DNA of 64,000 nucleotides from Streptomyces davaonensis JCM 4913 (lineage in GTDB: Bacteria; Actinomycetota; Actinomycetes; Streptomycetales; Streptomycetaceae): the NCBI RefSeq assembly GCF_000349325.1, contig NC_020504.1, positions 3,754,053 to 3,818,052 on the forward strand, in the 5' to 3' direction. The position numbers and the translations under genes are program-made. A model generated the notes under the pieces. It did not search any database and had not been told where the DNA came from. It was given only the letters and a program-made list of their open reading frames with translations. Each line of letters opens with the position of its first letter. The first letter of the stretch is position 1. This document shows positions 1-64,000 of the stretch, piece after piece.

Positions 1-330
1 CGGATCGGCGGCGAACTTCTTCGCCTCGGCCGCGGAGGCCTCGACCGCGTAGCCGTTGAGCGCCTTCTTGTACGTGCGCTCGATGTCGGCGCCGTACTTC
101 TCGGCGAGCGCCCGGCCCTCGGCGGAACCGGCGCGGGCCGCCTCCGACTTGAGGGTCACGATGTAGCTCTCGGCGACGGCGTTGGCCGCGCCCGCGTACT
201 GGACCTGCCCCTCGGCGGCGGTCGGAGCGGCGCCGGCGGGGAGGGCGGAGACGAGGCCCGCGGTGAGCACCGCTGAGGCCGCCACGCTGATCGCGGCCAG
301 TCTTCGCCGAGTGGAACGCATCACTGCCAT
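1..330 (-). CDS. Secreted subtilisin-like (S8) serine protease, N-terminal part
   Basis: The first 110 residues of a protein whose remainder lies beyond the left edge. Residues 1-35 form a signal peptide: a basic start (MAVMRSTRRR), a hydrophobic Ala/Val/Leu core and an Ala-x-Ala type end. Residues from about 55 onward (ESYIVTLKS, then LAEKYGADIERTYKKALNGY) match the Inhibitor_I9 propeptide that folds and inhibits S8 proteases before autocleavage. The catalytic domain is not in the window, so the S8 call rests on the propeptide alone. The ATG at 330 is preferred because an AGGAGG-type ribosome site lies 9 nt upstream; an internal ATG at 321 is the alternative. The product should be exported and self-processed outside the cell. 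Confidence 0.8.
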   Translation of the reverse strand, partial: MAVMRSTRRRLAAISVAASAVLTAGLVSALPAGAAPTAAEGQVQYAGAANAVAESYIVTLKSEAARAGSAEGRALAEKYGADIERTYKKALNGYAVEASAAEAKKFAADP

Positions 331-478
331 CTGAGGGATCCTCCTCAATCGGTGGTGCGCGGTGGGGGGGTGGTGCAGGCATGCCGGAGCCCGCCAGGAG
401 TGGCGTGATCATGTCAATCTTGCTGTCCTGTGCGAACTCTGTGCACCAGCCGAAAGATTGAGGCTTCCACAGGAATTC

Positions 479-510
479 CGCAAGGGCCCTGTCCGTGCAG
501 GGCCCTTGCG
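479..510 (-). terminator. Hairpin terminator after the SDR gene
   Basis: A perfect 13-bp inverted repeat (CGCAAGGGCCCTG, 6-nt loop, CAGGGCCCTTGCG) lies 34 nt beyond the stop codon of the SDR gene on the minus strand. No T-run follows, which is common for Streptomyces terminators. The rest of 331-544 holds the promoter region of the protease gene and nothing else recognisable. Confidence 0.75.
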
Positions 511-544
511 TCGAGGTTCGCCGGTAGGTACGTCAGTCGGTCGC

Positions 545-1378
545 TCAGTCGTCGAAGGAGGTCGCCCGGGTGCGCTTCTCCCAGGTGGTGACGTCCTCCC
601 TGACCTGGTCGAGATGAGCCAGTACGGCGTCCACCCCGTCACCGCCGAGCGGCAGGTGCAGCGGGGTCTTCTCGGCCCGGAGCGCGGCCAGGATGGCGGC
701 CGCCGCCTTCGCCGGGTCGCCGGGCTGCGAGCCGTCGCCCCCCTCGACGAAACCACGGGTCCGACTCACCTTGGGGTAAAGGCCGCTGTCACCGCTCACC
801 CCGGCCCGGTCAGGAGCGAACAGCGAGGTGCGGAAGGCACCCGGCTCCACGATCAGCACCTTGATCCCGAACTCGGCGACCTCGTCGGCGAGCCCCTCGG
901 ACAGGCCCTCCAGCGCGAACTTCGTGGCGCTGTACGCCGAGAAGCCCGCGACGGACATCTGCCCGCCCATGCTGCTCATCTGCACAATCGCCCCGGACTT
1001 CCGCTCCCGCATGTGCGGCAGCACCGCCCGCGTGAGGGCGGCGGGCCCGAAGACATGCACCTCGAACAGATCCCGCAGCTCCTGCTCGGTGGTCTCCTCC
1101 AGAGCACCCACATGCGTCCGGCCCGCATTGTTGACCAGCACATCGATCCGCCCGTGCCGCGCGAGCACGTCCTGTACGGCTGCCTCGGCGGCCGAGGTGT
1201 CGGCGACGTCCAGCCTCAGCGCCTCCACCTGGTCCGGATGCGCGGCCACGAGATCGTCCAGCGCCTCCGGCCGGCGTACCGCGCCGACCACCACATCGCC
1301 CTCGGCGAGCGCCGCCTCGGTGAGCGCCCGGCCGAACCCGCTGCTCGCACCCGTGATCAGCCACACCCTGTTCATCAC
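545..1378 (-). CDS. Short-chain dehydrogenase/reductase (classical SDR)
   Basis: A 277-aa classical SDR, the usual length for the family. The NAD(P)-binding motif TGASSGFG is at residues 9-16, the structural NNAG at 83-86, the active-site Ser around 135-136, and the catalytic YSATK (Tyr149, Lys153) follows. It should be a cytosolic NAD(P)H-dependent oxidoreductase on an unknown carbonyl or alcohol. It is transcribed away from the LysR gene at 1465, so that regulator probably controls it. The shared intergenic region holds a LysR-type dyad. Confidence 0.9.
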   Translation of the reverse strand: MMNRVWLITGASSGFGRALTEAALAEGDVVVGAVRRPEALDDLVAAHPDQVEALRLDVADTSAAEAAVQDVLARHGRIDVLVNNAGRTHVGALEETTEQELRDLFEVHVFGPAALTRAVLPHMRERKSGAIVQMSSMGGQMSVAGFSAYSATKFALEGLSEGLADEVAEFGIKVLIVEPGAFRTSLFAPDRAGVSGDSGLYPKVSRTRGFVEGGDGSQPGDPAKAAAAILAALRAEKTPLHLPLGGDGVDAVLAHLDQVREDVTTWEKRTRATSFDD

Positions 1379-1401
1379 AGCTCCCCGTGCTCCCGGTGAT
1401 C

Positions 1402-1418
1402 GGTTGATGTGAACAACC
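1402..1418. promoter_or_regulatory. Probable LysR-type operator between SDR and LysR genes
   Basis: The sequence GGTTG-N7-CAACC forms an inverted repeat in the 86-bp divergent intergenic region and contains the T-N11-A core typical of LysR-type operators. It lies 24 bp upstream of the SDR start and about 50 bp upstream of the regulator start. LysR proteins usually bind such a site to repress themselves and activate the divergent gene. Confidence 0.5.
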
Positions 1419-1464
1419 TTGCCCCGGAGGTGCGTTACCCGTCCAAGACCTAGGCTGATAACCG

Positions 1465-2376
1465 ATGGCTATGACGACGGACGTACATGTGCGGGACCTG
1501 CGGTACTTCGTGACGGTGGCGGAGGAACTGCACTTCACGCGGGCGGCCGAGCGGCTGTACGTCTCCCAGCCCGCCCTCAGCAAGCAGGTGCGCGCGCTGG
1601 AGCGGCAGCTCGGTGCGGAGCTGTTCCACCGCGGACCGCAGGGCGTGACGCTCACCGCGGCCGGTACGGCCCTGCTGCCGCACGCCCGGCAGGTGCTCGA
1701 CGCGTGGGCCGAGGGGGCGGCCGCGCTGGAGTCGGCGCGGGCCGCCGCGCGCGGGACGCTGGTGGTGGGGATGAGCACCAGCCCGGGGCGGGGCGGACTG
1801 CTGCCCGCGATCCGCTCCCGGTTCACCGACGCGCACCCCGACACCGTCCTGCGGGTGCGCCAGGTGGCCTGGGACGACCCGACGGCGGGCCTCGCGGACG
1901 GCGCCGCGGACGTGGCCTTCGTCTGGCTGCCGCTGCCCGACGCCGAGCGCTACGGCTGGGTCGTGGTCGCCGAGGAGCCCCGGCTGCTCGCCCTGCCGGA
2001 GGACCACCGGCTCGCCGGGCGGACCGAGATCGACTTCGCCGATCTCCTCGACGAGCCGTTCCTCGCCCTGCCCCCGAGCGCGGGCCCGCTGCGCGACCAC
2101 TGGCTCGCCCTGCCCGAACGCCAGGGGCGCCCGCCCCGGATCGGCGCGGAGATCGCCGGTACGGAGGAGACGTACGAGGCGCTGGTGGCGGGGCTCGGGG
2201 TCTGCCTCGTCGCCACGGGGAACGCTCCGCTGATCACCCTGGGCGGGGTCGTCACCCGTCCGGTGCGGGGGCTCTCGCCGAGCCAGTACGCGCTGGCCTG
2301 GCGGCGGGAGGACGCGGGGCGGGTGCTGGTACGGGCGTATGCGGAGGCGTGCGCGCGGGTCGTCGGCGGATCATGA
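1465..2376 (+). CDS. LysR-family transcriptional regulator
   Basis: A 303-aa LysR-type regulator. The N-terminal winged helix-turn-helix is clear (RDLRYFVTVAEELHFTRAAE, then RLYVSQPALSKQV), followed by the type-2 periplasmic-binding-like effector domain from about residue 90. Its effector is unknown; its position points to control of the divergent SDR gene. No ribosome site precedes the ATG at 1465, whereas a TAGGCT hexamer ends 8 nt before it, so a leaderless transcript is possible. The ATG at 1471 is an alternative start. The 3' end overlaps the convergent DUF4132 gene by 6 nt. Confidence 0.9.
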   Translation: MAMTTDVHVRDLRYFVTVAEELHFTRAAERLYVSQPALSKQVRALERQLGAELFHRGPQGVTLTAAGTALLPHARQVLDAWAEGAAALESARAAARGTLVVGMSTSPGRGGLLPAIRSRFTDAHPDTVLRVRQVAWDDPTAGLADGAADVAFVWLPLPDAERYGWVVVAEEPRLLALPEDHRLAGRTEIDFADLLDEPFLALPPSAGPLRDHWLALPERQGRPPRIGAEIAGTEETYEALVAGLGVCLVATGNAPLITLGGVVTRPVRGLSPSQYALAWRREDAGRVLVRAYAEACARVVGGS

Positions 2377-4704
2377 CCCGCTGCCCCGCCCGCCCATCTG
2401 CCGGCGGATCGTCTCGTCCGTGATCTCCTTGTCGGCGGCCAGCAGGAACGCCTTGCTGAGGATCAGGGAGAGGCGGGCGTCCTCGAACGGCAGGAACACC
2501 TTGCCCTTGCCCTTCTCCGGGGCCGGGACAATGCACAGGTAGGCGCCGTCCGGTTCCATCAGGACGTTGGCCGAGCCGAGGTGGATGCGGTACGTGCGCA
2601 GCTCGCCGCGCACGACCAGGAAGCGGCCGTCGAACGAGCAGCGGTCGGCGATCTTCAGCCGGGGCACGATCCGCTCCAGGGCGTCCCGGCGCGCCTGCGC
2701 GGTCTCGGGCAGCTCGGCGACCGACGCCCGCTCCCAGTACGTCCGCTCGGGGCCGCCGTCCGCCCAGTCGGGGTCCGCTGCGATCGAGGTCACGCCGACG
2801 AACAGATCCACGTCCCGCATCGCCTCGCTGAACACCAGCTCGGGCACCTCGGTGAGCGGCACCTCGCGCCAGCCGCCGCCGACGCGGCCGTCTCCCTCCG
2901 CCCGGCGGTCGAAGCGGACCTGGTCGGTCGAGGCGATCTCGTCCTCGCCCGCCCAGTCGTACCAGGTGTGGTGGAAGCGGATCCGCCACTCCCCGGCCCC
3001 GAGGACGCGGTCCGCCGCGTCACCGTCACCGTCGTCCCAGGGCCCGATCCGGCGACTCGACCAGCCCCGCGCGCGGAACAGCGCGAAGAGCCTGTGGTAG
3101 TGGACGAGGTGACCGGCGAAGCGGTTGGAGTAGACGCGGGTCTCCTCCTCTGCCGGGGTGAGCCGGTAGATCTCGCGGAACGCCTGCTTGAACGGCTGCC
3201 GGACACCTGCCTCGGTGAGCAGGTCCCGCCAGGCCCGGACGGCGTCGGCGTCGGCACGCAGGGGGTGCCACAGCCGTACGGAGCGCCCCTCGGGCAACTC
3301 GTCCGCGACTTCCGGGAGTACGGCCTCCCACACGCCGGGGGCGACCTCGATCTCCCAGATCAGCCGTCGTACGGCGGTCCGGGCGAGCGGGTGCGCGGCC
3401 AGCTCGGTGCGCCACCAGGCGTAGGGATGGACGGTGTCGACGGCGAGACCGCCCTCCAACGCGCGGGCGAGCGTGATGAGTTGGGCGTCCACGCGCTTGA
3501 CCAGAGCGCGCAGCTCCTTCACCAGCTCGGGGTGGTCACGGCGGACCGGTGCCGGAGCGGCGCGCAGCGGGCGGCCGTCCTTCTCCCAGGTCAGGGCGGC
3601 GCTCTCGGTGACGGTGACGACGGCCGCGTAGTCACCGGCTGTCCGGCGCAGCACGCCGTCGTCGGGGAAGTCCAGTCTCGGCAGCCGCAGCGCCACGTCG
3701 GTGCGCTCGGCCAGGGCCGCCTCGACCTTCTTGAGCATCTTGTCCAGTTGCTTGGGCACCCCGGCGTGCCGCACGTCCCTGCGCACCGTGCGGATCGTGG
3801 TGACCAGCTCGGGCGTCGGGAAGTCCTGGGCGGCGCGCACCAGTTCGTAGAGCAGGGCCTGTGAGGGGAGCGTCTTCGCGGCCGTGGGGGCGAGGGCGAC
3901 GCCGGGGAGCAGGCGGTCGAACACGGCCGGCAGCCAGGGCTCGTCCCGCAGCAGGGCGATGCGCGCGGCCTGGCCGAGGGTGAGGACCTCCCGGTCCGTG
4001 AACGCCTTCTCCGCGCGGTAGGGAAGCTCGCCCGACCTGATCGCGTCGGTGCGGTCGGCGGCGGCTTCCAGGGCGCGGCGGGCGAAGGCGACGTAGCCGG
4101 AGTGTGCGGCCGGGCGGCGCCAGTCGTCGGCGGGCGGCCGTTCACCGTGTCTGTGGTCCCGGTCGATCCCGGCGAGCAGGTCCCGCTCCTCGCGGGGGAG
4201 GCCGGCCACGGTGGCCATCTCGTCCGCCACGATCGGGCCCGCGTTCCGGGAGAAGCCGGCCACCGTCTCGCGCACGGCCTCCTCCCCCGCTAGATGGGCG
4301 AACGACAGCAGCGCGTAGGGCTGGCGCACCATCAGCTCCGCCAGCCGGAGTTCGAGCAGGGCGCGGATCGGTGCCGTCAGATCCGGGAGCGGGCCCGTGC
4401 AGTGCTCCACTGCCGTCAGGGCCGGACCGACGTGGGCGAAGGACCCCTTCTCGGTCCGCTCGACGAGCGCCTCGAACAGTCGGCGCAACGCCTCGGGCGT
4501 GAAGCGCGGCTGCCGTTTGTTGGCCGCATGCACGATCGCGGCGTTCGCCCGCGACGCCGCCGTGGTCCAGGAGGTCACCGCGCGGGACTCGGCGAACAGG
4601 GCGCCGAGTTCCTCGTCGGTGAGGCTCGACAGGTCGTACGGCGGGTCCTCGAACGGAGTGTCCGGGTCGGTCAGCGCGCTCATCAACACGTCGGTGAGGT
4701 TCAT
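2371..4704 (-). CDS. DUF4132 domain protein
   Basis: A 777-aa cytosolic protein without signal peptide or membrane helices. The central and C-terminal parts match the DUF4132 family, related to E. coli YehI/MolR. The key stretch is YRLTPAEEETRVYSNRFAGH, with GEWRIRFHHTWYDW further on. The last 100 residues (FDGRFLVVRGELRTYRIHLG and KVFLPFEDARLSLILSKAFL) match the module that usually ends these proteins. The N-terminal 350 residues are helical and repeat-like. The biochemical role of the family is not established. It lies 70 nt downstream of the SNF2 gene on the same strand and may be co-transcribed with it. Confidence 0.75.
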   Translation of the reverse strand: MNLTDVLMSALTDPDTPFEDPPYDLSSLTDEELGALFAESRAVTSWTTAASRANAAIVHAANKRQPRFTPEALRRLFEALVERTEKGSFAHVGPALTAVEHCTGPLPDLTAPIRALLELRLAELMVRQPYALLSFAHLAGEEAVRETVAGFSRNAGPIVADEMATVAGLPREERDLLAGIDRDHRHGERPPADDWRRPAAHSGYVAFARRALEAAADRTDAIRSGELPYRAEKAFTDREVLTLGQAARIALLRDEPWLPAVFDRLLPGVALAPTAAKTLPSQALLYELVRAAQDFPTPELVTTIRTVRRDVRHAGVPKQLDKMLKKVEAALAERTDVALRLPRLDFPDDGVLRRTAGDYAAVVTVTESAALTWEKDGRPLRAAPAPVRRDHPELVKELRALVKRVDAQLITLARALEGGLAVDTVHPYAWWRTELAAHPLARTAVRRLIWEIEVAPGVWEAVLPEVADELPEGRSVRLWHPLRADADAVRAWRDLLTEAGVRQPFKQAFREIYRLTPAEEETRVYSNRFAGHLVHYHRLFALFRARGWSSRRIGPWDDGDGDAADRVLGAGEWRIRFHHTWYDWAGEDEIASTDQVRFDRRAEGDGRVGGGWREVPLTEVPELVFSEAMRDVDLFVGVTSIAADPDWADGGPERTYWERASVAELPETAQARRDALERIVPRLKIADRCSFDGRFLVVRGELRTYRIHLGSANVLMEPDGAYLCIVPAPEKGKGKVFLPFEDARLSLILSKAFLLAADKEITDETIRRQMGGRGSGS

Positions 4705-4774
4705 CGGGCGTCCTTGTCGTCGAGCCTGCCCGGATCATGGCAGCCGCCGCTGACAACGCGGCCTCCCCTTCGAT

Positions 4775-6949
4775 TCACAGCCCCAGGCGGGCCTGTTCCT
4801 CCTCCACGATCCGGCGAGCCAGCTCTGTGTCCGACACGTCCACCGCGTCCGGGGTGGCCTCGGCGACGGAGCTGCGGCGGGCGTAGGCGTCGAACAGGCG
4901 GGTCTTCTCCTGGAGGATCCGCACCAGGCGTTCGTCCACTCCCCCGGTGGCGAGGAGGCGGTGCACATGGACCGGCCGTACCTGGCCCATGCGGTGGGCG
5001 CGGGCCACGGCCTGGTGCTCGATGGTCGGCTTGATCTGGGGTTCGCAGATGACGACGGTGGAGGCGGCCTGCATGTTCAGGCCGACGCCCGCCGCCTGGA
5101 TCTGCGCCAGGAGCACCGCGGGACCGGGCGCACCGGCGAAGTCGTCGACGATCTGCTGTCGCCGCGCGGCCGGCACGCTGCCGGTGAGCGGGCCGAACAC
5201 CGGCAGCCCGTTCGGGGATCCGGTGGTGAGCGCCTCCTCCACCACGCCCAGCACATCCCTGAAGTAGGAGAAGACGACGGTCTTCTGACCGTTCTCACCG
5301 GCCTCCTGGACGATCTCCCGGAGCCGGTCCAGCTTGGCCGACTTCTCGGGGCGCTGATACGCGGCCCTGCGCATCGCCATGAAGTTCCCGGCGCGCACGG
5401 CCTCGCGGTACGCCTCCTCGTCCGACGCGCTCAGTTCCTCCCACTCGTCGGTCTGCTGGAGGCTCGGGAGTTCGGTCAGTACGTCTTCCTGGTTTCGCCG
5501 CAGATAGACGGGGGCGACGGCCTTGCGGAAGGCGACCGATCCGGCGAGCGCGTCCCCCTCGCCCAGGGACTCGGCGACGCCGGGATCGAGCATGCCGACC
5601 AGGTTGCGGAACTCCATGACCCGGTTCTCCATCGGGGTTCCGCTCATGAAGAGGGCACGCTCGCAGCGCTCGGCCCACAGGGCGACCGCCTGGGACCGCT
5701 TGGCCTTCGGGTTCTTCACGGAGTGCGCCTCGTCGACGACGAGCATGCCGACCTCGCCGCCGCCCGGTGCGGGAAATCCGCGCAGTGCGTCGAAGGTGGT
5801 GACCCCGACTCCGCCGCGCCCCTTCCAGTCGGCGAACGCGTCGTGGCGGTCGGGGCCGTGGAGCACCATGACGCGCAGGGCGCTGCGGGCCTCGATCTCC
5901 CGGGTCCAGTTCACCAGGACGCTGGCCGGGCAGACGACCATGAAGTGGCTCTGCCCCTCCGCGGCCAGGTGCGCCAGCGCGGCGATCGCCTGGATGGTCT
6001 TGCCCAGGCCCATCTCGTCACCGAGGATCACCTTGCGCTGGGCGAGGGCGAAGCGGGCGCCGAACGCCTGGTAGCCGCGCAGGGAGACGCGCCGGTGCGA
6101 GTCGTCGAGGTCCTGGGACCGTACGCGCTCGGCTATCTCGTCCGGCAGGAAGCCCTGGGCGGCGGCCGCGTCGGGGGACCGCCCGGAGATCTCGGCGAGC
6201 AGGCTGTAGTACTCGGCGGAGCGGAGCTCGAAGTCCACCCAGGCGGCGATGTCGTCCGAGGGCCCCCGGAGCAGATCGACGGAGGCCTGGGCGAACAGCT
6301 CGGGCAGTTCCGCCCGTTCCGCCTCCTCCAGCAGCGCGCGGATATCGGTCACGGCCGCCAGCGCGCGGGCCTTCTTCTCGCGTCCGGCCAGCAGCATCCG
6401 GAACCGCCCGGCGGCGGGCGCGGCGTCGGCCAGCAGCGGCTCCAGGCGCTCGGCCAGGGCGGTGGCCTTGGCGACGGCGCGGCGGGCGTCGGGCCCCGCT
6501 TCCACCAGAACGTTCAAGGCTCTGACCAGCGCGGTGGTGCTGGGCTCGGGCCGGTCCACGTCGATATGGACGGCCACGGTCTCCTGCACCGCCTCGGCGA
6601 GTCTGCGGGCGGCGGCGAGCATCTGGTCGACGGTGCGCTGTCCGACCCCTGGGATCTGCCTCAGCCGGTACGGCCCGGCCTCCAGCACGGCCCCCACCGT
6701 GCGCAGTCCGCCCTCCTGGACGTGGCCCACCCTGAGCCGTCCCTCGGTGACGTCCTGGAGCCGCGCCACGGGGATGGCGTCCAGCTCCCGTTTCACCTCG
6801 GCGTCATGAATGGGCGCCAGCGCGGTGCGTACGGCCTCGACGGCCCCGCGGTGATCGGCGACGAGGTGGCGCACCGCGTCGTTCAGCCGCGTCCCCCGCG
6901 CCACCAGTTCCCGCTCCGCACGCCCCACGCGCCTCACCCCATCACTCAT
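4775..6949 (-). CDS. SNF2-family DEAD/DEAH-box helicase with N-terminal HhH region
   Basis: A 724-aa SNF2 (RapA/Swi2-like) ATPase. The N-terminal third is helical and has a helix-hairpin-helix-like segment (YRLRQIPGVGQRTVDQML, about residues 93-110), suggesting DNA binding. The ATPase core has the Walker A variant DEMGLGKT, the DEAH box followed by SVKNPKAKRS, and the MSGTPMENR motif III. The C-terminal helicase domain ends with motif VI, QAVARAHRMGQVRPVHVHRL. Such proteins translocate on double-stranded DNA and remodel bound proteins; the target here is unknown. It precedes the DUF4132 gene on the same strand by 70 nt. Confidence 0.88.
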   Translation of the reverse strand: MSDGVRRVGRAERELVARGTRLNDAVRHLVADHRGAVEAVRTALAPIHDAEVKRELDAIPVARLQDVTEGRLRVGHVQEGGLRTVGAVLEAGPYRLRQIPGVGQRTVDQMLAAARRLAEAVQETVAVHIDVDRPEPSTTALVRALNVLVEAGPDARRAVAKATALAERLEPLLADAAPAAGRFRMLLAGREKKARALAAVTDIRALLEEAERAELPELFAQASVDLLRGPSDDIAAWVDFELRSAEYYSLLAEISGRSPDAAAAQGFLPDEIAERVRSQDLDDSHRRVSLRGYQAFGARFALAQRKVILGDEMGLGKTIQAIAALAHLAAEGQSHFMVVCPASVLVNWTREIEARSALRVMVLHGPDRHDAFADWKGRGGVGVTTFDALRGFPAPGGGEVGMLVVDEAHSVKNPKAKRSQAVALWAERCERALFMSGTPMENRVMEFRNLVGMLDPGVAESLGEGDALAGSVAFRKAVAPVYLRRNQEDVLTELPSLQQTDEWEELSASDEEAYREAVRAGNFMAMRRAAYQRPEKSAKLDRLREIVQEAGENGQKTVVFSYFRDVLGVVEEALTTGSPNGLPVFGPLTGSVPAARRQQIVDDFAGAPGPAVLLAQIQAAGVGLNMQAASTVVICEPQIKPTIEHQAVARAHRMGQVRPVHVHRLLATGGVDERLVRILQEKTRLFDAYARRSSVAEATPDAVDVSDTELARRIVEEEQARLGL

Positions 6950-6985
6950 TCACCCGGCGCGGGCATCCTCCCACCACGTGAGTCT

Positions 6986-8203
6986 TCAGGCAGACCTGCG
7001 GTTGCGGAGCCAGGTGACCAGCCACAGGACGTTGATCCCGCCGAGGACGACCAGCACGGCGAGCGCGTCGGCGTTGCCCGCGAGACCGTGTCCAGGACCC
7101 AGTCCCCGCGCCGCGCGGACCAGCAAGGCGATGTCGGCGGGAAGGGTGACGGCGGCCATGAACGTCAGACAGGCCACGGTGCCGATCACCAGGACGACGC
7201 TGTAGATCCGAACGGCCCGGCGTTCGTGCGCGGGCAGCCGGGTGCTCGGGTCGGGGGCCGCGTCGGCCCCGCCGCGCCGTACCGCCCGGCGGAACACGTA
7301 CCGGGCGTAGGCAAGACCGTCGCCGTACAGATCCCGGCAGCCGGTGAGGTCCTGGAGGACGAAGTACAGGTCGGTGCGGGTGAACAGCAGGCACTGGAAC
7401 GGCAGGGGCAGCAGGGCCAACAGCAGCGCCGCGGCCAGCAGCCGGTGGGCCGTCGTCCCCGGGTCGGTCAGGGCCAGGGTCAGGACGAGGGCCGATGCGA
7501 GGGACAGATTGAAGGCGATGCCCGCCAGATAGGCCGTCAGCCGATGGCGGCGGGGCGCGAGTTCGATGCCGCTGATGTCGGTCTGCATGACGAGGAATTG
7601 GAGCCGGGTGCCCAGCCGCATCTTCCCCGGCACGCCCGCGGCGCGGGCGGTGACCAGGTGCGCCAGCTCATGGGCAAGAAGCAGCGTCCACCCGACCGCC
7701 GCCCCGCCGACCAGCACCAGGCTGCCGTGCGGGCTCCACAGCAGGTCGCGGTAGCCGGGCAGCAGATCGGGGCGGCGGACGAGGGCCACCACGGCAGCCG
7801 TCAGCAGGACTGCGACGAGTACGGGAAGCGCGGGATGCAGGGCTAGGCGGACCTGGTGGGGGCGTAGCCGTGGCAGGGTCGCGCGGGGCGGTTCGGTGTC
7901 CGGGACCGGGTGGTCCCCGATCCGGGCCACGAACCCCAGAGCGGCCAGGTCCGTGACGAAGTCCGTGATCTCGAACTCCTCGCCGGTCTCCGCCCGCAGC
8001 ACGTCCGCCGTGCGGGCCACGCTCAGTCCCTCGCCCAAAAGTTCCACCGCTCGGGCGCCGGCCGCCGGCAAAGCGACGAAGGTACGGGTGGCCATGCGGC
8101 CCACGATCCATTCGTCCCGGTCGCGCCGCATCGCGAGGTCGTGCAGCAGGACATAGGTCGACGCCTCGATGCGGGGGCGGTCCTCGGCCGCGGTGTCCGT
8201 CAC
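6986..8203 (-). CDS. Membrane M50-type zinc metalloprotease with N-terminal PqqD-like domain
   Basis: A 405-aa protein. The GTG start at 8203 overlaps the TGA of the ThiF-like gene by 4 nt (GTGA), so the two are translationally coupled. Residues 10-96 resemble a PqqD-type RiPP recognition element (winged helix with GLSVARTADVLRAETG). Hydrophobic helices surround the zinc motif HELAH at 178-182. A later RTDLYFVLQDL segment sits where M50 peptide proteases carry their third, Asp, ligand. Several further helices follow and the C-terminus is basic. In RiPP clusters this architecture is seen in peptide-processing or export proteins. With the adenylyltransferase, small peptide and M14 genes it suggests maturation of the 25-residue peptide. 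Substrate and reaction are inferred. Confidence 0.75.
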   Translation of the reverse strand: MTDTAAEDRPRIEASTYVLLHDLAMRRDRDEWIVGRMATRTFVALPAAGARAVELLGEGLSVARTADVLRAETGEEFEITDFVTDLAALGFVARIGDHPVPDTEPPRATLPRLRPHQVRLALHPALPVLVAVLLTAAVVALVRRPDLLPGYRDLLWSPHGSLVLVGGAAVGWTLLLAHELAHLVTARAAGVPGKMRLGTRLQFLVMQTDISGIELAPRRHRLTAYLAGIAFNLSLASALVLTLALTDPGTTAHRLLAAALLLALLPLPFQCLLFTRTDLYFVLQDLTGCRDLYGDGLAYARYVFRRAVRRGGADAAPDPSTRLPAHERRAVRIYSVVLVIGTVACLTFMAAVTLPADIALLVRAARGLGPGHGLAGNADALAVLVVLGGINVLWLVTWLRNRRSA

Positions 8204-9384
8204 GAGGGGGGCTCCGAGGCTTGGCAGGCTCGGCAGTCGGGGCGTCGGTCCGAGCGCTGCATGACCGGGTCGCCGGGCACCATGAGGTTGAGGCCGAAGC
8301 GGCAGCCGGGGTCGATCCGTGGAACGCCGGAGACGAGCGAAAGGGCGGCGTGGGCGAGCAGGCTGCCGGACAGGCCCGCGGTGACGGCGTTGACCGGATT
8401 CCACGGCATACGGGGCGAGGCGACGTCCTCGTCCTGGCCGGGCCCGAGCCGCAGATCGCGGCGCTCGATCTCCGTACTGCGCAGGCACTCCCAGCACGCG
8501 CCCCGGCCTGGTGTGAAGACCCCGACGCTCACCAGGGGGCCGCGATATCCGGCCTCGGCCCAGGGCGTGCCGGAGGCGAGGCAGGCCTGGTTGGCCCAGC
8601 GGCGGATGGCGGCGGGGCGGTCGGCGGCCAGGAGGAGCACGTCGTACGGCGCGGTCAGCAGGTCCGCCACATCGGCCGGGCCTCGTACCTCCCGGCGCTC
8701 GCCCGTGACCGTCGTATGCGGGTTCAGAGCGCGCAGTGCCGTCAGCGCCGCGTCGATCTTCGGCGTGCCGAGGTCCGCCTCCCGGTACAGGGTCTGCCGG
8801 TTGAGGTTGGACAGCTCCACCACATCCGGTTCGACACAGTGCAGCCGCCCCACTCCGGAGGCCACCAGGTCCCGGGCGGCGGCTCCGCCGGTGCCGCCGA
8901 CGCCGATCAGCAGGACCCGGGCCCGGCGCAGCCGCAGCTGCGGTTCCCAGGGGTTCTCCCTCGGCTGGAGGTCCATCCAGCGCAGCAGGGTCATGCCCCT
9001 GCTGTACCGCTCGCGTTCGGCCTCGGACAGCTCCGCGGGCGGCGGGGCGGCGGCGTCCTCGACGTATCCGGCCGCGGTGAGGTCCGTCATCGCCTGGCTG
9101 ATGTCGGCATCGGGAAGCCGCAGTTCTGGGTGGCTGCGGGACACTTCGGCGACGATGTCGGCGGCGTCGCGCGTTCCGTCCATGGCCTCGACCAGCGTCC
9201 ACACCCAGCCGTCGGGATCCTTGACCTCGGCGCCGATGCCGTAGACGACGCTGCCGATCCGCAAGTGGCCGTCGACCGTCCGGTACGCCCGGTGTTCCGG
9301 CTTGATCCGGGGCCTCCGCAGCCCGTGCACCGTCACTTTCGCGCCAATCTCTTCATCCCCAACTGCCCCGGAATCAACGGACAT
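8200..9384 (-). CDS. ThiF/MccB-like E1 adenylyltransferase with N-terminal peptide-binding domain
   Basis: A 394-aa E1-superfamily enzyme. The Rossmann nucleotide motif GVGGTG is at 161-166, followed by the family signature around VELSNLNRQ (189-197) and the ADLGTPKIDA lysine loop. Zinc ligands are present as CWEC (Cys297, Cys300) and CRAC (Cys384, Cys387). Such enzymes adenylate a peptide or protein C-terminus: MccB for microcin C, ThiF/MoeB for Gly-Gly sulfur carriers. The first 110 residues form an extra winged-helix-like domain, like the peptide clamp of MccB or a RiPP recognition element. It diverges from the 25-aa peptide gene and is coupled to the M50 gene. The ATG at 9384 is assumed; a TTG two codons upstream is possible. 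No good ribosome site is seen. Confidence 0.82.
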   Translation of the reverse strand: MSVDSGAVGDEEIGAKVTVHGLRRPRIKPEHRAYRTVDGHLRIGSVVYGIGAEVKDPDGWVWTLVEAMDGTRDAADIVAEVSRSHPELRLPDADISQAMTDLTAAGYVEDAAAPPPAELSEAERERYSRGMTLLRWMDLQPRENPWEPQLRLRRARVLLIGVGGTGGAAARDLVASGVGRLHCVEPDVVELSNLNRQTLYREADLGTPKIDAALTALRALNPHTTVTGERREVRGPADVADLLTAPYDVLLLAADRPAAIRRWANQACLASGTPWAEAGYRGPLVSVGVFTPGRGACWECLRSTEIERRDLRLGPGQDEDVASPRMPWNPVNAVTAGLSGSLLAHAALSLVSGVPRIDPGCRFGLNLMVPGDPVMQRSDRRPDCRACQASEPPS

Positions 9385-9465
9385 TGACAACAGTTACCCG
9401 ATCGACGAAGTCTTGCAAGAGCACCACTGATCACGGACGCCACAACCACCACTGGGAGGAACGGC
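9384..9465. promoter_or_regulatory. Divergent promoter region of the peptide cluster
   Basis: Only about 80 bp separate the ThiF-like start from the peptide gene. A TTGACA hexamer at 9384-9389 reads toward the peptide gene but has no convincing -10 at 16-18 bp. GGGAGG-type ribosome bases at 9454-9459 lie 6 nt before the peptide ATG and are the strongest translation signal in the cluster, as expected for a substrate needed in excess over its enzymes. Confidence 0.4.
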
Positions 9466-9543
9466 ATGCCGAACAAGATCGAGATTCGTCCGCTGGACAA
9501 GAAGGAGACCACCGGCGACAGCGGTGGCAACGGCGGTTCCTGA
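9466..9543 (+). CDS. 25-residue putative precursor or carrier peptide with Gly-Gly tail
   Basis: A tiny gene with a strong ribosome site (GGGAGG, 6 nt spacing) that fills the gap between the divergent ThiF-like and M14 genes. It reads MPNKIEIRPLDKKE, then TT, then GDSGGNGGS and stop. The first 14 residues are charged and leader-like; the tail is Gly/Ser/Asn rich and has no Cys. The M14 gene begins 15 nt after its stop with no ribosome site of its own, so the two are probably coupled. The E1 enzyme, PqqD-like domains and two peptidases around it make it the likely substrate. Loss of the final Ser would expose a Gly-Gly end like that of ThiS-type carriers. I know no named homologue; the function is inferred. 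Confidence 0.6.
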   Translation: MPNKIEIRPLDKKETTGDSGGNGGS

Positions 9544-9558
9544 CCCCGGACACCAGTG

Positions 9559-10875
9559 ATGGACCGCTACCCCACGGTCGCGGACGTCACCGAGTCGGCG
9601 CGGCGGCTGGTCTCCCGGTACCCCGGGACCGGCCGCCTGCGCCGGATCGGGACCTCCCGCGTCGGCCGTCCGATCCTGATGCTGTCCGTGGGACACGGTC
9701 CGCGGCACGTCCTGGTGGTCGCCCGGCCACATCCCGACGAACCGGTCGGCGGCGCGACGGCGCTGGCGCTGGCGGAGCGGGTGGCGCGGGGCGACCGGTA
9801 CTCCGCGGCGACGGACCCGGTCTCCCCTGCCACCGATCCTGCCCTCGTCACCTGGGACATCGTGCTGTGCCTCGACCCGGACGGCGCCGCGCTCAGTGAG
9901 GGGATCGAAGCGGCGACGGCCGGTCCCGGGCCCACCCTGGAGAGCTACTACGGCAGCGCCTTCCGCCCCATGGCGGCGGAACAGCCGGAGTGGGCGCCGA
10001 TCATCGAGCAGCAACTCCCCGAGAGCCAGGCGCTGTTCGACGTGATCGACGAACTGCGTCCGTTTCTCCAGTGCTCCCTGCACAGCGTCGACGCGGGCGG
10101 CAGCTGGGTCCAGTTGACCCGCGAGCTGCCCGAACTCGCCCTGCCGTTCCGTAAGTCCGCCGCAGAGCTGGGCATTCCGCTCCAGCACGGCACCTACGAC
10201 GCCCTGTACTGGGACAACCCCAGCCCCGCGATCCACGTCCTGCCCCCGCCGGGCAGCACGGCCCGTCTGGCGGCCGGGTCCGAGAACATCGAACGGTCCA
10301 CCTGGTACGCGCCCTCTGGGTACGGCGGCGTCACGGCGATCATCGAAGTGCCCATGTGGGCAACCGACCTGGCCGAGGACCTGTCCCCGCACCCGGACCC
10401 CGTGGCCGCCCTGAACGACCTGTCCCGCCTGGTACGCGGCGGCGGACGCCAGGTGACCGAGATCCTCGACAAGGCGCGCGCGTTCCTTCCGCCCGCCGAC
10501 GGGAGCCCGCCCCGACGGGTGCTGGAGTGGATGGCCGACGACCTCTACGACCTGGTCGTCGCCTCCTGGGAACCGCTCGCCCGGCAGGCGGCCGACGACC
10601 CACGGTGCCTGACGCTGGCCCAGATCAGCGCGCTCGACGTCGTGGCGCGCCGCCAACCCCTGCGCGCGGCAGGTCTGTTGCTGCGACTGCTGAGAACGTC
10701 GGACGACAGCGCCGCCCCGGGACTCCACCAGGAACTCGGCACACTCTTCACCACGTGGTCCACCGAGTTCGAGCGGGCCCTGCGGCTGCGCTGGGTGCCG
10801 GTGCGCCGCCAGGTGGAGCACCAGGCGCGGACGGTGGTGGCCGCGGCGGACAGTGCGCTGAAGAACCTGCGGTAG
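9559..10875 (+). CDS. M14-family zinc carboxypeptidase-like protein
   Basis: A 438-aa cytosolic protein with no signal peptide. The zinc motif HxxE is visible as RPHPDEPVGG (His58, Glu61), the third ligand as LQCSLHSVDAGG around residue 180, and a catalytic Glu candidate in TAIIEVPMW near 263. These match the M14 carboxypeptidase fold. The C-terminal 150 residues are helical and not part of the standard peptidase. It follows the 25-aa peptide gene by 15 nt without a ribosome site, so coupled translation is likely (start ATG 9559 or GTG 9556). Trimming of that peptide or its product is the natural hypothesis. The gene is convergent with the epimerase gene, 10 nt away. Confidence 0.75.
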   Translation: MDRYPTVADVTESARRLVSRYPGTGRLRRIGTSRVGRPILMLSVGHGPRHVLVVARPHPDEPVGGATALALAERVARGDRYSAATDPVSPATDPALVTWDIVLCLDPDGAALSEGIEAATAGPGPTLESYYGSAFRPMAAEQPEWAPIIEQQLPESQALFDVIDELRPFLQCSLHSVDAGGSWVQLTRELPELALPFRKSAAELGIPLQHGTYDALYWDNPSPAIHVLPPPGSTARLAAGSENIERSTWYAPSGYGGVTAIIEVPMWATDLAEDLSPHPDPVAALNDLSRLVRGGGRQVTEILDKARAFLPPADGSPPRRVLEWMADDLYDLVVASWEPLARQAADDPRCLTLAQISALDVVARRQPLRAAGLLLRLLRTSDDSAAPGLHQELGTLFTTWSTEFERALRLRWVPVRRQVEHQARTVVAAADSALKNLR

Positions 10876-10885
10876 CGGTTCCTCG

Positions 10886-11830
10886 TCAGCTCCGCCCCAG
10901 CTCCGCGAAACCCCGTCGCCAGGAGGCGTACCGCGGGGTCCAGCCGAGCTCCTTCTTCGCCTTCGCGTTGGACGCGCCGCGGATCTCGGTCGACGCCCTG
11001 GCGATGAACTCGCCCGCGAGCAGTCGGCCCAGCCAACGGGGCACGCTCATGGGCTTGTTCGCCCCCACGGCCGCCGCGAGCGCCGGAAGCCACTCGGCGA
11101 GCGGCGCCGGTTCGTCGTCCACGATGTTGTAGATCCCGGGCGCACCACCCTCCACGGCGGCCACCGCGGCGCCGGCCGCGTCCTCGATGTGGGTGAACGA
11201 CCAGACGCCACCACCCCCGCCGACCACCGGGAACCGCCGCTTGTGAAGCAGCTCCAACTGCTCGCCGCCCGGCGCGATCGAGGTGCCGGGGCCGTAGAAG
11301 CCGCCGTAGCGCAGGACGATGCCGTCGATGCCGGGTGTCGAGGTCACGGCCCGCTCCAGGAACCGGATCGCGGCGAGGGTCTGCTCGCTGCCCGGTGCCG
11401 GATCGGTGTCGAGCGGGTCCTCCTCCGTCTTCACCGGCCCCCCGGTGCGGGCGTAGAGCACCTGCATGGCGCTCTGCGCGACGAACCGCCGCACCCCGAA
11501 CTCGGCTGCGGCCGTCAGGAGGTTCTGGGTGCCCTTGGTGCGCAGCTGGTTGGTGACCGCGAAGTCCCGGTCCACCTTGCGCAGTTTCAGGTTCCCGGCG
11601 AGCGCGGTCGCCTGATGGATGATCACGTCGGGCCGGGCGCGCCGTACCGCGTCCCGTACGGCGGCCGTGTCCAGCACGTCCAGCACGATCGGCTCCGCGC
11701 CGGCCTCGCACAGCCGGGCGGTCTTGGCCTCGGAGGTGGTGGCGGCGACGACCGTGTGGCCGGCCTCGACGAGCTGGGGCACGAGCCGACTGCCGACCGC
11801 GCCGGTGGCGCCGGTGACGAGAACCTTCAT
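10886..11830 (-). CDS. NAD-dependent epimerase/dehydratase family protein (extended SDR)
   Basis: A 314-aa extended short-chain dehydrogenase. The nucleotide-binding motif TGATGAVGSRL begins at residue 6, and DVIIHQATALAG follows near 70. In place of the usual YxxxK the region VRRFVAQSAMQVLYARTGG keeps the Ser and a Tyr but not a clear Lys four residues later, so it may be an atypical member. A GAAGGAG ribosome site precedes the ATG. It is probably a soluble NAD(P)-dependent enzyme on a sugar or other carbonyl compound. The substrate cannot be read from the sequence or neighbours. Confidence 0.8.
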   Translation of the reverse strand: MKVLVTGATGAVGSRLVPQLVEAGHTVVAATTSEAKTARLCEAGAEPIVLDVLDTAAVRDAVRRARPDVIIHQATALAGNLKLRKVDRDFAVTNQLRTKGTQNLLTAAAEFGVRRFVAQSAMQVLYARTGGPVKTEEDPLDTDPAPGSEQTLAAIRFLERAVTSTPGIDGIVLRYGGFYGPGTSIAPGGEQLELLHKRRFPVVGGGGGVWSFTHIEDAAGAAVAAVEGGAPGIYNIVDDEPAPLAEWLPALAAAVGANKPMSVPRWLGRLLAGEFIARASTEIRGASNAKAKKELGWTPRYASWRRGFAELGRS

Positions 11831-11981
11831 GGTGGCTCCTTCGGGAGAAGCGGCGTCCGCGGTCGACTGCCGCCTGCTTCGGTGCTGCGGTGTCGCTGAT
11901 GGGACAACTCAGCGCCCGCGAACGTGACATCACCGAAGCCCTACGCCGCCGGACGTGGCCGGAGTCACAGTCCGGCGCCGC

Positions 11982-12482
11982 CTAGTCCTCCTCGGTGGCG
12001 AGCGAGGAGGAAAGCCGTTCGAGCAGGGTGGCGAGCTGGGACTGCTCCTCCTCGGTGAGCCCTTCCAGCAGGCGTCGCTGGTTGGCCACATGGGTGGCGA
12101 TGAGCTCGTCGGTCAGGTCGACACCCTCGGTGGTGAGGGCGATGAGACGGCCACGCGAGTCGTGCTCGGCGACCGACCTGCTCACCAGGCCGCGGGCTTC
12201 GAGCCGGTCGACGCGTTTGGTGATCGCGCCGGTGGTGACCAGCACGGTGCGGCTGAGCTCTCCCGCCGACAGCGCGTACGGCTTGCCGGAGCGGCGAAGC
12301 GCCGCGAGGACGTCGAAGTCGCCGTTGCCCAGTCCGGCCGCGGCGAAGGGTGGGCGGAGACGGTGGTCAAGCGTATCCGTGAGCCGGAAGAGCCGCCCGA
12401 TGACGAGCATCGGCGTCGCGTCCAGATCGGGTCGCTCGCGTTTCCACTGGTCAACGATGGAGGTGATGGCGTCGGACTGCAT
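11982..12482 (-). CDS. MarR-family transcriptional regulator
   Basis: A 166-aa winged-helix regulator starting MQSDAITSIVDQWK. The MarR core is clear: NGDFDVLAALRRSG, then LSAGELSRTVLVTTGAITKR for the recognition helices, and the wing segment DSRGRLIALTTEGVDL. The C-terminal helices (ANQRRLLEGLTEEEQSQLAT) form the dimer interface. Upstream in-frame starts would run into the divergent gene's operator, so the ATG at 12482 is preferred. It faces the mycothiol-oxidoreductase-like gene and MFS exporter across a 40-bp gap with two palindromes, and most likely represses both directions until a ligand or oxidant binds. Confidence 0.9.
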   Translation of the reverse strand: MQSDAITSIVDQWKRERPDLDATPMLVIGRLFRLTDTLDHRLRPPFAAAGLGNGDFDVLAALRRSGKPYALSAGELSRTVLVTTGAITKRVDRLEARGLVSRSVAEHDSRGRLIALTTEGVDLTDELIATHVANQRRLLEGLTEEEQSQLATLLERLSSSLATEED

Positions 12483-12496
12483 GCCATTGACTATAC

Positions 12497-12529
12497 CTTC
12501 CACGGAAACTAATATCTCTTCCATGGAAG
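12497..12529. promoter_or_regulatory. Tandem palindromic operators for the MarR regulator
   Basis: Two related palindromes, TTCCACGGAA (12498-12507) and CTTCCATGGAAG (12518-12529, perfect), are spaced 21 bp centre to centre, two helical turns, in the MarR/oxidoreductase intergenic gap. MarR dimers binding the same helix face would block both divergent promoters. The start codon of the rightward gene is the ATG inside the second palindrome. Confidence 0.6.
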
Positions 12530-13152
12530 ATAACGGCGAGCCCCAGCCCTCCTCCCCCATACCGGTCACCTGCTACTTCGACGCCGCCTGCCCCTTCGCC
12601 TGGATCACCTCCCGGTGGCTGCTGGAAGTCGAACGGCTGCGACCGATCGACCTGAGCTTTCGCATCATGAGCCTGTCGGTGCTGAACGAGCACCGCGAAC
12701 TCGAGCCCTGGTACCGCGAGTTCAACGACCGCGCCTGGGGCCCGGCCCGGGTGTGCACGGCCGTGGAGGCGCAGCACGGCAACGCGATCCTGCGCGAGCT
12801 GTACACCTCGCTCGGCACTCGTATCCACGTCCAGCGCAGGAAGGACTTCGACGCGGTCATCGCCGAGGCCCTGGCCGAACTGGGGCTGCCCGCGTCCCTG
12901 GCCAAGGCGGCCGGCACCGACGAGTTCGACGGGGCCCTGCGCGCCCACCACCAGGCGGCGCAGGACGCCGTGGGCGAAGAATCCGGCACGCCTGTCGTCG
13001 TCGTGGACGGCGCGGCCTTCTTCGGCCCCGTGCTGTCCGCCGTCCCACGGGGCGAGCGGGCGGTGCGGCTGTTCGACGCCGTACAGGCGATGGCCGGGAT
13101 GGAAGAGTTCGCCGAACTGAAGCGGAGGCGTGGTGCGCTCGACTTCAGCTGA
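12523..13152 (+). CDS. DsbA-like mycothiol-dependent oxidoreductase (Rv2466c-type), CPFA active site
   Basis: A 209-aa DsbA/FrnE-fold protein. CYFDAACPFAWITSRW, FRIMSLSVLNE, then AVGEESGTPVVVVDG and AFFGPVLSAVPRGE closely follow the Mycobacterium tuberculosis Rv2466c family of mycothiol-dependent reductases. The usual active site of that family is CPWC; here it reads CPFA (Cys23, Ala26), so the resolving cysteine is missing and a monothiol mechanism would be needed. The start ATG lies within the MarR operator and has no ribosome site. The 3' end overlaps the MFS gene, so both are one operon under MarR control, perhaps for handling electrophiles or nitro compounds. Confidence 0.82.
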   Translation: MEDNGEPQPSSPIPVTCYFDAACPFAWITSRWLLEVERLRPIDLSFRIMSLSVLNEHRELEPWYREFNDRAWGPARVCTAVEAQHGNAILRELYTSLGTRIHVQRRKDFDAVIAEALAELGLPASLAKAAGTDEFDGALRAHHQAAQDAVGEESGTPVVVVDGAAFFGPVLSAVPRGERAVRLFDAVQAMAGMEEFAELKRRRGALDFS

Positions 13153-14437
13153 CTCGGGCGACACGGCCACGCCGACCCGGCGCCGCCTCATCGCCGCGAG
13201 CCTGGTCGGCTCGATCGGTGACGGCATCTACGTTCCGTTGACGATGCTGTTCGTCCACTCGCTCACCGGTCTGTCGCTGACGGCGATCGGCGCGGGTCTG
13301 ACCCTGGCCGGGCTGTGCGCGCTGACGGTCATGCCGGTCGTGGGCGTCGTCATCGACCGGTTCGGGGCCAAGCGGGTGGTGATCGGCTCCCTGCTGTTGC
13401 GAGCGGCCGGATTCGCCGCGTACCCCTTCGCCGACACCTACCCCACCTTCCTGGGGGTCGCCGTGATGGTCGCGGTGGGGATGTGGGCCTCCTCGCCCAG
13501 CCAGCAGGCGCTCATCGGTGAGATCGCCCAAGGCGCCGAGCGTGACCGGCTGCTGGCGTGGGACCGCAGTCTGCGCAACGGCGGTATGGGGGCGGGCAGC
13601 CTGGCGGCGGCGGGGCTGTTGGCGCTCGACGGCAACACCGGTTTCATCGCCGCGGCGGTGGCACTGGCCGTACTGTTCGCGCTCGCCGCGGCGCTGGTGT
13701 CCCGGATCGAGGCCGTCCGAGGCGCTGCCTCCGGCGAGTACCAGGGCGAGGAACGGCAGCGGGAGGTAAAGCAGCAGGCGGGCTATCGGCAGGTTCTCGC
13801 GGACCGCCCCTACCTCCTCCTCACCGCCGCCAACTTCCTGATCGCCTTCGGCTACACCACCCAGGCCATGGCCCTGCCGGTCTTCCTGACCCGTGACGTC
13901 GGTCTGCCCGACGCCCTGGCGGGGGCCGTGTTCGCGGTCAACACCGCCCTGGTCGCGTTGCTCGGCGTGCCGTTCGCCCGCGTGACCCTGCGGGGCAGGC
14001 GCCCCCGAACCGCCGCACTCGGCGCGGTCATCTTCGCGCTGTCCTTCGCCGCGTTCGCGCTACTGCCCCAGTTCGTCACCGGCTCGGGCGCCATGGCCGC
14101 CGTCCTGGCGGTCGCGGTGCTCTACACCATCGGCGAGCTGGTGCACTCCGGCCCGGCGCAGAGCCTGTCGGTCCAGGCCGCCCCCGACCATCTACGGGGC
14201 CGATACCTCTCGGTCTACCAACTCTCCTGGTCCCTGTGCCGAACCATCGCTCCCCTGCTGCTCGGGGTCCTGCTGGAGGCCGGGCGCTGGCAGTTGTGGG
14301 GAGTGCTGGCCCTGATCGTCCTGACCGGTGCGGCGGTACTGCTGCGCGCCGGGTCGGCCTTGCCCGCACACGCCACGGGAGAAAGCACCGCACCCGACAT
14401 GCGCTGCGCTGAAGCCGAAGCGACTCCAGCGGGCTGA
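13133..14437 (+). CDS. MFS transporter, drug-efflux type
   Basis: A 434-aa major facilitator with about 12 hydrophobic helices and the loop motif DRFGAKRVVIGSLLL (GxxxDRxGxR type) between helices 2 and 3. No soluble domains are attached. A GGAGG at 13124-13128 serves tandem GTG codons at 13130 and 13133; the second has the better spacing. It begins inside the end of the upstream oxidoreductase gene, which shows co-transcription. Under a MarR regulator this is most simply an exporter of a toxic small molecule sensed by that regulator. Confidence 0.88.
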   Translation: MRSTSADSGDTATPTRRRLIAASLVGSIGDGIYVPLTMLFVHSLTGLSLTAIGAGLTLAGLCALTVMPVVGVVIDRFGAKRVVIGSLLLRAAGFAAYPFADTYPTFLGVAVMVAVGMWASSPSQQALIGEIAQGAERDRLLAWDRSLRNGGMGAGSLAAAGLLALDGNTGFIAAAVALAVLFALAAALVSRIEAVRGAASGEYQGEERQREVKQQAGYRQVLADRPYLLLTAANFLIAFGYTTQAMALPVFLTRDVGLPDALAGAVFAVNTALVALLGVPFARVTLRGRRPRTAALGAVIFALSFAAFALLPQFVTGSGAMAAVLAVAVLYTIGELVHSGPAQSLSVQAAPDHLRGRYLSVYQLSWSLCRTIAPLLLGVLLEAGRWQLWGVLALIVLTGAAVLLRAGSALPAHATGESTAPDMRCAEAEATPAG

Positions 14438-14440
14438 GCT

Positions 14441-14525
14441 TCACCTCCGGACCGTCTCGCGGAAGGCGATCGGGGTCTCTCCGGTGCGCTGGTGGAAGTA
14501 CTTGCCGAAGGCCCCTGGGGAACAG
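14441..14525 (-). pseudogene. Remnant of an AraC-family regulator (C-terminal end)
   Basis: The minus strand encodes SPGAFGKYFHQRTGETPIAF then RETVRR and stop, the last helix and tail of an AraC/XylS DNA-binding domain. Upstream of it the frame has no AraC homology. The rest of the gene is gone, replaced by the leader of the PIG-L gene. It is a relic, probably from the event that brought in the PIG-L gene or the island to its right. Confidence 0.6.
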
Positions 14526-14586
14526 AGGTCCGGTCGGCGCCGTTGCATCGGTAAACGGACCTGCGCCGCGCGGGCGCGGAACAGAT

Positions 14587-14630
14587 GTAATTCCTGGTAA
14601 TTCCGGATAATTCCAGGTAATTCCAGCAGG
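14587..14630 (+). repeat. Four tandem 10-bp repeats (TTCCNGGTAA) before the PIG-L gene
   Basis: After GTAA at 14587-14590, four consecutive 10-nt units follow from 14591: TTCCTGGTAA, TTCCGGATAA, TTCCAGGTAA and TTCCAGCAGG. The period equals one helical turn, and CCTGG at the left and CCAGG at the right make the array partly palindromic. The last unit runs into the AGGAGG ribosome site (14628-14633). It is probably a multi-site operator or leader RNA element for the PIG-L gene. Confidence 0.7.
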
Positions 14631-14641
14631 AGGACTGCTTC

Positions 14642-15475
14642 ATGACTGACCGGCCCTTGACGCTCATGGCCGTGCACGCCCACCCCGACGACGAGGCCAC
14701 CGGAACGGGAGGGGTCCTCGCGCGGTACGCGGCGGAGGGCATCCGCACGGTTCTCGTGACGTGTACCGACGGCGGCTGCGGCGACGGACCGGACGGCGTC
14801 AAGCCGGGCGATCCCGGGCACGATCCCTCGGCCGTCGCCCTGATGCGCCGTCAGGAACTCGAGGAGAGCTGCGCTGTCCTGAAGATCAGCGATCTGGAGA
14901 TGCTGGACTACGCCGACTCCGGAATGATGGGCTGGCCGAGCAACGACGCCCCCGGATCCTTCTGGCAGACCCCCGTACCGGAAGGCGCCGCCCGCCTCGC
15001 GGAACTCATGCGGCACTACCGCCCCGATGTGGTCGTCACCTACGACGAGAACGGCTTCTACGGCCACCCCGACCACATCCAGGCCCACCGCATCACGATG
15101 GCGGCGCTGGAGATGACCGAGCTGACACCGAAGGTGTACTGGACCACGATGCCCCGCTCGATGATGGCGCGGTTCGGGGAGATCATGCGCGAGTTCGGCG
15201 AGGACATGCCCGAGCCGGATCCCGCCGAGGCCGCCGCCCTGGCCGAGATCGGCCTCCCCGACGACGAGATCACCACCTGGGTGGACGCCACCGCCTTCAG
15301 CGACCAGAAGTTCGACGCCCTGGCCGCACACGCCAGCCAGGGCGAGAACATCTTCTTCCTCAAGATGGGCAAGGAGAGGTTCGGCGAGCTGATGGGCACG
15401 GAGACCTTCCTCCGCGTCCAGGACCCCACCGACACACCCGTACCCGAGGACGACCTTTTCGCCGGCCTGCGCTGA
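14642..15475 (+). CDS. PIG-L (LmbE-like) family deacetylase, Mca/MshB type
   Basis: A 277-aa metal-dependent deacetylase. The zinc motif AHPDDE is at 13-18 and the second ligand motif GHPDH near 141-145. The order CTDGGCGD, then RRQELEESCAVLKI matches the mycothiol enzymes MshB (GlcNAc-inositol deacetylase) and Mca (mycothiol S-conjugate amidase). Length fits both. It is probably a cytosolic amidase acting on mycothiol conjugates or a related N-acyl sugar, but general LmbE enzymes look alike. AGGAGG lies 8 nt before the ATG. The gene stands alone between an AraC relic and a ychF-like terminator copy. Confidence 0.85.
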   Translation: MTDRPLTLMAVHAHPDDEATGTGGVLARYAAEGIRTVLVTCTDGGCGDGPDGVKPGDPGHDPSAVALMRRQELEESCAVLKISDLEMLDYADSGMMGWPSNDAPGSFWQTPVPEGAARLAELMRHYRPDVVVTYDENGFYGHPDHIQAHRITMAALEMTELTPKVYWTTMPRSMMARFGEIMREFGEDMPEPDPAEAAALAEIGLPDDEITTWVDATAFSDQKFDALAAHASQGENIFFLKMGKERFGELMGTETFLRVQDPTDTPVPEDDLFAGLR

Positions 15476-15505
15476 TCTCCGGCGCAGGAACGGCATAAAG
15501 ACCAA

Positions 15506-15532
15506 GGGCCCGACCCCGAGGAGTCGGACCCC
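15506..15532. terminator. Hairpin resembling the ychF terminator (copy C)
   Basis: GGGCCCGAC and GTCGGACCC pair over 9 positions with one mismatch. The sequence matches the true ychF terminator at 30789-30816 (GGGGCCTGAC...GTCAGACCCC), mismatch position included. Here it lies 31 nt after the PIG-L stop and may end that transcript. It appears to be a duplicated fragment of the ychF 3' region. Confidence 0.55.
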
Positions 15533-15549
15533 ATCCGGCCTGCGCCGCC

Positions 15550-15573
15550 ACACATTGAAGCGGAACTCGGCCA
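15550..15573 (-). repeat. Partial copy C of the ychF 3' coding end
   Basis: 21 of 24 positions match the last codons of ychF at 30869-30892. On the minus strand it still reads EFRFNV, but the stop codon is changed to TGG. The copy follows the ychF-like terminator copy, so order is preserved relative to the real locus with a shorter spacer. The stretch 15574-15831 holds no convincing gene. Confidence 0.6.
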
Positions 15574-15831
15574 CAATCCTTTGACCTGCGGGAGCATACC
15601 CCCACGGTTTGGTGGGACATAGCCAGAAGCATCTGTGTTGTCGCAGGTCAGCCTGCATAGCTGAGCGGATGGAGCAGGCGCCTTCTAAGCAGAACCACTT
15701 CATAAGCGAGTGTGGACCGAAACAGTCGACAGGGCTCGCGCACGTCCATCGTTGTGGGCGTCAGCCATCGAAGAGATCCGTTTGCTCCCAACGAGCCGGG
15801 ACCGGCTCGCTTGTGTGAAGCAACTCACCAT

Positions 15832-16149
15832 ATGGAACGAGCGCCCGCGCTCCCGGTGGGCCACGCCCTCCTCCTGCCCCAATGCAGTGCTGATCCCGTC
15901 GAGTCGGGGATCATGGGTGACGTCTTCGCCCGGGGCGTCGTAGCCGATGCTGCCGACTACGAGATGTCCAAGGCGTGCGGCGCGTACGCACTCGTCCGCG
16001 CGGCGAGCGGCGCCTCCGTCACGGTCCGGATCACCAACGAATGCCCGGCGCCCTGTGAGGTGTCGGTCAGCAGCGACCGGCGGCAGCTGCCCCGCACCGA
16101 CTACAACCGAGCACGAGCGCCGTTCGTGTCCCGGGCTGGGCGCTGTTAG
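15832..16149 (+). pseudogene. Expansin-like protein, truncated
   Basis: A 105-codon frame with an expansin/DPBB-like core: DYEMSKACGAYALVRAASGA followed by SVTVRITNECPAPC, which matches the first domain of actinobacterial expansin-like proteins. The signal peptide, the early Cys-containing strand and everything after the NECPAPC motif (normally a Gly-Gln-Leu-Asp-Leu-Ser segment and the second domain) are missing or scrambled. It is most likely a broken gene. Expansins loosen plant cell walls without hydrolysis, which fits the hemicellulase genes to the right. Confidence 0.5.
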
Positions 16150-16219
16150 GCTGCGCCCCCCGATGTTGTTAAACGCGCAACCAACGCGCACATCATGGCC
16201 AGGAGAGGGCAACCGAGGG

Positions 16220-16750
16220 ATGCTCCTCGATGACGCGTCCGCGGAGTTCCACGAATTCTTCGAACGCCACTATGCCGAACTCGCCCGTCTGGCACACCTC
16301 CTGACCGGTGAGACCGACGCGGCGGACGACCTCGCGGCGGATGCCCTGGTCGCCCTGTGGCAGCGCTGGGACCGGTTGCGGCAGGCCGACCACCCGCTCG
16401 CCTACGCCCGCGGTGTGGTGGCCAACCTGGCGCGCGGACGGATCCGCAGCACGGTGCGCGAGCGACGCCGGATCACGCTCTTCTGGTCCCGCAGCCCCGA
16501 GAAGGTGGAGGGGCCGGACATGGCGGCCGTACTGGACGTCCGCGCGGCGCTCGCCCGGCTGCCGTTCCGCAAGCGCGCCTGCGTGGTGCTGCGGCACGCC
16601 TTCGACCTGTCGGAGAAGGACACGGCGGTGGCGCTGGGCATATCGGTCGGAACGGTGAAGAGCCAGACCTCGAAGGGAATGGCCGAGCTGGTAAAGCTAC
16701 TGGGCGCACGAGCGGCCGGGGACCTGGTGGCAGGGAGGAGGAACCGGTGA
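16220..16750 (+). CDS. ECF sigma factor, SigE family
   Basis: A 176-aa sigma-70 family protein of extracytoplasmic-function size. Region 2 is EFFERHYAELARLAHLLTGE then ADDLAADALVALWQRWDRL; region 4 is LPFRKRACVVLRHAFDLSEK followed by the helix-turn-helix ALGISVGTVKSQTSKGMAEL. The short linker fits the SigE-type actinobacterial group. GAGAGGG-type purines precede the ATG. Its stop overlaps the start of the next gene by 4 nt (GTGA), the usual arrangement for a sigma factor and its membrane-bound partner. It may control the surrounding extracellular enzyme genes, but no promoter motif was matched. Confidence 0.85.
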   Translation: MLLDDASAEFHEFFERHYAELARLAHLLTGETDAADDLAADALVALWQRWDRLRQADHPLAYARGVVANLARGRIRSTVRERRRITLFWSRSPEKVEGPDMAAVLDVRAALARLPFRKRACVVLRHAFDLSEKDTAVALGISVGTVKSQTSKGMAELVKLLGARAAGDLVAGRRNR

Positions 16751-17532
16751 ACGAGGAGATCGCCCGCCGGCTGCGCGAGGCCGCCGAGGCCCACCGGCCC
16801 GACCGCGCGCGGATGCTGGCCCGGGTGGAACGCGGCATGGCCGGCCCCGCCGTCCGTCATCGCGCGCGGCCGTTCGCGAGGTCTGGGACCAGGGTCGCGC
16901 TCGCCGGGCTCGCCGCCACCGGCATCCTGGCGACCGGCGGCCTCGCCGTCGCCGCCATCGTCGCCACCCCGTCGCCGTCGCCCACCGTGACCACGCCTGC
17001 CACCCCGTCCCCGGCCGTCAGCTCCCCGCACCCGACATCGGCCCGCCCCACCCCTGTCGCGCCGGCCCCGGCCACCACCCCGGGCAGCTCGCGCCCGACT
17101 CCGCCGGCCACCAGTCCATCGCCGGCCGCCGACGAGAGCCGGAACGGACCGCTGTGGTCGGCCGGCTCGGTGGACCCGCGCAGCACCGTCTACTGGACGC
17201 AGAGCAACCTCGCCCTCAAGACGACCCAGCCGCTCACGTCGCTCACGGTCGAGTTCCGGACCGTGCAGACCGGCGGGGTGAAGAACACCGGCACCTGGCA
17301 GACCCTGCCGAGTGATGACTTCACCGTCACCGTCCAGGAGGCCGGCGGCGCGCTGGTCTACCGCTGGGTCCTCAAGCCGGGCCTGACCGTGCCGGCCGGG
17401 AGCCATGAGTTCGCCGCGCAGTTCAACAACGGCACCGGCGTGCGCAGTGCCGCGGGCGACGGCTACCGCGTCGACGCGCAGGGTTCGGGCGGCTCCGCGT
17501 CGGTCCGGGGAGGGTTCGTCCCAACCCGGTGA
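16747..17532 (+). CDS. Single-pass membrane protein paired with the ECF sigma factor
   Basis: A 261-aa protein with GTG start overlapping the sigma gene stop. Residues 1-40 are basic and charged and cytosolic by prediction (NEEIARRLREAAEAHRPDR); one helix follows at about 48-70 (VALAGLAATGILATGGLAV). A Pro/Ser/Thr-rich linker (about 75-130) leads to an extracellular domain with beta-strand character (STVYWTQSNLALKTTQPLT, then SLTVEFRTVQTGG). No ASD/HxxxCxxC zinc anti-sigma motif is seen. Position and topology suggest a sensor or anti-sigma protein in which the outer domain detects a wall or polysaccharide signal; this is inference. Confidence 0.65.
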   Translation: MNEEIARRLREAAEAHRPDRARMLARVERGMAGPAVRHRARPFARSGTRVALAGLAATGILATGGLAVAAIVATPSPSPTVTTPATPSPAVSSPHPTSARPTPVAPAPATTPGSSRPTPPATSPSPAADESRNGPLWSAGSVDPRSTVYWTQSNLALKTTQPLTSLTVEFRTVQTGGVKNTGTWQTLPSDDFTVTVQEAGGALVYRWVLKPGLTVPAGSHEFAAQFNNGTGVRSAAGDGYRVDAQGSGGSASVRGGFVPTR

Positions 17533-17599
17533 ACACCGCTGTGCGGTGAGGCGCCCCCGGTCGAGTACCAGCGAGGCAGGTGTTGCCGGGTCGGCTACC

Positions 17600-18112
17600 G
17601 GCCCGCAGCGAAGACCCAGGCGCACCGGTGCACCCGCGCGGACCGGCGCGCCGTTGAGGACGTCGGTCAGCTCCACGGGGACTGGACCTCGGTGGGCGAC
17701 CGGCTCCAGTTGTGGACCACGTGCAGGCGGCGTACGTCCGGGCTGGCGCCGGTGGTCGCGGTGACGGACGCGGGAAGGTGGCGCCAGCCGCTGACGGGGG
17801 CCGGGATCAGCCAGGAGGCGAGTGCTTGAGGCCCAAGCGCGCCGTCTTCCAGCGGTTCACCGACCACCTGCTCGTTGTCCAACTGGCAGCCGACCACGGC
17901 TGGGTGGGTCGCGTGGCGGGCGAGGACGGCCCCGGTGACCCGCTCGGCGTGGAGCCGGAAGGCGGCCTGGCGGAAGTCCACCTCCTGGCGACCCCCAGCC
18001 GACGCGCTGCCCGGTGGCGTGCTCGATCGCGAGCTCCGGGTACTGCCGGGTCGGCTGGGGCGGCATGGCGTAAGCGGGCGTGGCGAGCACGACGGAGATC
18101 CGGACTTGGTCA
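17600..18112 (-). pseudogene. GH42 beta-galactosidase remnant with frameshifts and deletion
   Basis: Three pieces of a GH42 beta-galactosidase lie in order on the minus strand but in different frames. The first reads VVLATPAYAMPPQPTRQYPE. The second reads QAAFRLHAERVTGAVLARHA then HPAVVGCQLDNE, the acid/base region, with Cys where GH42 has Trp. The third is the C-terminal RRLHVVHNWSRSPTEV joined after a +/-1 shift to VELTDVLNGAPVRAG. The barrel core between the second and third is deleted. Sequence further upstream (18113-18303) is open but unrecognised. GH42 enzymes act on galactosides from plant polymers. Confidence 0.75.
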
Positions 18113-18120
18113 CGTGATAG

Positions 18121-20751
<2,631 letters not shown>

Positions 20752-20777
20752 CCCGCCTGATCGACACTCACCACCTC

Positions 20778-20812
20778 GAGGAACCCCAGCCGTGCATCGG
20801 CTGGGGTTCCTC
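20778..20812 (+). terminator. Strong intrinsic terminator after the GH10-GH62 gene
   Basis: A perfect 15-bp stem (GAGGAACCCCAGCCG / CGGCTGGGGTTCCTC) with a 5-nt loop TGCAT, followed by TCTTTT. The second GH62 gene ends in a shorter version of the same hairpin, so the terminator was duplicated with the gene. Confidence 0.93.
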
Positions 20813-21149
20813 TCTTTTGGATCTTGCCGCAGACGCCAGGCGGTCGAACGTCTCTGGTGACGCTCGGCGCCCGCCTCGGGAGCGTCGTCCGGTGCGAGCG
20901 ATCGGCGTGCGGGCGTGGCCCAGGGCCGGCAGCTCCCAGACACAGCCGGTGTACGGCTCGGCGTTCACGACGCGCAAGCACAATGCCCTTCGCCGAGGGC
21001 CAACAGCGGCCCTCGGCCGAAGCTGCGGCCGGAGCCGAGGGTTTGCCGCGCGCGGATGGCCGGCTGGGGCGCGCCGGGTCGGCATCGTTCACGACTTGTC
21101 GGTGAAGTGAAGTGGCGGCCCATGTCTGCGTGAGGTCCCTCAGCGCTGT
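20813..21149. other. Intergenic gap between GH10-GH62 and GH74 genes
   Basis: About 340 bp between convergent genes. Several short open frames occur, as expected at this GC content, but none has a ribosome site or recognisable motif. I see nothing functional beyond the flanking terminators. Confidence 0.5.
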
Positions 21150-21185
21150 GCAGGGGCCGCAGGTTGTTGTGTCTGCGGCCCCTGC
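21150..21185 (-). terminator. Hairpin terminator after the GH74 gene
   Basis: A perfect 12-bp stem (GCAGGGGCCGCA / TGCGGCCCCTGC) with a 12-nt loop lies 13 nt beyond the GH74 stop codon on the minus strand. Confidence 0.8.
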
Positions 21186-21198
21186 TTGGGCGCCTGGG

Positions 21199-23850
21199 TC
21201 AGGACAGGTCGCCGTACTGGAGGCCGCGGCCGTTGGTGCCGATGTAGACGCGGCCGTAGGTGTCGGGGTCGCCGGTGATGACGCCGACGCCGCCGATGCT
21301 GCCCCACTGATGGGCGTCGTCGTTGACGCGGAGCCAGGTGGCGCCCTTGTCGGTGGAGCGGAAGACTCCGGTGACGTCCTTGACGGTGCCGATCAGGTAC
21401 AGGGCCTGGTAGGAGGCGCCGGACGCGGCCTTGCCGAAGCCGAGGGCGGAGGCGGACTGCACCGTGCTGAGCGTGGTGAAGGTGCGGCCGCCATCGGTGG
21501 AGTGCAGCAGCCCCTTGTCGCCGCCGGCGATCCACAGGTCCCCGGCGATGCCGGGGACGGCCGTGAGCCGGCCGGCGGGCAGGTTGCCGGCGCGGGCGGT
21601 GAAGGTCGCGCCGCCGTCGGTGCTGGCGGAGAGCGTGCCGCCGGACAGGGAGTAGAAGGTTGTCGCCGAGGAGCGGTCGGCGACGACCACGGCGCCGGTA
21701 CCCAGGCCACCGACCTTCGACCAGCTCGCCCCCTTGTCGGTCGAGCGGTACGGGGCCTGGCCGGCCTCGGTCCAGACGATGGCGGAGCCGTCCGCCGCGA
21801 GCGCGACATGTCCGTCCTGGGCGCTGCCCACCGGCTCAGCCTTGAAGCCCGTCCAGGTGGTGCCGCCGTCGGTTGAGTAGGCGCCGTCCTGCTCGCCGCC
21901 CCGGCCGACCCGGACCATCATCGAGGGCTTGGACTGGGCGAAATCGATGTCGGTGCTGTTGGCCATCATCGGGTTGTTCAGCCGCCCGGAGGGCACCTCG
22001 GTCAGGGAGTCGTGCCGGAAGCCGCCCTGGTCGCCCATGGAGGTGATGACGGTGGCGCCGCCGGGCGGGGCGATCGCGTCCATCAGCGCGGTCTCCTCCA
22101 GCCCCCGGGCGCCCATGCTCCAGTGGCTGGTGCCGCCGCTGTCGGAGGCGGTGGCGTCCTTGCTGCGCAGGATGCCGTTGCCGGTGCCGTACAGCACGTG
22201 CCCGGAGTCGAAGGGATCGATGGCCAGTGCTGTCATCCAGTGCCCGGTGTGGGTGCCGACGTACGGAGCTGCGGAGGCACTGCGCACCGACTTGTCGGCC
22301 AGCGCCTTCCAGGTCGTACCGCCGTCGGTGGTGCGGTAGATCTCGTCCTCGGGCCACCAGCGGTCGAGGGTGGTGACCATCACCGTGGACGGCTTCCGCG
22401 GATCGACGGCCAGCCCGGAGAACCCGTAACTGCCCTGGGAGGGGGAGACGTTCTTCCACGCCCCGCCGTTCGGGGTGTACTTCCACACCGAACCCGCCGT
22501 CACGCCGTTGGGTCCGAGGGCGTTGGTGTACGTCAGGTACAGCGAGCCGTCGCCGGAGACCACGCCGTGCTGCGGCAACTGGCCGGTGGGCTGCCCGGAC
22601 ACGGCCTGCCAGGTGCCGCCGCCGTCGGTGGAGCGGTACAGGGACGTGGACTTGTCGCCGACACCGACGTAGACCGTCTTGCTGCCGGCCGGGCCGTACG
22701 TCACGAACGAGATGCCCCCGCCGCTGCCCGCCCCGTCCTTGACGGGGAACGAGGAGACCTGACTCCACGTCACACCGTAGTCGGTGCTGCGCCACAGGCC
22801 GTTCTTACGCGTGCCCAGCAGCAGAGTGCCGTTGTCCGCCGGGTCGACCACGAGCCGCTCGCCCGCCCCGCGGCCGTCCTCGTTGCCACCCAGCTTGAAG
22901 GGGAGCCTGGTGCGCTTGAAAGTGCGGCCCCGGTCCGTGGAGCGCAGCAGCTCACCGTTGCCCGCCCAGTCGTTGGTGTAGGTGCCCGCCGCAAGGTACA
23001 GCCGGTCGGGGTCGACGGAATCGGTGGCCACCGCATCGATGCCCAGCAGGTTCCAGTCCTTCTCGCCGATCCAGTCGGTCAGCGGGATCCACTGCTCGGC
23101 CGCGGTGTCCCAGCGGTAGGCGCCGCCCATGTCGGTGCGCGCGTACAGCAGGCCCTTCTCCTTCTGGTTGAACACCAGCCCGGTGACGTAACCGCCGCCC
23201 ACCACCTGGGCGTTCTTCCACACATACGGTCCGGACGCGGCCGTCGTCTGCGCGCCGTCGGTCCCGGCCGTCTGGGTCTCGGCCGTCTTCACCAGCTTCC
23301 ACTGCTGGTTGGTGCCGCCCGTGCCGGGATACTGAATGACGGCCGCGCCCTCGGCCGTGGAGCCCCCGGAAACGTCCAGGACCTGCCCGCTCCTGCGCGA
23401 GACGAAGGTGACGGCGTCGGAACCGCTCACCTCGTCGATCTTCCACTCCTGCGAGGTGGCGGAACTGTCGGTCTGCTGCTCGGCGGCGGCCCGCTGCGCG
23501 GTCGAATTGCCCGCTATGCCCAGCACTTTGCCGCTGTTGCGGTTCACCAGCTCGTAGTAGCCGTCCCCGGTGGGCTTCAGCCGCCACTGCTGGTTGGCGG
23601 TGTTCTGATCGGTCCACTGCTGGATACGGGTGCCGTCGGCCGTGGAGTACCCGTTGACGTCCAGCACCTTGCCGCTGCGCACCGAGACCAGCCGGTAGTA
23701 GGCAGTGCCGTCGACCGTCGCGGCCTGCGAGTCCTCCTGTGCGTAGAGGAGGTACGGCACGAGGACGGCGGGCACGCCGAGCATCAGACCGGTCGCGGTC
23801 CAGCGACGGCGATGACGCCCGCGGCGCCCGCCGTTCGTGGGGTTGTCCAT
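21199..23850 (-). CDS. Secreted GH74 xyloglucanase with N-terminal ricin-type lectin
   Basis: An 883-aa secreted enzyme. The ATG at 23850 has AAGGAGAG 9-10 nt upstream. A Arg-rich start and one hydrophobic helix (ATGLMLGVPAVLVPYLLYA) form the signal. A ricin-type beta-trefoil follows at about 45-185 (repeated SGKVLDVNG, NQQWRL motifs). The rest is two seven-bladed propellers typical of GH74 (many RSTDGG.TW blade ends). The two catalytic Asp regions are visible as RTDMGGAYRWD and ALAIDPFDSGH. GH74 enzymes cut xyloglucan. An N-terminal lectin is less usual than the C-terminal cellulose-binding domains of most GH74 proteins. Divergent from the CBM13-GH62 gene. Confidence 0.92.
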   Translation of the reverse strand: MDNPTNGGRRGRHRRRWTATGLMLGVPAVLVPYLLYAQEDSQAATVDGTAYYRLVSVRSGKVLDVNGYSTADGTRIQQWTDQNTANQQWRLKPTGDGYYELVNRNSGKVLGIAGNSTAQRAAAEQQTDSSATSQEWKIDEVSGSDAVTFVSRRSGQVLDVSGGSTAEGAAVIQYPGTGGTNQQWKLVKTAETQTAGTDGAQTTAASGPYVWKNAQVVGGGYVTGLVFNQKEKGLLYARTDMGGAYRWDTAAEQWIPLTDWIGEKDWNLLGIDAVATDSVDPDRLYLAAGTYTNDWAGNGELLRSTDRGRTFKRTRLPFKLGGNEDGRGAGERLVVDPADNGTLLLGTRKNGLWRSTDYGVTWSQVSSFPVKDGAGSGGGISFVTYGPAGSKTVYVGVGDKSTSLYRSTDGGGTWQAVSGQPTGQLPQHGVVSGDGSLYLTYTNALGPNGVTAGSVWKYTPNGGAWKNVSPSQGSYGFSGLAVDPRKPSTVMVTTLDRWWPEDEIYRTTDGGTTWKALADKSVRSASAAPYVGTHTGHWMTALAIDPFDSGHVLYGTGNGILRSKDATASDSGGTSHWSMGARGLEETALMDAIAPPGGATVITSMGDQGGFRHDSLTEVPSGRLNNPMMANSTDIDFAQSKPSMMVRVGRGGEQDGAYSTDGGTTWTGFKAEPVGSAQDGHVALAADGSAIVWTEAGQAPYRSTDKGASWSKVGGLGTGAVVVADRSSATTFYSLSGGTLSASTDGGATFTARAGNLPAGRLTAVPGIAGDLWIAGGDKGLLHSTDGGRTFTTLSTVQSASALGFGKAASGASYQALYLIGTVKDVTGVFRSTDKGATWLRVNDDAHQWGSIGGVGVITGDPDTYGRVYIGTNGRGLQYGDLS

Positions 23851-25755
<1,905 letters not shown>

Positions 25756-25756
<1 letters not shown>

Positions 25757-25780
25757 CCCCAGCCGTGCGTCGGCTGGGGT
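25756..25780 (+). terminator. Terminator overlapping the CBM13-GH62 stop codon
   Basis: ACCCCAGCCG / CGGCTGGGGT, 10-bp perfect stem with 5-nt loop TGCGT. It is the same hairpin core as the one after the GH10-GH62 gene. Confidence 0.85.
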
Positions 25781-25918
25781 TCCCCTCAGCTGCCGGAGGG
25801 CACTCTGCCGGTGTCACCGGGGGCCTGGTCCGCAAGCGGGTCGGGTCCTCGGTCGGCGCCCGCACCGACGGCGGCATGGCGACGCCGACCGAGAAGTCCT
25901 CAGCCCGACGAAGAGGAC

Positions 25919-25953
25919 GAACGCGCCCCCGTGGAAGAGATGGGGGCGCGTTC
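25919..25953 (-). terminator. Terminator of the ricin-lectin hydrolase-like gene
   Basis: GAACGCGCCCCC / GGGGGCGCGTTC, a perfect 12-bp stem with an 11-nt loop, 12 nt beyond the stop codon at 25965 on the minus strand. The stretch between this and 25780 holds no gene. Confidence 0.8.
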
Positions 25954-25964
25954 GCGCCTGGGGC

Positions 25965-27653
25965 CTACTTGAGCGGTGTACCGCCCGAGTTGTGATAGGC
26001 GATCGTCTTGCGGATCAGGTTTCCGCCGTCGGACTCGACCGTGGTCTGCTCCGTCCACCCCGCACCGAACAGCAGGCCGGCGACGTGGGCGTTCGCCACC
26101 TGGTCCATGTGCGCGAAGAGCCAGTCCACCTTGTCGTCCTTGTAGTGGTCGGGCGTGTTGTTCTGCGCCATGTTGCCCACGGGGATCTGCCACAGGACCA
26201 CCGGCTTGCCCACGGACTCGGCCATCGTCTTCCAGAACTTCAGCGAGGCGGCGGCCTTCTGGTCGGTCCAGAAAGTGTCACGGCTGCCGTGGGCCGGCTG
26301 TGCGTACCAGCCCGCGTCGCGGTCCGACACATCGGTGACCAGGAAGTCGGCGTTCCGTGCCCCGAGGTCCGCATAGTCCTTGACGCACTTCTGGAGGTTG
26401 CTCTCCCAGTCGAAGCAGGAAAGGTGCAGCCCCACGGCGGTGTTCGGCGCGTACTTGTGCGCCATGTGAATCAGGCACTTGGCGAGTCCGGCGGCGCTGT
26501 TCTCCTGCGATCCGCAGTCCGTCGGATTCGCGCCCGAGACCTGTGCGGGAACCTGGTGCAGATTGCCGAGCGACCGGGCGAAGCCCCAGAAGTCGGGCTC
26601 CAGGTCGATCATGTCGTGCGACTTGCCGATCTTCTGGAGGAAGAAACGGTAGTCGTTCAGGTACCGGGTGAGCAGGTCGAGCCTGTTGATGGCCTTGACC
26701 TCGCCCGGGCCGTCGCCCTCGCCTGCCGCGTCCCCGAGGTCGCGCAACGAGTACCAGGTCCACAGGTACTTCTGCGGTCGCGGCTTGCCCTGGTAGGTCG
26801 CCTTGGCCGCCTGGGCGTCCGACCAGGTCACTTGATGGCCGGGCGCCGTGGTGTTGCCGCCCCAGCAGCCCCACCAGCTCGACCACGCGTCCTGGCAGCG
26901 CGCCGCCGAATAGGCGGCCGACGAGGGCGCGGGCTGGCTGTGTATATAGGCGTATCGCACGTCGAACGGCGCGGCGTTCGCCGAGGCGTCAGTCATCGAA
27001 CCGCCGATGAGCACCCTGTTGCTGCCCATGAAACGTGTCGTCGGGCTGCCGTTACCGGTCGCGGGAGACGACGGCGACGGCGACGACGGCGACGGGCGCG
27101 TGCCGACGCTCCCGACCGGGACGAGTTTCCACTGCTGACTGGCGCCGCCCCGGTCGCGGTCCTGGACGACGCCGCCCCCGTTGGTCTTGGCGGCCTTGCG
27201 TACCGCGACGGCCATGCCGCTGAAGCGATTGACCAAACGCACGTGGCCGTTCTGCGACTTGGCCAGTTTGAACTGCTGGTTGGCGGCGTTCAGGTCTTTC
27301 CACTGCACGATGGCCGAGCCGGCCTTCTTCGACCAGCCGAAGTCGTCCAGCACCTTGCCGGAGTTCCGGTTCAGCAGCCGGTAGTACCCGTCACCCGCGT
27401 CGATGAACCGCCACTGCTGGTTGGCCCGGCCGGTGCGTGCCCACTGCACCACCGCCGCGCCGTCGTCCTTGGCGAAGCCGCGGTCATCCAGCACCTTGCC
27501 GCTGTTGCGGTTGACCAGCACGTACCACTTCTTCAGATCCAGGGTTTGCTCCGCCGAAGCCTGGTTGACCACGACAGCGGAGCCGGCCACGACGACCATG
27601 ACGAGGGCCGCCCAGAAACCCCGACGCGCGAACAACCGACGGCTACGGTGCAT
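25965..27653 (-). CDS. Secreted ricin-lectin protein with an unidentified TIM-barrel-like domain
   Basis: A 562-aa secreted protein. Signal peptide at 1-35 (RRGFWAALVMVVVAGSAVVV). A three-repeat ricin-type trefoil follows (about 38-185; VLVNRNSGKVLDDRG and NQQWRF repeats), then a Ser/Pro linker with a repeated PSPSSP unit. The C-terminal 330 residues begin with RFMGSNRVLIGGS and carry DLEPDFWGF, VGLHLSCFDW, DFLVTDVSDRDAG and VVLWQIPVGNMAQNN. The spacing of acidic residues on strand ends resembles a glycoside-hydrolase barrel, but I do not recognise the family. The linkage to hemicellulases suggests a polysaccharide substrate. The start has a poor ribosome site; an upstream ATG at 27761 is possible. 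Confidence 0.7.
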   Translation of the reverse strand: MHRSRRLFARRGFWAALVMVVVAGSAVVVNQASAEQTLDLKKWYVLVNRNSGKVLDDRGFAKDDGAAVVQWARTGRANQQWRFIDAGDGYYRLLNRNSGKVLDDFGWSKKAGSAIVQWKDLNAANQQFKLAKSQNGHVRLVNRFSGMAVAVRKAAKTNGGGVVQDRDRGGASQQWKLVPVGSVGTRPSPSSPSPSSPATGNGSPTTRFMGSNRVLIGGSMTDASANAAPFDVRYAYIHSQPAPSSAAYSAARCQDAWSSWWGCWGGNTTAPGHQVTWSDAQAAKATYQGKPRPQKYLWTWYSLRDLGDAAGEGDGPGEVKAINRLDLLTRYLNDYRFFLQKIGKSHDMIDLEPDFWGFARSLGNLHQVPAQVSGANPTDCGSQENSAAGLAKCLIHMAHKYAPNTAVGLHLSCFDWESNLQKCVKDYADLGARNADFLVTDVSDRDAGWYAQPAHGSRDTFWTDQKAAASLKFWKTMAESVGKPVVLWQIPVGNMAQNNTPDHYKDDKVDWLFAHMDQVANAHVAGLLFGAGWTEQTTVESDGGNLIRKTIAYHNSGGTPLK

Positions 27654-27730
27654 CGGGCGTCCACCGCGGGCGTGGCCGTCGGCACGGCGGCCGCCGACGC
27701 GGGACGCCACCGATGACGCGGGTGGGCTGG

Positions 27731-27779
27731 GGACATGTCTGTGCTCCCGTTCAAGGGACATGCCTGTGCTCTCTTTCAG
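27731..27779. repeat. Two tandem 25-bp repeats upstream of the ricin-lectin gene
   Basis: GGACATGTCTGTGCTC(CCGTTCAA) at 27731-27754 and its copy at 27756-27779 match at 20 of 24 positions with a 25-bp period. They lie about 80-125 bp upstream of the chosen start and could be operator half-sites or, if the upstream ATG is used, repeated codons. Confidence 0.55.
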
Positions 27780-27910
27780 CCGTTGCTCTGACCGGACCAC
27801 CTGGCCGGACAACACTGAGTGGTCCCAGAGGGCGAAAGGGTTGCCGCGAAGAGCCACAGATTTTTTCCGCCTTGACCGCTTCCCGTCCGCGAAAGGGTGG
27901 CGTCCCGCAT

Positions 27911-27965
27911 GTTTGCTGGATCAGCGACGTGGTGATAGGTCAGCGGCTACACATTGAACCGGAAC
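27911..27965 (-). repeat. Copy B of the ychF 3' end and downstream region
   Basis: 45 of 55 positions match 30830-30884, the sequence around the true ychF stop codon, without gaps. The match covers 36 bp beyond the stop and the last codons (minus strand GTTCCGGTTCAATGTGTAG). It marks the left end of a 2.9-kb segment carrying a ROK relic and an acyl-CoA synthetase gene. The stretch 27966-28075 has no gene. Confidence 0.65.
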
Positions 27966-28075
27966 CACCCGACAGAGTCCGCACGTGCATGAAGTCCGTG
28001 AACCGGCCACGCATGCCACATCAGACTCATGTGCCAGCGACCGTATGTCGCTCCGCTTCTGCCACAGACCGCGAG

Positions 28076-28580
28076 TCACAGCTGGAGGCCGGCGTCGAAG
28101 ACCTCCTGGTCGATGTGGTCGAGTGCGGTGCGGACGGCTCCGAGGGCCACCGACTCGTCGCCGAGTTCTGATACCTCTGTCCGGGGTGCGGTCAAGCACA
28201 GTTCGTTCACCCGGTCGCGCAGCGGTTGCAGAATCTGGTCGCCCGCGCGGGAGAGTCCGCCGATGACGACGAGGTCGGGGTCGGGGTAAGGACGAGGGCC
28301 GAGATGCCGTTGGCGAGGGCGGACGCGTAGGCGCGTACGGCGTCGGCGGCCTCGAGGTCGCTCGGCGCGGCGCTGAACACGGCCTCGGCGTCGGCACCGT
28401 GGGCCTCCAGGTCGCCGGGGGCGTCGCACCAGCCCAGCAGGCGCAGGTTCCCGATCTCGCCGGCGGCGCCGTTCGGACCCCGGTGCAGCCGTCCGCCGAC
28501 GATCATCCCGGCACCGGTGCGCCGGCCGGCGAGGATGTACACGACATCGTCGATGAGCAGTGTGCATCGTGAAAGGTGCA
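28076..28580 (-). pseudogene. ROK-family repressor or kinase, truncated and frameshifted
   Basis: The C-terminal half of a ROK (NagC/XylR-type) protein in two frames. The first piece reads CTLLIDDVVYILAGRRTGAG then PNGAAGEIGNLRLLGW, a sugar-binding and hinge region. After a frameshift near 28285 the second piece reads DPDLVVIGGLSRAGDQILQP and runs to the natural end DAGLQL. The N-terminal DNA-binding or ATP-binding half is missing. A XylR-type repressor would fit the neighbouring xylan genes; its loss could leave them deregulated. Confidence 0.75.
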
Positions 28581-28698
28581 GGTCGGGCGGGCTGGTGTGC
28601 GCGGGGTCGGGGGTGCTCGGGCTGGTCGGCGGCGGGTGTCCATGGTGAAGATCGTCTGACGGTCGGTCGGGAGGGTTCTCTGGTTCTGCTGCGCCTGC

Positions 28699-28929
28699 GT
28701 GAGCGGGCCGCCTACGACCCGTCACCCCCTCGATGCGCCGGGGATCGTGGGGAGGGTGTGGGATTGTCCGATCTGGAGCGGATCACGGCTCGCCGTCCGC
28801 GTCCGGGAACTCGGGGTGGAGAAGACCGGCGCCGCACCGCTGGTCTTCTCCCGGGGGCGGCTCGCCCCGTTGCCGCCCCGCCGGGACCACGACGAACCGG
28901 CCGACTACACATGGCCCGACTGGCTCTGA
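28699..28929 (+). pseudogene. Short frame upstream of the acyl-CoA synthetase, possible gene fragment
   Basis: The end of this frame (ELGVEKTGAAPLVFSRGRL then DYTWPDWL) has the look of a real protein C-terminus, faintly like flavin-reductase-type proteins, and stops 26 nt before the acyl-CoA synthetase start. The earlier part has no recognisable similarity. It may be what is left of the gene originally upstream in that operon. Confidence 0.2.
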
Positions 28930-28955
28930 GAGCTCTGAGAGAAGAGAGACGCACC

Positions 28956-30485
28956 ATGCGCGATCAAGGGCTCGGCTCGTGGCCCGCGCGGCGTGCCCGC
29001 ATGGCACCGGAGGCCACCGCCGTCGTGCACGACGGTGGATCCCTGTCCTACGGAGAGCTGGCCGCGCGCGTGACGCGGCTCGCGCACGCCCTGCGTGCCC
29101 TGGGGGTCGGCCACGGCGACCGGGTGGCCTACCTCGGCGCGAACCATCCGGCCCTGGCGGAAACCCTGTTCGCCTCGAACGTGCTGGGCGCCGTCTTCGT
29201 CCCGCTCAACACCCGCCTCGCGGCACCTGAGTTGGCCTTCATCCTGGGCGACTCGGGAGCGACGGTGCTGGTGTTCGGGGCCGAACTCACCGACACCGTC
29301 GACGCGTTCAGGGCCGACGTCGAGGTGAAGCACTACGTCGAGGTGGGGAGCGCGTACGAGGAGCTGCTGGCGAACGCACCCGACGACCCCCTGGACGAGA
29401 CGGTCGGCCTCGATGAGGTGTGCATGATCCAGTACACCTCCGGCACCAGCGGCCGTCCCAAGGGGGTCATGCTCACCCACGCCAACATCGCCTGGAACTG
29501 CTTCAACATCCTGCTGGACGTGGACATCGCCTCCGACGACGTCGCTCTGGTGGTGGCACCGATGTTCCACACCGCCGCCCTCAACACCGTCTTCCTGCCG
29601 GGCTTCCTCAAAGGAGGGACGTCGGTGCTGATGCGCGGTTTCGCCCCGGAACGGGTGCTCGACGTCATCGCCGAGCACCGGGTGACGAGGATGTTCGGCG
29701 TGCCCGCGATGTACCAGGCCATGGCCCGGTCTTCGCGGTGGGCGACGGCCGATCTGTCGTCGATCCGGATCCTGATGTGCGCGGCGGCACCCGTACCCAA
29801 GGCTCTCATCCACACATACCAGGACCGTGGCCTGACCTTCCTCCAGGCGTACGGCCTGACCGAGACCGCTCCCGCCGCGCTGGGCCTGCGAGCACCGGAC
29901 AGCATCCGCAAGGCCGGCTCGGCCGGCACACCCTGCTTCTTCACCGACGTACGCGTGGTGCGGCCCGACCTCACCGATGTCGCACCGGGCGAGGTCGGCG
30001 AGGTGATCATCGCGGGCCTCAACGTGATGAAGGGCTACTGGCAGTGGCCCGAAGCGACCAAGGACGCCTTTGTCGAAGAAAGTTGGTTCCGCTCCGGAGA
30101 CGCGGCCACTGTCGACGAGGAGGGGTACGTCACGATCGTCGACCGGATCAAGGACATGTACATCTCCGGCGGGGAGAACGTCTATCCGGCCGAGGTCGAG
30201 CAACTCCTCTACCAGCATCCCGCGGTCGCCGAATGCGCGGTGATCGGCGTACCCGACGAACGATGGGGCGAAGTGGGCAGAGCGCTGGTCGTGCCCCGCG
30301 CGGGCGCCGACGTGTCGCCCGACGACATCATGGACTCCCTGTCCGGCCGACTCGCCAGGTACAAGCTCCCCAAGTCGGTCGTCCTCGTCGACGCCCTCCC
30401 CCGCAACGCCACCGGCAAGATCCTCAAGGCCCGCCTGCGCAGCCAGTACGGCTCCCTGTCAGACCGCGGCGCCGAGGAGGCATGA
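28956..30485 (+). CDS. Acyl-CoA synthetase / AMP-dependent ligase (FadD-like)
   Basis: A 509-aa adenylate-forming enzyme. The P-loop is YTSGTSGRPKGVMLTH, followed by APMFHTAA, QAYGLTETAP for the A5 motif, WFRSGDAATVDEEGY for A7, and the A10 lysine in PRNATGKILKARL. Length and motif order fit a class I acyl-CoA ligase; the gate residues do not tell chain length or whether the substrate is aromatic. GAGAG purines lie 8-10 nt before the ATG. The gene stands in a segment bounded by ychF-3'-end copies, so it was probably acquired. Confidence 0.88.
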   Translation: MRDQGLGSWPARRARMAPEATAVVHDGGSLSYGELAARVTRLAHALRALGVGHGDRVAYLGANHPALAETLFASNVLGAVFVPLNTRLAAPELAFILGDSGATVLVFGAELTDTVDAFRADVEVKHYVEVGSAYEELLANAPDDPLDETVGLDEVCMIQYTSGTSGRPKGVMLTHANIAWNCFNILLDVDIASDDVALVVAPMFHTAALNTVFLPGFLKGGTSVLMRGFAPERVLDVIAEHRVTRMFGVPAMYQAMARSSRWATADLSSIRILMCAAAPVPKALIHTYQDRGLTFLQAYGLTETAPAALGLRAPDSIRKAGSAGTPCFFTDVRVVRPDLTDVAPGEVGEVIIAGLNVMKGYWQWPEATKDAFVEESWFRSGDAATVDEEGYVTIVDRIKDMYISGGENVYPAEVEQLLYQHPAVAECAVIGVPDERWGEVGRALVVPRAGADVSPDDIMDSLSGRLARYKLPKSVVLVDALPRNATGKILKARLRSQYGSLSDRGAEEA

Positions 30486-30788
30486 CGCCAGGCCAGGGAA
30501 TCCGAACACGCCACGCCACACGGTCACCACATCGTTCGCCGACAGTGGCGGGGGCCTCGCCTCCCTGCGGGCCCCAACCCACTACAGCACCCATGCCCCC
30601 GGCCCCGGGACCCTCGCCACTCGCAAGACGGAGCGCCGTCGCCTCCGCCACGTGAACGAAGGCCGTCACGGGCCACGAGACGCTTCTCGGCCGCAGGCCA
30701 GGCTCTGGACAGTGCCCGCCCCAGCACGGGCGCTCTCATCCTTCCCAGCACGAATCCAGCACCTATCCAGCACGGTAAAAAAAATCAA
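30486..30788. other. Gap between acyl-CoA synthetase and ychF terminator
   Basis: About 300 bp with no supported gene, only chance open frames. It ends in an A-rich run (30777-30784) that supplies the U-tract of the ychF terminator on the other strand. Confidence 0.5.
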
Positions 30789-30816
30789 GGGGCCTGACCC
30801 CAAAGAGTCAGACCCC
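30789..30816 (-). terminator. Intrinsic terminator of ychF
   Basis: GGGGCCTGAC / GTCAGACCCC pair over 10 positions with one mismatch. On the minus strand TTGATTTTTTTT follows, a true U-tract that is rare in this genome. It lies 50 nt past the ychF stop. Confidence 0.85.
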
Positions 30817-30829
30817 TGTTGACCTGCCT

Positions 30830-30865
30830 GTTTGCCAGATCAGCGAAGTGGTGCTGAGTCACCCG

Positions 30866-30892
<27 letters not shown>
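30830..30892 (-). repeat. Copy A: genuine ychF 3' end, template of the repeated sequence
   Basis: The 63 bp spanning the ychF stop codon that recur imperfectly at 27911-27965 and, in shorter form, at 15550-15573. Direct repetition of the 3' end of a conserved gene is typical of site-specific integration that preserves the target gene. Confidence 0.6.
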
Positions 30893-31954
<1,062 letters not shown>

Positions 31955-32121
31955 GTTGCGACTTCCCGAAGTGAGAGGAGGACTGGAGGCCGGCGGGCCC
32001 GATCCACCAGTCTACGGCGTGACCCGCCCGGCACCGGCGGCCTGTCGAACGCTTGGCCAAGGTCCGCCCCTCGGCGTGTCTGAAGGGCGATTCGGCACAT
32101 AAACAGACCTAAGTTGGTCCA

Positions 32122-32757
32122 GTGGAGCAACACAGGACGCGATCTGCCCAGGACCGACCGCCTCGCGGCGCCTCCTCCCTGCCTCCGCAGGCGGCCCGCG
32201 GGGGCGGCGAGGGTGGATCGGCAGAACAGCGGGCGGCGGGCGCCCGCACGCCCGGCCCCCACGCCCCCCGCAACGGCGCCCCCGCGCCCCGCCGGCCCCC
32301 CGCCGCCGCTCCCGTACGGCGGCCCCTCGGCCCCCCGGCGATCCAGGCCGCCGCACGCCGCATGCCCAACCCCCGGCTCACCGGACTCGGCGTCGGGCTC
32401 TTCTGCCTCGTCCTGATGCTCGCGCTCGGCTCGCTGGTCTCGTTGCTGTTCGGCTCGTCGCTCACGGTCTACGGCGTGCTGTTCCTGCCGGTGTGCGTGC
32501 TGACCGCCGCCTGGGTGCGCAGGGCCGATCTGGTGACCGCGGTCATCATCGTGCCGATCGCCTTCGCCCTGGGCCTGCTGCCCGTCGCCGACGGCGGTGG
32601 CGGTGGGACCGGTGACCGGCTGATGGGCCTGTTCACCGCGCTCGCCACCGAGGCCGGCTGGCTGTACGGCGGCACCCTGATCACCGGCGTGATCGTGACC
32701 GTGCGCAAGGTCCGCCAAATGCGACGCCGGGTCGCCCGCAACCGAATCGCCGGCTGA
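32122..32757 (+). CDS. DUF6542-type membrane protein
   Basis: A 211-aa protein with a GTG start. The first 80 residues are Pro/Ala/Arg rich and disordered; the rest has about four hydrophobic helices (GLGVGLFCLVLMLALGSLVS, TVYGVLFLPVCVLTAAWV, VTAVIIVPIAFALGLLPVA, GWLYGGTLITGVIVTV). It matches the small actinobacterial membrane family DUF6542, of unknown function. It is convergent with ppgK, with a 1-nt gap. Confidence 0.75.
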   Translation: MEQHRTRSAQDRPPRGASSLPPQAARGGGEGGSAEQRAAGARTPGPHAPRNGAPAPRRPPAAAPVRRPLGPPAIQAAARRMPNPRLTGLGVGLFCLVLMLALGSLVSLLFGSSLTVYGVLFLPVCVLTAAWVRRADLVTAVIIVPIAFALGLLPVADGGGGGTGDRLMGLFTALATEAGWLYGGTLITGVIVTVRKVRQMRRRVARNRIAG

Positions 32758-32758
32758 G

Positions 32759-33502
32759 CTAGCTGTTCGCCGCGTGCATCGCCGCGCCCACGATGCCCGC
32801 GTTGTTCTGAAGCTGCGCCGGGACGATGTCCGCCCTGATGCCCTCGATGTAGTGCAGGAACTTCTGCGACTTACGGCTGACGCCGCCGCCGATGATGAAC
32901 AGCTCCGGCGAGAACAGCATCTCCATATGGGCGAGGTACTTCTGGACCCGGTGCGCCCAGTGCTCCCAGGTCAGCTCGCCGTCCTCCTTGGCCTTGCTGG
33001 AGGCCCGCTTCTCGGCGTCGTGGCCGTGCAGCTCCAGATGGCCCAGCTCGGTGTTGGGGACCAGGGCGCCGTCGACGAACAGGGCGCTGCCGATGCCGGT
33101 GCCGAAGGTGAGCAGGATGACGGTGCCCTTGCGGCCCTGTCCGGCGCCGAAGGCGACCTCGGCGACACCGGCCGCGTCCGCGTCGTTGACCACCGTCGCC
33201 GGCAGGCCGCCGAGACGCTCGCTGAACAACGCGCGCGCGTCGGTGTCGATCCAGCTCTTGTCGACATTGGCCGCGGTGCGGATCGTCGATCCGCCGGTCA
33301 CCACGCCCGGGAAGGTCAGCCCGACCGGTCCCGTCCAGCCGAAGTGGTCGACGACCTGCTTGACGCCGTCGGCCACCCCGTCCGGTGTCGCCGGATGCGG
33401 GGTGAGCACCTTGTGGCGCTCCTCGGCCAGGTCGCCCCTGCCCAGGTCCACAGGGGCGCCCTTGATACCGGACCCGCCGATGTCCACACCGAAGATCTGC
33501 AT
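32759..33502 (-). CDS. ppgK: Polyphosphate glucokinase
   Basis: 247 aa. A ROK-type sugar kinase with DIGGSGIKG (phosphate-binding, residues 6-14), [18 protein letters not shown] (catalytic Asp) and [12 protein letters not shown]. It phosphorylates glucose to glucose 6-phosphate from polyphosphate or ATP in the cytosol. The zinc motif of other ROK proteins is absent, as is normal for PpgK, and [16 protein letters not shown] is the typical PpgK segment. It lies 29 nt downstream of ispH on the same strand. Confidence 0.95.
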
Positions 33503-33531
33503 GGCTCTACGTTACGACGGACGACTGACAG

Positions 33532-34554
33532 TCACTCCCGGGAGTCGCCCGTACGCCCCGCCGTGCGCTCCGCGATCAGGGTCGCGGCCTCCTCGCGCAG
33601 ATCCCGGCGCAGTTCCTTCGGCAGCGAGAAGGTGATCGACTCCTCGGCCGCCTTCACCAGCTCGACATCGCCGTACCCGCGCTGGGCGAGATACTCCAGG
33701 ACCTCCTCGACGAGGACCTCCGGGACGGAGGCGCCGGAGGTGACGCCGACCGTGGTGACGCCGTCCAGCCAGGTCTCGTCGATCTCGCTGGCGAAGTCGA
33801 CGAGGTAGGCCGCACGGGAGCCGGCGAGCTTGGCGACCTCGACGAGCCGCTTGGAGTTGGAGGAGTTGCGCGAGCCGACGACGATCACCAGCTCGGCCTC
33901 GGCGCCCATCTGCTTCACGGCGAGCTGACGATTCTGGGTGGCGTAGCAGATGTCGTCGCTCGGCGGGGAGATGAGCTGCGGGAACTTCTCCTTCAGGGCG
34001 TCGACGGTCTCCATGGTCTCGTCGACGCTGAGGGTGGTCTGGGACAGCCACACGACCTTCGACTCGTCGCGGACCTGGACCTTGGCGACGTCCTCGGGGC
34101 CGTCGACGAGGGTGATGTGGTCGGGGGCCTCGCCGGAGGTGCCGATGACCTCCTCGTGGCCCTCGTGGCCGATCAGGAGGATGTCGTAGTCGTCATTGGC
34201 GAAGCGGACGGCTTCCTTGTGGACCTTGGTGACGAGCGGGCAGGTGGCGTCGATGGTGGCGAGCTGCCCGCGCGCGGCCTCTTCGTGGACGACGGGGGCG
34301 ACGCCGTGCGCCGAGAACATGACGATGTTGCCGGGCGGGACCTCTTCGGTCTGTTCGACGAAGATGGCGCCCTTCTTCTCGAGGGTCTGCACGACGTACT
34401 TGTTGTGCACGATCTCGTGCCGGACGTAGATCGGGGCCCCGTACTGCTCCAGGGCCTTCTCGACGGCGATCACGGCGCGGTCCACGCCCGCGCAGTAGCC
34501 ACGGGGGGCGGCGAGCAGGACACGGCGGCCAGGCGAAGCAGTCATGCGTCCCAT
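33532..34554 (-). CDS. ispH: 4-hydroxy-3-methylbut-2-enyl diphosphate reductase
   Basis: 340 aa. The last enzyme of the MEP isoprenoid pathway, making IPP and DMAPP with a [4Fe-4S] cluster. The three cluster cysteines are visible in [25 protein letters not shown] and [11 protein letters not shown]. The Glu-containing substrate site [10 protein letters not shown] and [11 protein letters not shown] are also present. The start [11 protein letters not shown] at 34554 is chosen over the ATG at 34545; neither has a clear ribosome site. It is divergent from xseA. Confidence 0.97.
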
Positions 34555-34656
34555 CGTAAGGCCGCGTTCAAGGGGCGGAAGATCGTGGCACCCCACATCA
34601 CCCACCGCCCCGGCGGCGACGGTTCGTTGTCGGTGCCTGCGGTTAGTCTCACGGAC

Positions 34657-35865
34657 ATGGCTCTCAACACGTCCGCGGAAGCCCCGTTGCCCGTCGGTGA
34701 GGTGTCGCGGCTCATCGGGGGGTGGATCGACCGGCTCGGCGCGGTGTGGGTCGAGGGGCAGATCACCCAGCTGTCGCGGCGACCGGGGGCCGGGGTGGTG
34801 TTCCTGACGCTGCGGGATCCGTCGTACGACATCTCCGTGAGCGTCACCTGCTACCGGCAGGTCTTCGACTCCGTCGCGGACGTGGTGAGCGAGGGTGCGC
34901 GGGTCGTCGTGCTGGCGAAGCCCGAGTGGTACGCACCGCGCGGGCAGTTGTCGCTGCGGGCTGCGGAGATAAGGCCCGTCGGTGTGGGTGAGCTGCTGGC
35001 GCGGCTTGAGCAGTTGAAGAAGGCGCTGGCGGGCGAGGGGCTGTTCGCGCCCGAGCGGAAGCGGCCGCTGCCGTTCCTGCCGCAGCTGATCGGCCTGGTC
35101 TGCGGCCGGGCCTCGGCGGCAGAGCGGGACGTGCTGGAGAACGCCCGGCACCGCTGGCCCGCCGTCCGGTTCGAGGTGCGCAATGTCGCCGTGCAGGGCG
35201 TGCACGCGGTGCCGCAGGTCGTGCAGGCGGTGAAGGAGCTCGACGAGATCGACGACGTCGACGTGATCATCGTGGCGCGCGGCGGCGGCAGCGTGGAGGA
35301 TCTGCTGCCGTTCTCCGACGAGCAGTTGGTGCGCACGGTCGCCGCGTGCCGTACGCCGGTCGTCTCCGCGATCGGGCACGAGCCCGACAACCCGCTGCTG
35401 GACTACGTCGCCGACCTGCGCGCCTCCACCCCGACCGACGCCGCCAAGAAGGTCGTACCGGATGTGGGCGAGGAGTACGAGCGGGTGCGGATGCTGCGCG
35501 ATCGTGCGCGGCGTTGTGTCGGGGCGATCGTCGAGCGGGAGGAACGCGGGCTCGCCCATGCGCTGGCCAGGCCGTCGATAGAGGATCCGCACCGGATGAT
35601 CGACGAGCGCGCCGATCATGTCGCCGCGCTCCTGGACCGCGGCCGCCGCACCCTCGGCCATCTCCTGGACCGCGCCGACTCGGAGCTGTCGCACACGCAC
35701 GCGCGCGTGGTGGCGCTGTCCCCGGCGGCGACCCTGAAGCGCGGGTACGCCGTGCTCCAGAAGTCCGACGGGCATGTCGTCCGGGACCCGGAGGAGGTCG
35801 GCGCCGACGAGGTGCTGCGGGCGCGGGTGTCCGAGGGTGAGTTCACTGTCAGAGTCGATGCTTAG
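34657..35865 (+). CDS. xseA: Exonuclease VII large subunit
   Basis: 402 aa. The OB-fold comes first ([20 protein letters not shown]), then the catalytic domain with [37 protein letters not shown] and [21 protein letters not shown] helical arm and the C-terminal KRGYAVLQ segment follow. Exo VII degrades single-stranded DNA in repair. xseB follows 9 nt after the stop. Confidence 0.96.
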
Positions 35866-35874
35866 GGTGAGTGG

Positions 35875-36105
35875 ATGACCAGCAAGGTGGATGAGGCGCT
35901 CGGGTACGAGCAGGCGCGGGACGAGCTGATCGAGGTCGTGCGACGCCTAGAGGCCGGCGGTACGACGCTGGAGGAGTCCCTGGCGCTGTGGGAGCGCGGG
36001 GAGGAGCTGGCCAAGGTGTGCCGGCGCTGGCTGGACGGCGCGCGGGCGCGGCTGGACGCGGCGCTGGCCGAGGAGGCGGCGGAGGAAGCGGCCGAGGAGG
36101 AGTAG
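35875..36105 (+). CDS. xseB: Exonuclease VII small subunit
   Basis: 76 aa. Contains the family's helical signature [20 protein letters not shown] then [20 protein letters not shown], and an acidic Glu/Ala tail. It binds the helical arm of XseA and is needed for activity. The xseA stop lies 9 nt upstream, and AGGGTGAGTGG supplies the ribosome site from within or just after the xseA end. Confidence 0.95.
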
Positions 36106-36243
36106 CCCCGGTACCCGGTGGTTCTGTGAAGCGGATCACCATGCCCCGCTTTTTGTTGAATGTTGAACCTCTCTCCCATATGGTTGACGTGTCAGCTGAT
36201 CCGGCGCACCGGATCCGACGTACACCCCCGAGAAGGTTCACGC

Positions 36244-36834
36244 ATGTCTCTCGTTCTTGACCCCGCCGCCCAGGACCTGCTGTTCCGCGAGGCCCGCACC
36301 GCGAACACCTTCACCGAGGAGCCGGTGACCGAGGAGCAGGTGCAGGCGATCTACGACCTGGTCAAGTTCGGCCCGACCGCCTTCAACCAGTCGCCGCTGC
36401 GCGTCACCCTGGTCCGCTCCGCCGAGGCCCGTGAGCGCCTGGTGCAGCACATGGCCGAGGGCAACCAGGCCAAGACCTCCACCGCCCCGCTGGTCGCGAT
36501 CCTCTCCGCGGACAACGAGTTCCACGAGGAGCTGCCGCAGCTCTTCCCGCACTTCCCGCAGGCCAAGGACGCCTTCTTCGCCGAGCGCCCGGTCCGCGAG
36601 GGCTCCGCCACGCTGAACGCCGCCCTCCAGGCCGCGTACTTCATCATCGGCGTCCGCGCCGCGGGCCTCGCCGCCGGTCCGATGACCGGCCTGGACTTCG
36701 AGGGCGTCCGCAAGGAGTTCCTGGACGACGACCACACCCCGCTGATGGTCGTCAACATCGGCAAGCCGGGCGAGGACGCCTGGTTCCCGCGCTCCCCGCG
36801 ACTGTCGTACGACGAGGTCGTCAAGACGGTCTGA
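36244..36834 (+). CDS. Nitroreductase-family FMN oxidoreductase (RutE/malonic semialdehyde reductase-like)
   Basis: 196 aa. Flavin motifs TANTFTEEPVTEEQVQAIYD, FGPTAFNQSPLRVTLV (the NQSP FMN-binding loop) and RAAGLAAGPMTGLDFEGV follow the RutE/HadB group that reduces malonic semialdehyde or other small substrates with NAD(P)H. GAGAAGG lies 8 nt before the ATG. It is cytosolic. A bidirectional terminator separates it from the DUF4245 gene. Confidence 0.88.
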   Translation: MSLVLDPAAQDLLFREARTANTFTEEPVTEEQVQAIYDLVKFGPTAFNQSPLRVTLVRSAEARERLVQHMAEGNQAKTSTAPLVAILSADNEFHEELPQLFPHFPQAKDAFFAERPVREGSATLNAALQAAYFIIGVRAAGLAAGPMTGLDFEGVRKEFLDDDHTPLMVVNIGKPGEDAWFPRSPRLSYDEVVKTV

Positions 36835-36858
36835 ACCGTCCGAGCGTGACCGCATGAC

Positions 36859-36890
36859 GAAGGCCCCCGGCAATGACGCCGGGGGCCTTC
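36859..36890. terminator. Bidirectional terminator between nitroreductase and DUF4245 genes
   Basis: GAAGGCCCCCGGC / GCCGGGGGCCTTC, perfect 13-bp stem with 6-nt loop, central between two convergent genes. Confidence 0.88.
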
Positions 36891-36899
36891 GCCGTACGG

Positions 36900-37424
36900 T
36901 CACTTCGCCTTAAGCGCGCCCGCCATCTCCGCGAGCTGGCCGAACGAGCCCGTGCCCGCCACGACGGTCGTCGCGCCGTCTTCCTTCAGCACCAGGGCGT
37001 CGTAGCGGCCGCCGGTCCAGCGGGTCCAGTTCCGGCCCGCGATCTCCTGGGTGGCCTTGGTCGCGCGGGCGCCCTGGGTGGCCTCGTCGATGAAGGCCTT
37101 CGGCTTCTGAGTGGACTGCTCGATCTGGACGTACTCCCCGTCGGGGGCGTGGAAGCCGAGGTGCCAGGCGTCGCCCTCGTCGCCCCGGAACCGCACCGAG
37201 GTCGCCTTCCACTCGCGGGCCAGGCCCTCGGGGGCCACGATCGGGTAGGCCGCCGCACGGCGGGCCGTGAGCAGCTCGACGCGGTAGTCGACCCGGGGGA
37301 CCTCCGGCGCGGCGTCCTCGTCGTGCGGGATGAAGAGGTACACGACCCCCGCCGCGAGAATGGTCACCGCGAGGGAGAGGACCATGTTCCGGACCGACTT
37401 CTGCTTAGCGCTCGTACCTGCCAC
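36900..37424 (-). CDS. DUF4245 membrane-anchored protein
   Basis: 174 aa. One N-terminal helix (NMVLSLAVTILAAGVVYLF) with short basic cytosolic start, then an extracytoplasmic domain of DUF4245 type (VDYRVELLTARRAAAYPIVA, EWKATSVRFRGDEGD, and the ending SFGQLAEMAGALKAK). The family is actinobacterial and of unknown function, and regularly sits next to glpX, here divergent from it. Confidence 0.88.
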   Translation of the reverse strand: MAGTSAKQKSVRNMVLSLAVTILAAGVVYLFIPHDEDAAPEVPRVDYRVELLTARRAAAYPIVAPEGLAREWKATSVRFRGDEGDAWHLGFHAPDGEYVQIEQSTQKPKAFIDEATQGARATKATQEIAGRNWTRWTGGRYDALVLKEDGATTVVAGTGSFGQLAEMAGALKAK

Positions 37425-37552
37425 GTCCCCTATCGTCGCAGGTGCCCCGGTCCGCTCATCCGTGGGGCCCCCTGCTCATTTTGTCGGCCTGACGATAGAG
37501 TCATGGCCATCACCCTCATCCGGCCGTCGTCGTATCAGAAAGGTGCGCTCCG

Positions 37553-38587
37553 ATGACCGAAAATCATCACCTGCCGTCCGAGCTCGATGTTCCCTCCGAG
37601 GCTCCCGACCGCAACCTCGCCCTGGAGCTCGTCCGGGTGACCGAAGCGGCCGCGATGGCCGCGGGGCGCTGGGTCGGGCGGGGCGACAAGAACGGCGCCG
37701 ACGGTGCCGCCGTACGCGCCATGCGGACCCTCGTCTCCACCGTGTCGATGAACGGCGTGGTCGTCATCGGCGAGGGCGAGAAGGACGAGGCGCCGATGCT
37801 CTTCAACGGGGAGCGGGTCGGTGACGGCACCGGGCCCGAGGTCGACATCGCGGTCGACCCGATCGACGGCACCACGCTGACCGCCAAGGGCATGCCGAAC
37901 GCGATCGCGGTCCTCGCGGCGACCGAGCGCGGGGCGATGTTCGACCCGTCCGCCGTGTTCTACATGGACAAGCTGGTCACCGGGCCCGAGGCCGCGGACT
38001 TCGTCGACATCAACGCCCCGGTGTCGGTGAACATCCGCCGGGTCGCCAAGGCCAAGCGCTCCACGCCCGAGGACGTCACCGTCGTCATCCTGGACCGGCC
38101 CCGGCACGAGGGGATCATCAAGGAGATCCGGGACGCCGGCGCGCGGATCAAGCTGATCTCCGACGGCGATGTCGCCGGGTCGATCTACGCGCTGCGCGAG
38201 GGCACGGGCGTCGACATGCTGCTCGGTATCGGCGGTACGCCGGAGGGCATCATCTCGGCCTGCGCCGTGAAGTGCCTCGGCGGCACCATCCAGGGCAAGC
38301 TGTGGCCGAAGGACGACGAGGAGCGGCAGCGGGCGATCGACGCGGGGCACGACCTCGACCGGGTGCTGACCACCGAGGACCTGGTCCAGGGGGAGAACGT
38401 GTTCTTCGTCGCGACCGGGATCACCGACGGTGAGCTGCTGCGTGGGGTGCGGTATCGGGCGGACTCCGCTGTCACCGAGTCGATCGTGATGCGGTCCAAG
38501 TCCGGGACGGTGCGGCGGATCAGCTCCGAGCACCGGCTGAGCAAGCTGCGGGCTTACAGCGCGATCGACTTCGACCGGGCCAAGTAG
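37553..38587 (+). CDS. glpX: Class II fructose-1,6-bisphosphatase
   Basis: 344 aa. GlpX-type phosphatase with metal-binding [12 protein letters not shown] and the signature [20 protein letters not shown], later [19 protein letters not shown]. It converts fructose 1,6-bisphosphate to fructose 6-phosphate for gluconeogenesis; actinobacteria rely on this class. AGAAAGG lies 8-9 nt before the ATG. A hairpin follows. Confidence 0.96.
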
Positions 38588-38621
38588 GCCGGTACCGAGA
38601 AACCCGGTACGGAACGGAGCA

Positions 38622-38649
38622 GGGCGCCCTCGGTGCGGAGAGGGCGCCC
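38622..38649. terminator. Terminator between glpX and the WhiB-like gene
   Basis: GGGCGCCCTC / GAGGGCGCCC, 10-bp perfect stem, 8-nt loop, followed by TTTCCT on the plus strand. It can serve both convergent genes. Confidence 0.82.
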
Positions 38650-38665
38650 TTTCCTGTCTTCTGGT

Positions 38666-39043
38666 TCAGCCCGCCTGCGCTATGCGGTCCGACGCCCTTG
38701 CCGCCTTCTTCAGTTCCAGGTCGCGGCGCCTGCGGCGGGCCAGGACCACTCGGCGTTCCGCCGCGGTGAGGCCGCCCCAGACGCCGTACGGCTCGGGCTG
38801 GAGGAGGGCGTGTTCGCGGCACTCGACCATGACCGGGCAGCGTGCGCACACCCGCTTCGCGGCCTCCTCACGGGAGAGCCGGGCGGCGGTGGGCTCCTTG
38901 GAGGGGGCGAAGAACAGGCCGGCCTCGTCCCGCCGGCACACCGCCTCGGTGTGCCACGGGGCGTCCTGGTCCCTGTCTCGCACTGGCACCCGCTGGGCCG
39001 GAACGGCAGCTACCTGCGCGGACGAATGCGGCGGTTGCAGCAC
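38666..39043 (-). CDS. WhiB-like iron-sulfur regulator
   Basis: 125 aa, GTG start with AGGAG 6 nt upstream. Four cluster cysteines are present: Cys36, then Cys66, Cys69 and Cys75 in VCARCPVMVEC, followed by the turn motif GVWGG (87-91) and a basic C-terminal tail RRVVLARRRRRDLELKK for DNA. Proteins of this family bind the primary sigma factor and respond to redox or NO through a [4Fe-4S] cluster. By position beside glpX and the class I fumarase it corresponds to the S. coelicolor gene called wblI, from memory of synteny. Confidence 0.93.
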   Translation of the reverse strand: MLQPPHSSAQVAAVPAQRVPVRDRDQDAPWHTEAVCRRDEAGLFFAPSKEPTAARLSREEAAKRVCARCPVMVECREHALLQPEPYGVWGGLTAAERRVVLARRRRRDLELKKAARASDRIAQAG

Positions 39044-39206
39044 GGTCTACTCCTGACGACGGCTTCGCGAGCGAGAGACGATGCAGCAAGGTCTACCCGT
39101 TGTGCGCGAGCCTATGCAGGGAGTTCCGAAGCGCTGGATTCCGGGGACTCGTGGCCGGACAGTTGAGCGGAACGGTTGATTTCGGTTCCGGTCCGCTTCG
39201 CGACCG

Positions 39207-39890
39207 TCAACGATCCAGATGCTTGCGCAAACCCTTCTCGACCTTGGCGTGGACCCGGTCGAGGATGTCCGCCACCAGCTTGCCGCGCCGCGGCCTGCCC
39301 TCAACACTGCCCAGCACGGCCCACCCGTCCAGGTAGACCACGGGCGCCGCAGGGTCCTCCGCGTCGAGCGTGTCCACCTCGAAGCTGCCGAGGACGCCGC
39401 CGCCCGCACCGCGCAGCGTGACGTTCTCCGGGACGCGGACCTCGACGCTGCCGAAGACCGCGAACGCCTTGATGACGACCTGCTGGTACTCGAAGAGCGC
39501 CTCGCTGAGGTCTATCTCGACGCTGCCGAAGATCGCGTACGCGTGGATCCGGCGTCCGGCGCGCCAGCGGCCCTTGCGGACGGCACTGCTGAAGATCGCG
39601 ACGGCGGTGTCGTCCGGCTCGGCGGGCAGGCCGGTGGGACGGCTCGGGGCCGAGGCGTACGACGGTGTCGTGCGGCGGGTGTGGGCCGCGGGCAGGTCCT
39701 GGATGAAGACCTCCAGTTCACCCACCGTCTTGGCGTTCAGCACCCCCTCCACCCGCTCGCTGTGCTCGTCGGCGGTCAGGCGGCCCTCGGCGAGCGCCTC
39801 GCGCAGGATGTCCGCGATCCGGTCACGGTCGGCGTCGGAGGCGCGCAGCTCGGTGGCGGCAGCGGGCGCGGTCTGCTTCTCAAGGTCCAC
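39207..39890 (-). CDS. DUF1707 / cell-wall-active-antibiotic-response protein
   Basis: About 227 aa. The N-terminal DUF1707 (ELRASDADRDRIADILREAL then AEGRLTADEHSERV) is followed by a beta-helical DUF2154/LiaF-like part with repeats AYAIFGSVEIDLSEA, AFAVFGSVEVRVPEN and GGGVLGSFEVDT. The LiaF-like half is typical of envelope-stress proteins; no membrane helix is present. The start is uncertain: GTG at 39890 gives VDLEKQ, GTG at 39911 would place a palindrome just upstream and could be leaderless. Confidence 0.85.
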   Translation of the reverse strand: MDLEKQTAPAAATELRASDADRDRIADILREALAEGRLTADEHSERVEGVLNAKTVGELEVFIQDLPAAHTRRTTPSYASAPSRPTGLPAEPDDTAVAIFSSAVRKGRWRAGRRIHAYAIFGSVEIDLSEALFEYQQVVIKAFAVFGSVEVRVPENVTLRGAGGGVLGSFEVDTLDAEDPAAPVVYLDGWAVLGSVEGRPRRGKLVADILDRVHAKVEKGLRKHLDR

Positions 39891-39910
39891 GACAGCAGCG
39901 TACCCAAACA

Positions 39911-39926
39911 CGATAGATCGCGATAG
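39911..39926. promoter_or_regulatory. Palindrome in the DUF1707/fumarase divergent region
   Basis: CGATAGATCGCGATAG contains the perfect palindrome ATCGCGAT flanked by repeated CGATAG. It sits at the promoter of the DUF1707 gene and 113 bp from the fumarase start, so it may be an operator. Its regulator is unknown. Confidence 0.35.
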
Positions 39927-40038
39927 CCCCCGCCGGGATCCAACTGAGCCTTACCTCACAGGCTTGCCTCCAGTGGCAGGTTCTACGCTGGTGGACGCTG
40001 CCCAATGGAGGTCAGCCGCCGCATCAGTCGAGTGAGGA

Positions 40039-41718
40039 ATGGCACCGATGCCTGAGTTCGAGTACACCGATCTGCTCCCCATGGGAGAGGACACCACCCC
40101 CTACCGGCTGGTGACCTCCGAGGGTGTCTCCACCTTCGAGGCCGACGGGCGCACGTTCCTCAAGGTCGAGCCGGAGGCGCTGCGCAAGCTCGCCGAAGAG
40201 GCCATCCACGACATCCAGCACTACCTGCGGCCCGCGCACCTGGCCCAGCTGCGCCGGATCATCGACGACCCGGAGGCGTCCGGCAACGACAAGTTCGTCG
40301 CGCTTGACCTGCTGAAGAACGCGAACATCGCGGCGGCGGGCGTCCTGCCGATGTGCCAGGACACCGGTACGGCGATCGTCATGGGCAAGCGCGGACAGAA
40401 CGTGCTGTCCGAGGGCGGCGACGAGAAGGCGCTCAGCAAGGGCATCTACGACGCGTACACCAAGCTCAACCTCCGCTACTCGCAGATGGCTCCGCTCACC
40501 ATGTGGGAGGAGAAGAACACCGGCTCCAACCTGCCCGCGCAGATCGAGCTGTACGCCACCGACGGCGGTGCCTACAAGTTCCTCTTCATGGCCAAGGGCG
40601 GCGGCTCGGCCAACAAGTCGTTCCTGTACCAGGAGACGAAGGCCGTCCTGAACGAGGCCTCCATGATGAAGTTCCTGGAGGAGAAGATCCGTTCGCTCGG
40701 TACGGCCGCCTGCCCGCCGTACCACCTGGCGATCGTGGTCGGCGGTACGTCCGCCGAGTACGCGCTGAAGACCGCGAAGTACGCCTCCGCGCACTACCTC
40801 GACGAGATCCCCGCCGAGGGCTCCCCGCTCGGGCACGGCTTCCGCGACAAGGACCTCGAGCAGAAGGTCTTCGAGCTGACGCAGAAGATCGGCATCGGCG
40901 CCCAGTTCGGCGGCAAGTACTTCTGCCACGACGTCCGCGTGGTGCGTCTGCCGCGGCACGGCGCCTCCTGCCCGGTCGCCATCGCCGTCTCCTGCTCCGC
41001 CGACCGTCAGGCCGTCGCGAAGATCACCGCCGAGGGCGTCTTCCTGGAGCAGCTGGAGACCGACCCGGCGCGGTTCCTGCCCGACACCACGGACGAGCAC
41101 CTCTCCGCGGACGACGACGATGTCGTGAAGATCGACCTCAACCAGCCGATGGACACGATCCTCGCCGAGCTGACCAAGTACCCGGTGAAGACCCGGCTTT
41201 CGCTCACCGGTCCGCTGGTCGTGGCCCGCGACATCGCGCACGCCAAGATCAAGGAGCGGCTGGACGCGGGCGAGGAGATGCCGCAGTACCTGAAGGACCA
41301 CCCGGTGTACTACGCCGGGCCCGCGAAGACCCCGGAGGGTTACGCGTCCGGCTCCTTCGGTCCGACCACGGCCGGCCGCATGGACTCCTACGTCGAGCAG
41401 TTCCAGGCCGCCGGCGGCTCCAAGGTGATGCTGGCCAAGGGCAACCGCAGCAAGCAGGTCACCGACGCGTGCGACGCGCACGGCGGCTTCTACCTCGGCT
41501 CGATCGGCGGCCCGGCCGCCCGGCTCGCCCAGGACTGCATCAAGAAGGTCGAGGTCGTCGAGTACGAGGAGCTCGGCATGGAGGCCGTCTGGAAGATCGA
41601 GGTCGAGGACTTCCCGGCGTTCATCGTGGTCGACGACAAGGGCAACGACTTCTTCCAGGACCCGGCTCCGGCGCCGACGTTCACGACGATTCCGGTGCGG
41701 GGCCCCGGGCTGGCGTAA
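40039..41718 (+). CDS. Fumarate hydratase, class I (iron-sulfur)
   Basis: 559 aa, the full-length fused type with alpha and beta parts. Cluster cysteines appear in [17 protein letters not shown], in the [19 protein letters not shown] region nearby (TAACPP), and in the [15 protein letters not shown] stretch. The beta part has [20 protein letters not shown] and ANKGNRSK-like [13 protein letters not shown]. It hydrates fumarate to malate in the TCA cycle. A second, class II, fumarase lies 4 kb away. AGTGAGGAATGG provides a ribosome site 8 nt before the ATG. Confidence 0.95.
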
Positions 41719-41749
41719 CCGCCTGTCCAAGCCGTCTGAGCAATGAGAG

Positions 41750-41776
41750 GCGGCGGGGGACAACTTCCCCCGCCGC
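41750..41776 (+). terminator. Terminator of the class I fumarase gene
   Basis: GCGGCGGGGG / CCCCCGCCGC, 10-bp perfect stem, 7-nt loop, 31 nt after the fumarase stop. It isolates the NACHT operon downstream. Confidence 0.82.
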
Positions 41777-41815
41777 GCTCTAACCTGAGGGGCAGTCACT
41801 CTCGGGGGAGCGTTC

Positions 41816-42157
41816 ATGGCGTCTTTCGACCAGTCCGGCTGGCAGCTCCAGAACAGCCGGGTCTACAACATCGCGGGGAACCTGACGCTCACCGAGCACA
41901 GCGGCCCGCGTGAGTTCGCCGAGGTGGTGGCCGAACTCCAGTCCCGGGTCCGGAAGTTGACGGACGTGGCGGAGGCGGAGCGGGAGGCCGTCAACACGGA
42001 GCTGGCCGAGGCGCTGGCGGGCGGCGAGGAACCGGCGGCCGAGCGGCTGACCCGCCTCGCGGAACGGCTGCGGGACCTCGGCGGCAGTACGGCCGCCGCC
42101 ACCGAACTGGGCAACTCCGTGGACGCTCTGGCCCAGTGGGCCGGACGGCACTTTTGA
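41816..42157 (+). CDS. Small helical protein preceding the NACHT gene
   Basis: 113 aa, no signal peptide. It begins with SGWQLQNSRVYNIAGNLTLT, an aromatic and Asn/Gly-rich segment, and continues as an alpha-helical coiled-coil-like body (FAEVVAELQSRVRKLTDVAE then REAVNTELAEALAGGEE). The NACHT protein has a related N-terminal segment (WQPGTVINAGVYQAV), so both may bind the same partner or each other. GGGGGAG lies 5 nt before the ATG; the NACHT gene starts 13 nt after its stop. I do not recognise the family. It is likely an adaptor or regulator of the NTPase. Confidence 0.7.
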   Translation: MASFDQSGWQLQNSRVYNIAGNLTLTEHSGPREFAEVVAELQSRVRKLTDVAEAEREAVNTELAEALAGGEEPAAERLTRLAERLRDLGGSTAAATELGNSVDALAQWAGRHF

Positions 42158-42170
42158 TCGGCCCCGCACC

Positions 42171-45020
42171 ATGCGGGGCGCCCCCGACTTCGAACAGCCG
42201 GCCTGGCAGCCGGGCACCGTCATCAACGCGGGCGTCTACCAGGCGGTCCAGCAGCCCGCCCGGGGCGCGGCTCCCCCGCCGCCCTCCGACGACCCGCAGT
42301 TCCGCAGCGCCCTGGCCCGGCTGCTCCTGCGCAAGCTCACCTCCACGCTCGACGAGATCCACTGGCTGGACGACGAACTCGTCGAACTGACCGCCATCGT
42401 CGAGGACGTGGACGGCTACCCCGCCACCCGCCGCCGTGGCCTGCTGCGCCGCCGCGGCCGCTACGCCACCAGCCCCCTCAGCCAGGCCCTGACCCGCCCC
42501 AAGACCGACCTGATCCTCCTCCAGGGCCAGGCCGGGTCCGGCAAGAGCGTCGCGCTACGGCAGTACGCGACGACCCAGTTGCGCCAGATCGCCGAGGGCC
42601 GCGCCGCCCCTGACGCCCCGCTGCCCGTCTACGTCAACCTCCGTGAGCTGCACGCGAAGCCGCACGAAATCACCACGGAGCTGCTGCGGCGGTACATCAT
42701 GGAGCAGACCGGGCCGCGGGGCAGTGCCGACATCGCCGCGTACTTCACGCACTGCTTCGCCGACGACCTGCGCGAGCGCCGGGTCACGCTCCTTCTCGAC
42801 TCCTTCGACGAGATCCCGGCGGTCCTCGGCAGCGCGACGGTGGACGCGGTGGTCGCGCCGTACGTGCAGACCGTGATCGAGCTCGTCGGGGGTGGCGGGC
42901 GTTGTGTGGTCGCGTCGCGGGAGTACAAGGGGCTGCGGGCCAACGGCTGGACGCGGCTGCACATCCTGGGCCTCTCGCCCCAGCAGCAGGAGGACTTCCT
43001 GCGCCGCGTCGGCCTCGACCAGCGGGAACTCGGTTTGCTCCAGCCGCTGTTGACGGACCCGCGGCGCGGTTTCACGGCCGAGGCGCAGAACCCGCTGAGC
43101 CTGAAGCTGCTCGCCACCTACGTGCAGGCCCACCATGCCCTGCCGGACCGGCCGAGCACCCTGTTCGCCGACTACGCGGCGCTTCGGCTCCGCGCCGTCC
43201 TCGGCGAGGCTCCGGAGGTCCAGCAGCGCCTGGCGGACTTCCTGGCCCGCTTCGCGTTCCGGCTCACGGCGTCCGGCGGCGGACTGTCCGTGGACGAACG
43301 CAGCCACCACGAGGACCTGGTGAAGGTGGCGGAGGAGGACCCGGGCACGCGCGTACTGCTGATCCGAGCCCTGTCCGAGTCCCGCATCCTGGTCTCGTCG
43401 GGCCGCCGCGTCTTCTTCGGCCACCGCCGGGTCCAGCAGTACTTCGCCAGCAAATACGTCGCCGACCACCCCGACGCCGTGGCCCCGCACGAGCTCGCGA
43501 CGAACGGGCGGTGGCGGGAGACGGCGGTGACCGTCCTCCAGGACGGCGCACCGGAGGTCACCGAGCCGCTGCTGGGGGCGTTGGCCGAGGTCCTGGCCGC
43601 CGAGCGGACGGACGAGGCGGTGTTCGAGTGGTCTCCGGCGGCTGTGCACTGTCTGGAGCTGCTGACGGCGGCGTATCAGGGGCGGGCGGAATGGCCGTAC
43701 GAGACGGTACGCCCGCTGGTCGAGACGCTGGTCGCCACCGCGTGGGAACGGGGCAGCGTGAGCGACCGCAAGTTCGCGCTGGACTGTCTTCCGCTGCTGT
43801 CGGAAGAGGCGCGGGAGCGGTACATCGACCGGGCCTTCGCGGGAGAGAGCGGGTGGCTCAGGACTACGGCGCTGCGGGATTGCGCGACGTTGCCGACGCT
43901 GTCGCCCGCGATCCAGGAGTCCATCCGGCGGCTGCTGATCACGATGCTCGGGCAGAAGGTGGCTCCTGCGGAGGCGCATGCGATCAAGGCGGATCTTCAG
44001 CGGATTCGGGGGGACGAGGATCTGGTGAGGGTGCGGAGAGTCGTGGAGCGGGTGCCGCTGGGGGTCACGGTCCTGGCTGTCGCCTACTTCTTGTCGCTCT
44101 TGTACGACGGGCTGGATGCCGTGTCTCTGTTGCTAGGTCCGACGTTCTTCGTCGCTCTGCCGCTCACCTCGTTCTGGCTCTTCCAGTCGTCCCAGCCCCT
44201 GTCGTACGGCGTGGCCAAGAGCCGACTGCGCAGGTTCGTGGAGGAGACCTTTCGCCGCTGGGTCGACCTGAAGGAGGTCGAGTTGAGCACCACCTCGTAC
44301 CTCAAGGGCCTCAGCGGCTTCGCCGTCGGCTCGATCGGGGTGCACCTCACTCTGATGGTGTTCGGCCTGGTACGTGGCAGCGTTCTGCTCGCTGTGTTCC
44401 CTGTCCTCAGCCTCCCCCTCGCCGTCTACATTCTGCTGTGGGGACCAAGCACGCTCTTTGTCATACGGCATGGCTGTTCCGCTCGGGACCTTGGTGTCGC
44501 AGGGCTGGCTCGCACACCGTGGACAGCTCTCCGGGTGGAAGAACACCCCGCTAACGGAGTATTCAAGGGCTCCTGGTTCGCCCGTGGGCTCCGCGTGGTG
44601 AGGAAAACCGGGCCTACCCTCGTGGCTGCGGGCACGTTCATCGGCGGGATGGCCTATCTGATCATCCGCTTCACCTTGGCCTTCGGCTTGATCTGGGGCT
44701 GCGTGATCGGGCTCGGAGCCATCGTGTTCCTCGTAGACCTATCCCGCGCCCTCCTCCGCCAGCTCCTCAGCCGCCGCCGAGTAACCCGAGCCGCCGAACG
44801 AGGCTCCGTCGGCGGCCCCGCCTTCTTCTCCGCCCTCCATGACCTGCGCGACACCGCCGAAGCCGCCGAGTACGTCCGCCTCGTCCGTGCCGTCCCCCGG
44901 GCCGAGCCGCTCGCGCTCGACCGGCAGGCCCTGCGCCGTTACATCGCGGAGCTGCCCGAGACCGACAGTGAGCTTCTCGATGAGCTCGGGCGGCTCGACG
45001 AGCAGCTCAGGACCCGGTGA
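42171..45020 (+). CDS. NACHT-domain NTPase with C-terminal transmembrane helices
   Basis: 949 aa. After an N-terminal segment ending in Arg-rich RRRGLLRRRGRY, the NACHT domain has Walker A GQAGSGKSVALRQYA (about 120-134), Walker B VTLLLDSFDEIP (about 205-216) and CVVASREYKGLRA (sensor). A winged-helix-like and helical region follows (about 330-620). The last third has about six hydrophobic helices (VLAVAYFLSLLYDG, LAVFPVLSLPLAVYILLWG, LIIRFTLAFGLIWGCVIGLG) and a charged cytosolic tail. Bacterial NACHT proteins are often antiphage sensors; a membrane C-terminus would suit a depolarising or membrane-tethered effector. Insertion between two core fumarase genes supports acquisition. Function is inferred. 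Confidence 0.85.
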   Translation: MRGAPDFEQPAWQPGTVINAGVYQAVQQPARGAAPPPPSDDPQFRSALARLLLRKLTSTLDEIHWLDDELVELTAIVEDVDGYPATRRRGLLRRRGRYATSPLSQALTRPKTDLILLQGQAGSGKSVALRQYATTQLRQIAEGRAAPDAPLPVYVNLRELHAKPHEITTELLRRYIMEQTGPRGSADIAAYFTHCFADDLRERRVTLLLDSFDEIPAVLGSATVDAVVAPYVQTVIELVGGGGRCVVASREYKGLRANGWTRLHILGLSPQQQEDFLRRVGLDQRELGLLQPLLTDPRRGFTAEAQNPLSLKLLATYVQAHHALPDRPSTLFADYAALRLRAVLGEAPEVQQRLADFLARFAFRLTASGGGLSVDERSHHEDLVKVAEEDPGTRVLLIRALSESRILVSSGRRVFFGHRRVQQYFASKYVADHPDAVAPHELATNGRWRETAVTVLQDGAPEVTEPLLGALAEVLAAERTDEAVFEWSPAAVHCLELLTAAYQGRAEWPYETVRPLVETLVATAWERGSVSDRKFALDCLPLLSEEARERYIDRAFAGESGWLRTTALRDCATLPTLSPAIQESIRRLLITMLGQKVAPAEAHAIKADLQRIRGDEDLVRVRRVVERVPLGVTVLAVAYFLSLLYDGLDAVSLLLGPTFFVALPLTSFWLFQSSQPLSYGVAKSRLRRFVEETFRRWVDLKEVELSTTSYLKGLSGFAVGSIGVHLTLMVFGLVRGSVLLAVFPVLSLPLAVYILLWGPSTLFVIRHGCSARDLGVAGLARTPWTALRVEEHPANGVFKGSWFARGLRVVRKTGPTLVAAGTFIGGMAYLIIRFTLAFGLIWGCVIGLGAIVFLVDLSRALLRQLLSRRRVTRAAERGSVGGPAFFSALHDLRDTAEAAEYVRLVRAVPRAEPLALDRQALRRYIAELPETDSELLDELGRLDEQLRTR

Positions 45021-45023
45021 GCG

Positions 45024-45497
45024 TCAGTCGCTCAGGTCGAAGTCGAGCTTCTGGTACGCGCCGTCATCCGTGAAGTGGATCTGGCCGCTCGCCCCGCGGT
45101 AGTCATCCGTGCCGCCGGTGACCGCCGCGTCGAACGGAGGCTGCTCCTCCTCGGTCAGCGGCACCGTCATGAGCACCTGCGCGGTGATCTGCCCGCCGGA
45201 CAGCACGAAGGTGCCGAGACACTGGATGTCCAAGGGGTTGCCCGTGCGGACGACCGTGCAGGTGACGCCGTCGCGGCCGACCTTCTCGCCGCCTTTCTCC
45301 TCGTAGAGGTCATCGGCGAAGGTGAAGCTGTCACCGACCCTGGGAAGCTGTTGCGGTTCCTCCTCCTCGCCCGCGACCTCCCTGGCGTAGAGGGTGAAGT
45401 CGTCCTCCTGGGCCGACGCCGGGGCCGCGGCTACGAGGGCGGTCGCTGCCGCCAGGCCCACGCCGAGTGCGCAGAGCGTCCTGATGGTGCGGAGCAT
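45024..45497 (-). CDS. Secreted beta-barrel protein, allene-oxide-cyclase/dirigent-like
   Basis: 157 aa. A signal peptide (1-29, ending APASAQ) precedes a domain with the AOC/dirigent-like signature: [46 protein letters not shown] and [17 protein letters not shown]. Such barrels bind hydrophobic or phenolic ligands; the bacterial members have no proven enzyme activity. AGGAGG lies 6 nt upstream of the ATG. It is convergent with the NACHT gene, with a 3-nt gap. Confidence 0.75.
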
Positions 45498-45605
45498 GTC
45501 CGGCCTCCTGTGGGGTGGCGACCCCCCTGCGCTCTCCCTCATTGTCCGGCGGTGTTCCGAACCCCGCCACGGAACATCCTCGGCCGCCCCAGCGCTGTAC
45601 CGGTC

Positions 45606-46991
45606 ATGACCGACTACCGCATCGAGCACGACTCCATGGGCGAGGTCCGGGTCCCCGCCGACGCCAAGTGGCGGGCCCAGACCCAGCGGGCCGTGGAGAA
45701 CTTCCCCATCTCAGGGCAGCGCATCGAGCGGGCCCATATCGAGGCCCTCGCGCGGATCAAGGGCGCCGCCGCGAAGGTGAACGCTGAGCTGGGGGTGCTC
45801 GACGAGCACGTGGCCGTAGCGATCCAGGAAGCCGCCGCCGAGGTCGCCGAGGGCCAGTGGGACGAGCATTTCCCCGTCGATGTCTTCCAGACCGGCTCCG
45901 GGACCTCGTCCAACATGAACACCAACGAGGTCATCGCCACCCTCGCGAGCGAGAAGCTCCAAAGGGACGTCCATCCCAATGATCACGTCAACGCCTCCCA
46001 GTCCTCCAACGACGTCTTCCCCTCCTCCATCCACATCGCCGCCACCGCCGCCGTCACCCGTGATCTCGTGCCCGCCCTGGAACACCTCGCCGGATCCCTG
46101 GAACGCAAGGCCGAGGAGTTCGCGGACGTCGTGAAGTCGGGGCGGACTCATCTCATGGATGCCACGCCCGTCACCCTCGGCCAGGAGTTCGGCGGGTACG
46201 CCGCCCAGGTCCGGTACGGGATCGAGCGGCTCCAGGCCTCCCTTCCCCGGCTCGCCGAGCTGCCGCTGGGCGGTACCGCCGTGGGGACCGGGATCAACAC
46301 TCCCCCCGGGTTCTCCGCCGCCGTCATCGAGGAGGTCGCCCGGGTAACGGGGCTGCCGCTGACCGAGGCCCGCGACCACTTCGAGGCGCAGGGTGCCCGG
46401 GACGGCATCGTCGAGATCAGCGGGCAGCTGCGGACCATCGCGGTCGGGCTGACGAAGATCGCCAATGACCTGCGCTGGATGGCCTCGGGGCCCAGGACCG
46501 GTCTGGCCGAGATCAGCCTTCCCGATCTCCAGCCCGGGTCGTCGATCATGCCGGGCAAGGTCAATCCGGTCATCCCGGAGGCCGTGCTGATGGTCGCGGC
46601 GCAGGTCACCGGCAACGACGCCACCGTCGCCACCGCCGGAGCCGCCGGGAACTTCGAGCTCAATGTGATGCTCCCGGTGATCGCGAAGAATGTGCTGGAG
46701 TCGATCCGGCTGCTGGCCAATGTGTCGCGGCTGCTCGCCGACCGGACCGTCGACGGCATCGTCGCCGACCGTGAACGGGCCCGCGAATACGCCGAGTCGT
46801 CACCCTCCGTGGTCACCCCGCTGAACAAGTACATCGGGTACGAGGAAGCCGCCAAGGTCGCCAAGAAGGCGCTCGCGGAACGCAGGACCATCCGTCAAGT
46901 CGTGCTGGAGGGCGGTTATGTGGAGCGCGGCGACCTCACCCTCGCTGAGCTGGACGAAGCCCTGGATGTCCTGCGCATGACGCGGCCGTGA
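45606..46991 (+). CDS. fumC: Fumarate hydratase, class II
   Basis: 461 aa. The iron-free fumarase of the TCA cycle. Active-site regions are [49 protein letters not shown] and the signature [15 protein letters not shown]. Length is normal. Class I and II fumarases close together are a core Streptomyces feature; here they are separated by the NACHT operon and the AOC-like gene. Confidence 0.97.
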
Positions 46992-47063
46992 CGTTTCGCG
47001 CCGCGAGCGCGAACCGTGACGTTCGCCGCAGCGTCGTCATTGAGTGACACCTAATATCTGTGC

Positions 47064-47756
47064 ATGGCGGACGACGGAGCGATGACGACAGTGGAAGCGG
47101 GCAGTACCACCACGTACTGGGCGCCCGGGAGTCACATCCTGTGGCGGTACCGGGAGAACGCCGGCGCGCGCTTCCACATCGTGCGTCCGGTCACCGTCGT
47201 CCGGGACGACGCCGATCTGCTGGCCGTATGGCTGGCGCCCGGGACCGAGTGTCTGAAGCCCGCGCTCGCCGACGGCACCCCCGTGCACCAGGAGCCGCTG
47301 CACTCGCGGTACACGAAGCCGCGGACGGTCCAGCGGGGCCGCTGGTTCGGCACCGGGGTACTGAAACTGGCCAGACCTGGCGAGCCGTGGTCGGTGTGGC
47401 TGTTCTGGGAGCCGGGCTGGCGGTTCAAGAACTGGTACGTGAACCTGGAGCAGCCGCTGGCCCGTTGGGCGGGCGGAGTGGATTCCGAGGACCATTTCCT
47501 GGACATCTGTGTGTACCCGGACCGCAGTTGGGGCTGGCGGGACGAGGACGAGTTCGCGCAGGCCCAGCAGGACGGACTGATGGACGCCAGGGCCGCCGAA
47601 GGGGTGCGGGAGGCCGGGCGGGCCGCCGTGGAAATGATCCGCTCCTGGGGGCGGCCGTTCACGGACGGCTGGCAACACTGGCGCCCCGACCCGTCCTGGG
47701 CTGTACCGTCACTGCCGGAGGACTTGGACCGTACGCCCGCGCACGTGTCCTCATGA
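47064..47756 (+). CDS. DUF402 family protein
   Basis: 230 aa, no signal peptide. The DUF402 core is visible: LWRYRENAGARFHIVRPVTV, TGVLKLARPGEPWSVWLFWE, RFKNWYVNLEQPL and DSEDHFLDICVYPD with the conserved acidic cluster. Characterised relatives hydrolyse nucleoside di/triphosphates or act on FomD-type intermediates; the exact substrate here cannot be told. Confidence 0.85.
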   Translation: MADDGAMTTVEAGSTTTYWAPGSHILWRYRENAGARFHIVRPVTVVRDDADLLAVWLAPGTECLKPALADGTPVHQEPLHSRYTKPRTVQRGRWFGTGVLKLARPGEPWSVWLFWEPGWRFKNWYVNLEQPLARWAGGVDSEDHFLDICVYPDRSWGWRDEDEFAQAQQDGLMDARAAEGVREAGRAAVEMIRSWGRPFTDGWQHWRPDPSWAVPSLPEDLDRTPAHVSS

Positions 47757-47872
47757 GACCCTTGATGCGCCCCCGGGCAGGAACCGTAGGATCGTCTTCC
47801 GCAAGGGCGCGCGGCGGCAACTAGGGGAGCGCACAGCGGGATTGACCGATCGTCACCGAGGGGCGGCAGGAC

Positions 47873-48043
47873 GTGAGCGAGAGGTACCACGGCAACACCG
47901 GTACGGGCGGCGCACAGCCCGCCGGTGACACAGGAACAACCTCTGGCCACGCCGGAATCCCGTTCCTGGGGCACGTATTGCGGGTATCGGGACTTCGGCG
48001 GGACGAACGACACGCCCCGGACGGATGGATGCGACTCGCGTGA
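47873..48043 (+). CDS. 56-residue ORF coupled to the SpoIIE-type phosphatase
   Basis: A GTG-started frame whose TGA overlaps the probable GTG start of the phosphatase by 4 nt (GTGA at 48040-48043). It reads SERYHGNTGTGGAQPAG, then HAGIPFLGHVLRVSGLRRDE and ends WMRLA. Gly-rich first half, amphipathic second half, no motif known to me. AGGA-type bases lie 4 nt upstream. It may be a real small protein or a leader peptide that sets translation of the phosphatase. Confidence 0.45.
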   Translation: MSERYHGNTGTGGAQPAGDTGTTSGHAGIPFLGHVLRVSGLRRDERHAPDGWMRLA

Positions 48044-50106
48044 CGGAGCAGCCGACCTCCTACGAGCGCCCCCCGGGCGCCGACCCCGCGGACAGCCGCG
48101 GGGCGCTCCTGCGTACCCCGACACCGCCCCGCGCGCCCGGCGCCGCCGCGTTACCCGCGCAGGCGCGCACCGGCGAACCGCCCTCCACCCCGGGCACGAC
48201 CGCACCGTCCGGCAACGACAAGGCCCCCGTGAGCAACGGTCCCGAGCATGCGCAGCCCTCCGCCGCCGCGGAGGCCGACACCCATCGCCCCCGGCCCGTC
48301 CCGGAGGGCATCCCGCCCCAGCCGGGCACCGAGCCGGCTCCGGAGGAGCGCCGCAGCGGCCAGGGCGTGCAGCCCGGCCGGCCCACGCCCATGCGGCGGG
48401 ACGGCGACCGGCTGCGGTTCGTGGGCGCCGCGACCCGGCGGATCGCCCGCGGTATCGACCTCGACGAGATCGTGATGGGGCTGTGCCGGGCCACCGTGCC
48501 GACCTTCTCCGACGCGATCCTGGTCTATCTGCGCGATCCGCTGCCGGTCGGCGACGAGCGGCCCACCGGGCCCGTCGTGCTGCGGCTGCGCCGCACCGAC
48601 CGGATCCCGGAGGAGCGGGACACCGAGGGCTTCCTGCCCGTCCCGGGCGTGCCGGAGCCCACCGAGCTGGCCGAACTGTCCGCCGTCACCGCCGAGTTGT
48701 GCGAGGTGCAGCCCGGCGGCGCGCTCGCCGAGGTGCTGCGCGGGGTCCGTCCGGTGTTCGCCGACGCGCCCGCCGCCCATGCCGCGCTGCCCGAACTCCT
48801 GGGCGAGGACGGCCAGTTGGTGGTGCCCACCGGACAGCGCGCGATTCTCGCCCCGCTGCGCGGCCGGCGCCGGGTGATCGGCGCCGCGCTCTTCCTGCGC
48901 CGCCCCGAGCGCATCGCCTTCGAGGCGGACGACCTGCTGGTCGCCGCCCAGCTCGCCACGCACAGCGCGCTCGGCATCGACAAGGCGGTGCTGTACGGCC
49001 GTGAGGCGTACATCGCGGACGAGCTCCAGCGCACCATGCTGCCCGAGACCCTGCCCCGGCCGACCGGCGTACGGCTCGCCTCCCGCTATCTCCCGGCCGC
49101 CGAGACCGCGCGCGTCGGCGGCGACTGGTACGACGCGATCCCGCTGCCGGGCAGCCGGGTGGCGCTGGTGGTCGGCGATGTCATGGGCCACTCCATGACC
49201 TCCGCGGCGATCATGGGCCAGTTGCGTACGACGGCCCAGACGCTCGCGGGCCTGGACCTGCCGCCGCAGGAGGTGCTGCACCACCTCGACGAGCAGGCCC
49301 AGCGGCTCGGCACCGACCGGATGGCGACGTGTCTGTACGCCGTCTACGACCCGGTCTCGCACCGCATCACCATCGCCAACGCCGGTCACCCGCCGCCCGT
49401 GCTGCTGCATCTGGGCGGGCGGGCCGAGGTGCTGCGGGTGCCGCCGGGCGCGCCGATCGGGGTCGGCGGCGTCGACTTCGAGGCCGTGGAGCTGGACGCG
49501 CCGGCCGGTGCGACCCTGCTGCTCTACACCGACGGTCTGGTCGAGTCGCGGCTGCGGGACGTGTGGACCGGGATAGAGCAACTGCGCGAGAAGCTCGCCG
49601 CGACCGCGCAGCTGACCGGTCCCGACCATCCGCCGCCGCTGGAAGCGCTGTGCGACGAGGTGCTCGACATGCTCGGCCCGGGTGACCGGGACGACGACAT
49701 CGCGCTGCTCGCCGCCCGGTTCGACGGGATCGCGCCCAGCGATGTCGCGTACTGGTTCCTGGAGCCGGAGGACGCGGCGCCTGGCCGTGCCCGACGGCTG
49801 GCCCGGCGGGCCCTGTCGCGCTGGGGTCTTGAGGAACTCAGCGACTCCGTCGAGCTGTTGGTCAGCGAGGTCGTGACCAACGCCGTGCGGTACGCCTCCC
49901 GGCCGGTCACGCTCCGGCTGCTGCGCACCGATGTGCTGCGCTGCGAAGTCGGCGACGACGTGCCGCAGTTGCCCCGGCTGCGGCAGGCTCGCGCCACGGA
50001 CGAGGGCGGGCGGGGGCTGTACCTGGTGAACAAGCTGGCCCGGCGGTGGGGGGCCACACGGCTCAGCACCGGGAAGGTCGTGTGGTTCGAGCTGAACCGC
50101 GGATGA
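48040..50106 (+). CDS. PP2C (SpoIIE-type) phosphatase with GAF and HATPase_c domains
   Basis: About 688 aa. The first 110 residues are Pro/Ala rich. A GAF-like sensor follows (about 120-325: RRIARGIDLDEIVMGLCRAT, ADDLLVAAQLATHSALGID). The SpoIIE phosphatase spans about 335-560, with ARVGGDWYDAIPL, VVGDVMGHSMTSAAIMGQ and LLLYTDGLVESR holding its metal Asp residues. A C-terminal anti-sigma-type histidine kinase domain ends the protein (LLVSEVVTNAVRYASRP, GGRGLYLVNKLARRWG). It should act in partner-switching control of a sigma factor. GTG at 48040 overlaps the upstream ORF; ATG at 48025 is an alternative. Confidence 0.9.
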   Translation: MTEQPTSYERPPGADPADSRGALLRTPTPPRAPGAAALPAQARTGEPPSTPGTTAPSGNDKAPVSNGPEHAQPSAAAEADTHRPRPVPEGIPPQPGTEPAPEERRSGQGVQPGRPTPMRRDGDRLRFVGAATRRIARGIDLDEIVMGLCRATVPTFSDAILVYLRDPLPVGDERPTGPVVLRLRRTDRIPEERDTEGFLPVPGVPEPTELAELSAVTAELCEVQPGGALAEVLRGVRPVFADAPAAHAALPELLGEDGQLVVPTGQRAILAPLRGRRRVIGAALFLRRPERIAFEADDLLVAAQLATHSALGIDKAVLYGREAYIADELQRTMLPETLPRPTGVRLASRYLPAAETARVGGDWYDAIPLPGSRVALVVGDVMGHSMTSAAIMGQLRTTAQTLAGLDLPPQEVLHHLDEQAQRLGTDRMATCLYAVYDPVSHRITIANAGHPPPVLLHLGGRAEVLRVPPGAPIGVGGVDFEAVELDAPAGATLLLYTDGLVESRLRDVWTGIEQLREKLAATAQLTGPDHPPPLEALCDEVLDMLGPGDRDDDIALLAARFDGIAPSDVAYWFLEPEDAAPGRARRLARRALSRWGLEELSDSVELLVSEVVTNAVRYASRPVTLRLLRTDVLRCEVGDDVPQLPRLRQARATDEGGRGLYLVNKLARRWGATRLSTGKVVWFELNRG

Positions 50107-50118
50107 GCTGAGAATTGG

Positions 50119-50155
50119 GAAGAGGCCGGTCCCCCACTCGGGGACCGGCCTCTTC
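50119..50155. terminator. Bidirectional terminator between phosphatase and PBP genes
   Basis: GAAGAGGCCGGTCCCC / GGGGACCGGCCTCTTC, a perfect 16-bp stem with 5-nt loop in the 51-bp gap of two convergent genes. Confidence 0.93.
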
Positions 50156-50157
50156 GG

Positions 50158-52449
50158 CTATCTCTCCTGGTCCGGATCGACCGGATCCTCCGGGATGTCG
50201 TCCGTCGGGGGCTCCGTCGTCGGTTCCTCCGTAGTCGGCTCGTCCGTCGGGGGCTCCGTCGTCGGCGTGTTGGTCGGCGTCTGGGTCGGGGTCTGCGTCG
50301 GCGCCTGGGTCGTCGGGGCCTGGGTGGTCGGCTCCTGCGTCGGCGTTTGGGTCGGCTCCTGGGTCTTCGTCGGCGTCCAGGTCGGCTCCACCGCCGCGCC
50401 CTGGTCGGTCTCGAGGTCGAACTCGGCGTCCGTGTCGGTCACTCCGAACATGTACGCCGCCCAGATCGAGGCCGGGATGCCGCCGCCGTTGACCCGGCCG
50501 GTGCCGGGCAGGGTGCCTGTCGCGCCCTTCATGTTGACCTGCTTGCCGGTCTTGTCGTCCTCGCCGAACAGGCCGACCGAGGTCACCAGGTCCGGTGTGT
50601 AGCCGGTGAACCAGGCCGACCGGCCGAAGTCGGACGTACCCGTCTTGCCGGCCACCTCCTGGCCGTCCCGGGCCGGGTTCTCGCGCACCGAGCGCCGGGC
50701 CGTACCGTCGTCGACCACCCCGGTGAGCACCGAGGTCACGGTGTCGGCGGCCTCGCGGCTGAGGACCTCCTCGCCGATCGGGTCGGGCATCTCGACCGTG
50801 CGGTTGTGCTGCTCGGCGGACTTGATGATGCTCGGCGTGACCTGCTTGCCGTGGTTGTCGAGGGTGGCGTAGACCCCGGCCATCTGGAGCGGGCTGGCGC
50901 CCATGGTGCCGAGCGTCTGCGCGGGCACCGCCTGGAGGTCGTCGTCCATGCCGAGGTCGGCGGCGGTGTCCATCACCTCGTCCATGCCGACGTCGATGCC
51001 CATCTGCGCGAACACCGAGTTGACGGACTTGTTCATCGCGGTCTGGACGGTGACGTCGCCGTAGGAGACGTTGTCCTCGTTCGGCGGGGCGAAGCCGACC
51101 TTCTTGCCGTCGGCGTCGACCGCCGGTCGCTTGCTCGTGCCGTCGTAGACCGTCTTCGCGCCGATCGTCTGACCGTCCTGGTTCTCGGCCTCGTTCTCCA
51201 GGGCGGCGGCGAGGATGACCGGCTTGAACGTGGACGCCGGCTGGTAGTCGTTCCTGGTCGCGTTGGAGCGGTAGTGCTTGAAGTAGTCCTTGCCGCCGTA
51301 GAGGGCGACGATCTTCCCCGTCTTGGGGTCGACGGAGACGGCGCCCGCCTGGATGTCGCCGTCGACGGGGCGCTCCTTGTCGTCCAGCTTGCTGGTCAGC
51401 TCGGCCTCGACCGCCTTCTCCAGCTGGGCCTGCTTCTTGGGGTCGATGTTCAGGGTGATGGTCCAGCCCTGGGACTTGACCTGGGTCTCGGCCTCGGAGC
51501 GGGAGATGCCCTCCTGCTCCATCAGCTGCTCCTCGAGCTGGTTGTTGGCGAGGTCGACGAGGTAGCCCTTCTGGCCCTCGAGACCGGCGGCGGCCTTGGG
51601 CTCCCTGGGCTTCGGGAACTTCATCGACTGACGCTCGGAGGAGCTGAGCCAGCCCTCCTCGACCATGTTGTCCAGGACGTAGTGCCAGCGGGCCTTGACG
51701 AGTTTCTTGCCGGTCTCGGAGGCGACCGCCCAGTCGTACTGGCTCGGCGCCTGGAGCAGCGCGGCGAGATAGGCGCCCTGCTCGACGTCCAGCTCGTCGA
51801 CGTCGACCCGGTAGTAGGCCTGGGCCGCGGCCTGGATGCCGTAGGCGTTGCGACCGAAGTAGCTGGTGTTGAGATAGCCCGCGAGGATGTCGTCCTTCGA
51901 CATCTGGCGGTCCACCTTCAGCGAGATGACCAGCTCCCGCAGCTTGCGGGTGACGGTCTGCTCCTGGGTGAGGTAGTAGTTCTTGACGTACTGCTGGGTG
52001 ATCGTCGAACCGCCCTGCGCGCCCTTGCCGCTGAGCGTGTTGATCAGGCCGCGTGCGGTGCCCTTGAAGTCGACGCCGGAGTCCTTGTAGAAGGACTTGT
52101 TCTCGGCGGCGACGAAGGCGTTGCGGATCTCCTCGGGCACCTTGGACAGGTCCACGATCTCGCGGTTGACCTTGCCGTCGCGGGCGAGGACCGAGCCGTC
52201 GCTGAACTTGTAGACGTTGCTCTGGAGCCGCGCGGCGGCGTTGCCCTTGGGCACGTCGACCATCAGGTAGAGCACGATGAACCCGCCGATGCCGAGCAGG
52301 CACAGGCCCAGGAACGTGCCGAGGATCTTCTTCCAGGTGAAGAACCGGCGTATGCCGCTCTTGCCGGCCACGCCCGACGAGCGGTGACGCTGGGGCGCCG
52401 CGCGGCGGCCACCGCGCTGCCGTGCTCGTCTCTCTTCCGCTCGTCCCAT
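50158..52449 (-). CDS. Class A penicillin-binding protein (transglycosylase-transpeptidase)
   Basis: 763 aa. Basic cytosolic start, one anchor helix (LGTFLGLCLLGIGGFIVLYL, about 45-65), the GT51 transglycosylase (VAAENKSFYKDSGVDFKGT with catalytic Glu, GGSTITQQYVKNYYL, YLNTSYFGRNAYGI) and the transpeptidase with SxxK (PASTFKP), SxN (MNKSVNSV) and KTGTSDFG. It polymerises and cross-links peptidoglycan outside the membrane. The last 90 residues are a Thr/Pro/Glu/Gln-rich tail (TQTPTQTPTNTPTTEPPTDE), repetitive at DNA level (about 50190-50400), probably a wall-spanning spacer. Confidence 0.95.
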   Translation of the reverse strand: MGRAEERRARQRGGRRAAPQRHRSSGVAGKSGIRRFFTWKKILGTFLGLCLLGIGGFIVLYLMVDVPKGNAAARLQSNVYKFSDGSVLARDGKVNREIVDLSKVPEEIRNAFVAAENKSFYKDSGVDFKGTARGLINTLSGKGAQGGSTITQQYVKNYYLTQEQTVTRKLRELVISLKVDRQMSKDDILAGYLNTSYFGRNAYGIQAAAQAYYRVDVDELDVEQGAYLAALLQAPSQYDWAVASETGKKLVKARWHYVLDNMVEEGWLSSSERQSMKFPKPREPKAAAGLEGQKGYLVDLANNQLEEQLMEQEGISRSEAETQVKSQGWTITLNIDPKKQAQLEKAVEAELTSKLDDKERPVDGDIQAGAVSVDPKTGKIVALYGGKDYFKHYRSNATRNDYQPASTFKPVILAAALENEAENQDGQTIGAKTVYDGTSKRPAVDADGKKVGFAPPNEDNVSYGDVTVQTAMNKSVNSVFAQMGIDVGMDEVMDTAADLGMDDDLQAVPAQTLGTMGASPLQMAGVYATLDNHGKQVTPSIIKSAEQHNRTVEMPDPIGEEVLSREAADTVTSVLTGVVDDGTARRSVRENPARDGQEVAGKTGTSDFGRSAWFTGYTPDLVTSVGLFGEDDKTGKQVNMKGATGTLPGTGRVNGGGIPASIWAAYMFGVTDTDAEFDLETDQGAAVEPTWTPTKTQEPTQTPTQEPTTQAPTTQAPTQTPTQTPTNTPTTEPPTDEPTTEEPTTEPPTDDIPEDPVDPDQER

Positions 52450-52753
52450 GAGTCCGATCCGCTCCGCTTCGCTCTCTTGTGCACTGATGCCACACAGGTT
52501 CGCCGCTCAGGTCAGCTCAGAAAGCTAACACCGGGAGTTGTGACAAAGGGCTGCCGATCCGGCCTTTTACGGACGTGACAATCAGCACCCGTTTCAAAGG
52601 AACCGACGGGCGAGAGCACCGAAAGGTTGCTCCAGCCCCGTACGGGTGAACCGCCTCACTTCCGGAACCCCCTTCCGAACCTCAGTAGCAGAACCGTGAC
52701 AATCGGCCCCCACCTGGGCCGCCGCACCCACCGCCAGTAACTGCACACCGAGC
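52450..52753. promoter_or_regulatory. Divergent region between PBP and PadR genes
   Basis: A 300-bp gap without a gene. GTGACAA occurs three times (near 52551, 52575 and 52696), which may be regulator half-sites for the PBP promoter. No terminator or small ORF with a ribosome site is seen. Confidence 0.35.
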
Positions 52754-52793
52754 GTATACATGCCGCGTATACACCCCGTGTAGAGTCCGGGAC
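52754..52793 (+). promoter_or_regulatory. PadR operator and leaderless promoter
   Basis: GTATAC occurs at 52754-52759 and 52767-52772 (13-bp spacing, each a palindrome), just upstream of a TAGAGT -10 hexamer (52781-52786). The padR ATG begins 8 nt after the hexamer with no ribosome site, so transcription probably starts at or next to the ATG. A PadR dimer on the GTATAC pair would cover the -35 region and repress its own operon. Confidence 0.6.
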
Positions 52794-53318
52794 ATGTCCA
52801 TCGGTCACACCCTTCTGGGGCTCCTGGAATCGGGTCCGCGTCACGGTTACGACCTGAAGCGGGCCTTCGACGAGAAGTTCGGTCACGACCGGCCGCTGCA
52901 CTACGGCCAGGTCTATTCGACGATGTCCCGGCTGCTGAAGAACGGCCTCGTCGAGGTCGACGGCATCGAACCCGGCGGCGGTCCCGAGCGGAAGCGGTAC
53001 GCGATCACCGACGCCGGGGTCACCGACGTACAGCGGTGGTTGGCGACGCCGGAGAAGCCCGAGCCGTACCTTCAGTCCACGCTCTACACCAAGGTCGTCC
53101 TCGCGCTGCTGACCCGGCGGGACGCCGCCGACATCCTCGACACCCAGCGCGCCGAGCATCTGCGGATGATGCGGATCCTCACCGACCGGAAGCGGAAGGG
53201 GGACCTCGCCGATCAGCTGATCTGCGACCACGCCCTCTTCCATCTGGAAGCCGATCTGCGCTGGCTGGAGCTGACCGCCGCGCGGCTCGACAAGCTCGCG
53301 GAGGTGGTGGTCAAGTGA
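52794..53318 (+). CDS. PadR-family transcriptional regulator
   Basis: 174 aa. The winged helix is clear (HTLLGLLESGPRHGYDLKRA, YGQVYSTMSRLLKNGLVEVD, RYAITDAGVTDVQRWL), followed by the C-terminal Vir-type dimerisation helices. It overlaps the ABC ATPase gene by 4 nt (GTGA). PadR genes fused to ABC/FtsX genes this way usually repress an efflux or peptide-resistance pump until the pump's substrate appears. Confidence 0.93.
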   Translation: MSIGHTLLGLLESGPRHGYDLKRAFDEKFGHDRPLHYGQVYSTMSRLLKNGLVEVDGIEPGGGPERKRYAITDAGVTDVQRWLATPEKPEPYLQSTLYTKVVLALLTRRDAADILDTQRAEHLRMMRILTDRKRKGDLADQLICDHALFHLEADLRWLELTAARLDKLAEVVVK

Positions 53319-54004
53319 CGCCGCCCCCTGGTGCCCTGCTCGCGGCCGAGGGGCTGCGCAAGGCGTACGGTCCGACCGTCGCGCTCGACGGCGCCGAGTT
53401 CTCCGTGCATCCCGGAGAGGTCGTCGCCGTGATGGGGCCGTCCGGCTCCGGCAAGTCCACGCTGCTGCACTGCCTGGCCGGCATCGTGCCGCCGGACTCC
53501 GGCTCCATCCTGTACGCCGGGCGGGAGCTGGCCACGATGAGCGACGCCGAGCGCAGTCAGCTGCGGCGCTCGGAGTTCGGGTTCGTCTTCCAGTTCGGCC
53601 AGTTGGTGCCCGAGCTGACCTGCGTCGAGAACGTCGCCCTGCCGCTCAGGCTGAACGGCACCTCCCGCAAGGAGGCCGAGCGGACCGCGCTGTCATGGAT
53701 GGAACGGCTGGAGGTCGACGATCTGCGCAAGAAGCGGCCCGGCGAGGTCTCCGGCGGCCAGGGCCAGCGCGTCGCGGTCGCCCGTGCGCTGGTCACCAGC
53801 CCCCGGGTGCTGTTCGCGGACGAGCCGACCGGCGCGCTGGACTCCCTCAACGGCGAGCGCGTGATGGAGCTGCTCACGGAGGCCGCGCGGTCCACCAACG
53901 CCGCCGTCGTGCTGGTCACGCACGAGGCGCGGGTGGCCGCCTACTCCGACCGCGAGATCGTCGTACGGGACGGGCGGTCCCGGGACATGGAGCGGATCGT
54001 ATGA
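53315..54004 (+). CDS. ABC transporter ATP-binding protein (MacB/LolD type)
   Basis: 229 aa. Walker A GPSGSGKST, Q-loop in FGFVFQFGQLVPELT, signature VSGGQGQRVAVARAL, Walker B VLFADEPTGALDS and the switch His in LVTHEARVAA. The group energises FtsX-type permeases. GTG start overlaps the padR stop and its own stop overlaps the permease start (ATGA), so the three genes form one tightly coupled operon. Confidence 0.94.
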   Translation: MTPPPGALLAAEGLRKAYGPTVALDGAEFSVHPGEVVAVMGPSGSGKSTLLHCLAGIVPPDSGSILYAGRELATMSDAERSQLRRSEFGFVFQFGQLVPELTCVENVALPLRLNGTSRKEAERTALSWMERLEVDDLRKKRPGEVSGGQGQRVAVARALVTSPRVLFADEPTGALDSLNGERVMELLTEAARSTNAAVVLVTHEARVAAYSDREIVVRDGRSRDMERIV

Positions 54005-56328
54005 ACCAGTGGGGGAGGGACCTCGCCCTCGGTTTCCGATTCGCCTTCGCGGGCGGGCGCGAGGGCTGGACCCGGGCCCTGCTGACGGCCGTCGGGGTCG
54101 GCCTCGGCGTGGCGCTGCTGCTGCTGACGACCGCGATCCCGAACGCGCTGGCGGCCCGCGACGACCGGGCCAACGACCGCACGGACATCACCTACAGCGG
54201 CCAGGTGCCCGCCAAGGCGGACGACACCCTCGTGGTCGCGGACGCCGACACCGACTTCCGTGGCGCGGACATCCGCGGCCGGACCCTGGAGCCCGAGGGC
54301 CCGCGCGCCCCGCTGCCGCCCGGGGTGGACAGCTTCCCGGCGGTCGGCGAGATGGTGGTCTCCCCCGCGCTGAAGCGGCTGCTGGAGTCGGACGGCGGCG
54401 CACTGCTGCGCGAGCGGCTGCCGGACCGGATCGTCGGAACCATCGGCGACAGCGGCCTGGTCGGCTCGGCCGATCTCACCTTCTACCGGGGCGGCCAGGG
54501 CATCGGACAGTACGTCGACGGCGCCCAGGTGACCCGCATCGACCGCTACGGCGACCCGGACCCGTACGAGACCGACATGGACCCGGTGCTGGTCCTGCTG
54601 GTCCTCGTCGTGTTCGTCGCGCTGCTGATGCCGGTCGCGGTGTTCATCGCGGCGGCCGTGCGGTTCGGCGGCGAGCGGCGCGACCGGCGCCTGGCCGCCC
54701 TGCGCCTGGTGGGTTCCGACGGGCGGATGACCCGCCGGATCGCGGCCGGCGAGGCCCTCGCGGGCGCACTGCTCGGACTGGTCCTCGGTACGGTCTTCTT
54801 CCTGATCGGACGTCAGATCGCGGGCTCCGTCGAGGTGTTCCGGTTCAGCGTCTTCCCGGCCGACCTCAACCCCTCCCCCGCGCTCGCCCTGCTGGTGGCC
54901 GTCCTGGTCCCGGCCGCGGCGGTGCTGGTGACGCTGCTCGCACTGCGCGGGGTGGTCATCGAGCCGCTCGGCGTGGTGCGCACGGCGAAGCCCACGCGGC
55001 GCAGGCTGTGGTGGCGGCTGCTGCTGCCGCTCGGCGGACTCGCCATGCTCTACCCGATGATCGGCCAGGGCAACGACGACGGCGAGTTCAACCAGTACCT
55101 CGTCATCGGCGGTGTGATGCTGCTGCTGGTCGGGGTGACCGCCCTGCTCCCCTGGGTGGTGGAGACGGTCGTCGCCCGGCTCGGCGGCGGTGGCGTGGCC
55201 TGGCAACTGGCGGTACGACGGCTCCAGTTGAGCAGCGGTACGGCCGCCCGGCTGGTCAACGGCGTCGCGGTGGCGGTGGCCGGTGCCATCGCCCTTCAGA
55301 TGCTGTTCGCCGGGGTGGAGAAGGACTACACCAAGGACACCGGCTACGACCTGACCACGGCGCAGATGGAGGTGACCACGGGCGGCGGCGTCGAACTCGC
55401 CCATGCCACCGAGCAGTTGCGGCGCACGGAGGGTGTGCGCCAGGTGGTCTCCCACTCCGAGGGCTACCTGGGCGACACCCGCCTGGACCCGGCGCGCACC
55501 TCCGAGGTGACCGTAGGCGGCTGCGCGGCGCTGCGCGAGGTGGCGGACCTGCCCACGTGCCGGGACGGCGACGTCTTCGCCGTCCGCGACGCCGAGTGGG
55601 ACACCGACACGCCCCAACTGGCCCGCCCCGGGACGACGCTGTACCTGGACCCGAGCTACGAGGGCGACGTCCGCGGTCGCGAGGTCGCCTGGAAGGTGCC
55701 GGAGGGCATCCGCAAGGTGGCCACGCACAAGGACCTCAGCGGGCGGGAGCGCGGCGGCTTCCTGATCACCCCGAAGGCGCTGCCCGAGGCGGCCCGGCCG
55801 GCGATGACCGGACGCGCGTACATCGGCCTCGACGCCTCCGTTCCCGACGCCCGTGAGCGGGTCCGCAACACCGCGGCGGCCCTGGGTCCCCTGGTGCTCC
55901 CCCATGACTGGTCGGCGACGCAGAGCAACGAACGCTACGACTCCATCCGCACCGGCCTGTTCGTCGGCGCCGTATGCGTGCTGCTGCTGATCGGTTCTAG
56001 CCTGCTGGTGTCGCAGCTGGAGCAGTTGCGGGAGCGCAAGAAGCTGCTGTCGGCGCTGGTCGCCTTCGGCACCCGGCGGCGCACGCTGAGCCTGTCGGTG
56101 CTGTGGCAGACGGCGATCCCGGTCGCGCTGGGCCTGCTGCTGGCCTCCGCGGTGGGCCTGACGCTCGGCGCGGTCCTGCTGCGGATGACGGACACCAAGG
56201 TCCGGGTGGACTGGGCGAGCCTGCTGTCGATGACGGGCGCCGCCGCCGTGGTCGTCCTCGCGGTGACTCTGCTCAGCCTGCCGCCGCTGCTGCGGCTGAT
56301 GCGGCCGGACGGGCTACGCACGGAGTGA
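54001..56328 (+). CDS. FtsX-like ABC permease
   Basis: 775 aa. Two FtsX domains, each with a large extracytoplasmic loop and hydrophobic helices: the first helix near 30-50, a group at about 190-420 (VLVLLVLVVFVALLMPVAVF, ALLVAVLVPAAAVLVTLLAL), then a second loop and helices at about 650-770 (VGAVCVLLLIGSSLLVSQLE). The layout fits MacB/BceB-related exporters of antibiotics or lipids rather than true importers. The substrate is unknown. A 13-bp hairpin follows. Confidence 0.9.
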   Translation: MNQWGRDLALGFRFAFAGGREGWTRALLTAVGVGLGVALLLLTTAIPNALAARDDRANDRTDITYSGQVPAKADDTLVVADADTDFRGADIRGRTLEPEGPRAPLPPGVDSFPAVGEMVVSPALKRLLESDGGALLRERLPDRIVGTIGDSGLVGSADLTFYRGGQGIGQYVDGAQVTRIDRYGDPDPYETDMDPVLVLLVLVVFVALLMPVAVFIAAAVRFGGERRDRRLAALRLVGSDGRMTRRIAAGEALAGALLGLVLGTVFFLIGRQIAGSVEVFRFSVFPADLNPSPALALLVAVLVPAAAVLVTLLALRGVVIEPLGVVRTAKPTRRRLWWRLLLPLGGLAMLYPMIGQGNDDGEFNQYLVIGGVMLLLVGVTALLPWVVETVVARLGGGGVAWQLAVRRLQLSSGTAARLVNGVAVAVAGAIALQMLFAGVEKDYTKDTGYDLTTAQMEVTTGGGVELAHATEQLRRTEGVRQVVSHSEGYLGDTRLDPARTSEVTVGGCAALREVADLPTCRDGDVFAVRDAEWDTDTPQLARPGTTLYLDPSYEGDVRGREVAWKVPEGIRKVATHKDLSGRERGGFLITPKALPEAARPAMTGRAYIGLDASVPDARERVRNTAAALGPLVLPHDWSATQSNERYDSIRTGLFVGAVCVLLLIGSSLLVSQLEQLRERKKLLSALVAFGTRRRTLSLSVLWQTAIPVALGLLLASAVGLTLGAVLLRMTDTKVRVDWASLLSMTGAAAVVVLAVTLLSLPPLLRLMRPDGLRTE

Positions 56329-56333
56329 TGACC

Positions 56334-56363
56334 GACCCCTCCCCGGTGCGCCGGGGAGGGGTC
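56334..56363. terminator. Terminator after the FtsX-like permease gene
   Basis: GACCCCTCCCCGG / CCGGGGAGGGGTC, perfect 13-bp stem with TGCG tetraloop, 5 nt after the permease stop and 7 nt from the convergent roadblock gene stop. Confidence 0.9.
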
Positions 56364-56370
56364 GCGCGCT

Positions 56371-56799
56371 TCACAGCCCGTACTCCCGCACCACCCGCCT
56401 GACCTGGGCGAACAGCATGCCCACATTGACCGACTTGCGGCACACGACGACCGCGACGACGTCCTGCTGCTCGCTCATCCGGACAAACAGGTGGGTGAGG
56501 TTCTCGCTGTTGACGAGGATCTCCTGGAAGAAGTGCTGGTCGCTTTCGATCCCCCGGCGTTCCTTGAAGACGTCCTCGATCATCACGACCGTACGGCCCT
56601 GGAACAGATCGAGGGTGGCGCCCGCCAGCAGGTCCAGGACCTCCGGCGGATGGTTGTCGACCGTCTCGTACGACAGCAGCATGCCGGTGCTCATGTCGAC
56701 CACTCCCGAGGCCACACAGTCGGGGGCGTCGTTGCGCAGGGACTTCACGAGTCCCATCACCTGGTCGGAGAAGCCGGGGGTCATGCGTTTGGTGGCCAT
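56371..56799 (-). CDS. Roadblock/LC7-related protein (second of the operon)
   Basis: 142 aa, no signal or membrane helix. The pattern of mixed strands (DCVASGVVDMSTGMLLSYET, HLFVRMSEQQDVVAVVVCRK, VNVGMLFAQVRRVVREYGL) matches roadblock/longin folds that bind small GTPases or dimerise. It is the last of three co-transcribed genes, 3 nt after the upstream gene. Streptomyces conservons use similar proteins with a kinase and a GTPase, but neither is here. Confidence 0.7.
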   Translation of the reverse strand: MATKRMTPGFSDQVMGLVKSLRNDAPDCVASGVVDMSTGMLLSYETVDNHPPEVLDLLAGATLDLFQGRTVVMIEDVFKERRGIESDQHFFQEILVNSENLTHLFVRMSEQQDVVAVVVCRKSVNVGMLFAQVRRVVREYGL

Positions 56800-56802
56800 G
56801 GG

Positions 56803-57222
56803 TCAGACACCTTCCGTTGCTTTCGCGGGACTTGTCAGGATCGAGTCGATGCGGCGCAGGGCCGGCTGGGTCGCCTGGTGCAGCCGGTCCAGGTCCATGC
56901 CCTCGTCGCCGAGGACGACCATCAGCGCGGTGTCGCCGACGGCGTAGAAGGCGGCACAGCCGCCGCTGCCGTACGTCACCGTCCGGCGCAGGGCGCCGCG
57001 TTCGGCGGTCTGCACGGTCCGCCGGGCGAGGCCGAGGCCGGCCGCTGCGAGCGCCGCGAGGCACTCCGCGTCGATGGAGTCGGCGGTGTCGGCGGCGATG
57101 AGCAGTCCATCGGCCGCGGCGACCGCAGTGTCGGTGATTCCGGTCACCTGTTCGCGCAGACCGCGCATTTCGCGTGCCAGCGCTTCGTGGTCCATGTCGT
57201 CAACGCTCCTCTTGCTGTTCAC
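56803..57222 (-). CDS. Roadblock/LC7 domain protein (first of the operon)
   Basis: 139 aa. The roadblock core is visible: LREQVTGITDTAVAAADGLL then IDAECLAALAAAGLGLARRT, and CAAFYAVGDTALMVVLGDEG. GTG at 57222 overlaps the stop of the upstream gene by 4 nt and has GGGGGA 5 nt upstream. The probable role is a dimeric platform in signalling, together with the next gene's product. Confidence 0.82.
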   Translation of the reverse strand: MNSKRSVDDMDHEALAREMRGLREQVTGITDTAVAAADGLLIAADTADSIDAECLAALAAAGLGLARRTVQTAERGALRRTVTYGSGGCAAFYAVGDTALMVVLGDEGMDLDRLHQATQPALRRIDSILTSPAKATEGV

Positions 57223-58127
57223 ACTGTTCCCCCGCTTCCTCTGGCGGCTCCGTTGCGCAGGCGGAAGAACCATTTCCAGCCCGCCGCCGAGCGTTCCGGG
57301 GCGAGCACATCGGCGATGCCACTGGCGCCCGGGTCACGGCGGGGCAGGGCAGTTGGCGTGGGGGGCGGTTCGAGCGGTGGCTCGGGTGGTGACTCGGGGG
57401 TCTCCGGGATACGGCGGCGGACGCCCTCGGGGGGTGTGCGGATCCGGACCGGTCGGGGTTCCGGGGCGCACTCCAGGAGGCCGTCGGCGAGCATCCGCGC
57501 GACCTCGACGGTGACGGTGTAGACGCTTCGCCCGGTGCGGAAGGCGAGGTCGCGGGCGGTGGAGCGCCCGTCGGCGTGGGTGAGCAGATCGCGCTGGAGC
57601 GGGGTGAGCGGGCCGTCCGGCTGCACTAGGGGCAGGGGGCGCTCGCGGTCGGGGTGCACGGGGTGGTTCAGCTGCTGGACGGCGGCGATCCGGCGGGCGG
57701 TGTCCTGAAGCAGCCGGTCGACGGGCTCGCCGACCGCGACCGGCGCGAACGGGTCGGCGTCGTCGAGGGTGCGCCGCCACTCCTCCACGCGGCCCGCCGC
57801 GATGGCGAACACGGCGTCGTGCAGCGCCATCACACAGACCACCCGCAGAGTGGCGTCGCCCGCGTAGCCGTGGGCGACCAGTGCGGCGACCGGCCAGTGC
57901 GCGCCACCGGACTCGGCCAGCAGCGCGGCCCACTGTTCCGCGCTGATCCGGCCGGAGCGCAGCAGCAGTGCCTCGGGGCCCGGGGCGCCGGGCGACTCGG
58001 CGGCGACGACGAGGCCGTCCCTGAAGTGGACGGTGCCGCCGGGGGTTCCGGCGACGCACAGTGCCCCCGTGAAGCCGTCGCGCCCGCAGCCCGCCAGGGC
58101 CGGTGCCAGGTGGTCGTAGCCCGACAT
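57219..58127 (-). CDS. DUF4388-like regulatory protein with C-terminal winged helix
   Basis: 302 aa. The N-terminal 65 residues (DGFTGALCVAGTPGGTVHFR, LLLRSGRISAEQWAALLAES) resemble DUF4388, found in bacterial signalling proteins. Residues about 170-230 look like a winged helix (PLTPLQRDLLTHADGRSTAR, TGRSVYTVTVEVARMLADGL), and a Pro-rich linker leads to a basic C-terminus. AAGGGGAG precedes the ATG at 58127; an in-frame ATG at 58151 is a weaker alternative. It heads the roadblock operon and may be its DNA-binding output. Confidence 0.65.
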   Translation of the reverse strand: MSGYDHLAPALAGCGRDGFTGALCVAGTPGGTVHFRDGLVVAAESPGAPGPEALLLRSGRISAEQWAALLAESGGAHWPVAALVAHGYAGDATLRVVCVMALHDAVFAIAAGRVEEWRRTLDDADPFAPVAVGEPVDRLLQDTARRIAAVQQLNHPVHPDRERPLPLVQPDGPLTPLQRDLLTHADGRSTARDLAFRTGRSVYTVTVEVARMLADGLLECAPEPRPVRIRTPPEGVRRRIPETPESPPEPPLEPPPTPTALPRRDPGASGIADVLAPERSAAGWKWFFRLRNGAARGSGGTV

Positions 58128-58313
58128 CACTCCCCTTGGCCTCTCGCACACACGCCTGACGCGTAGCGCTGAGGGGGGAATTCCTATCAGCCGATGGGTG
58201 ATTTCCGGCCGTGGATTACCGACCTGCCGCTAGTTGACGGAAGTTGATTTTCCCGGCGGTCCAAAGCGCTGACTTGGGCGCCGATTTGACCGACTGTGAC
58301 TGCGATTCGACGC

Positions 58314-59327
58314 TCAGTCGTCAACCCCCAACACCCTTACGGGCAGCGGTCGTAGCGCCTCGCGCAGGGCCCCGGACAGCTCCTTGTACTCGGCTCCGCG
58401 GGCGGCACCCGTACGCATGGCGAGGGCGATCCGGCGGGTGGGAGCGGGGTCGGAGAAGTAGCCGGTCGTCAGCTGGTTGCTGCGGGTCGTCTCGACCTTG
58501 ACGGCGGTACGCGGCAGCAGGGTGACCCCGAGTCCCCCGGCGACGAGCTGGACCAGGGTCGACAGCCCGGCGGCCGTGGTGGTGACCGGCGCGCCCTCCC
58601 GTCGCCCACCACCGCCCTCAACCGAGGGGCTTCGCCCCACCCCCTTCAATCCCAGGCCCGCCTCCCGGCAGATGTCGAGGGCCTGGTCGCGCAGACAGTG
58701 CCCCTCGTCCAGGAGCAGCAGGTTCAGTTCCCTCAGCGCCTCGCGCGGGATGCCCTCGCGTCCGCCGAGCCAGTGGTCCAGCGGGGTGACCAGCACGAAG
58801 TCCTCGTCGAAGAGCGGGAGTTCGACCACTCCGGGGACCCCGAGCGGCACGGCGAGCAGCAGCAGGTCGAGGCGGCCGGTGTGCAGCCCGTCAACGAGGC
58901 TCGCGGTCTGTTCCTCGTGGACCTGGAGGTCGAGATCCGGGTAGCGCTCGTGGACCAGCCGCAGCACGGTCGGCAGCAGATACGGCGCGACGGTCGGGAT
59001 CACGCCGAGCCGGAGCACTCCGGTGAACGGGGCCCGTACCGCCTCCGCCTCCTCCATCAGCGCGCCGACCTCGTCCAGTACGGCCTTGGCGCGCACCGCG
59101 AGCCGCTCACCGGCCGGGGAGAGCAGCACCTTGCGGGTCGTACGCTCCAGGAGGGTCACCCCGAGTGACTCCTCCAGCGCGGCGACGGCTCCGGACAGCG
59201 CGGGCTGGCTCATGCCGATGGCGGCGGCCGCGTCCCGGAAGTGCAGATGCTCGGCCACGGCCGCGAAGGCCCGCAACTGGGACAGACTGGGCAGCCGACG
59301 CTTGGCTCCGCCATTACCAACAGTCAC
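58314..59327 (-). CDS. oxyR: Peroxide-sensing LysR regulator OxyR, with inserted loop
   Basis: 337 aa. The LysR helix-turn-helix (SLSQLRAFAAVAEHLHFRDA, IGMSQPALSGAV) is followed by the effector domain with the two redox cysteines in DEGHCLRDQALDIC (Cys211, Cys220). Oxidation to a disulfide activates transcription of ahpC. Directly after Cys220 there is a 19-residue Gly-rich stretch (LGLKGVGRSPSVEGGGGRR, 225-243) that I do not remember from other Streptomyces OxyR proteins. GGAGG lies 8 nt before the GTG at 59327. It is divergent from ahpC. Confidence 0.93.
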   Translation of the reverse strand: MTVGNGGAKRRLPSLSQLRAFAAVAEHLHFRDAAAAIGMSQPALSGAVAALEESLGVTLLERTTRKVLLSPAGERLAVRAKAVLDEVGALMEEAEAVRAPFTGVLRLGVIPTVAPYLLPTVLRLVHERYPDLDLQVHEEQTASLVDGLHTGRLDLLLLAVPLGVPGVVELPLFDEDFVLVTPLDHWLGGREGIPREALRELNLLLLDEGHCLRDQALDICREAGLGLKGVGRSPSVEGGGGRREGAPVTTTAAGLSTLVQLVAGGLGVTLLPRTAVKVETTRSNQLTTGYFSDPAPTRRIALAMRTGAARGAEYKELSGALREALRPLPVRVLGVDD

Positions 59328-59460
59328 TGATAATCGCCTCCGATCAACATGACCGAGTGTAGCGATTTCTCTAATCAATGCACCTTGTGCTTGCATCGAG
59401 GTCGTCCAACCCATGGGAAGCGTCCGCGATCCGGACGCTTCTTCGCTGCAAGGAGAGCCT
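59328..59460. promoter_or_regulatory. oxyR-ahpC divergent promoter region
   Basis: 133 bp between the two start codons. A TACACT -10-like hexamer reads toward oxyR, with GGAGG before its start. Imperfect dyads are present (TGATAATCG..CCGATCA near the oxyR start and TTTCTCTAATCAA in the middle), where OxyR would be expected to bind. AAGGAGAG precedes the ahpC start. Confidence 0.5.
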
Positions 59461-60015
59461 GTGCTCACTGTTGGTGACAAGTTCCCCGAGTTCGAACTGA
59501 CCGCCTGTGTCTCGCTGGAGAAGGGCAAGGAGTTCGAGCAGATCCACCACAAGTCCTACGAGGGCAAGTGGCTCGTGGTCTTCGCGTGGCCGAAGGACTT
59601 CACCTTCGTGTGCCCGACCGAGATCGCCGCGTTCGGCAAGCTGAACGACGAGTTCGCCGACCGCGACGCGCAGATCCTCGGCTTCTCCGGTGACTCCGAG
59701 TTCGTGCACCACGCCTGGCGCAAGGACCACCCGGACCTCACCGACCTGCCGTTCCCGATGCTGGCCGACTCCAAGCACGAGCTGATGCGCGACCTCGGCA
59801 TCGAGGGCGAGGACGGCTTCGCGCAGCGCGCCGTCTTCATCGTCGACCCCAACCGCGAGATCCAGTTCACGATGGTCACCGCGGGCTCCGTCGGCCGTAA
59901 CCCCAAGGAGGTCCTGCGGGTCCTCGACGCCCTCCAGACCGACGAGCTCTGCCCGTGCAACTGGAGCAAGGGCGAGGACACCCTGGACCCGGTCAAGCTG
60001 CTGGCCGGGGAGTGA
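59461..60015 (+). CDS. ahpC: Alkyl hydroperoxide reductase AhpC (peroxiredoxin)
   Basis: 184 aa, GTG start with AAGGAGAG upstream. The peroxidatic Cys51 is in [13 protein letters not shown], the resolving region [11 protein letters not shown] near 167. It reduces hydrogen and organic peroxides in the cytosol, with electrons from AhpD, whose gene follows 7 nt downstream. Under OxyR control by position. Confidence 0.97.
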
Positions 60016-60022
60016 CCTGACG

Positions 60023-60556
60023 ATGTCGCTCGACTCCCTGAAGTCCGCCGTACCGGACTACGCCAAGGACCTGAAGCTCAACCTGGGCTCGGTCATCGGC
60101 AACTCCGACCTGCCCGCGCAGCAGCTGTGGGGCACGGTGCTGGCCACCGCCATCGCCTCGCGCTCCCCGATCGTGCTGCGTGAGCTGGAGCCGGAGGCGA
60201 AGGCGAACCTGACGCCGGAGGCGTACACCGCCGCCAAGGCGGCCGCCGCGATCATGGCGATGAACAACGTCTTCTACCGCACCCGCCATCTGCTGTCGGA
60301 CCACGAGTACGGCACCATGCGCGCGGGTCTGCGGATGAACGTCATCGGCAACCCCGGTGTCGACAAGGTCGACTTCGAGCTGTGGTCCTTCGCGGTCTCC
60401 GCCATCAACGGCTGCGGCATGTGCCTCGACTCCCACGAGCAGGTGCTGCGCAAGGCGGGCATCGAACGCGAGGTCGTCCAGGAGGCGTTCAAGATCGCCT
60501 CGGTGATCCAGGCGGTCGGGGTCACGCTGGAGACGGAAGCGGTGCTCTCCGCGTAA
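60023..60556 (+). CDS. ahpD: Alkyl hydroperoxide reductase AhpD
   Basis: 177 aa. The CxxC redox pair is in [20 protein letters not shown], with the conserved Glu/His relay of carboxymuconolactone-decarboxylase-like proteins. AhpD links lipoyl adaptors to AhpC. It is the second gene of the ahpCD operon; a hairpin follows. Confidence 0.97.
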
Positions 60557-60570
60557 GCCGGTTGCCCCGG

Positions 60571-60597
60571 GCCCCGTTCACCCCTGGTGAGCGGGGC
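60571..60597. terminator. Terminator between ahpD and the AI-2E transporter gene
   Basis: GCCCCGTTCACC / GGTGAGCGGGGC, 12-bp stem with one G-T pair and a 3-nt loop. It overlaps the stop codon of the convergent gene. Confidence 0.75.
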
Positions 60598-61879
60598 TCT
60601 CGGCGTTCACGGCCTCGTCCTCGATCGCCGGCCGGGCCGGGGGTTGGTTGTACGCCCGCAGGTAACCCACCACCGTGTTCGTCACCGCCACCAGCGGTAC
60701 GGCGACCACCGCACCCCCGATGCCCGCGATCATGCCGCCCGCCGCAACGGACAGCACCACCGCCAGCGGATGCACCCGGACCGCCCGCCCGAGGATGAAC
60801 GGCTGGAGGATGTGCCCCTCGATCTGCTGCACCGCGAGCACGACCGCCAGTGTCATCACCGCCGTGAACACGCCCTGGGTCACCAGCGCGACGACGACCG
60901 CCAGCGCGCCGGAGGCCACCGCGCCCACCAGCGGGATGAACGAGAACAGGAAGATGAACACCGCGAGCGGGACGGCCATCGGCACGTCGAGGAAGTAGAT
61001 GCCGATGCCGATGAAGACGGCGTCGATGAGGGCCACTATCACCGTGCCGCGCACATACGCGGTGAGCGTCCGCCAAGCGGCCGGACCGGCGCCCGCGACA
61101 CCCGGGCGGGCGGCGGCGGGGACCAGCTTCAGCGACCACTCCCAGATCCGCTTGCCGTCGTAGAGCAGGAAGAGCGTGGAGAAGGCGGCCAGCAGGATGC
61201 CGGTCAGCGCCTCGACGATGACCGTGACGCCCTCGAGGCCCGCCGAGGTGATCTCGTCGGTGTTGGCGCCGATCGTGTCGCGCAGGTTCTCGGCGATGTC
61301 GTTGATCTGCTTGTCGGTGACGTGGAAGGGGCTGTCCAGCAGCCAGTTGCGCAGTTCGTCGATGCCGTCCTGGACCTGGTCGGAGAGGTTGTCGATGTTC
61401 TCCATGACCTGCCAGGTGACGAACCAGCCCATCAGGCCCATCACCACGAAGCCCAGGATCGCGGTGAGCGCGGTCGCGAGGCCGCGCGGGACGCCGTAGC
61501 GGCGCAGGCGGGCCACCGTGGGCTCCAGCAGCGCGGTGATCAGCAGCGCCGCCACGAAGGCCAGCACCACGAGTTGTACGGCGCTGATGACCCGCATCAG
61601 CACCCAGACGGTGCCGGCGAGCACCAGCAGCCGCCATCCGGCCTCGGCGGCGACCCGCACGCCCCACGGCACGGCCAGCGCGGGATCGGGGCGCTCGGGT
61701 GCGGGGGCCATGGGCTCGGCGTGTGCCGGGACCCGGATGGTGGGCGTGGCCTTCTGGGCCGGCGCGGGCACGGCGTCCTCGCTCTCGCGCTCCACCTCCG
61801 CGCGGCGCTCGTCCAACCGCTTTCCCACCCGCGTCAGTCCGGCCCCCAACCCGCCGAGCCACCCTGGCACTCGCGACAT
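60578..61879 (-). CDS. AI-2E family transporter
   Basis: 433 aa with about eight hydrophobic helices. The family pattern is visible in LVVLAFVAALLITALLEPTV, then LLAAFSTLFLLYDGKRIWEW, VFIFLFSFIPLVGAVASGAL and the pore signature QQIEGHILQPFILGRAVRVH. Named for E. coli TqsA; most members are sodium/proton antiporters or exporters of unknown substrate. The start at 61879 (MSRVPGWLGG) avoids a spacer-like extension. Confidence 0.85.
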   Translation of the reverse strand: MSRVPGWLGGLGAGLTRVGKRLDERRAEVERESEDAVPAPAQKATPTIRVPAHAEPMAPAPERPDPALAVPWGVRVAAEAGWRLLVLAGTVWVLMRVISAVQLVVLAFVAALLITALLEPTVARLRRYGVPRGLATALTAILGFVVMGLMGWFVTWQVMENIDNLSDQVQDGIDELRNWLLDSPFHVTDKQINDIAENLRDTIGANTDEITSAGLEGVTVIVEALTGILLAAFSTLFLLYDGKRIWEWSLKLVPAAARPGVAGAGPAAWRTLTAYVRGTVIVALIDAVFIGIGIYFLDVPMAVPLAVFIFLFSFIPLVGAVASGALAVVVALVTQGVFTAVMTLAVVLAVQQIEGHILQPFILGRAVRVHPLAVVLSVAAGGMIAGIGGAVVAVPLVAVTNTVVGYLRAYNQPPARPAIEDEAVNAESPAHQG

Positions 61880-61950
61880 GATCCGCCCTCTTCCCCCGTC
61901 TTTCCCCACCACTCCCCCCTGGAGTCGTCGGCTCCGACCGTACATGGCGA

Positions 61951-61979
61951 AGCCCCCCACCGTAGGACGGTGAGGGGCT
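61951..61979 (-). terminator. Terminator of the transglycosylase gene
   Basis: AGCCCCCCACCGT / ACGGTGAGGGGCT, 13-position stem with one mismatch and a 3-nt loop, 30 nt beyond the stop at 62009 on the minus strand. Confidence 0.78.
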
Positions 61980-62008
61980 GCCAAGGGTTGAGAGGTACTG
62001 CGGAGCGC

Positions 62009-62710
62009 CTAGTACCAGTGGTTGGCCTGCCAGAACGACCAGGCGTCGCACGGGCTGCCGTAGCGCTCGTTCATGTAGTTGAGGCCCCACTTGATCTGCG
62101 TGGCCGGGTTGGTCTGCCAGTCGGAGCCGGCGGAGGCGTACTTGCCGGCCGGCAGTGCCTGGAAGAGACCGTAGGCGCCGGAGGACGGGTTCACGGCCTG
62201 GTAGTTCCAGCTGGACTCGTGGTCCACGATGTTGCTGAAGCACTGGTACTGGCCGGACGGCACCATCTGCTGCGCCATCGCCTGGATCTGCGCGACGGTG
62301 TACGAGCTCTGCACCGGGAAGCTGGAGGAGGACCGGGAGGCCTTGGCCTCGGCCTCTTCGCGCTCCTTGGCTTCCTCGGCGGCCTTCGCCTCGGCAGCCG
62401 CCTTCTTGGCGGCTTCCTTCTTGTCGATGGCAGTCTGGGCGGCAGCCTTGCGGGCCGCTGCCTCCGCTTCCTTCTTGGCGCTCGTGTCCGCCGCGATGGC
62501 CTGGACGTTCGCCTGCTGCGTCAGGGACGCGGTCTGTACCTGGGCCTGCTGTCCCGAGGGTATGTCCGCGAGGAGCGTCGCGTCGGCTGCCGTCGCTTCG
62601 GCGTCGTTGTTCTGCGCGGTGCTGCCCGAGGCAACGCCGACGACGCTTCCGACAGCGGTGACCGCGGTGGCCGAGACCACTGCGAATCCCCGGACCGAGA
62701 TCCGGCTCAC
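62009..62710 (-). CDS. Secreted transglycosylase-like (SLT-fold) cell-wall protein
   Basis: 233 aa. Signal helix FAVVSATAVTAVGSVVGVAS, then a Lys/Ala/Glu-rich coiled coil (about 65-135: KKEAEAAARKAAAQTAIDKK), then a lysozyme-like domain with catalytic Glu in SNIVDHESSWNYQAVN, followed by GAYGLFQALPAGKY and the Cys/aromatic end SPCDAWSFWQANHWY. It should cleave or remodel peptidoglycan. GTG at 62710 is chosen because GGAAGG lies 5 nt upstream; ATG at 62728 has none. Confidence 0.85.
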   Translation of the reverse strand: MSRISVRGFAVVSATAVTAVGSVVGVASGSTAQNNDAEATAADATLLADIPSGQQAQVQTASLTQQANVQAIAADTSAKKEAEAAARKAAAQTAIDKKEAAKKAAAEAKAAEEAKEREEAEAKASRSSSSFPVQSSYTVAQIQAMAQQMVPSGQYQCFSNIVDHESSWNYQAVNPSSGAYGLFQALPAGKYASAGSDWQTNPATQIKWGLNYMNERYGSPCDAWSFWQANHWY

Positions 62711-63052
62711 ACGGTTTCCTTCCAGCATCGTCCGCTTCGGTGACCCTGGCGGACGCAATCGTGCCCCTGACACTGGCCTCCCAACTGCGCGGTCACGGGA
62801 GGCGCGGGCCCGGTGGGCAACTCCCCTGCGGGGAGTGCCGCGTGGTGCACGGGCGGCATACGACGACGCTATGGAGTTAGCGGTGCTTCTCAAGTTGTGC
62901 CGTACCGCTGGGGGTACAGATGTGTCGTATGCGGGGCCTGACAGGAGTGAGACTCTGCCGTAACCACACGCCGCAAGGCAATTCTGTGTCGGGTGTGAAA
63001 GCTCACATCTCGTTTGGCCCAGGGAGTTCTGAGAATCAGCAACATGCGGAAG
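62711..63052 (-). promoter_or_regulatory. Structured leader of the transglycosylase gene
   Basis: A 340-bp region with several stable hairpins on the minus strand: CGTCCGC/GCGGACG just before the start, CCTCCC/GGGAGG, and GGCACTCCCC/GGGGAGTTGCC. Streptomyces wall hydrolase genes can carry c-di-AMP (ydaO) riboswitches, but I could not match that consensus here. It may still be a regulatory 5' leader. Confidence 0.4.
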
Positions 63053-63091
63053 CGCCGCCCGACTAGGCTCTGAGCCTTTGTCGGACGGCGC
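63053..63091 (-). terminator. Terminator of the PhoH-family gene
   Basis: GCGCCGCCGAC and GTCGGACGGCGC pair over 11 bp with a 1-nt bulge and a 16-nt loop, 19 nt past the phoH-like stop. Confidence 0.7.
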
Positions 63092-63109
63092 CAACCGGTA
63101 CCTATGACC

Positions 63110-64000
63110 TCAGATTTGGCCGTCTTCCAGCATTTCGGTCACAAGGGCGGCGATCTGGGACCTCTCGGACCGGTTCAGGGTGACATGCGCGAAGAGCGGA
63201 TGCCCCTTCAGCTTCTCCACGACAGCCACGACACCGTCGTAGCGCCCGACCCGCAAATTGTCCCTCTGCGCGACATCGTGGGTCAGAACCACTCGTGAAT
63301 TGGCCCCGATTCGGGACAGAACCGTCAGAAGTACATTCCGCTCCAGCGACTGCGCCTCGTCCACGATCACGAACGCGTCATGCAGGGAACGGCCGCGGAT
63401 GTGGGTGAGCGGGAGGACCTCCAGCATCCCGCGCGCGGTGACCTCCTCGATGACCTCACGGCTGGTGACCGCGGACAGCGTGTCGAAGACCGCCTGCGCC
63501 CAAGGGCTCATCTTCTCGGCCTCGCTGCCCGGCAGATAGCCGAGCTCCTGCCCGCCGACGGCGTACAGCGGCCGGAAGACCATCACCTTCTGGTGCTGGC
63601 GGCGCTCCAGGACCGCCTCCAGACCCGCACACAGCGCCAGCGCCGACTTGCCGGTGCCGGCCCGGCCGCCCATCGACACGATCCCGACGTCCGGGTCGAG
63701 CAGCAGATCGAGCGCGATGCGCTGTTCGGCGCTGCGCCCCTTGATCCCGAACGCCTCCCGGTCGCCGCGCACCAGCCGGACGTTGCCCTCGGCCGTCACC
63801 CGGCCCAGCGCCTTGCCTCGCTCGGACTGGATGGTGAGACCGGTGTGCACGGGCAGGTCCGTCACCTCGGGCACATAGACGTGCCCCTCCTCGAAGAGGA
63901 TGTCCACCTGCTCGCCGGAAAGCGTCAGTTCGGACATTCCGGTCCAGCCGGAGGAGTCGGTGATGGCGAGTTCGGCGCGGTACTCCTCGGCGAGGAGCCC
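63110..64000 (-). CDS. PhoH-family ATPase (probably PIN-PhoH), C-terminal part
   Basis: 296 residues in the window; the frame stays open to the right edge, so the N-terminus is missing. P-loop [17 protein letters not shown], then [17 protein letters not shown], Walker B-type [13 protein letters not shown] and [14 protein letters not shown] follow the PhoH/YlaK group. Actinobacterial proteins of this size normally carry an N-terminal PIN RNase domain; the part before the window edge would hold it. They are RNA helicase-nucleases. An internal ATG at 63937 exists but the frame before it encodes sensible protein ([15 protein letters not shown]). Confidence 0.9.

Follow-up and report, generated by a model that had tools for sequence, protein, structure and literature searches.

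A highly conserved, easily missed gene for a 25-residue peptide in a probable RiPP cassette of the ThiF-like kind from Streptomyces and related soil bacteria

RiPP enzymes in which a RiPP recognition element (RRE) is joined to a ThiF domain are known from several pathways and include MccB, PaaA, GrcB, EnfB and IndF. The core of pantocin A, the product of the PaaA/PaaP system, is Glu-Glu-Asn, accompanied by a follower peptide. The IndF, GrcB and EnfB systems belong to streptococci and enterococci, where they occur together with M16 protease, transporters or radical SAM enzymes. RRE-site-2 protease fusions are represented by the daptide protease MpaP; daptide precursors carry the leader motif ELExMEAP and an invariant C-terminal Thr, as described in the available part of PMC10036551. 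In the literature available in part, the described ThiF-like RiPP enzymes each make a different bond.

The analysis concerned a 64,000-nucleotide stretch of Streptomyces davaonensis JCM 4913 (contig NC_020504.1, positions 3,754,053 to 3,818,052), referred to below as the window. It contains a probable RiPP cassette of the ThiF-like kind. Part of this cassette is a gene for a 25-residue peptide that is strongly conserved in Streptomyces and related soil bacteria and easy to miss.

Gene content of the cassette and its encoded proteins

All four genes reported by the first-pass annotation, encoding an E1 adenylyltransferase, an M50 protease, a 25-residue peptide and an M14 peptidase, were found in the window (Table 1). 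The ATG of the peptide gene lies 6 bases past the end of the GGGAGG sequence, and the conserved block further upstream is possibly a promoter or operator. The M50 gene and the E1 stop overlap by 4 bases.

Table 1. Features of the peptide cassette and the evidence for them (positions in the window)
Feature	Position	Strand	Evidence
Precursor peptide gene, 25 aa, MPNKIEIRPLDKKETTGDSGGNGGS	9466..9543	+	homologues beside E1; profile matches in Streptomyces genomes
Leader motif IEIRPLDKKETT, codons 5-16; presumed RRE-binding strand and ETT	9478..9513	+	column invariance among peptides
Tail GDSGGNGGS, codons 17-25; presumed modified core	9514..9540	+	Ser19 is +3 after ETT
Ribosome site GGGAGG of the peptide gene	9454..9459	+	sequence; block conserved in upstream alignment
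Conserved upstream block TTGACA (9384-9389) ... CTTGCAAG (9412-9419)	9384..9419	+	alignment of upstream regions
E1, RRE-ThiF adenylyltransferase	8200..9384	-	Pfam ThiF 9.5e-42; profile match to MccB and PaaA structures
E1 N-terminal RRE-like domain, residues about 22-111	9052..9321	-	PaaA-like_N 0.0021, below cut-off; profile alignment to PaaA
M50/site-2 protease fused to RRE-like domain; HELAH at 7658-7672	6986..8203	-	conserved residues; AlphaFold model
RRE-like domain of the M50 protein, residues 16-97	7913..8158	-	AlphaFold model
M14 zinc carboxypeptidase; alternative start GTG 9556	9559..10875	+	fold; zinc/catalytic residues

E1 appears from its profiles to be a fusion of an RRE with a ThiF domain. 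The intact GxGGxG motif and two CxxC pairs reported earlier were borne out: the four glycines of GVGGTG (residues 161-166), the pairs C297/C300 and C384/C387, as well as R196, K209 and D255, are invariant in 22 aligned rows, and the ATP/Mg-binding residues, whose roles were set by motif from the available part of PMC12250964, are apparently kept. The extra N-terminal domain, previously called peptide-binding-like, is RRE-like by sequence: Pfam PaaA-like_N gave 18 bits against a cut-off of 27, and PaaA (PDB 5ff5) aligns in profile comparison over both the RRE and ThiF domains, from PaaA residue 6, at 4e-36. The top-scoring solved structure is MccB (5.2e-37), the TFAPVNNV stretch of which is aligned with PWNPVNAV of E1; the nearest solved relatives are the RiPP enzymes MccB and PaaA. 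A plain ThiF or MoeB enzyme was rejected, the NCBIfam scores (105 bits vs 275 for ThiF, 105 vs 266 for MoeB) being far under both cut-offs. An E1-E2 or ubiquitin-like defence system was also rejected, since PADLOC returned only E1-domain matches for E1 (best 2.4e-18) and none for M50 and M14, and no E2, JAB or rhodanese was found by Pfam among the four flanking proteins. ATG 9384 has no evident ribosome site, and a 100% identical protein in the database (P0004) has 378 aa, the length expected if translation begins at GTG 9336, which is probably the true start of E1.

In the M50 protein, H178, E179 and H182 of HELAH (residues 178-182), as well as D285, are kept in 20 of 20 rows. A PqqD-like N-terminal domain had been proposed; it gave no Pfam match, but the AlphaFold model has an RRE-like fold there: residues 16-97 resemble the RREs of lasso B1 proteins, with no match at E<=0.001 among the Foldseek matches listed. 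According to the model, the protein would be an RRE-like domain on a site-2 (M50) protease; its match to NCBIfam daptide_HExxH is weak (E 0.00039; 19.6 bits vs a cut-off of 300). The M14 protein has the fold and the zinc/catalytic residues of carboxypeptidase A/B, and the HxxE motif recognized earlier (H58, E61) is invariant in 20 rows together with H175 and E263.

As to the export proposed in the first-pass annotation, transporter genes recurring across differing chromosomal sites were not found; in locus L063, the gene of an EamA-type transporter adjoins M50. Among the 30 largest shared neighbour groups listed, DUF6879 was present in 8 loci, and other groups look like neighbours of a common chromosomal site; one of the latter, shared by 13 loci, was taken, from its sequence, for a GntR regulator.

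Occurrence and conservation of the peptide gene

A homologue of the peptide gene adjoins E1 in 32 of the 33 family loci fetched by E1 similarity. Among 199 Streptomyces genomes, a close E1 was found in 19, all of which (19/19) have a peptide match, and peptide profile matches were found in 22. The DNA of the ORF has a mean column identity of 0.97 in the window and 22 loci with the 25-codon form, selected by motif pattern, while in the same 23 sequences the flanks have 0.51 (-60 to -21), 0.77 (-20 to -1) and 0.64 (60 bases past the stop). A chance ORF is ruled out by the 32 of 33 loci and by this conservation above the flanks; accordingly, the gene is real, and the expected association of a short conserved ORF with E1 was confirmed.

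In the class sample, 20 E1 places scored E<=1e-100, and 16 of them have the precursor beside the enzyme. The pattern search revealed no peptide at L033, L143, L144, L145 and L147, and none was identified at L148, L149 and L151-L155 of the lower-scoring set, for which 8 of 11 places between 1e-100 and 1e-40 were fetched; locus L150 of this series has a possible peptide ..VKIEVRKVEAVKATQFMT. The class sample includes 12 genomes with a peptide match. No part of the cassette is present in G357, where the match is due to chance; G379 contains M14 only, and G396 contains the peptide and M14 without E1. The supposition that the four genes form one obligate unit was not supported: within the stretch fetched, M50 was present in 44 and M14 in 45 of 57 non-redundant E1 loci, and a high-scoring M14 occurs in 22 genomes, 6 of which have no E1. 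The pathway may escape ordinary annotation, since the precursor is absent from the gene tables, themselves incomplete, of three plasmid records.

The leader of group I has the approximate consensus I-x-I-R-x-L-D/E-K-x-E-T-T and is directly followed by a C-terminal tail of 6-10 residues, rich in Ser, Gly and Asn. Residues I7, R8, L10, K12, E14, T15 and T16 are invariant in an alignment of 14 peptides; deviations from ETT in later finds are ETA in L141 and L074 and ETI in group II. Position +3 after ETT is Ser or Cys in 28 of 32 distinct group-I tails (Ser19 in the window peptide), which is a tendency and not a rule because of the exceptions L090/91, L142, L146, L156, L157, L158 and L102; across natural peptides, Ser, Cys, Lys and Arg occur at this one place, QKCGGA being a Cys tail and QNKAVSR a Lys tail. 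Within the main group, both the leader and the tail hardly vary, and tail length and sequence differ between groups. The earlier expectation of a C-terminal Gly, Ser or Asn was too narrow, as group-I tails end in S, N, A, T, G or E.

The amino-acid motif is kept in diverged DNA, with 34 distinct 10-codon sequences for 13 peptides in a set biased by its collection with a protein pattern. Elsewhere, the peptide gene was found to follow E1 or to occur where M14 is lacking; it shares the strand of E1 in L027, and L063-L066 have tandem copies with differing tails. Of four peptide loci without E1, L072, L075 and L071 are changed at columns invariant in the 14 peptides and L085 is unchanged; E1-bearing loci L074 and L141 also deviate, and the pattern search favours intact peptides, the comparison being only suggestive of peptide decay after E1 loss.

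Proposed pathway and alternative explanations

The cassette is interpreted as a minimal RiPP pathway built around a ThiF-like adenylyltransferase, with a probability of about 0.7. What was observed is the set of genes and its co-inheritance, the domain folds, the intactness of the catalytic residues and the way the peptides are conserved, all the chemistry being inferred. C-terminal modification with trimming, suggested in the first-pass annotation, is retained as the best reading, because the ORF goes with E1, both E1 (by sequence) and the M50 protein (by predicted fold) carry an RRE-like domain, and the nearest solved relatives of E1 are MccB and PaaA.

By analogy with the family, the N-terminal RRE of E1 would bind the leader stretch IEIRPLDK in strand form. 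Using ATP/Mg, the ThiF domain would adenylate the C-terminal carboxylate of the short tail. In the least certain step, a side chain soon after ETT, normally Ser/Cys at +3 (Ser19), may attack the acyl-adenylate and so form a macrolactone, or in Cys variants a thiolactone, with some 6-7 residues in the ring; Lys at +3 in a sister group would give a lactam. The membrane RRE-site-2 protease would bind the same leader and remove it at the membrane, and the M14 carboxypeptidase may trim the C-terminus before activation, exposing Gly, or, alternatively, clear unmodified or leader fragments. Because natural tails offer Ser, Cys, Lys and Arg at one place, the ring-closure model lends itself to a direct test.

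Tentatively, and with rather low confidence, the pathway can be specified further: the carboxypeptidase would remove a sacrificial last residue to expose Gly, the RRE-ThiF enzyme would close the ring at +3, and the RRE-guided intramembrane protease, recognizing the same leader, would free it at the membrane, yielding actinomycete-wide ThiF-made mini-cyclopeptides. Such exposure of Gly is likened to the maturation of ubiquitin-like precursors, and the kind of +3 nucleophile would differ by group (Ser/Cys, Lys, perhaps Arg or Trp). If this is true, a core that scarcely changes within the main Streptomyces group would point to a conserved signal or cofactor, not a diversifying antibiotic.

Use of the 25-mer as a pearlin-like scaffold is unlikely; here, the C-terminus activated by E1 would take a small molecule or amino acid, M50 and/or M14 would remove the end residue so modified, and the metabolite would be released and the peptide recycled. 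In pearlin pathways, a reused scaffold is relieved of its modified C-terminal residue by the M50 proteases TglG and TmoG (PMC10885120, available in part), the near-invariant leader and tail of the main group suit a fixed scaffold over a diversifying product, and an M14 carboxypeptidase is a natural enzyme for taking off one C-terminal residue. However, tails vary in length and sequence from group to group and contain a conserved Ser/Cys, for which a simple scaffold would have no use, and the list of the 30 most shared gene groups, annotated in part, revealed no obvious PEARL, oxidase or further tailoring gene.

It is distinctly improbable that E1, similarly to MccB, joins the C-terminal residue of the peptide to a nucleotide, M14 serving for processing or self-immunity. 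The best-matching solved structure (MccB, 5.2e-37) and the alignment of PWNPVNAV with TFAPVNNV agree with this, but MccB chemistry uses a C-terminal Asn, according to the available part of PMC12250964, and of the 25 group-I tails listed only 5 have Asn as their last residue. The others end in S, A, T, G or E, and the window peptide in Ser. Even less credible is a ubiquitin-like or sulfur-carrier system, in which M14 would expose Gly and E1 would make a thiocarboxylate or conjugate the peptide to another molecule: although Gly occupies the final or penultimate position of 20 among 22 distinct tails in M14 loci vs 4 of 10 without M14 (the rows being related), and the last residue itself varies, a beta-grasp carrier would need more than 25 residues, E1 stays far under the ThiF and MoeB cut-offs (105 bits vs 275 and 266), the E1 alignment has no conserved cysteine in the region separating its two CxxC pairs, and the Pfam search of the four flanking proteins revealed no rhodanese, E2 or JAB. 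It is very hard to credit that the short ORF serves no enzyme as substrate and is instead a leader regulating M14, or has simply been over-interpreted: fewer fourfold-site differences in the ORF (23/162, 0.142) than in an E1 segment (192/624, 0.308; 6 of the 23 sequences) and pN/pS = 0.79 in the tail speak for it, but the motif survives in diverged DNA, in the pattern-biased set, and the ORF occupies varied positions, including tandem copies with different tails.

Comparison with known systems

Three marks of ThiF-like adenylyltransferase (TLAT) RiPPs were found in the cassette: an RRE on the ThiF N-terminus (by sequence profiles), a short precursor gene beside the enzyme, and the ATP/Mg-binding residues (by motif). 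Similar to IndF/IndA (indolylamide), GrcB (thiolactone) and EnfB (macrocyclic imide), it combines an RRE-ThiF enzyme, a short precursor and a small C-terminal core; the (V/I)RKA motif of the EnfA leader and DTT of IndA, two residues ahead of its nucleophile, were counted as likenesses. Unlike these systems, it has actinomycete hosts, an RRE-site-2 protease and an M14 carboxypeptidase as partners, and a core usually with Ser and, except in L102, without Trp. PaaA aligns with E1 over both domains, but the peptide lacks a Glu-Glu-Asn core with a follower peptide. MccB is the best-scoring solved structure for the ThiF part, whereas a 25-mer with a leader, without C-terminal Asn in the window peptide, stands in place of the heptapeptide ending in Asn of microcin C (MccA).

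The M50 protein has, according to its model, the domain build of MpaP; no daptide-type enzymes were found by Pfam among the four flanking proteins, and the peptide alignment contains neither ELExMEAP nor the invariant C-terminal Thr described in the available part of PMC10036551. Pearlin TglG/TmoG and epipeptide EpeP are likewise membrane M50 metalloproteases processing RiPP precursors (PMC10885120, available in part), but their systems have other modifying enzymes.

The claim that no described class has this gene set holds for the combination and not for its parts, as RRE-ThiF enzymes and RRE-site-2 fusions are known. No paper with the set was found in the literature search, although the ThiF network figures of PMC12150305, available in part, may hold the group unnamed, and the string KKETTG had no match in the literature searched. 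The cassette looks like a new branch of known modified-peptide pathways. Since the ThiF-like RiPP enzymes in the literature consulted each make a different bond, such a branch, widespread among actinomycetes and with so small a precursor, is a promising place to look for a further bond type.

Organization and co-occurrence of the genes

The genes at 6986–10875 of the window sequence form two divergent pairs, each tightly packed. The four-gene locus described in the first-pass annotation is confirmed, the peptide family being real by comparison of loci, and the motifs are those it had named: GVGGTG and two CxxC pairs in E1, HELAH in the M50 protein and HPDE in the M14 peptidase.

Features of the cassette region (positions in the window)
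Feature	Position	Strand	Remark
M50 membrane protein	6986–8203	−	overlaps E1 gene
E1	8200–9384	−	probable start GTG 9336
Conserved block TTGACA...CTTGCAAG/CTGGCAAG	9384–9419		upstream of peptide gene; putative promoter or operator
Peptide gene, 25 codons	9466–9543	+	
M14 peptidase	9559–10875	+	15 bases after peptide gene

An E1-based scan of genome contigs yielded 41 loci, of which 33 were kept; L036–L043 (n = 8; 31–46% identity over part of the protein) were left out as distant ThiF/MoeB relatives. A peptide of the same family lies near E1 in 32 of the 33 loci and is missing only from L033 (Actinokineospora), which bears out the earlier observation of a short ORF; M14 homologues are present in 31 and M50 homologues in 26. 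Together with 30 loci fetched by the peptide, which are biased towards it and include the chance match L093, these make up 63 non-redundant loci. E1 was found in 57 of them, accompanied by the peptide (by pattern) in 55, with a deviating one added by L074, by M50 in 44, by M14 in 45 and by all three in 35. Pairwise distances are correlated, with Mantel r of 0.96 for E1 and M50 (39 loci), 0.96 for M50 and M14 (31 loci) and 0.88 for E1 and M14 (39 loci), in sets excluding L012, L024, L030–L032 and proteins of ≤250 residues.

Relatives of M14 are encoded in 109 of 199 Streptomyces genomes, and where M14 scores highly (E ≤ 3e-164; 22 genomes), six genomes (G033, G068, G118, G132, G136 and G152) lack E1 at E ≤ 1e-60. 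This distribution counts against a strict four-gene unit, M14 also occurring without E1. Elsewhere, the window's own genome contains another pair of M14 paralogues in facing orientation (L161, 5268–8409), next to which no peptide of the cassette family was found.

In the same 199 genomes, the peptide profile matches 22 and the E1 profile 19 (E ≤ 1e-140), all within the 22; the peptide-positive genomes without E1 (G027, G136, G169) contain reduced loci. Eight further genomes encode weaker E1s (1e-60 to 1e-117) and other short ORFs, and the window-type peptide was not found in them; their loci are L099–L106, described below. In the class-wide sample of 394 genomes, 12 match the peptide profile, including a chance match (G357) and a genome with M14 alone of the cassette (G379). 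A broader E1 profile detected 20 places there (E ≤ 1e-100), 16 with a recognisable precursor and four without (L143, L144, L145, L147). Copies of the cassette also occur in a plasmid collection, in records from Nocardia, Actinacidiphila, Nonomuraea and Streptomyces; the peptide is absent from the gene tables, themselves incomplete, of three records annotated over the stretch, and in the fourth the stretch carries no annotation.

Conservation of the peptide gene

In the window and 22 loci of the 25-codon form, chosen by motif pattern, mean column identity of the ORF DNA is 0.97, and the flanks are less conserved: 0.51 at −60 to −21, 0.77 at −20 to −1 and 0.64 in the 60 bases past the stop. The pN/pS of the ORF is 0.41 overall, 0.23 in the leader and 0.79 in the tail, and is no lower because conservation extends to silent sites. 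Residues I7, R8, L10, K12, E14, T15 and T16 are unchanged in an alignment of 14 diverse peptides, and persistence of the motif in diverged loci argues that the ORF is translated. Variation at fourfold sites in six sequences is 0.142 in the peptide gene vs 0.308 in an E1 segment, about half, which may reflect codon bias or an additional constraint on the DNA or RNA. The conserved upstream block is also discernible, by upstream alignment, at four loci with diverged E1s (L024, L028, L034, L068).

Sister groups and variant loci

Loci L099, L100, L101 and L103 encode an RRE-ThiF E1, an M50 protein and a precursor ending in (I/V)RLLD-x-IETI-xx-K-xxx-(R/S), with Lys where the window-type peptides (group I) carry Ser/Cys. 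Cys-rich short ORFs near two of these clusters, at L101 (near 12189, −; LLPQTTAAAGC) and L103 (9359–9571, −; VLPQTSAAAAC), are possible further precursors or secreted peptides. L102 contains E1 and M50 with the short ORF RKLEKVETTGWRVIGAGG. In another Streptomyces ThiF type (L104–L106), where M50 was not found, an ORF of ~22 residues with MTTR(K/R)xS(I/V)AG and ending EG lies just upstream.

Cassettes at L063, L064, L065 and L066 contain 2–3 tandem precursor genes with differing tails (GGNGG-type, SNSQGA-type), and an EamA-type transporter gene adjoins M50 at L063. A DUF6879-type gene, in most cases from a single family (f17), adjoins the cassette in eight loci (e.g., L086, L089, L094, L141, L142); Pfam confirms three members. 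Remnant loci L071, L072, L075, L085 and L096 retain the peptide and/or M14, and E1 was not found there; L071, L085 and L096 occupy a common site, next to an M1 aminopeptidase gene.

Peptide tails and comparison with known pathways

The tail after ET(T/A) is 6–10 residues long, with abundant Ser, Gly and Asn. Among 32 distinct group I tails, compiled by hand, Ser/Cys occupies the third position (+3) after ETT in 28 and +3 or +4 in 31; Lys is found at +3 in all four ETI precursors (group II) and Arg in the three group III tails. The IndF pathway links the C-terminus to a Trp located two positions past DTT (PMC12150305). By analogy, E1 would adenylate the peptide C-terminus and the +3 side chain would then close a ring; ring closure and priming are put forward as hypotheses. 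A Gly occupies the final or penultimate position in 20 of the 22 distinct tails whose locus contains M14, compared with 4 of the 10 from loci lacking it (Fisher 0.005); leaving out the GGNGG family gives 12 of 14 vs 4 of 10 (Fisher 0.03), the tails being related in both comparisons and M14 being scored within the locus, irrespective of paralogues elsewhere in the genome. This association weakly suggests that M14 removes one residue, exposing Gly.

No publication on this gene set or peptide was found in the main text of the open-licence literature, and the available portions of PMC12710340, PMC7470986 and PMC13252029 do not mention the gene set. MccB, PaaA, GrcB and EnfB are covered in a review (PMC12250964) whose main text nowhere mentions Streptomyces, M14 or M50. 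Pearlins and epipeptides are processed by M50 proteases (PMC10885120; M14 does not occur in the available part of that text), and RRE–site-2-protease fusions are already known in daptides (PMC10036551). The reading of the locus as a modified-peptide cassette, proposed in the first-pass annotation, is well supported by comparative genomics; the cassette, its product unseen, represents a new branch within an already known type of pathway.
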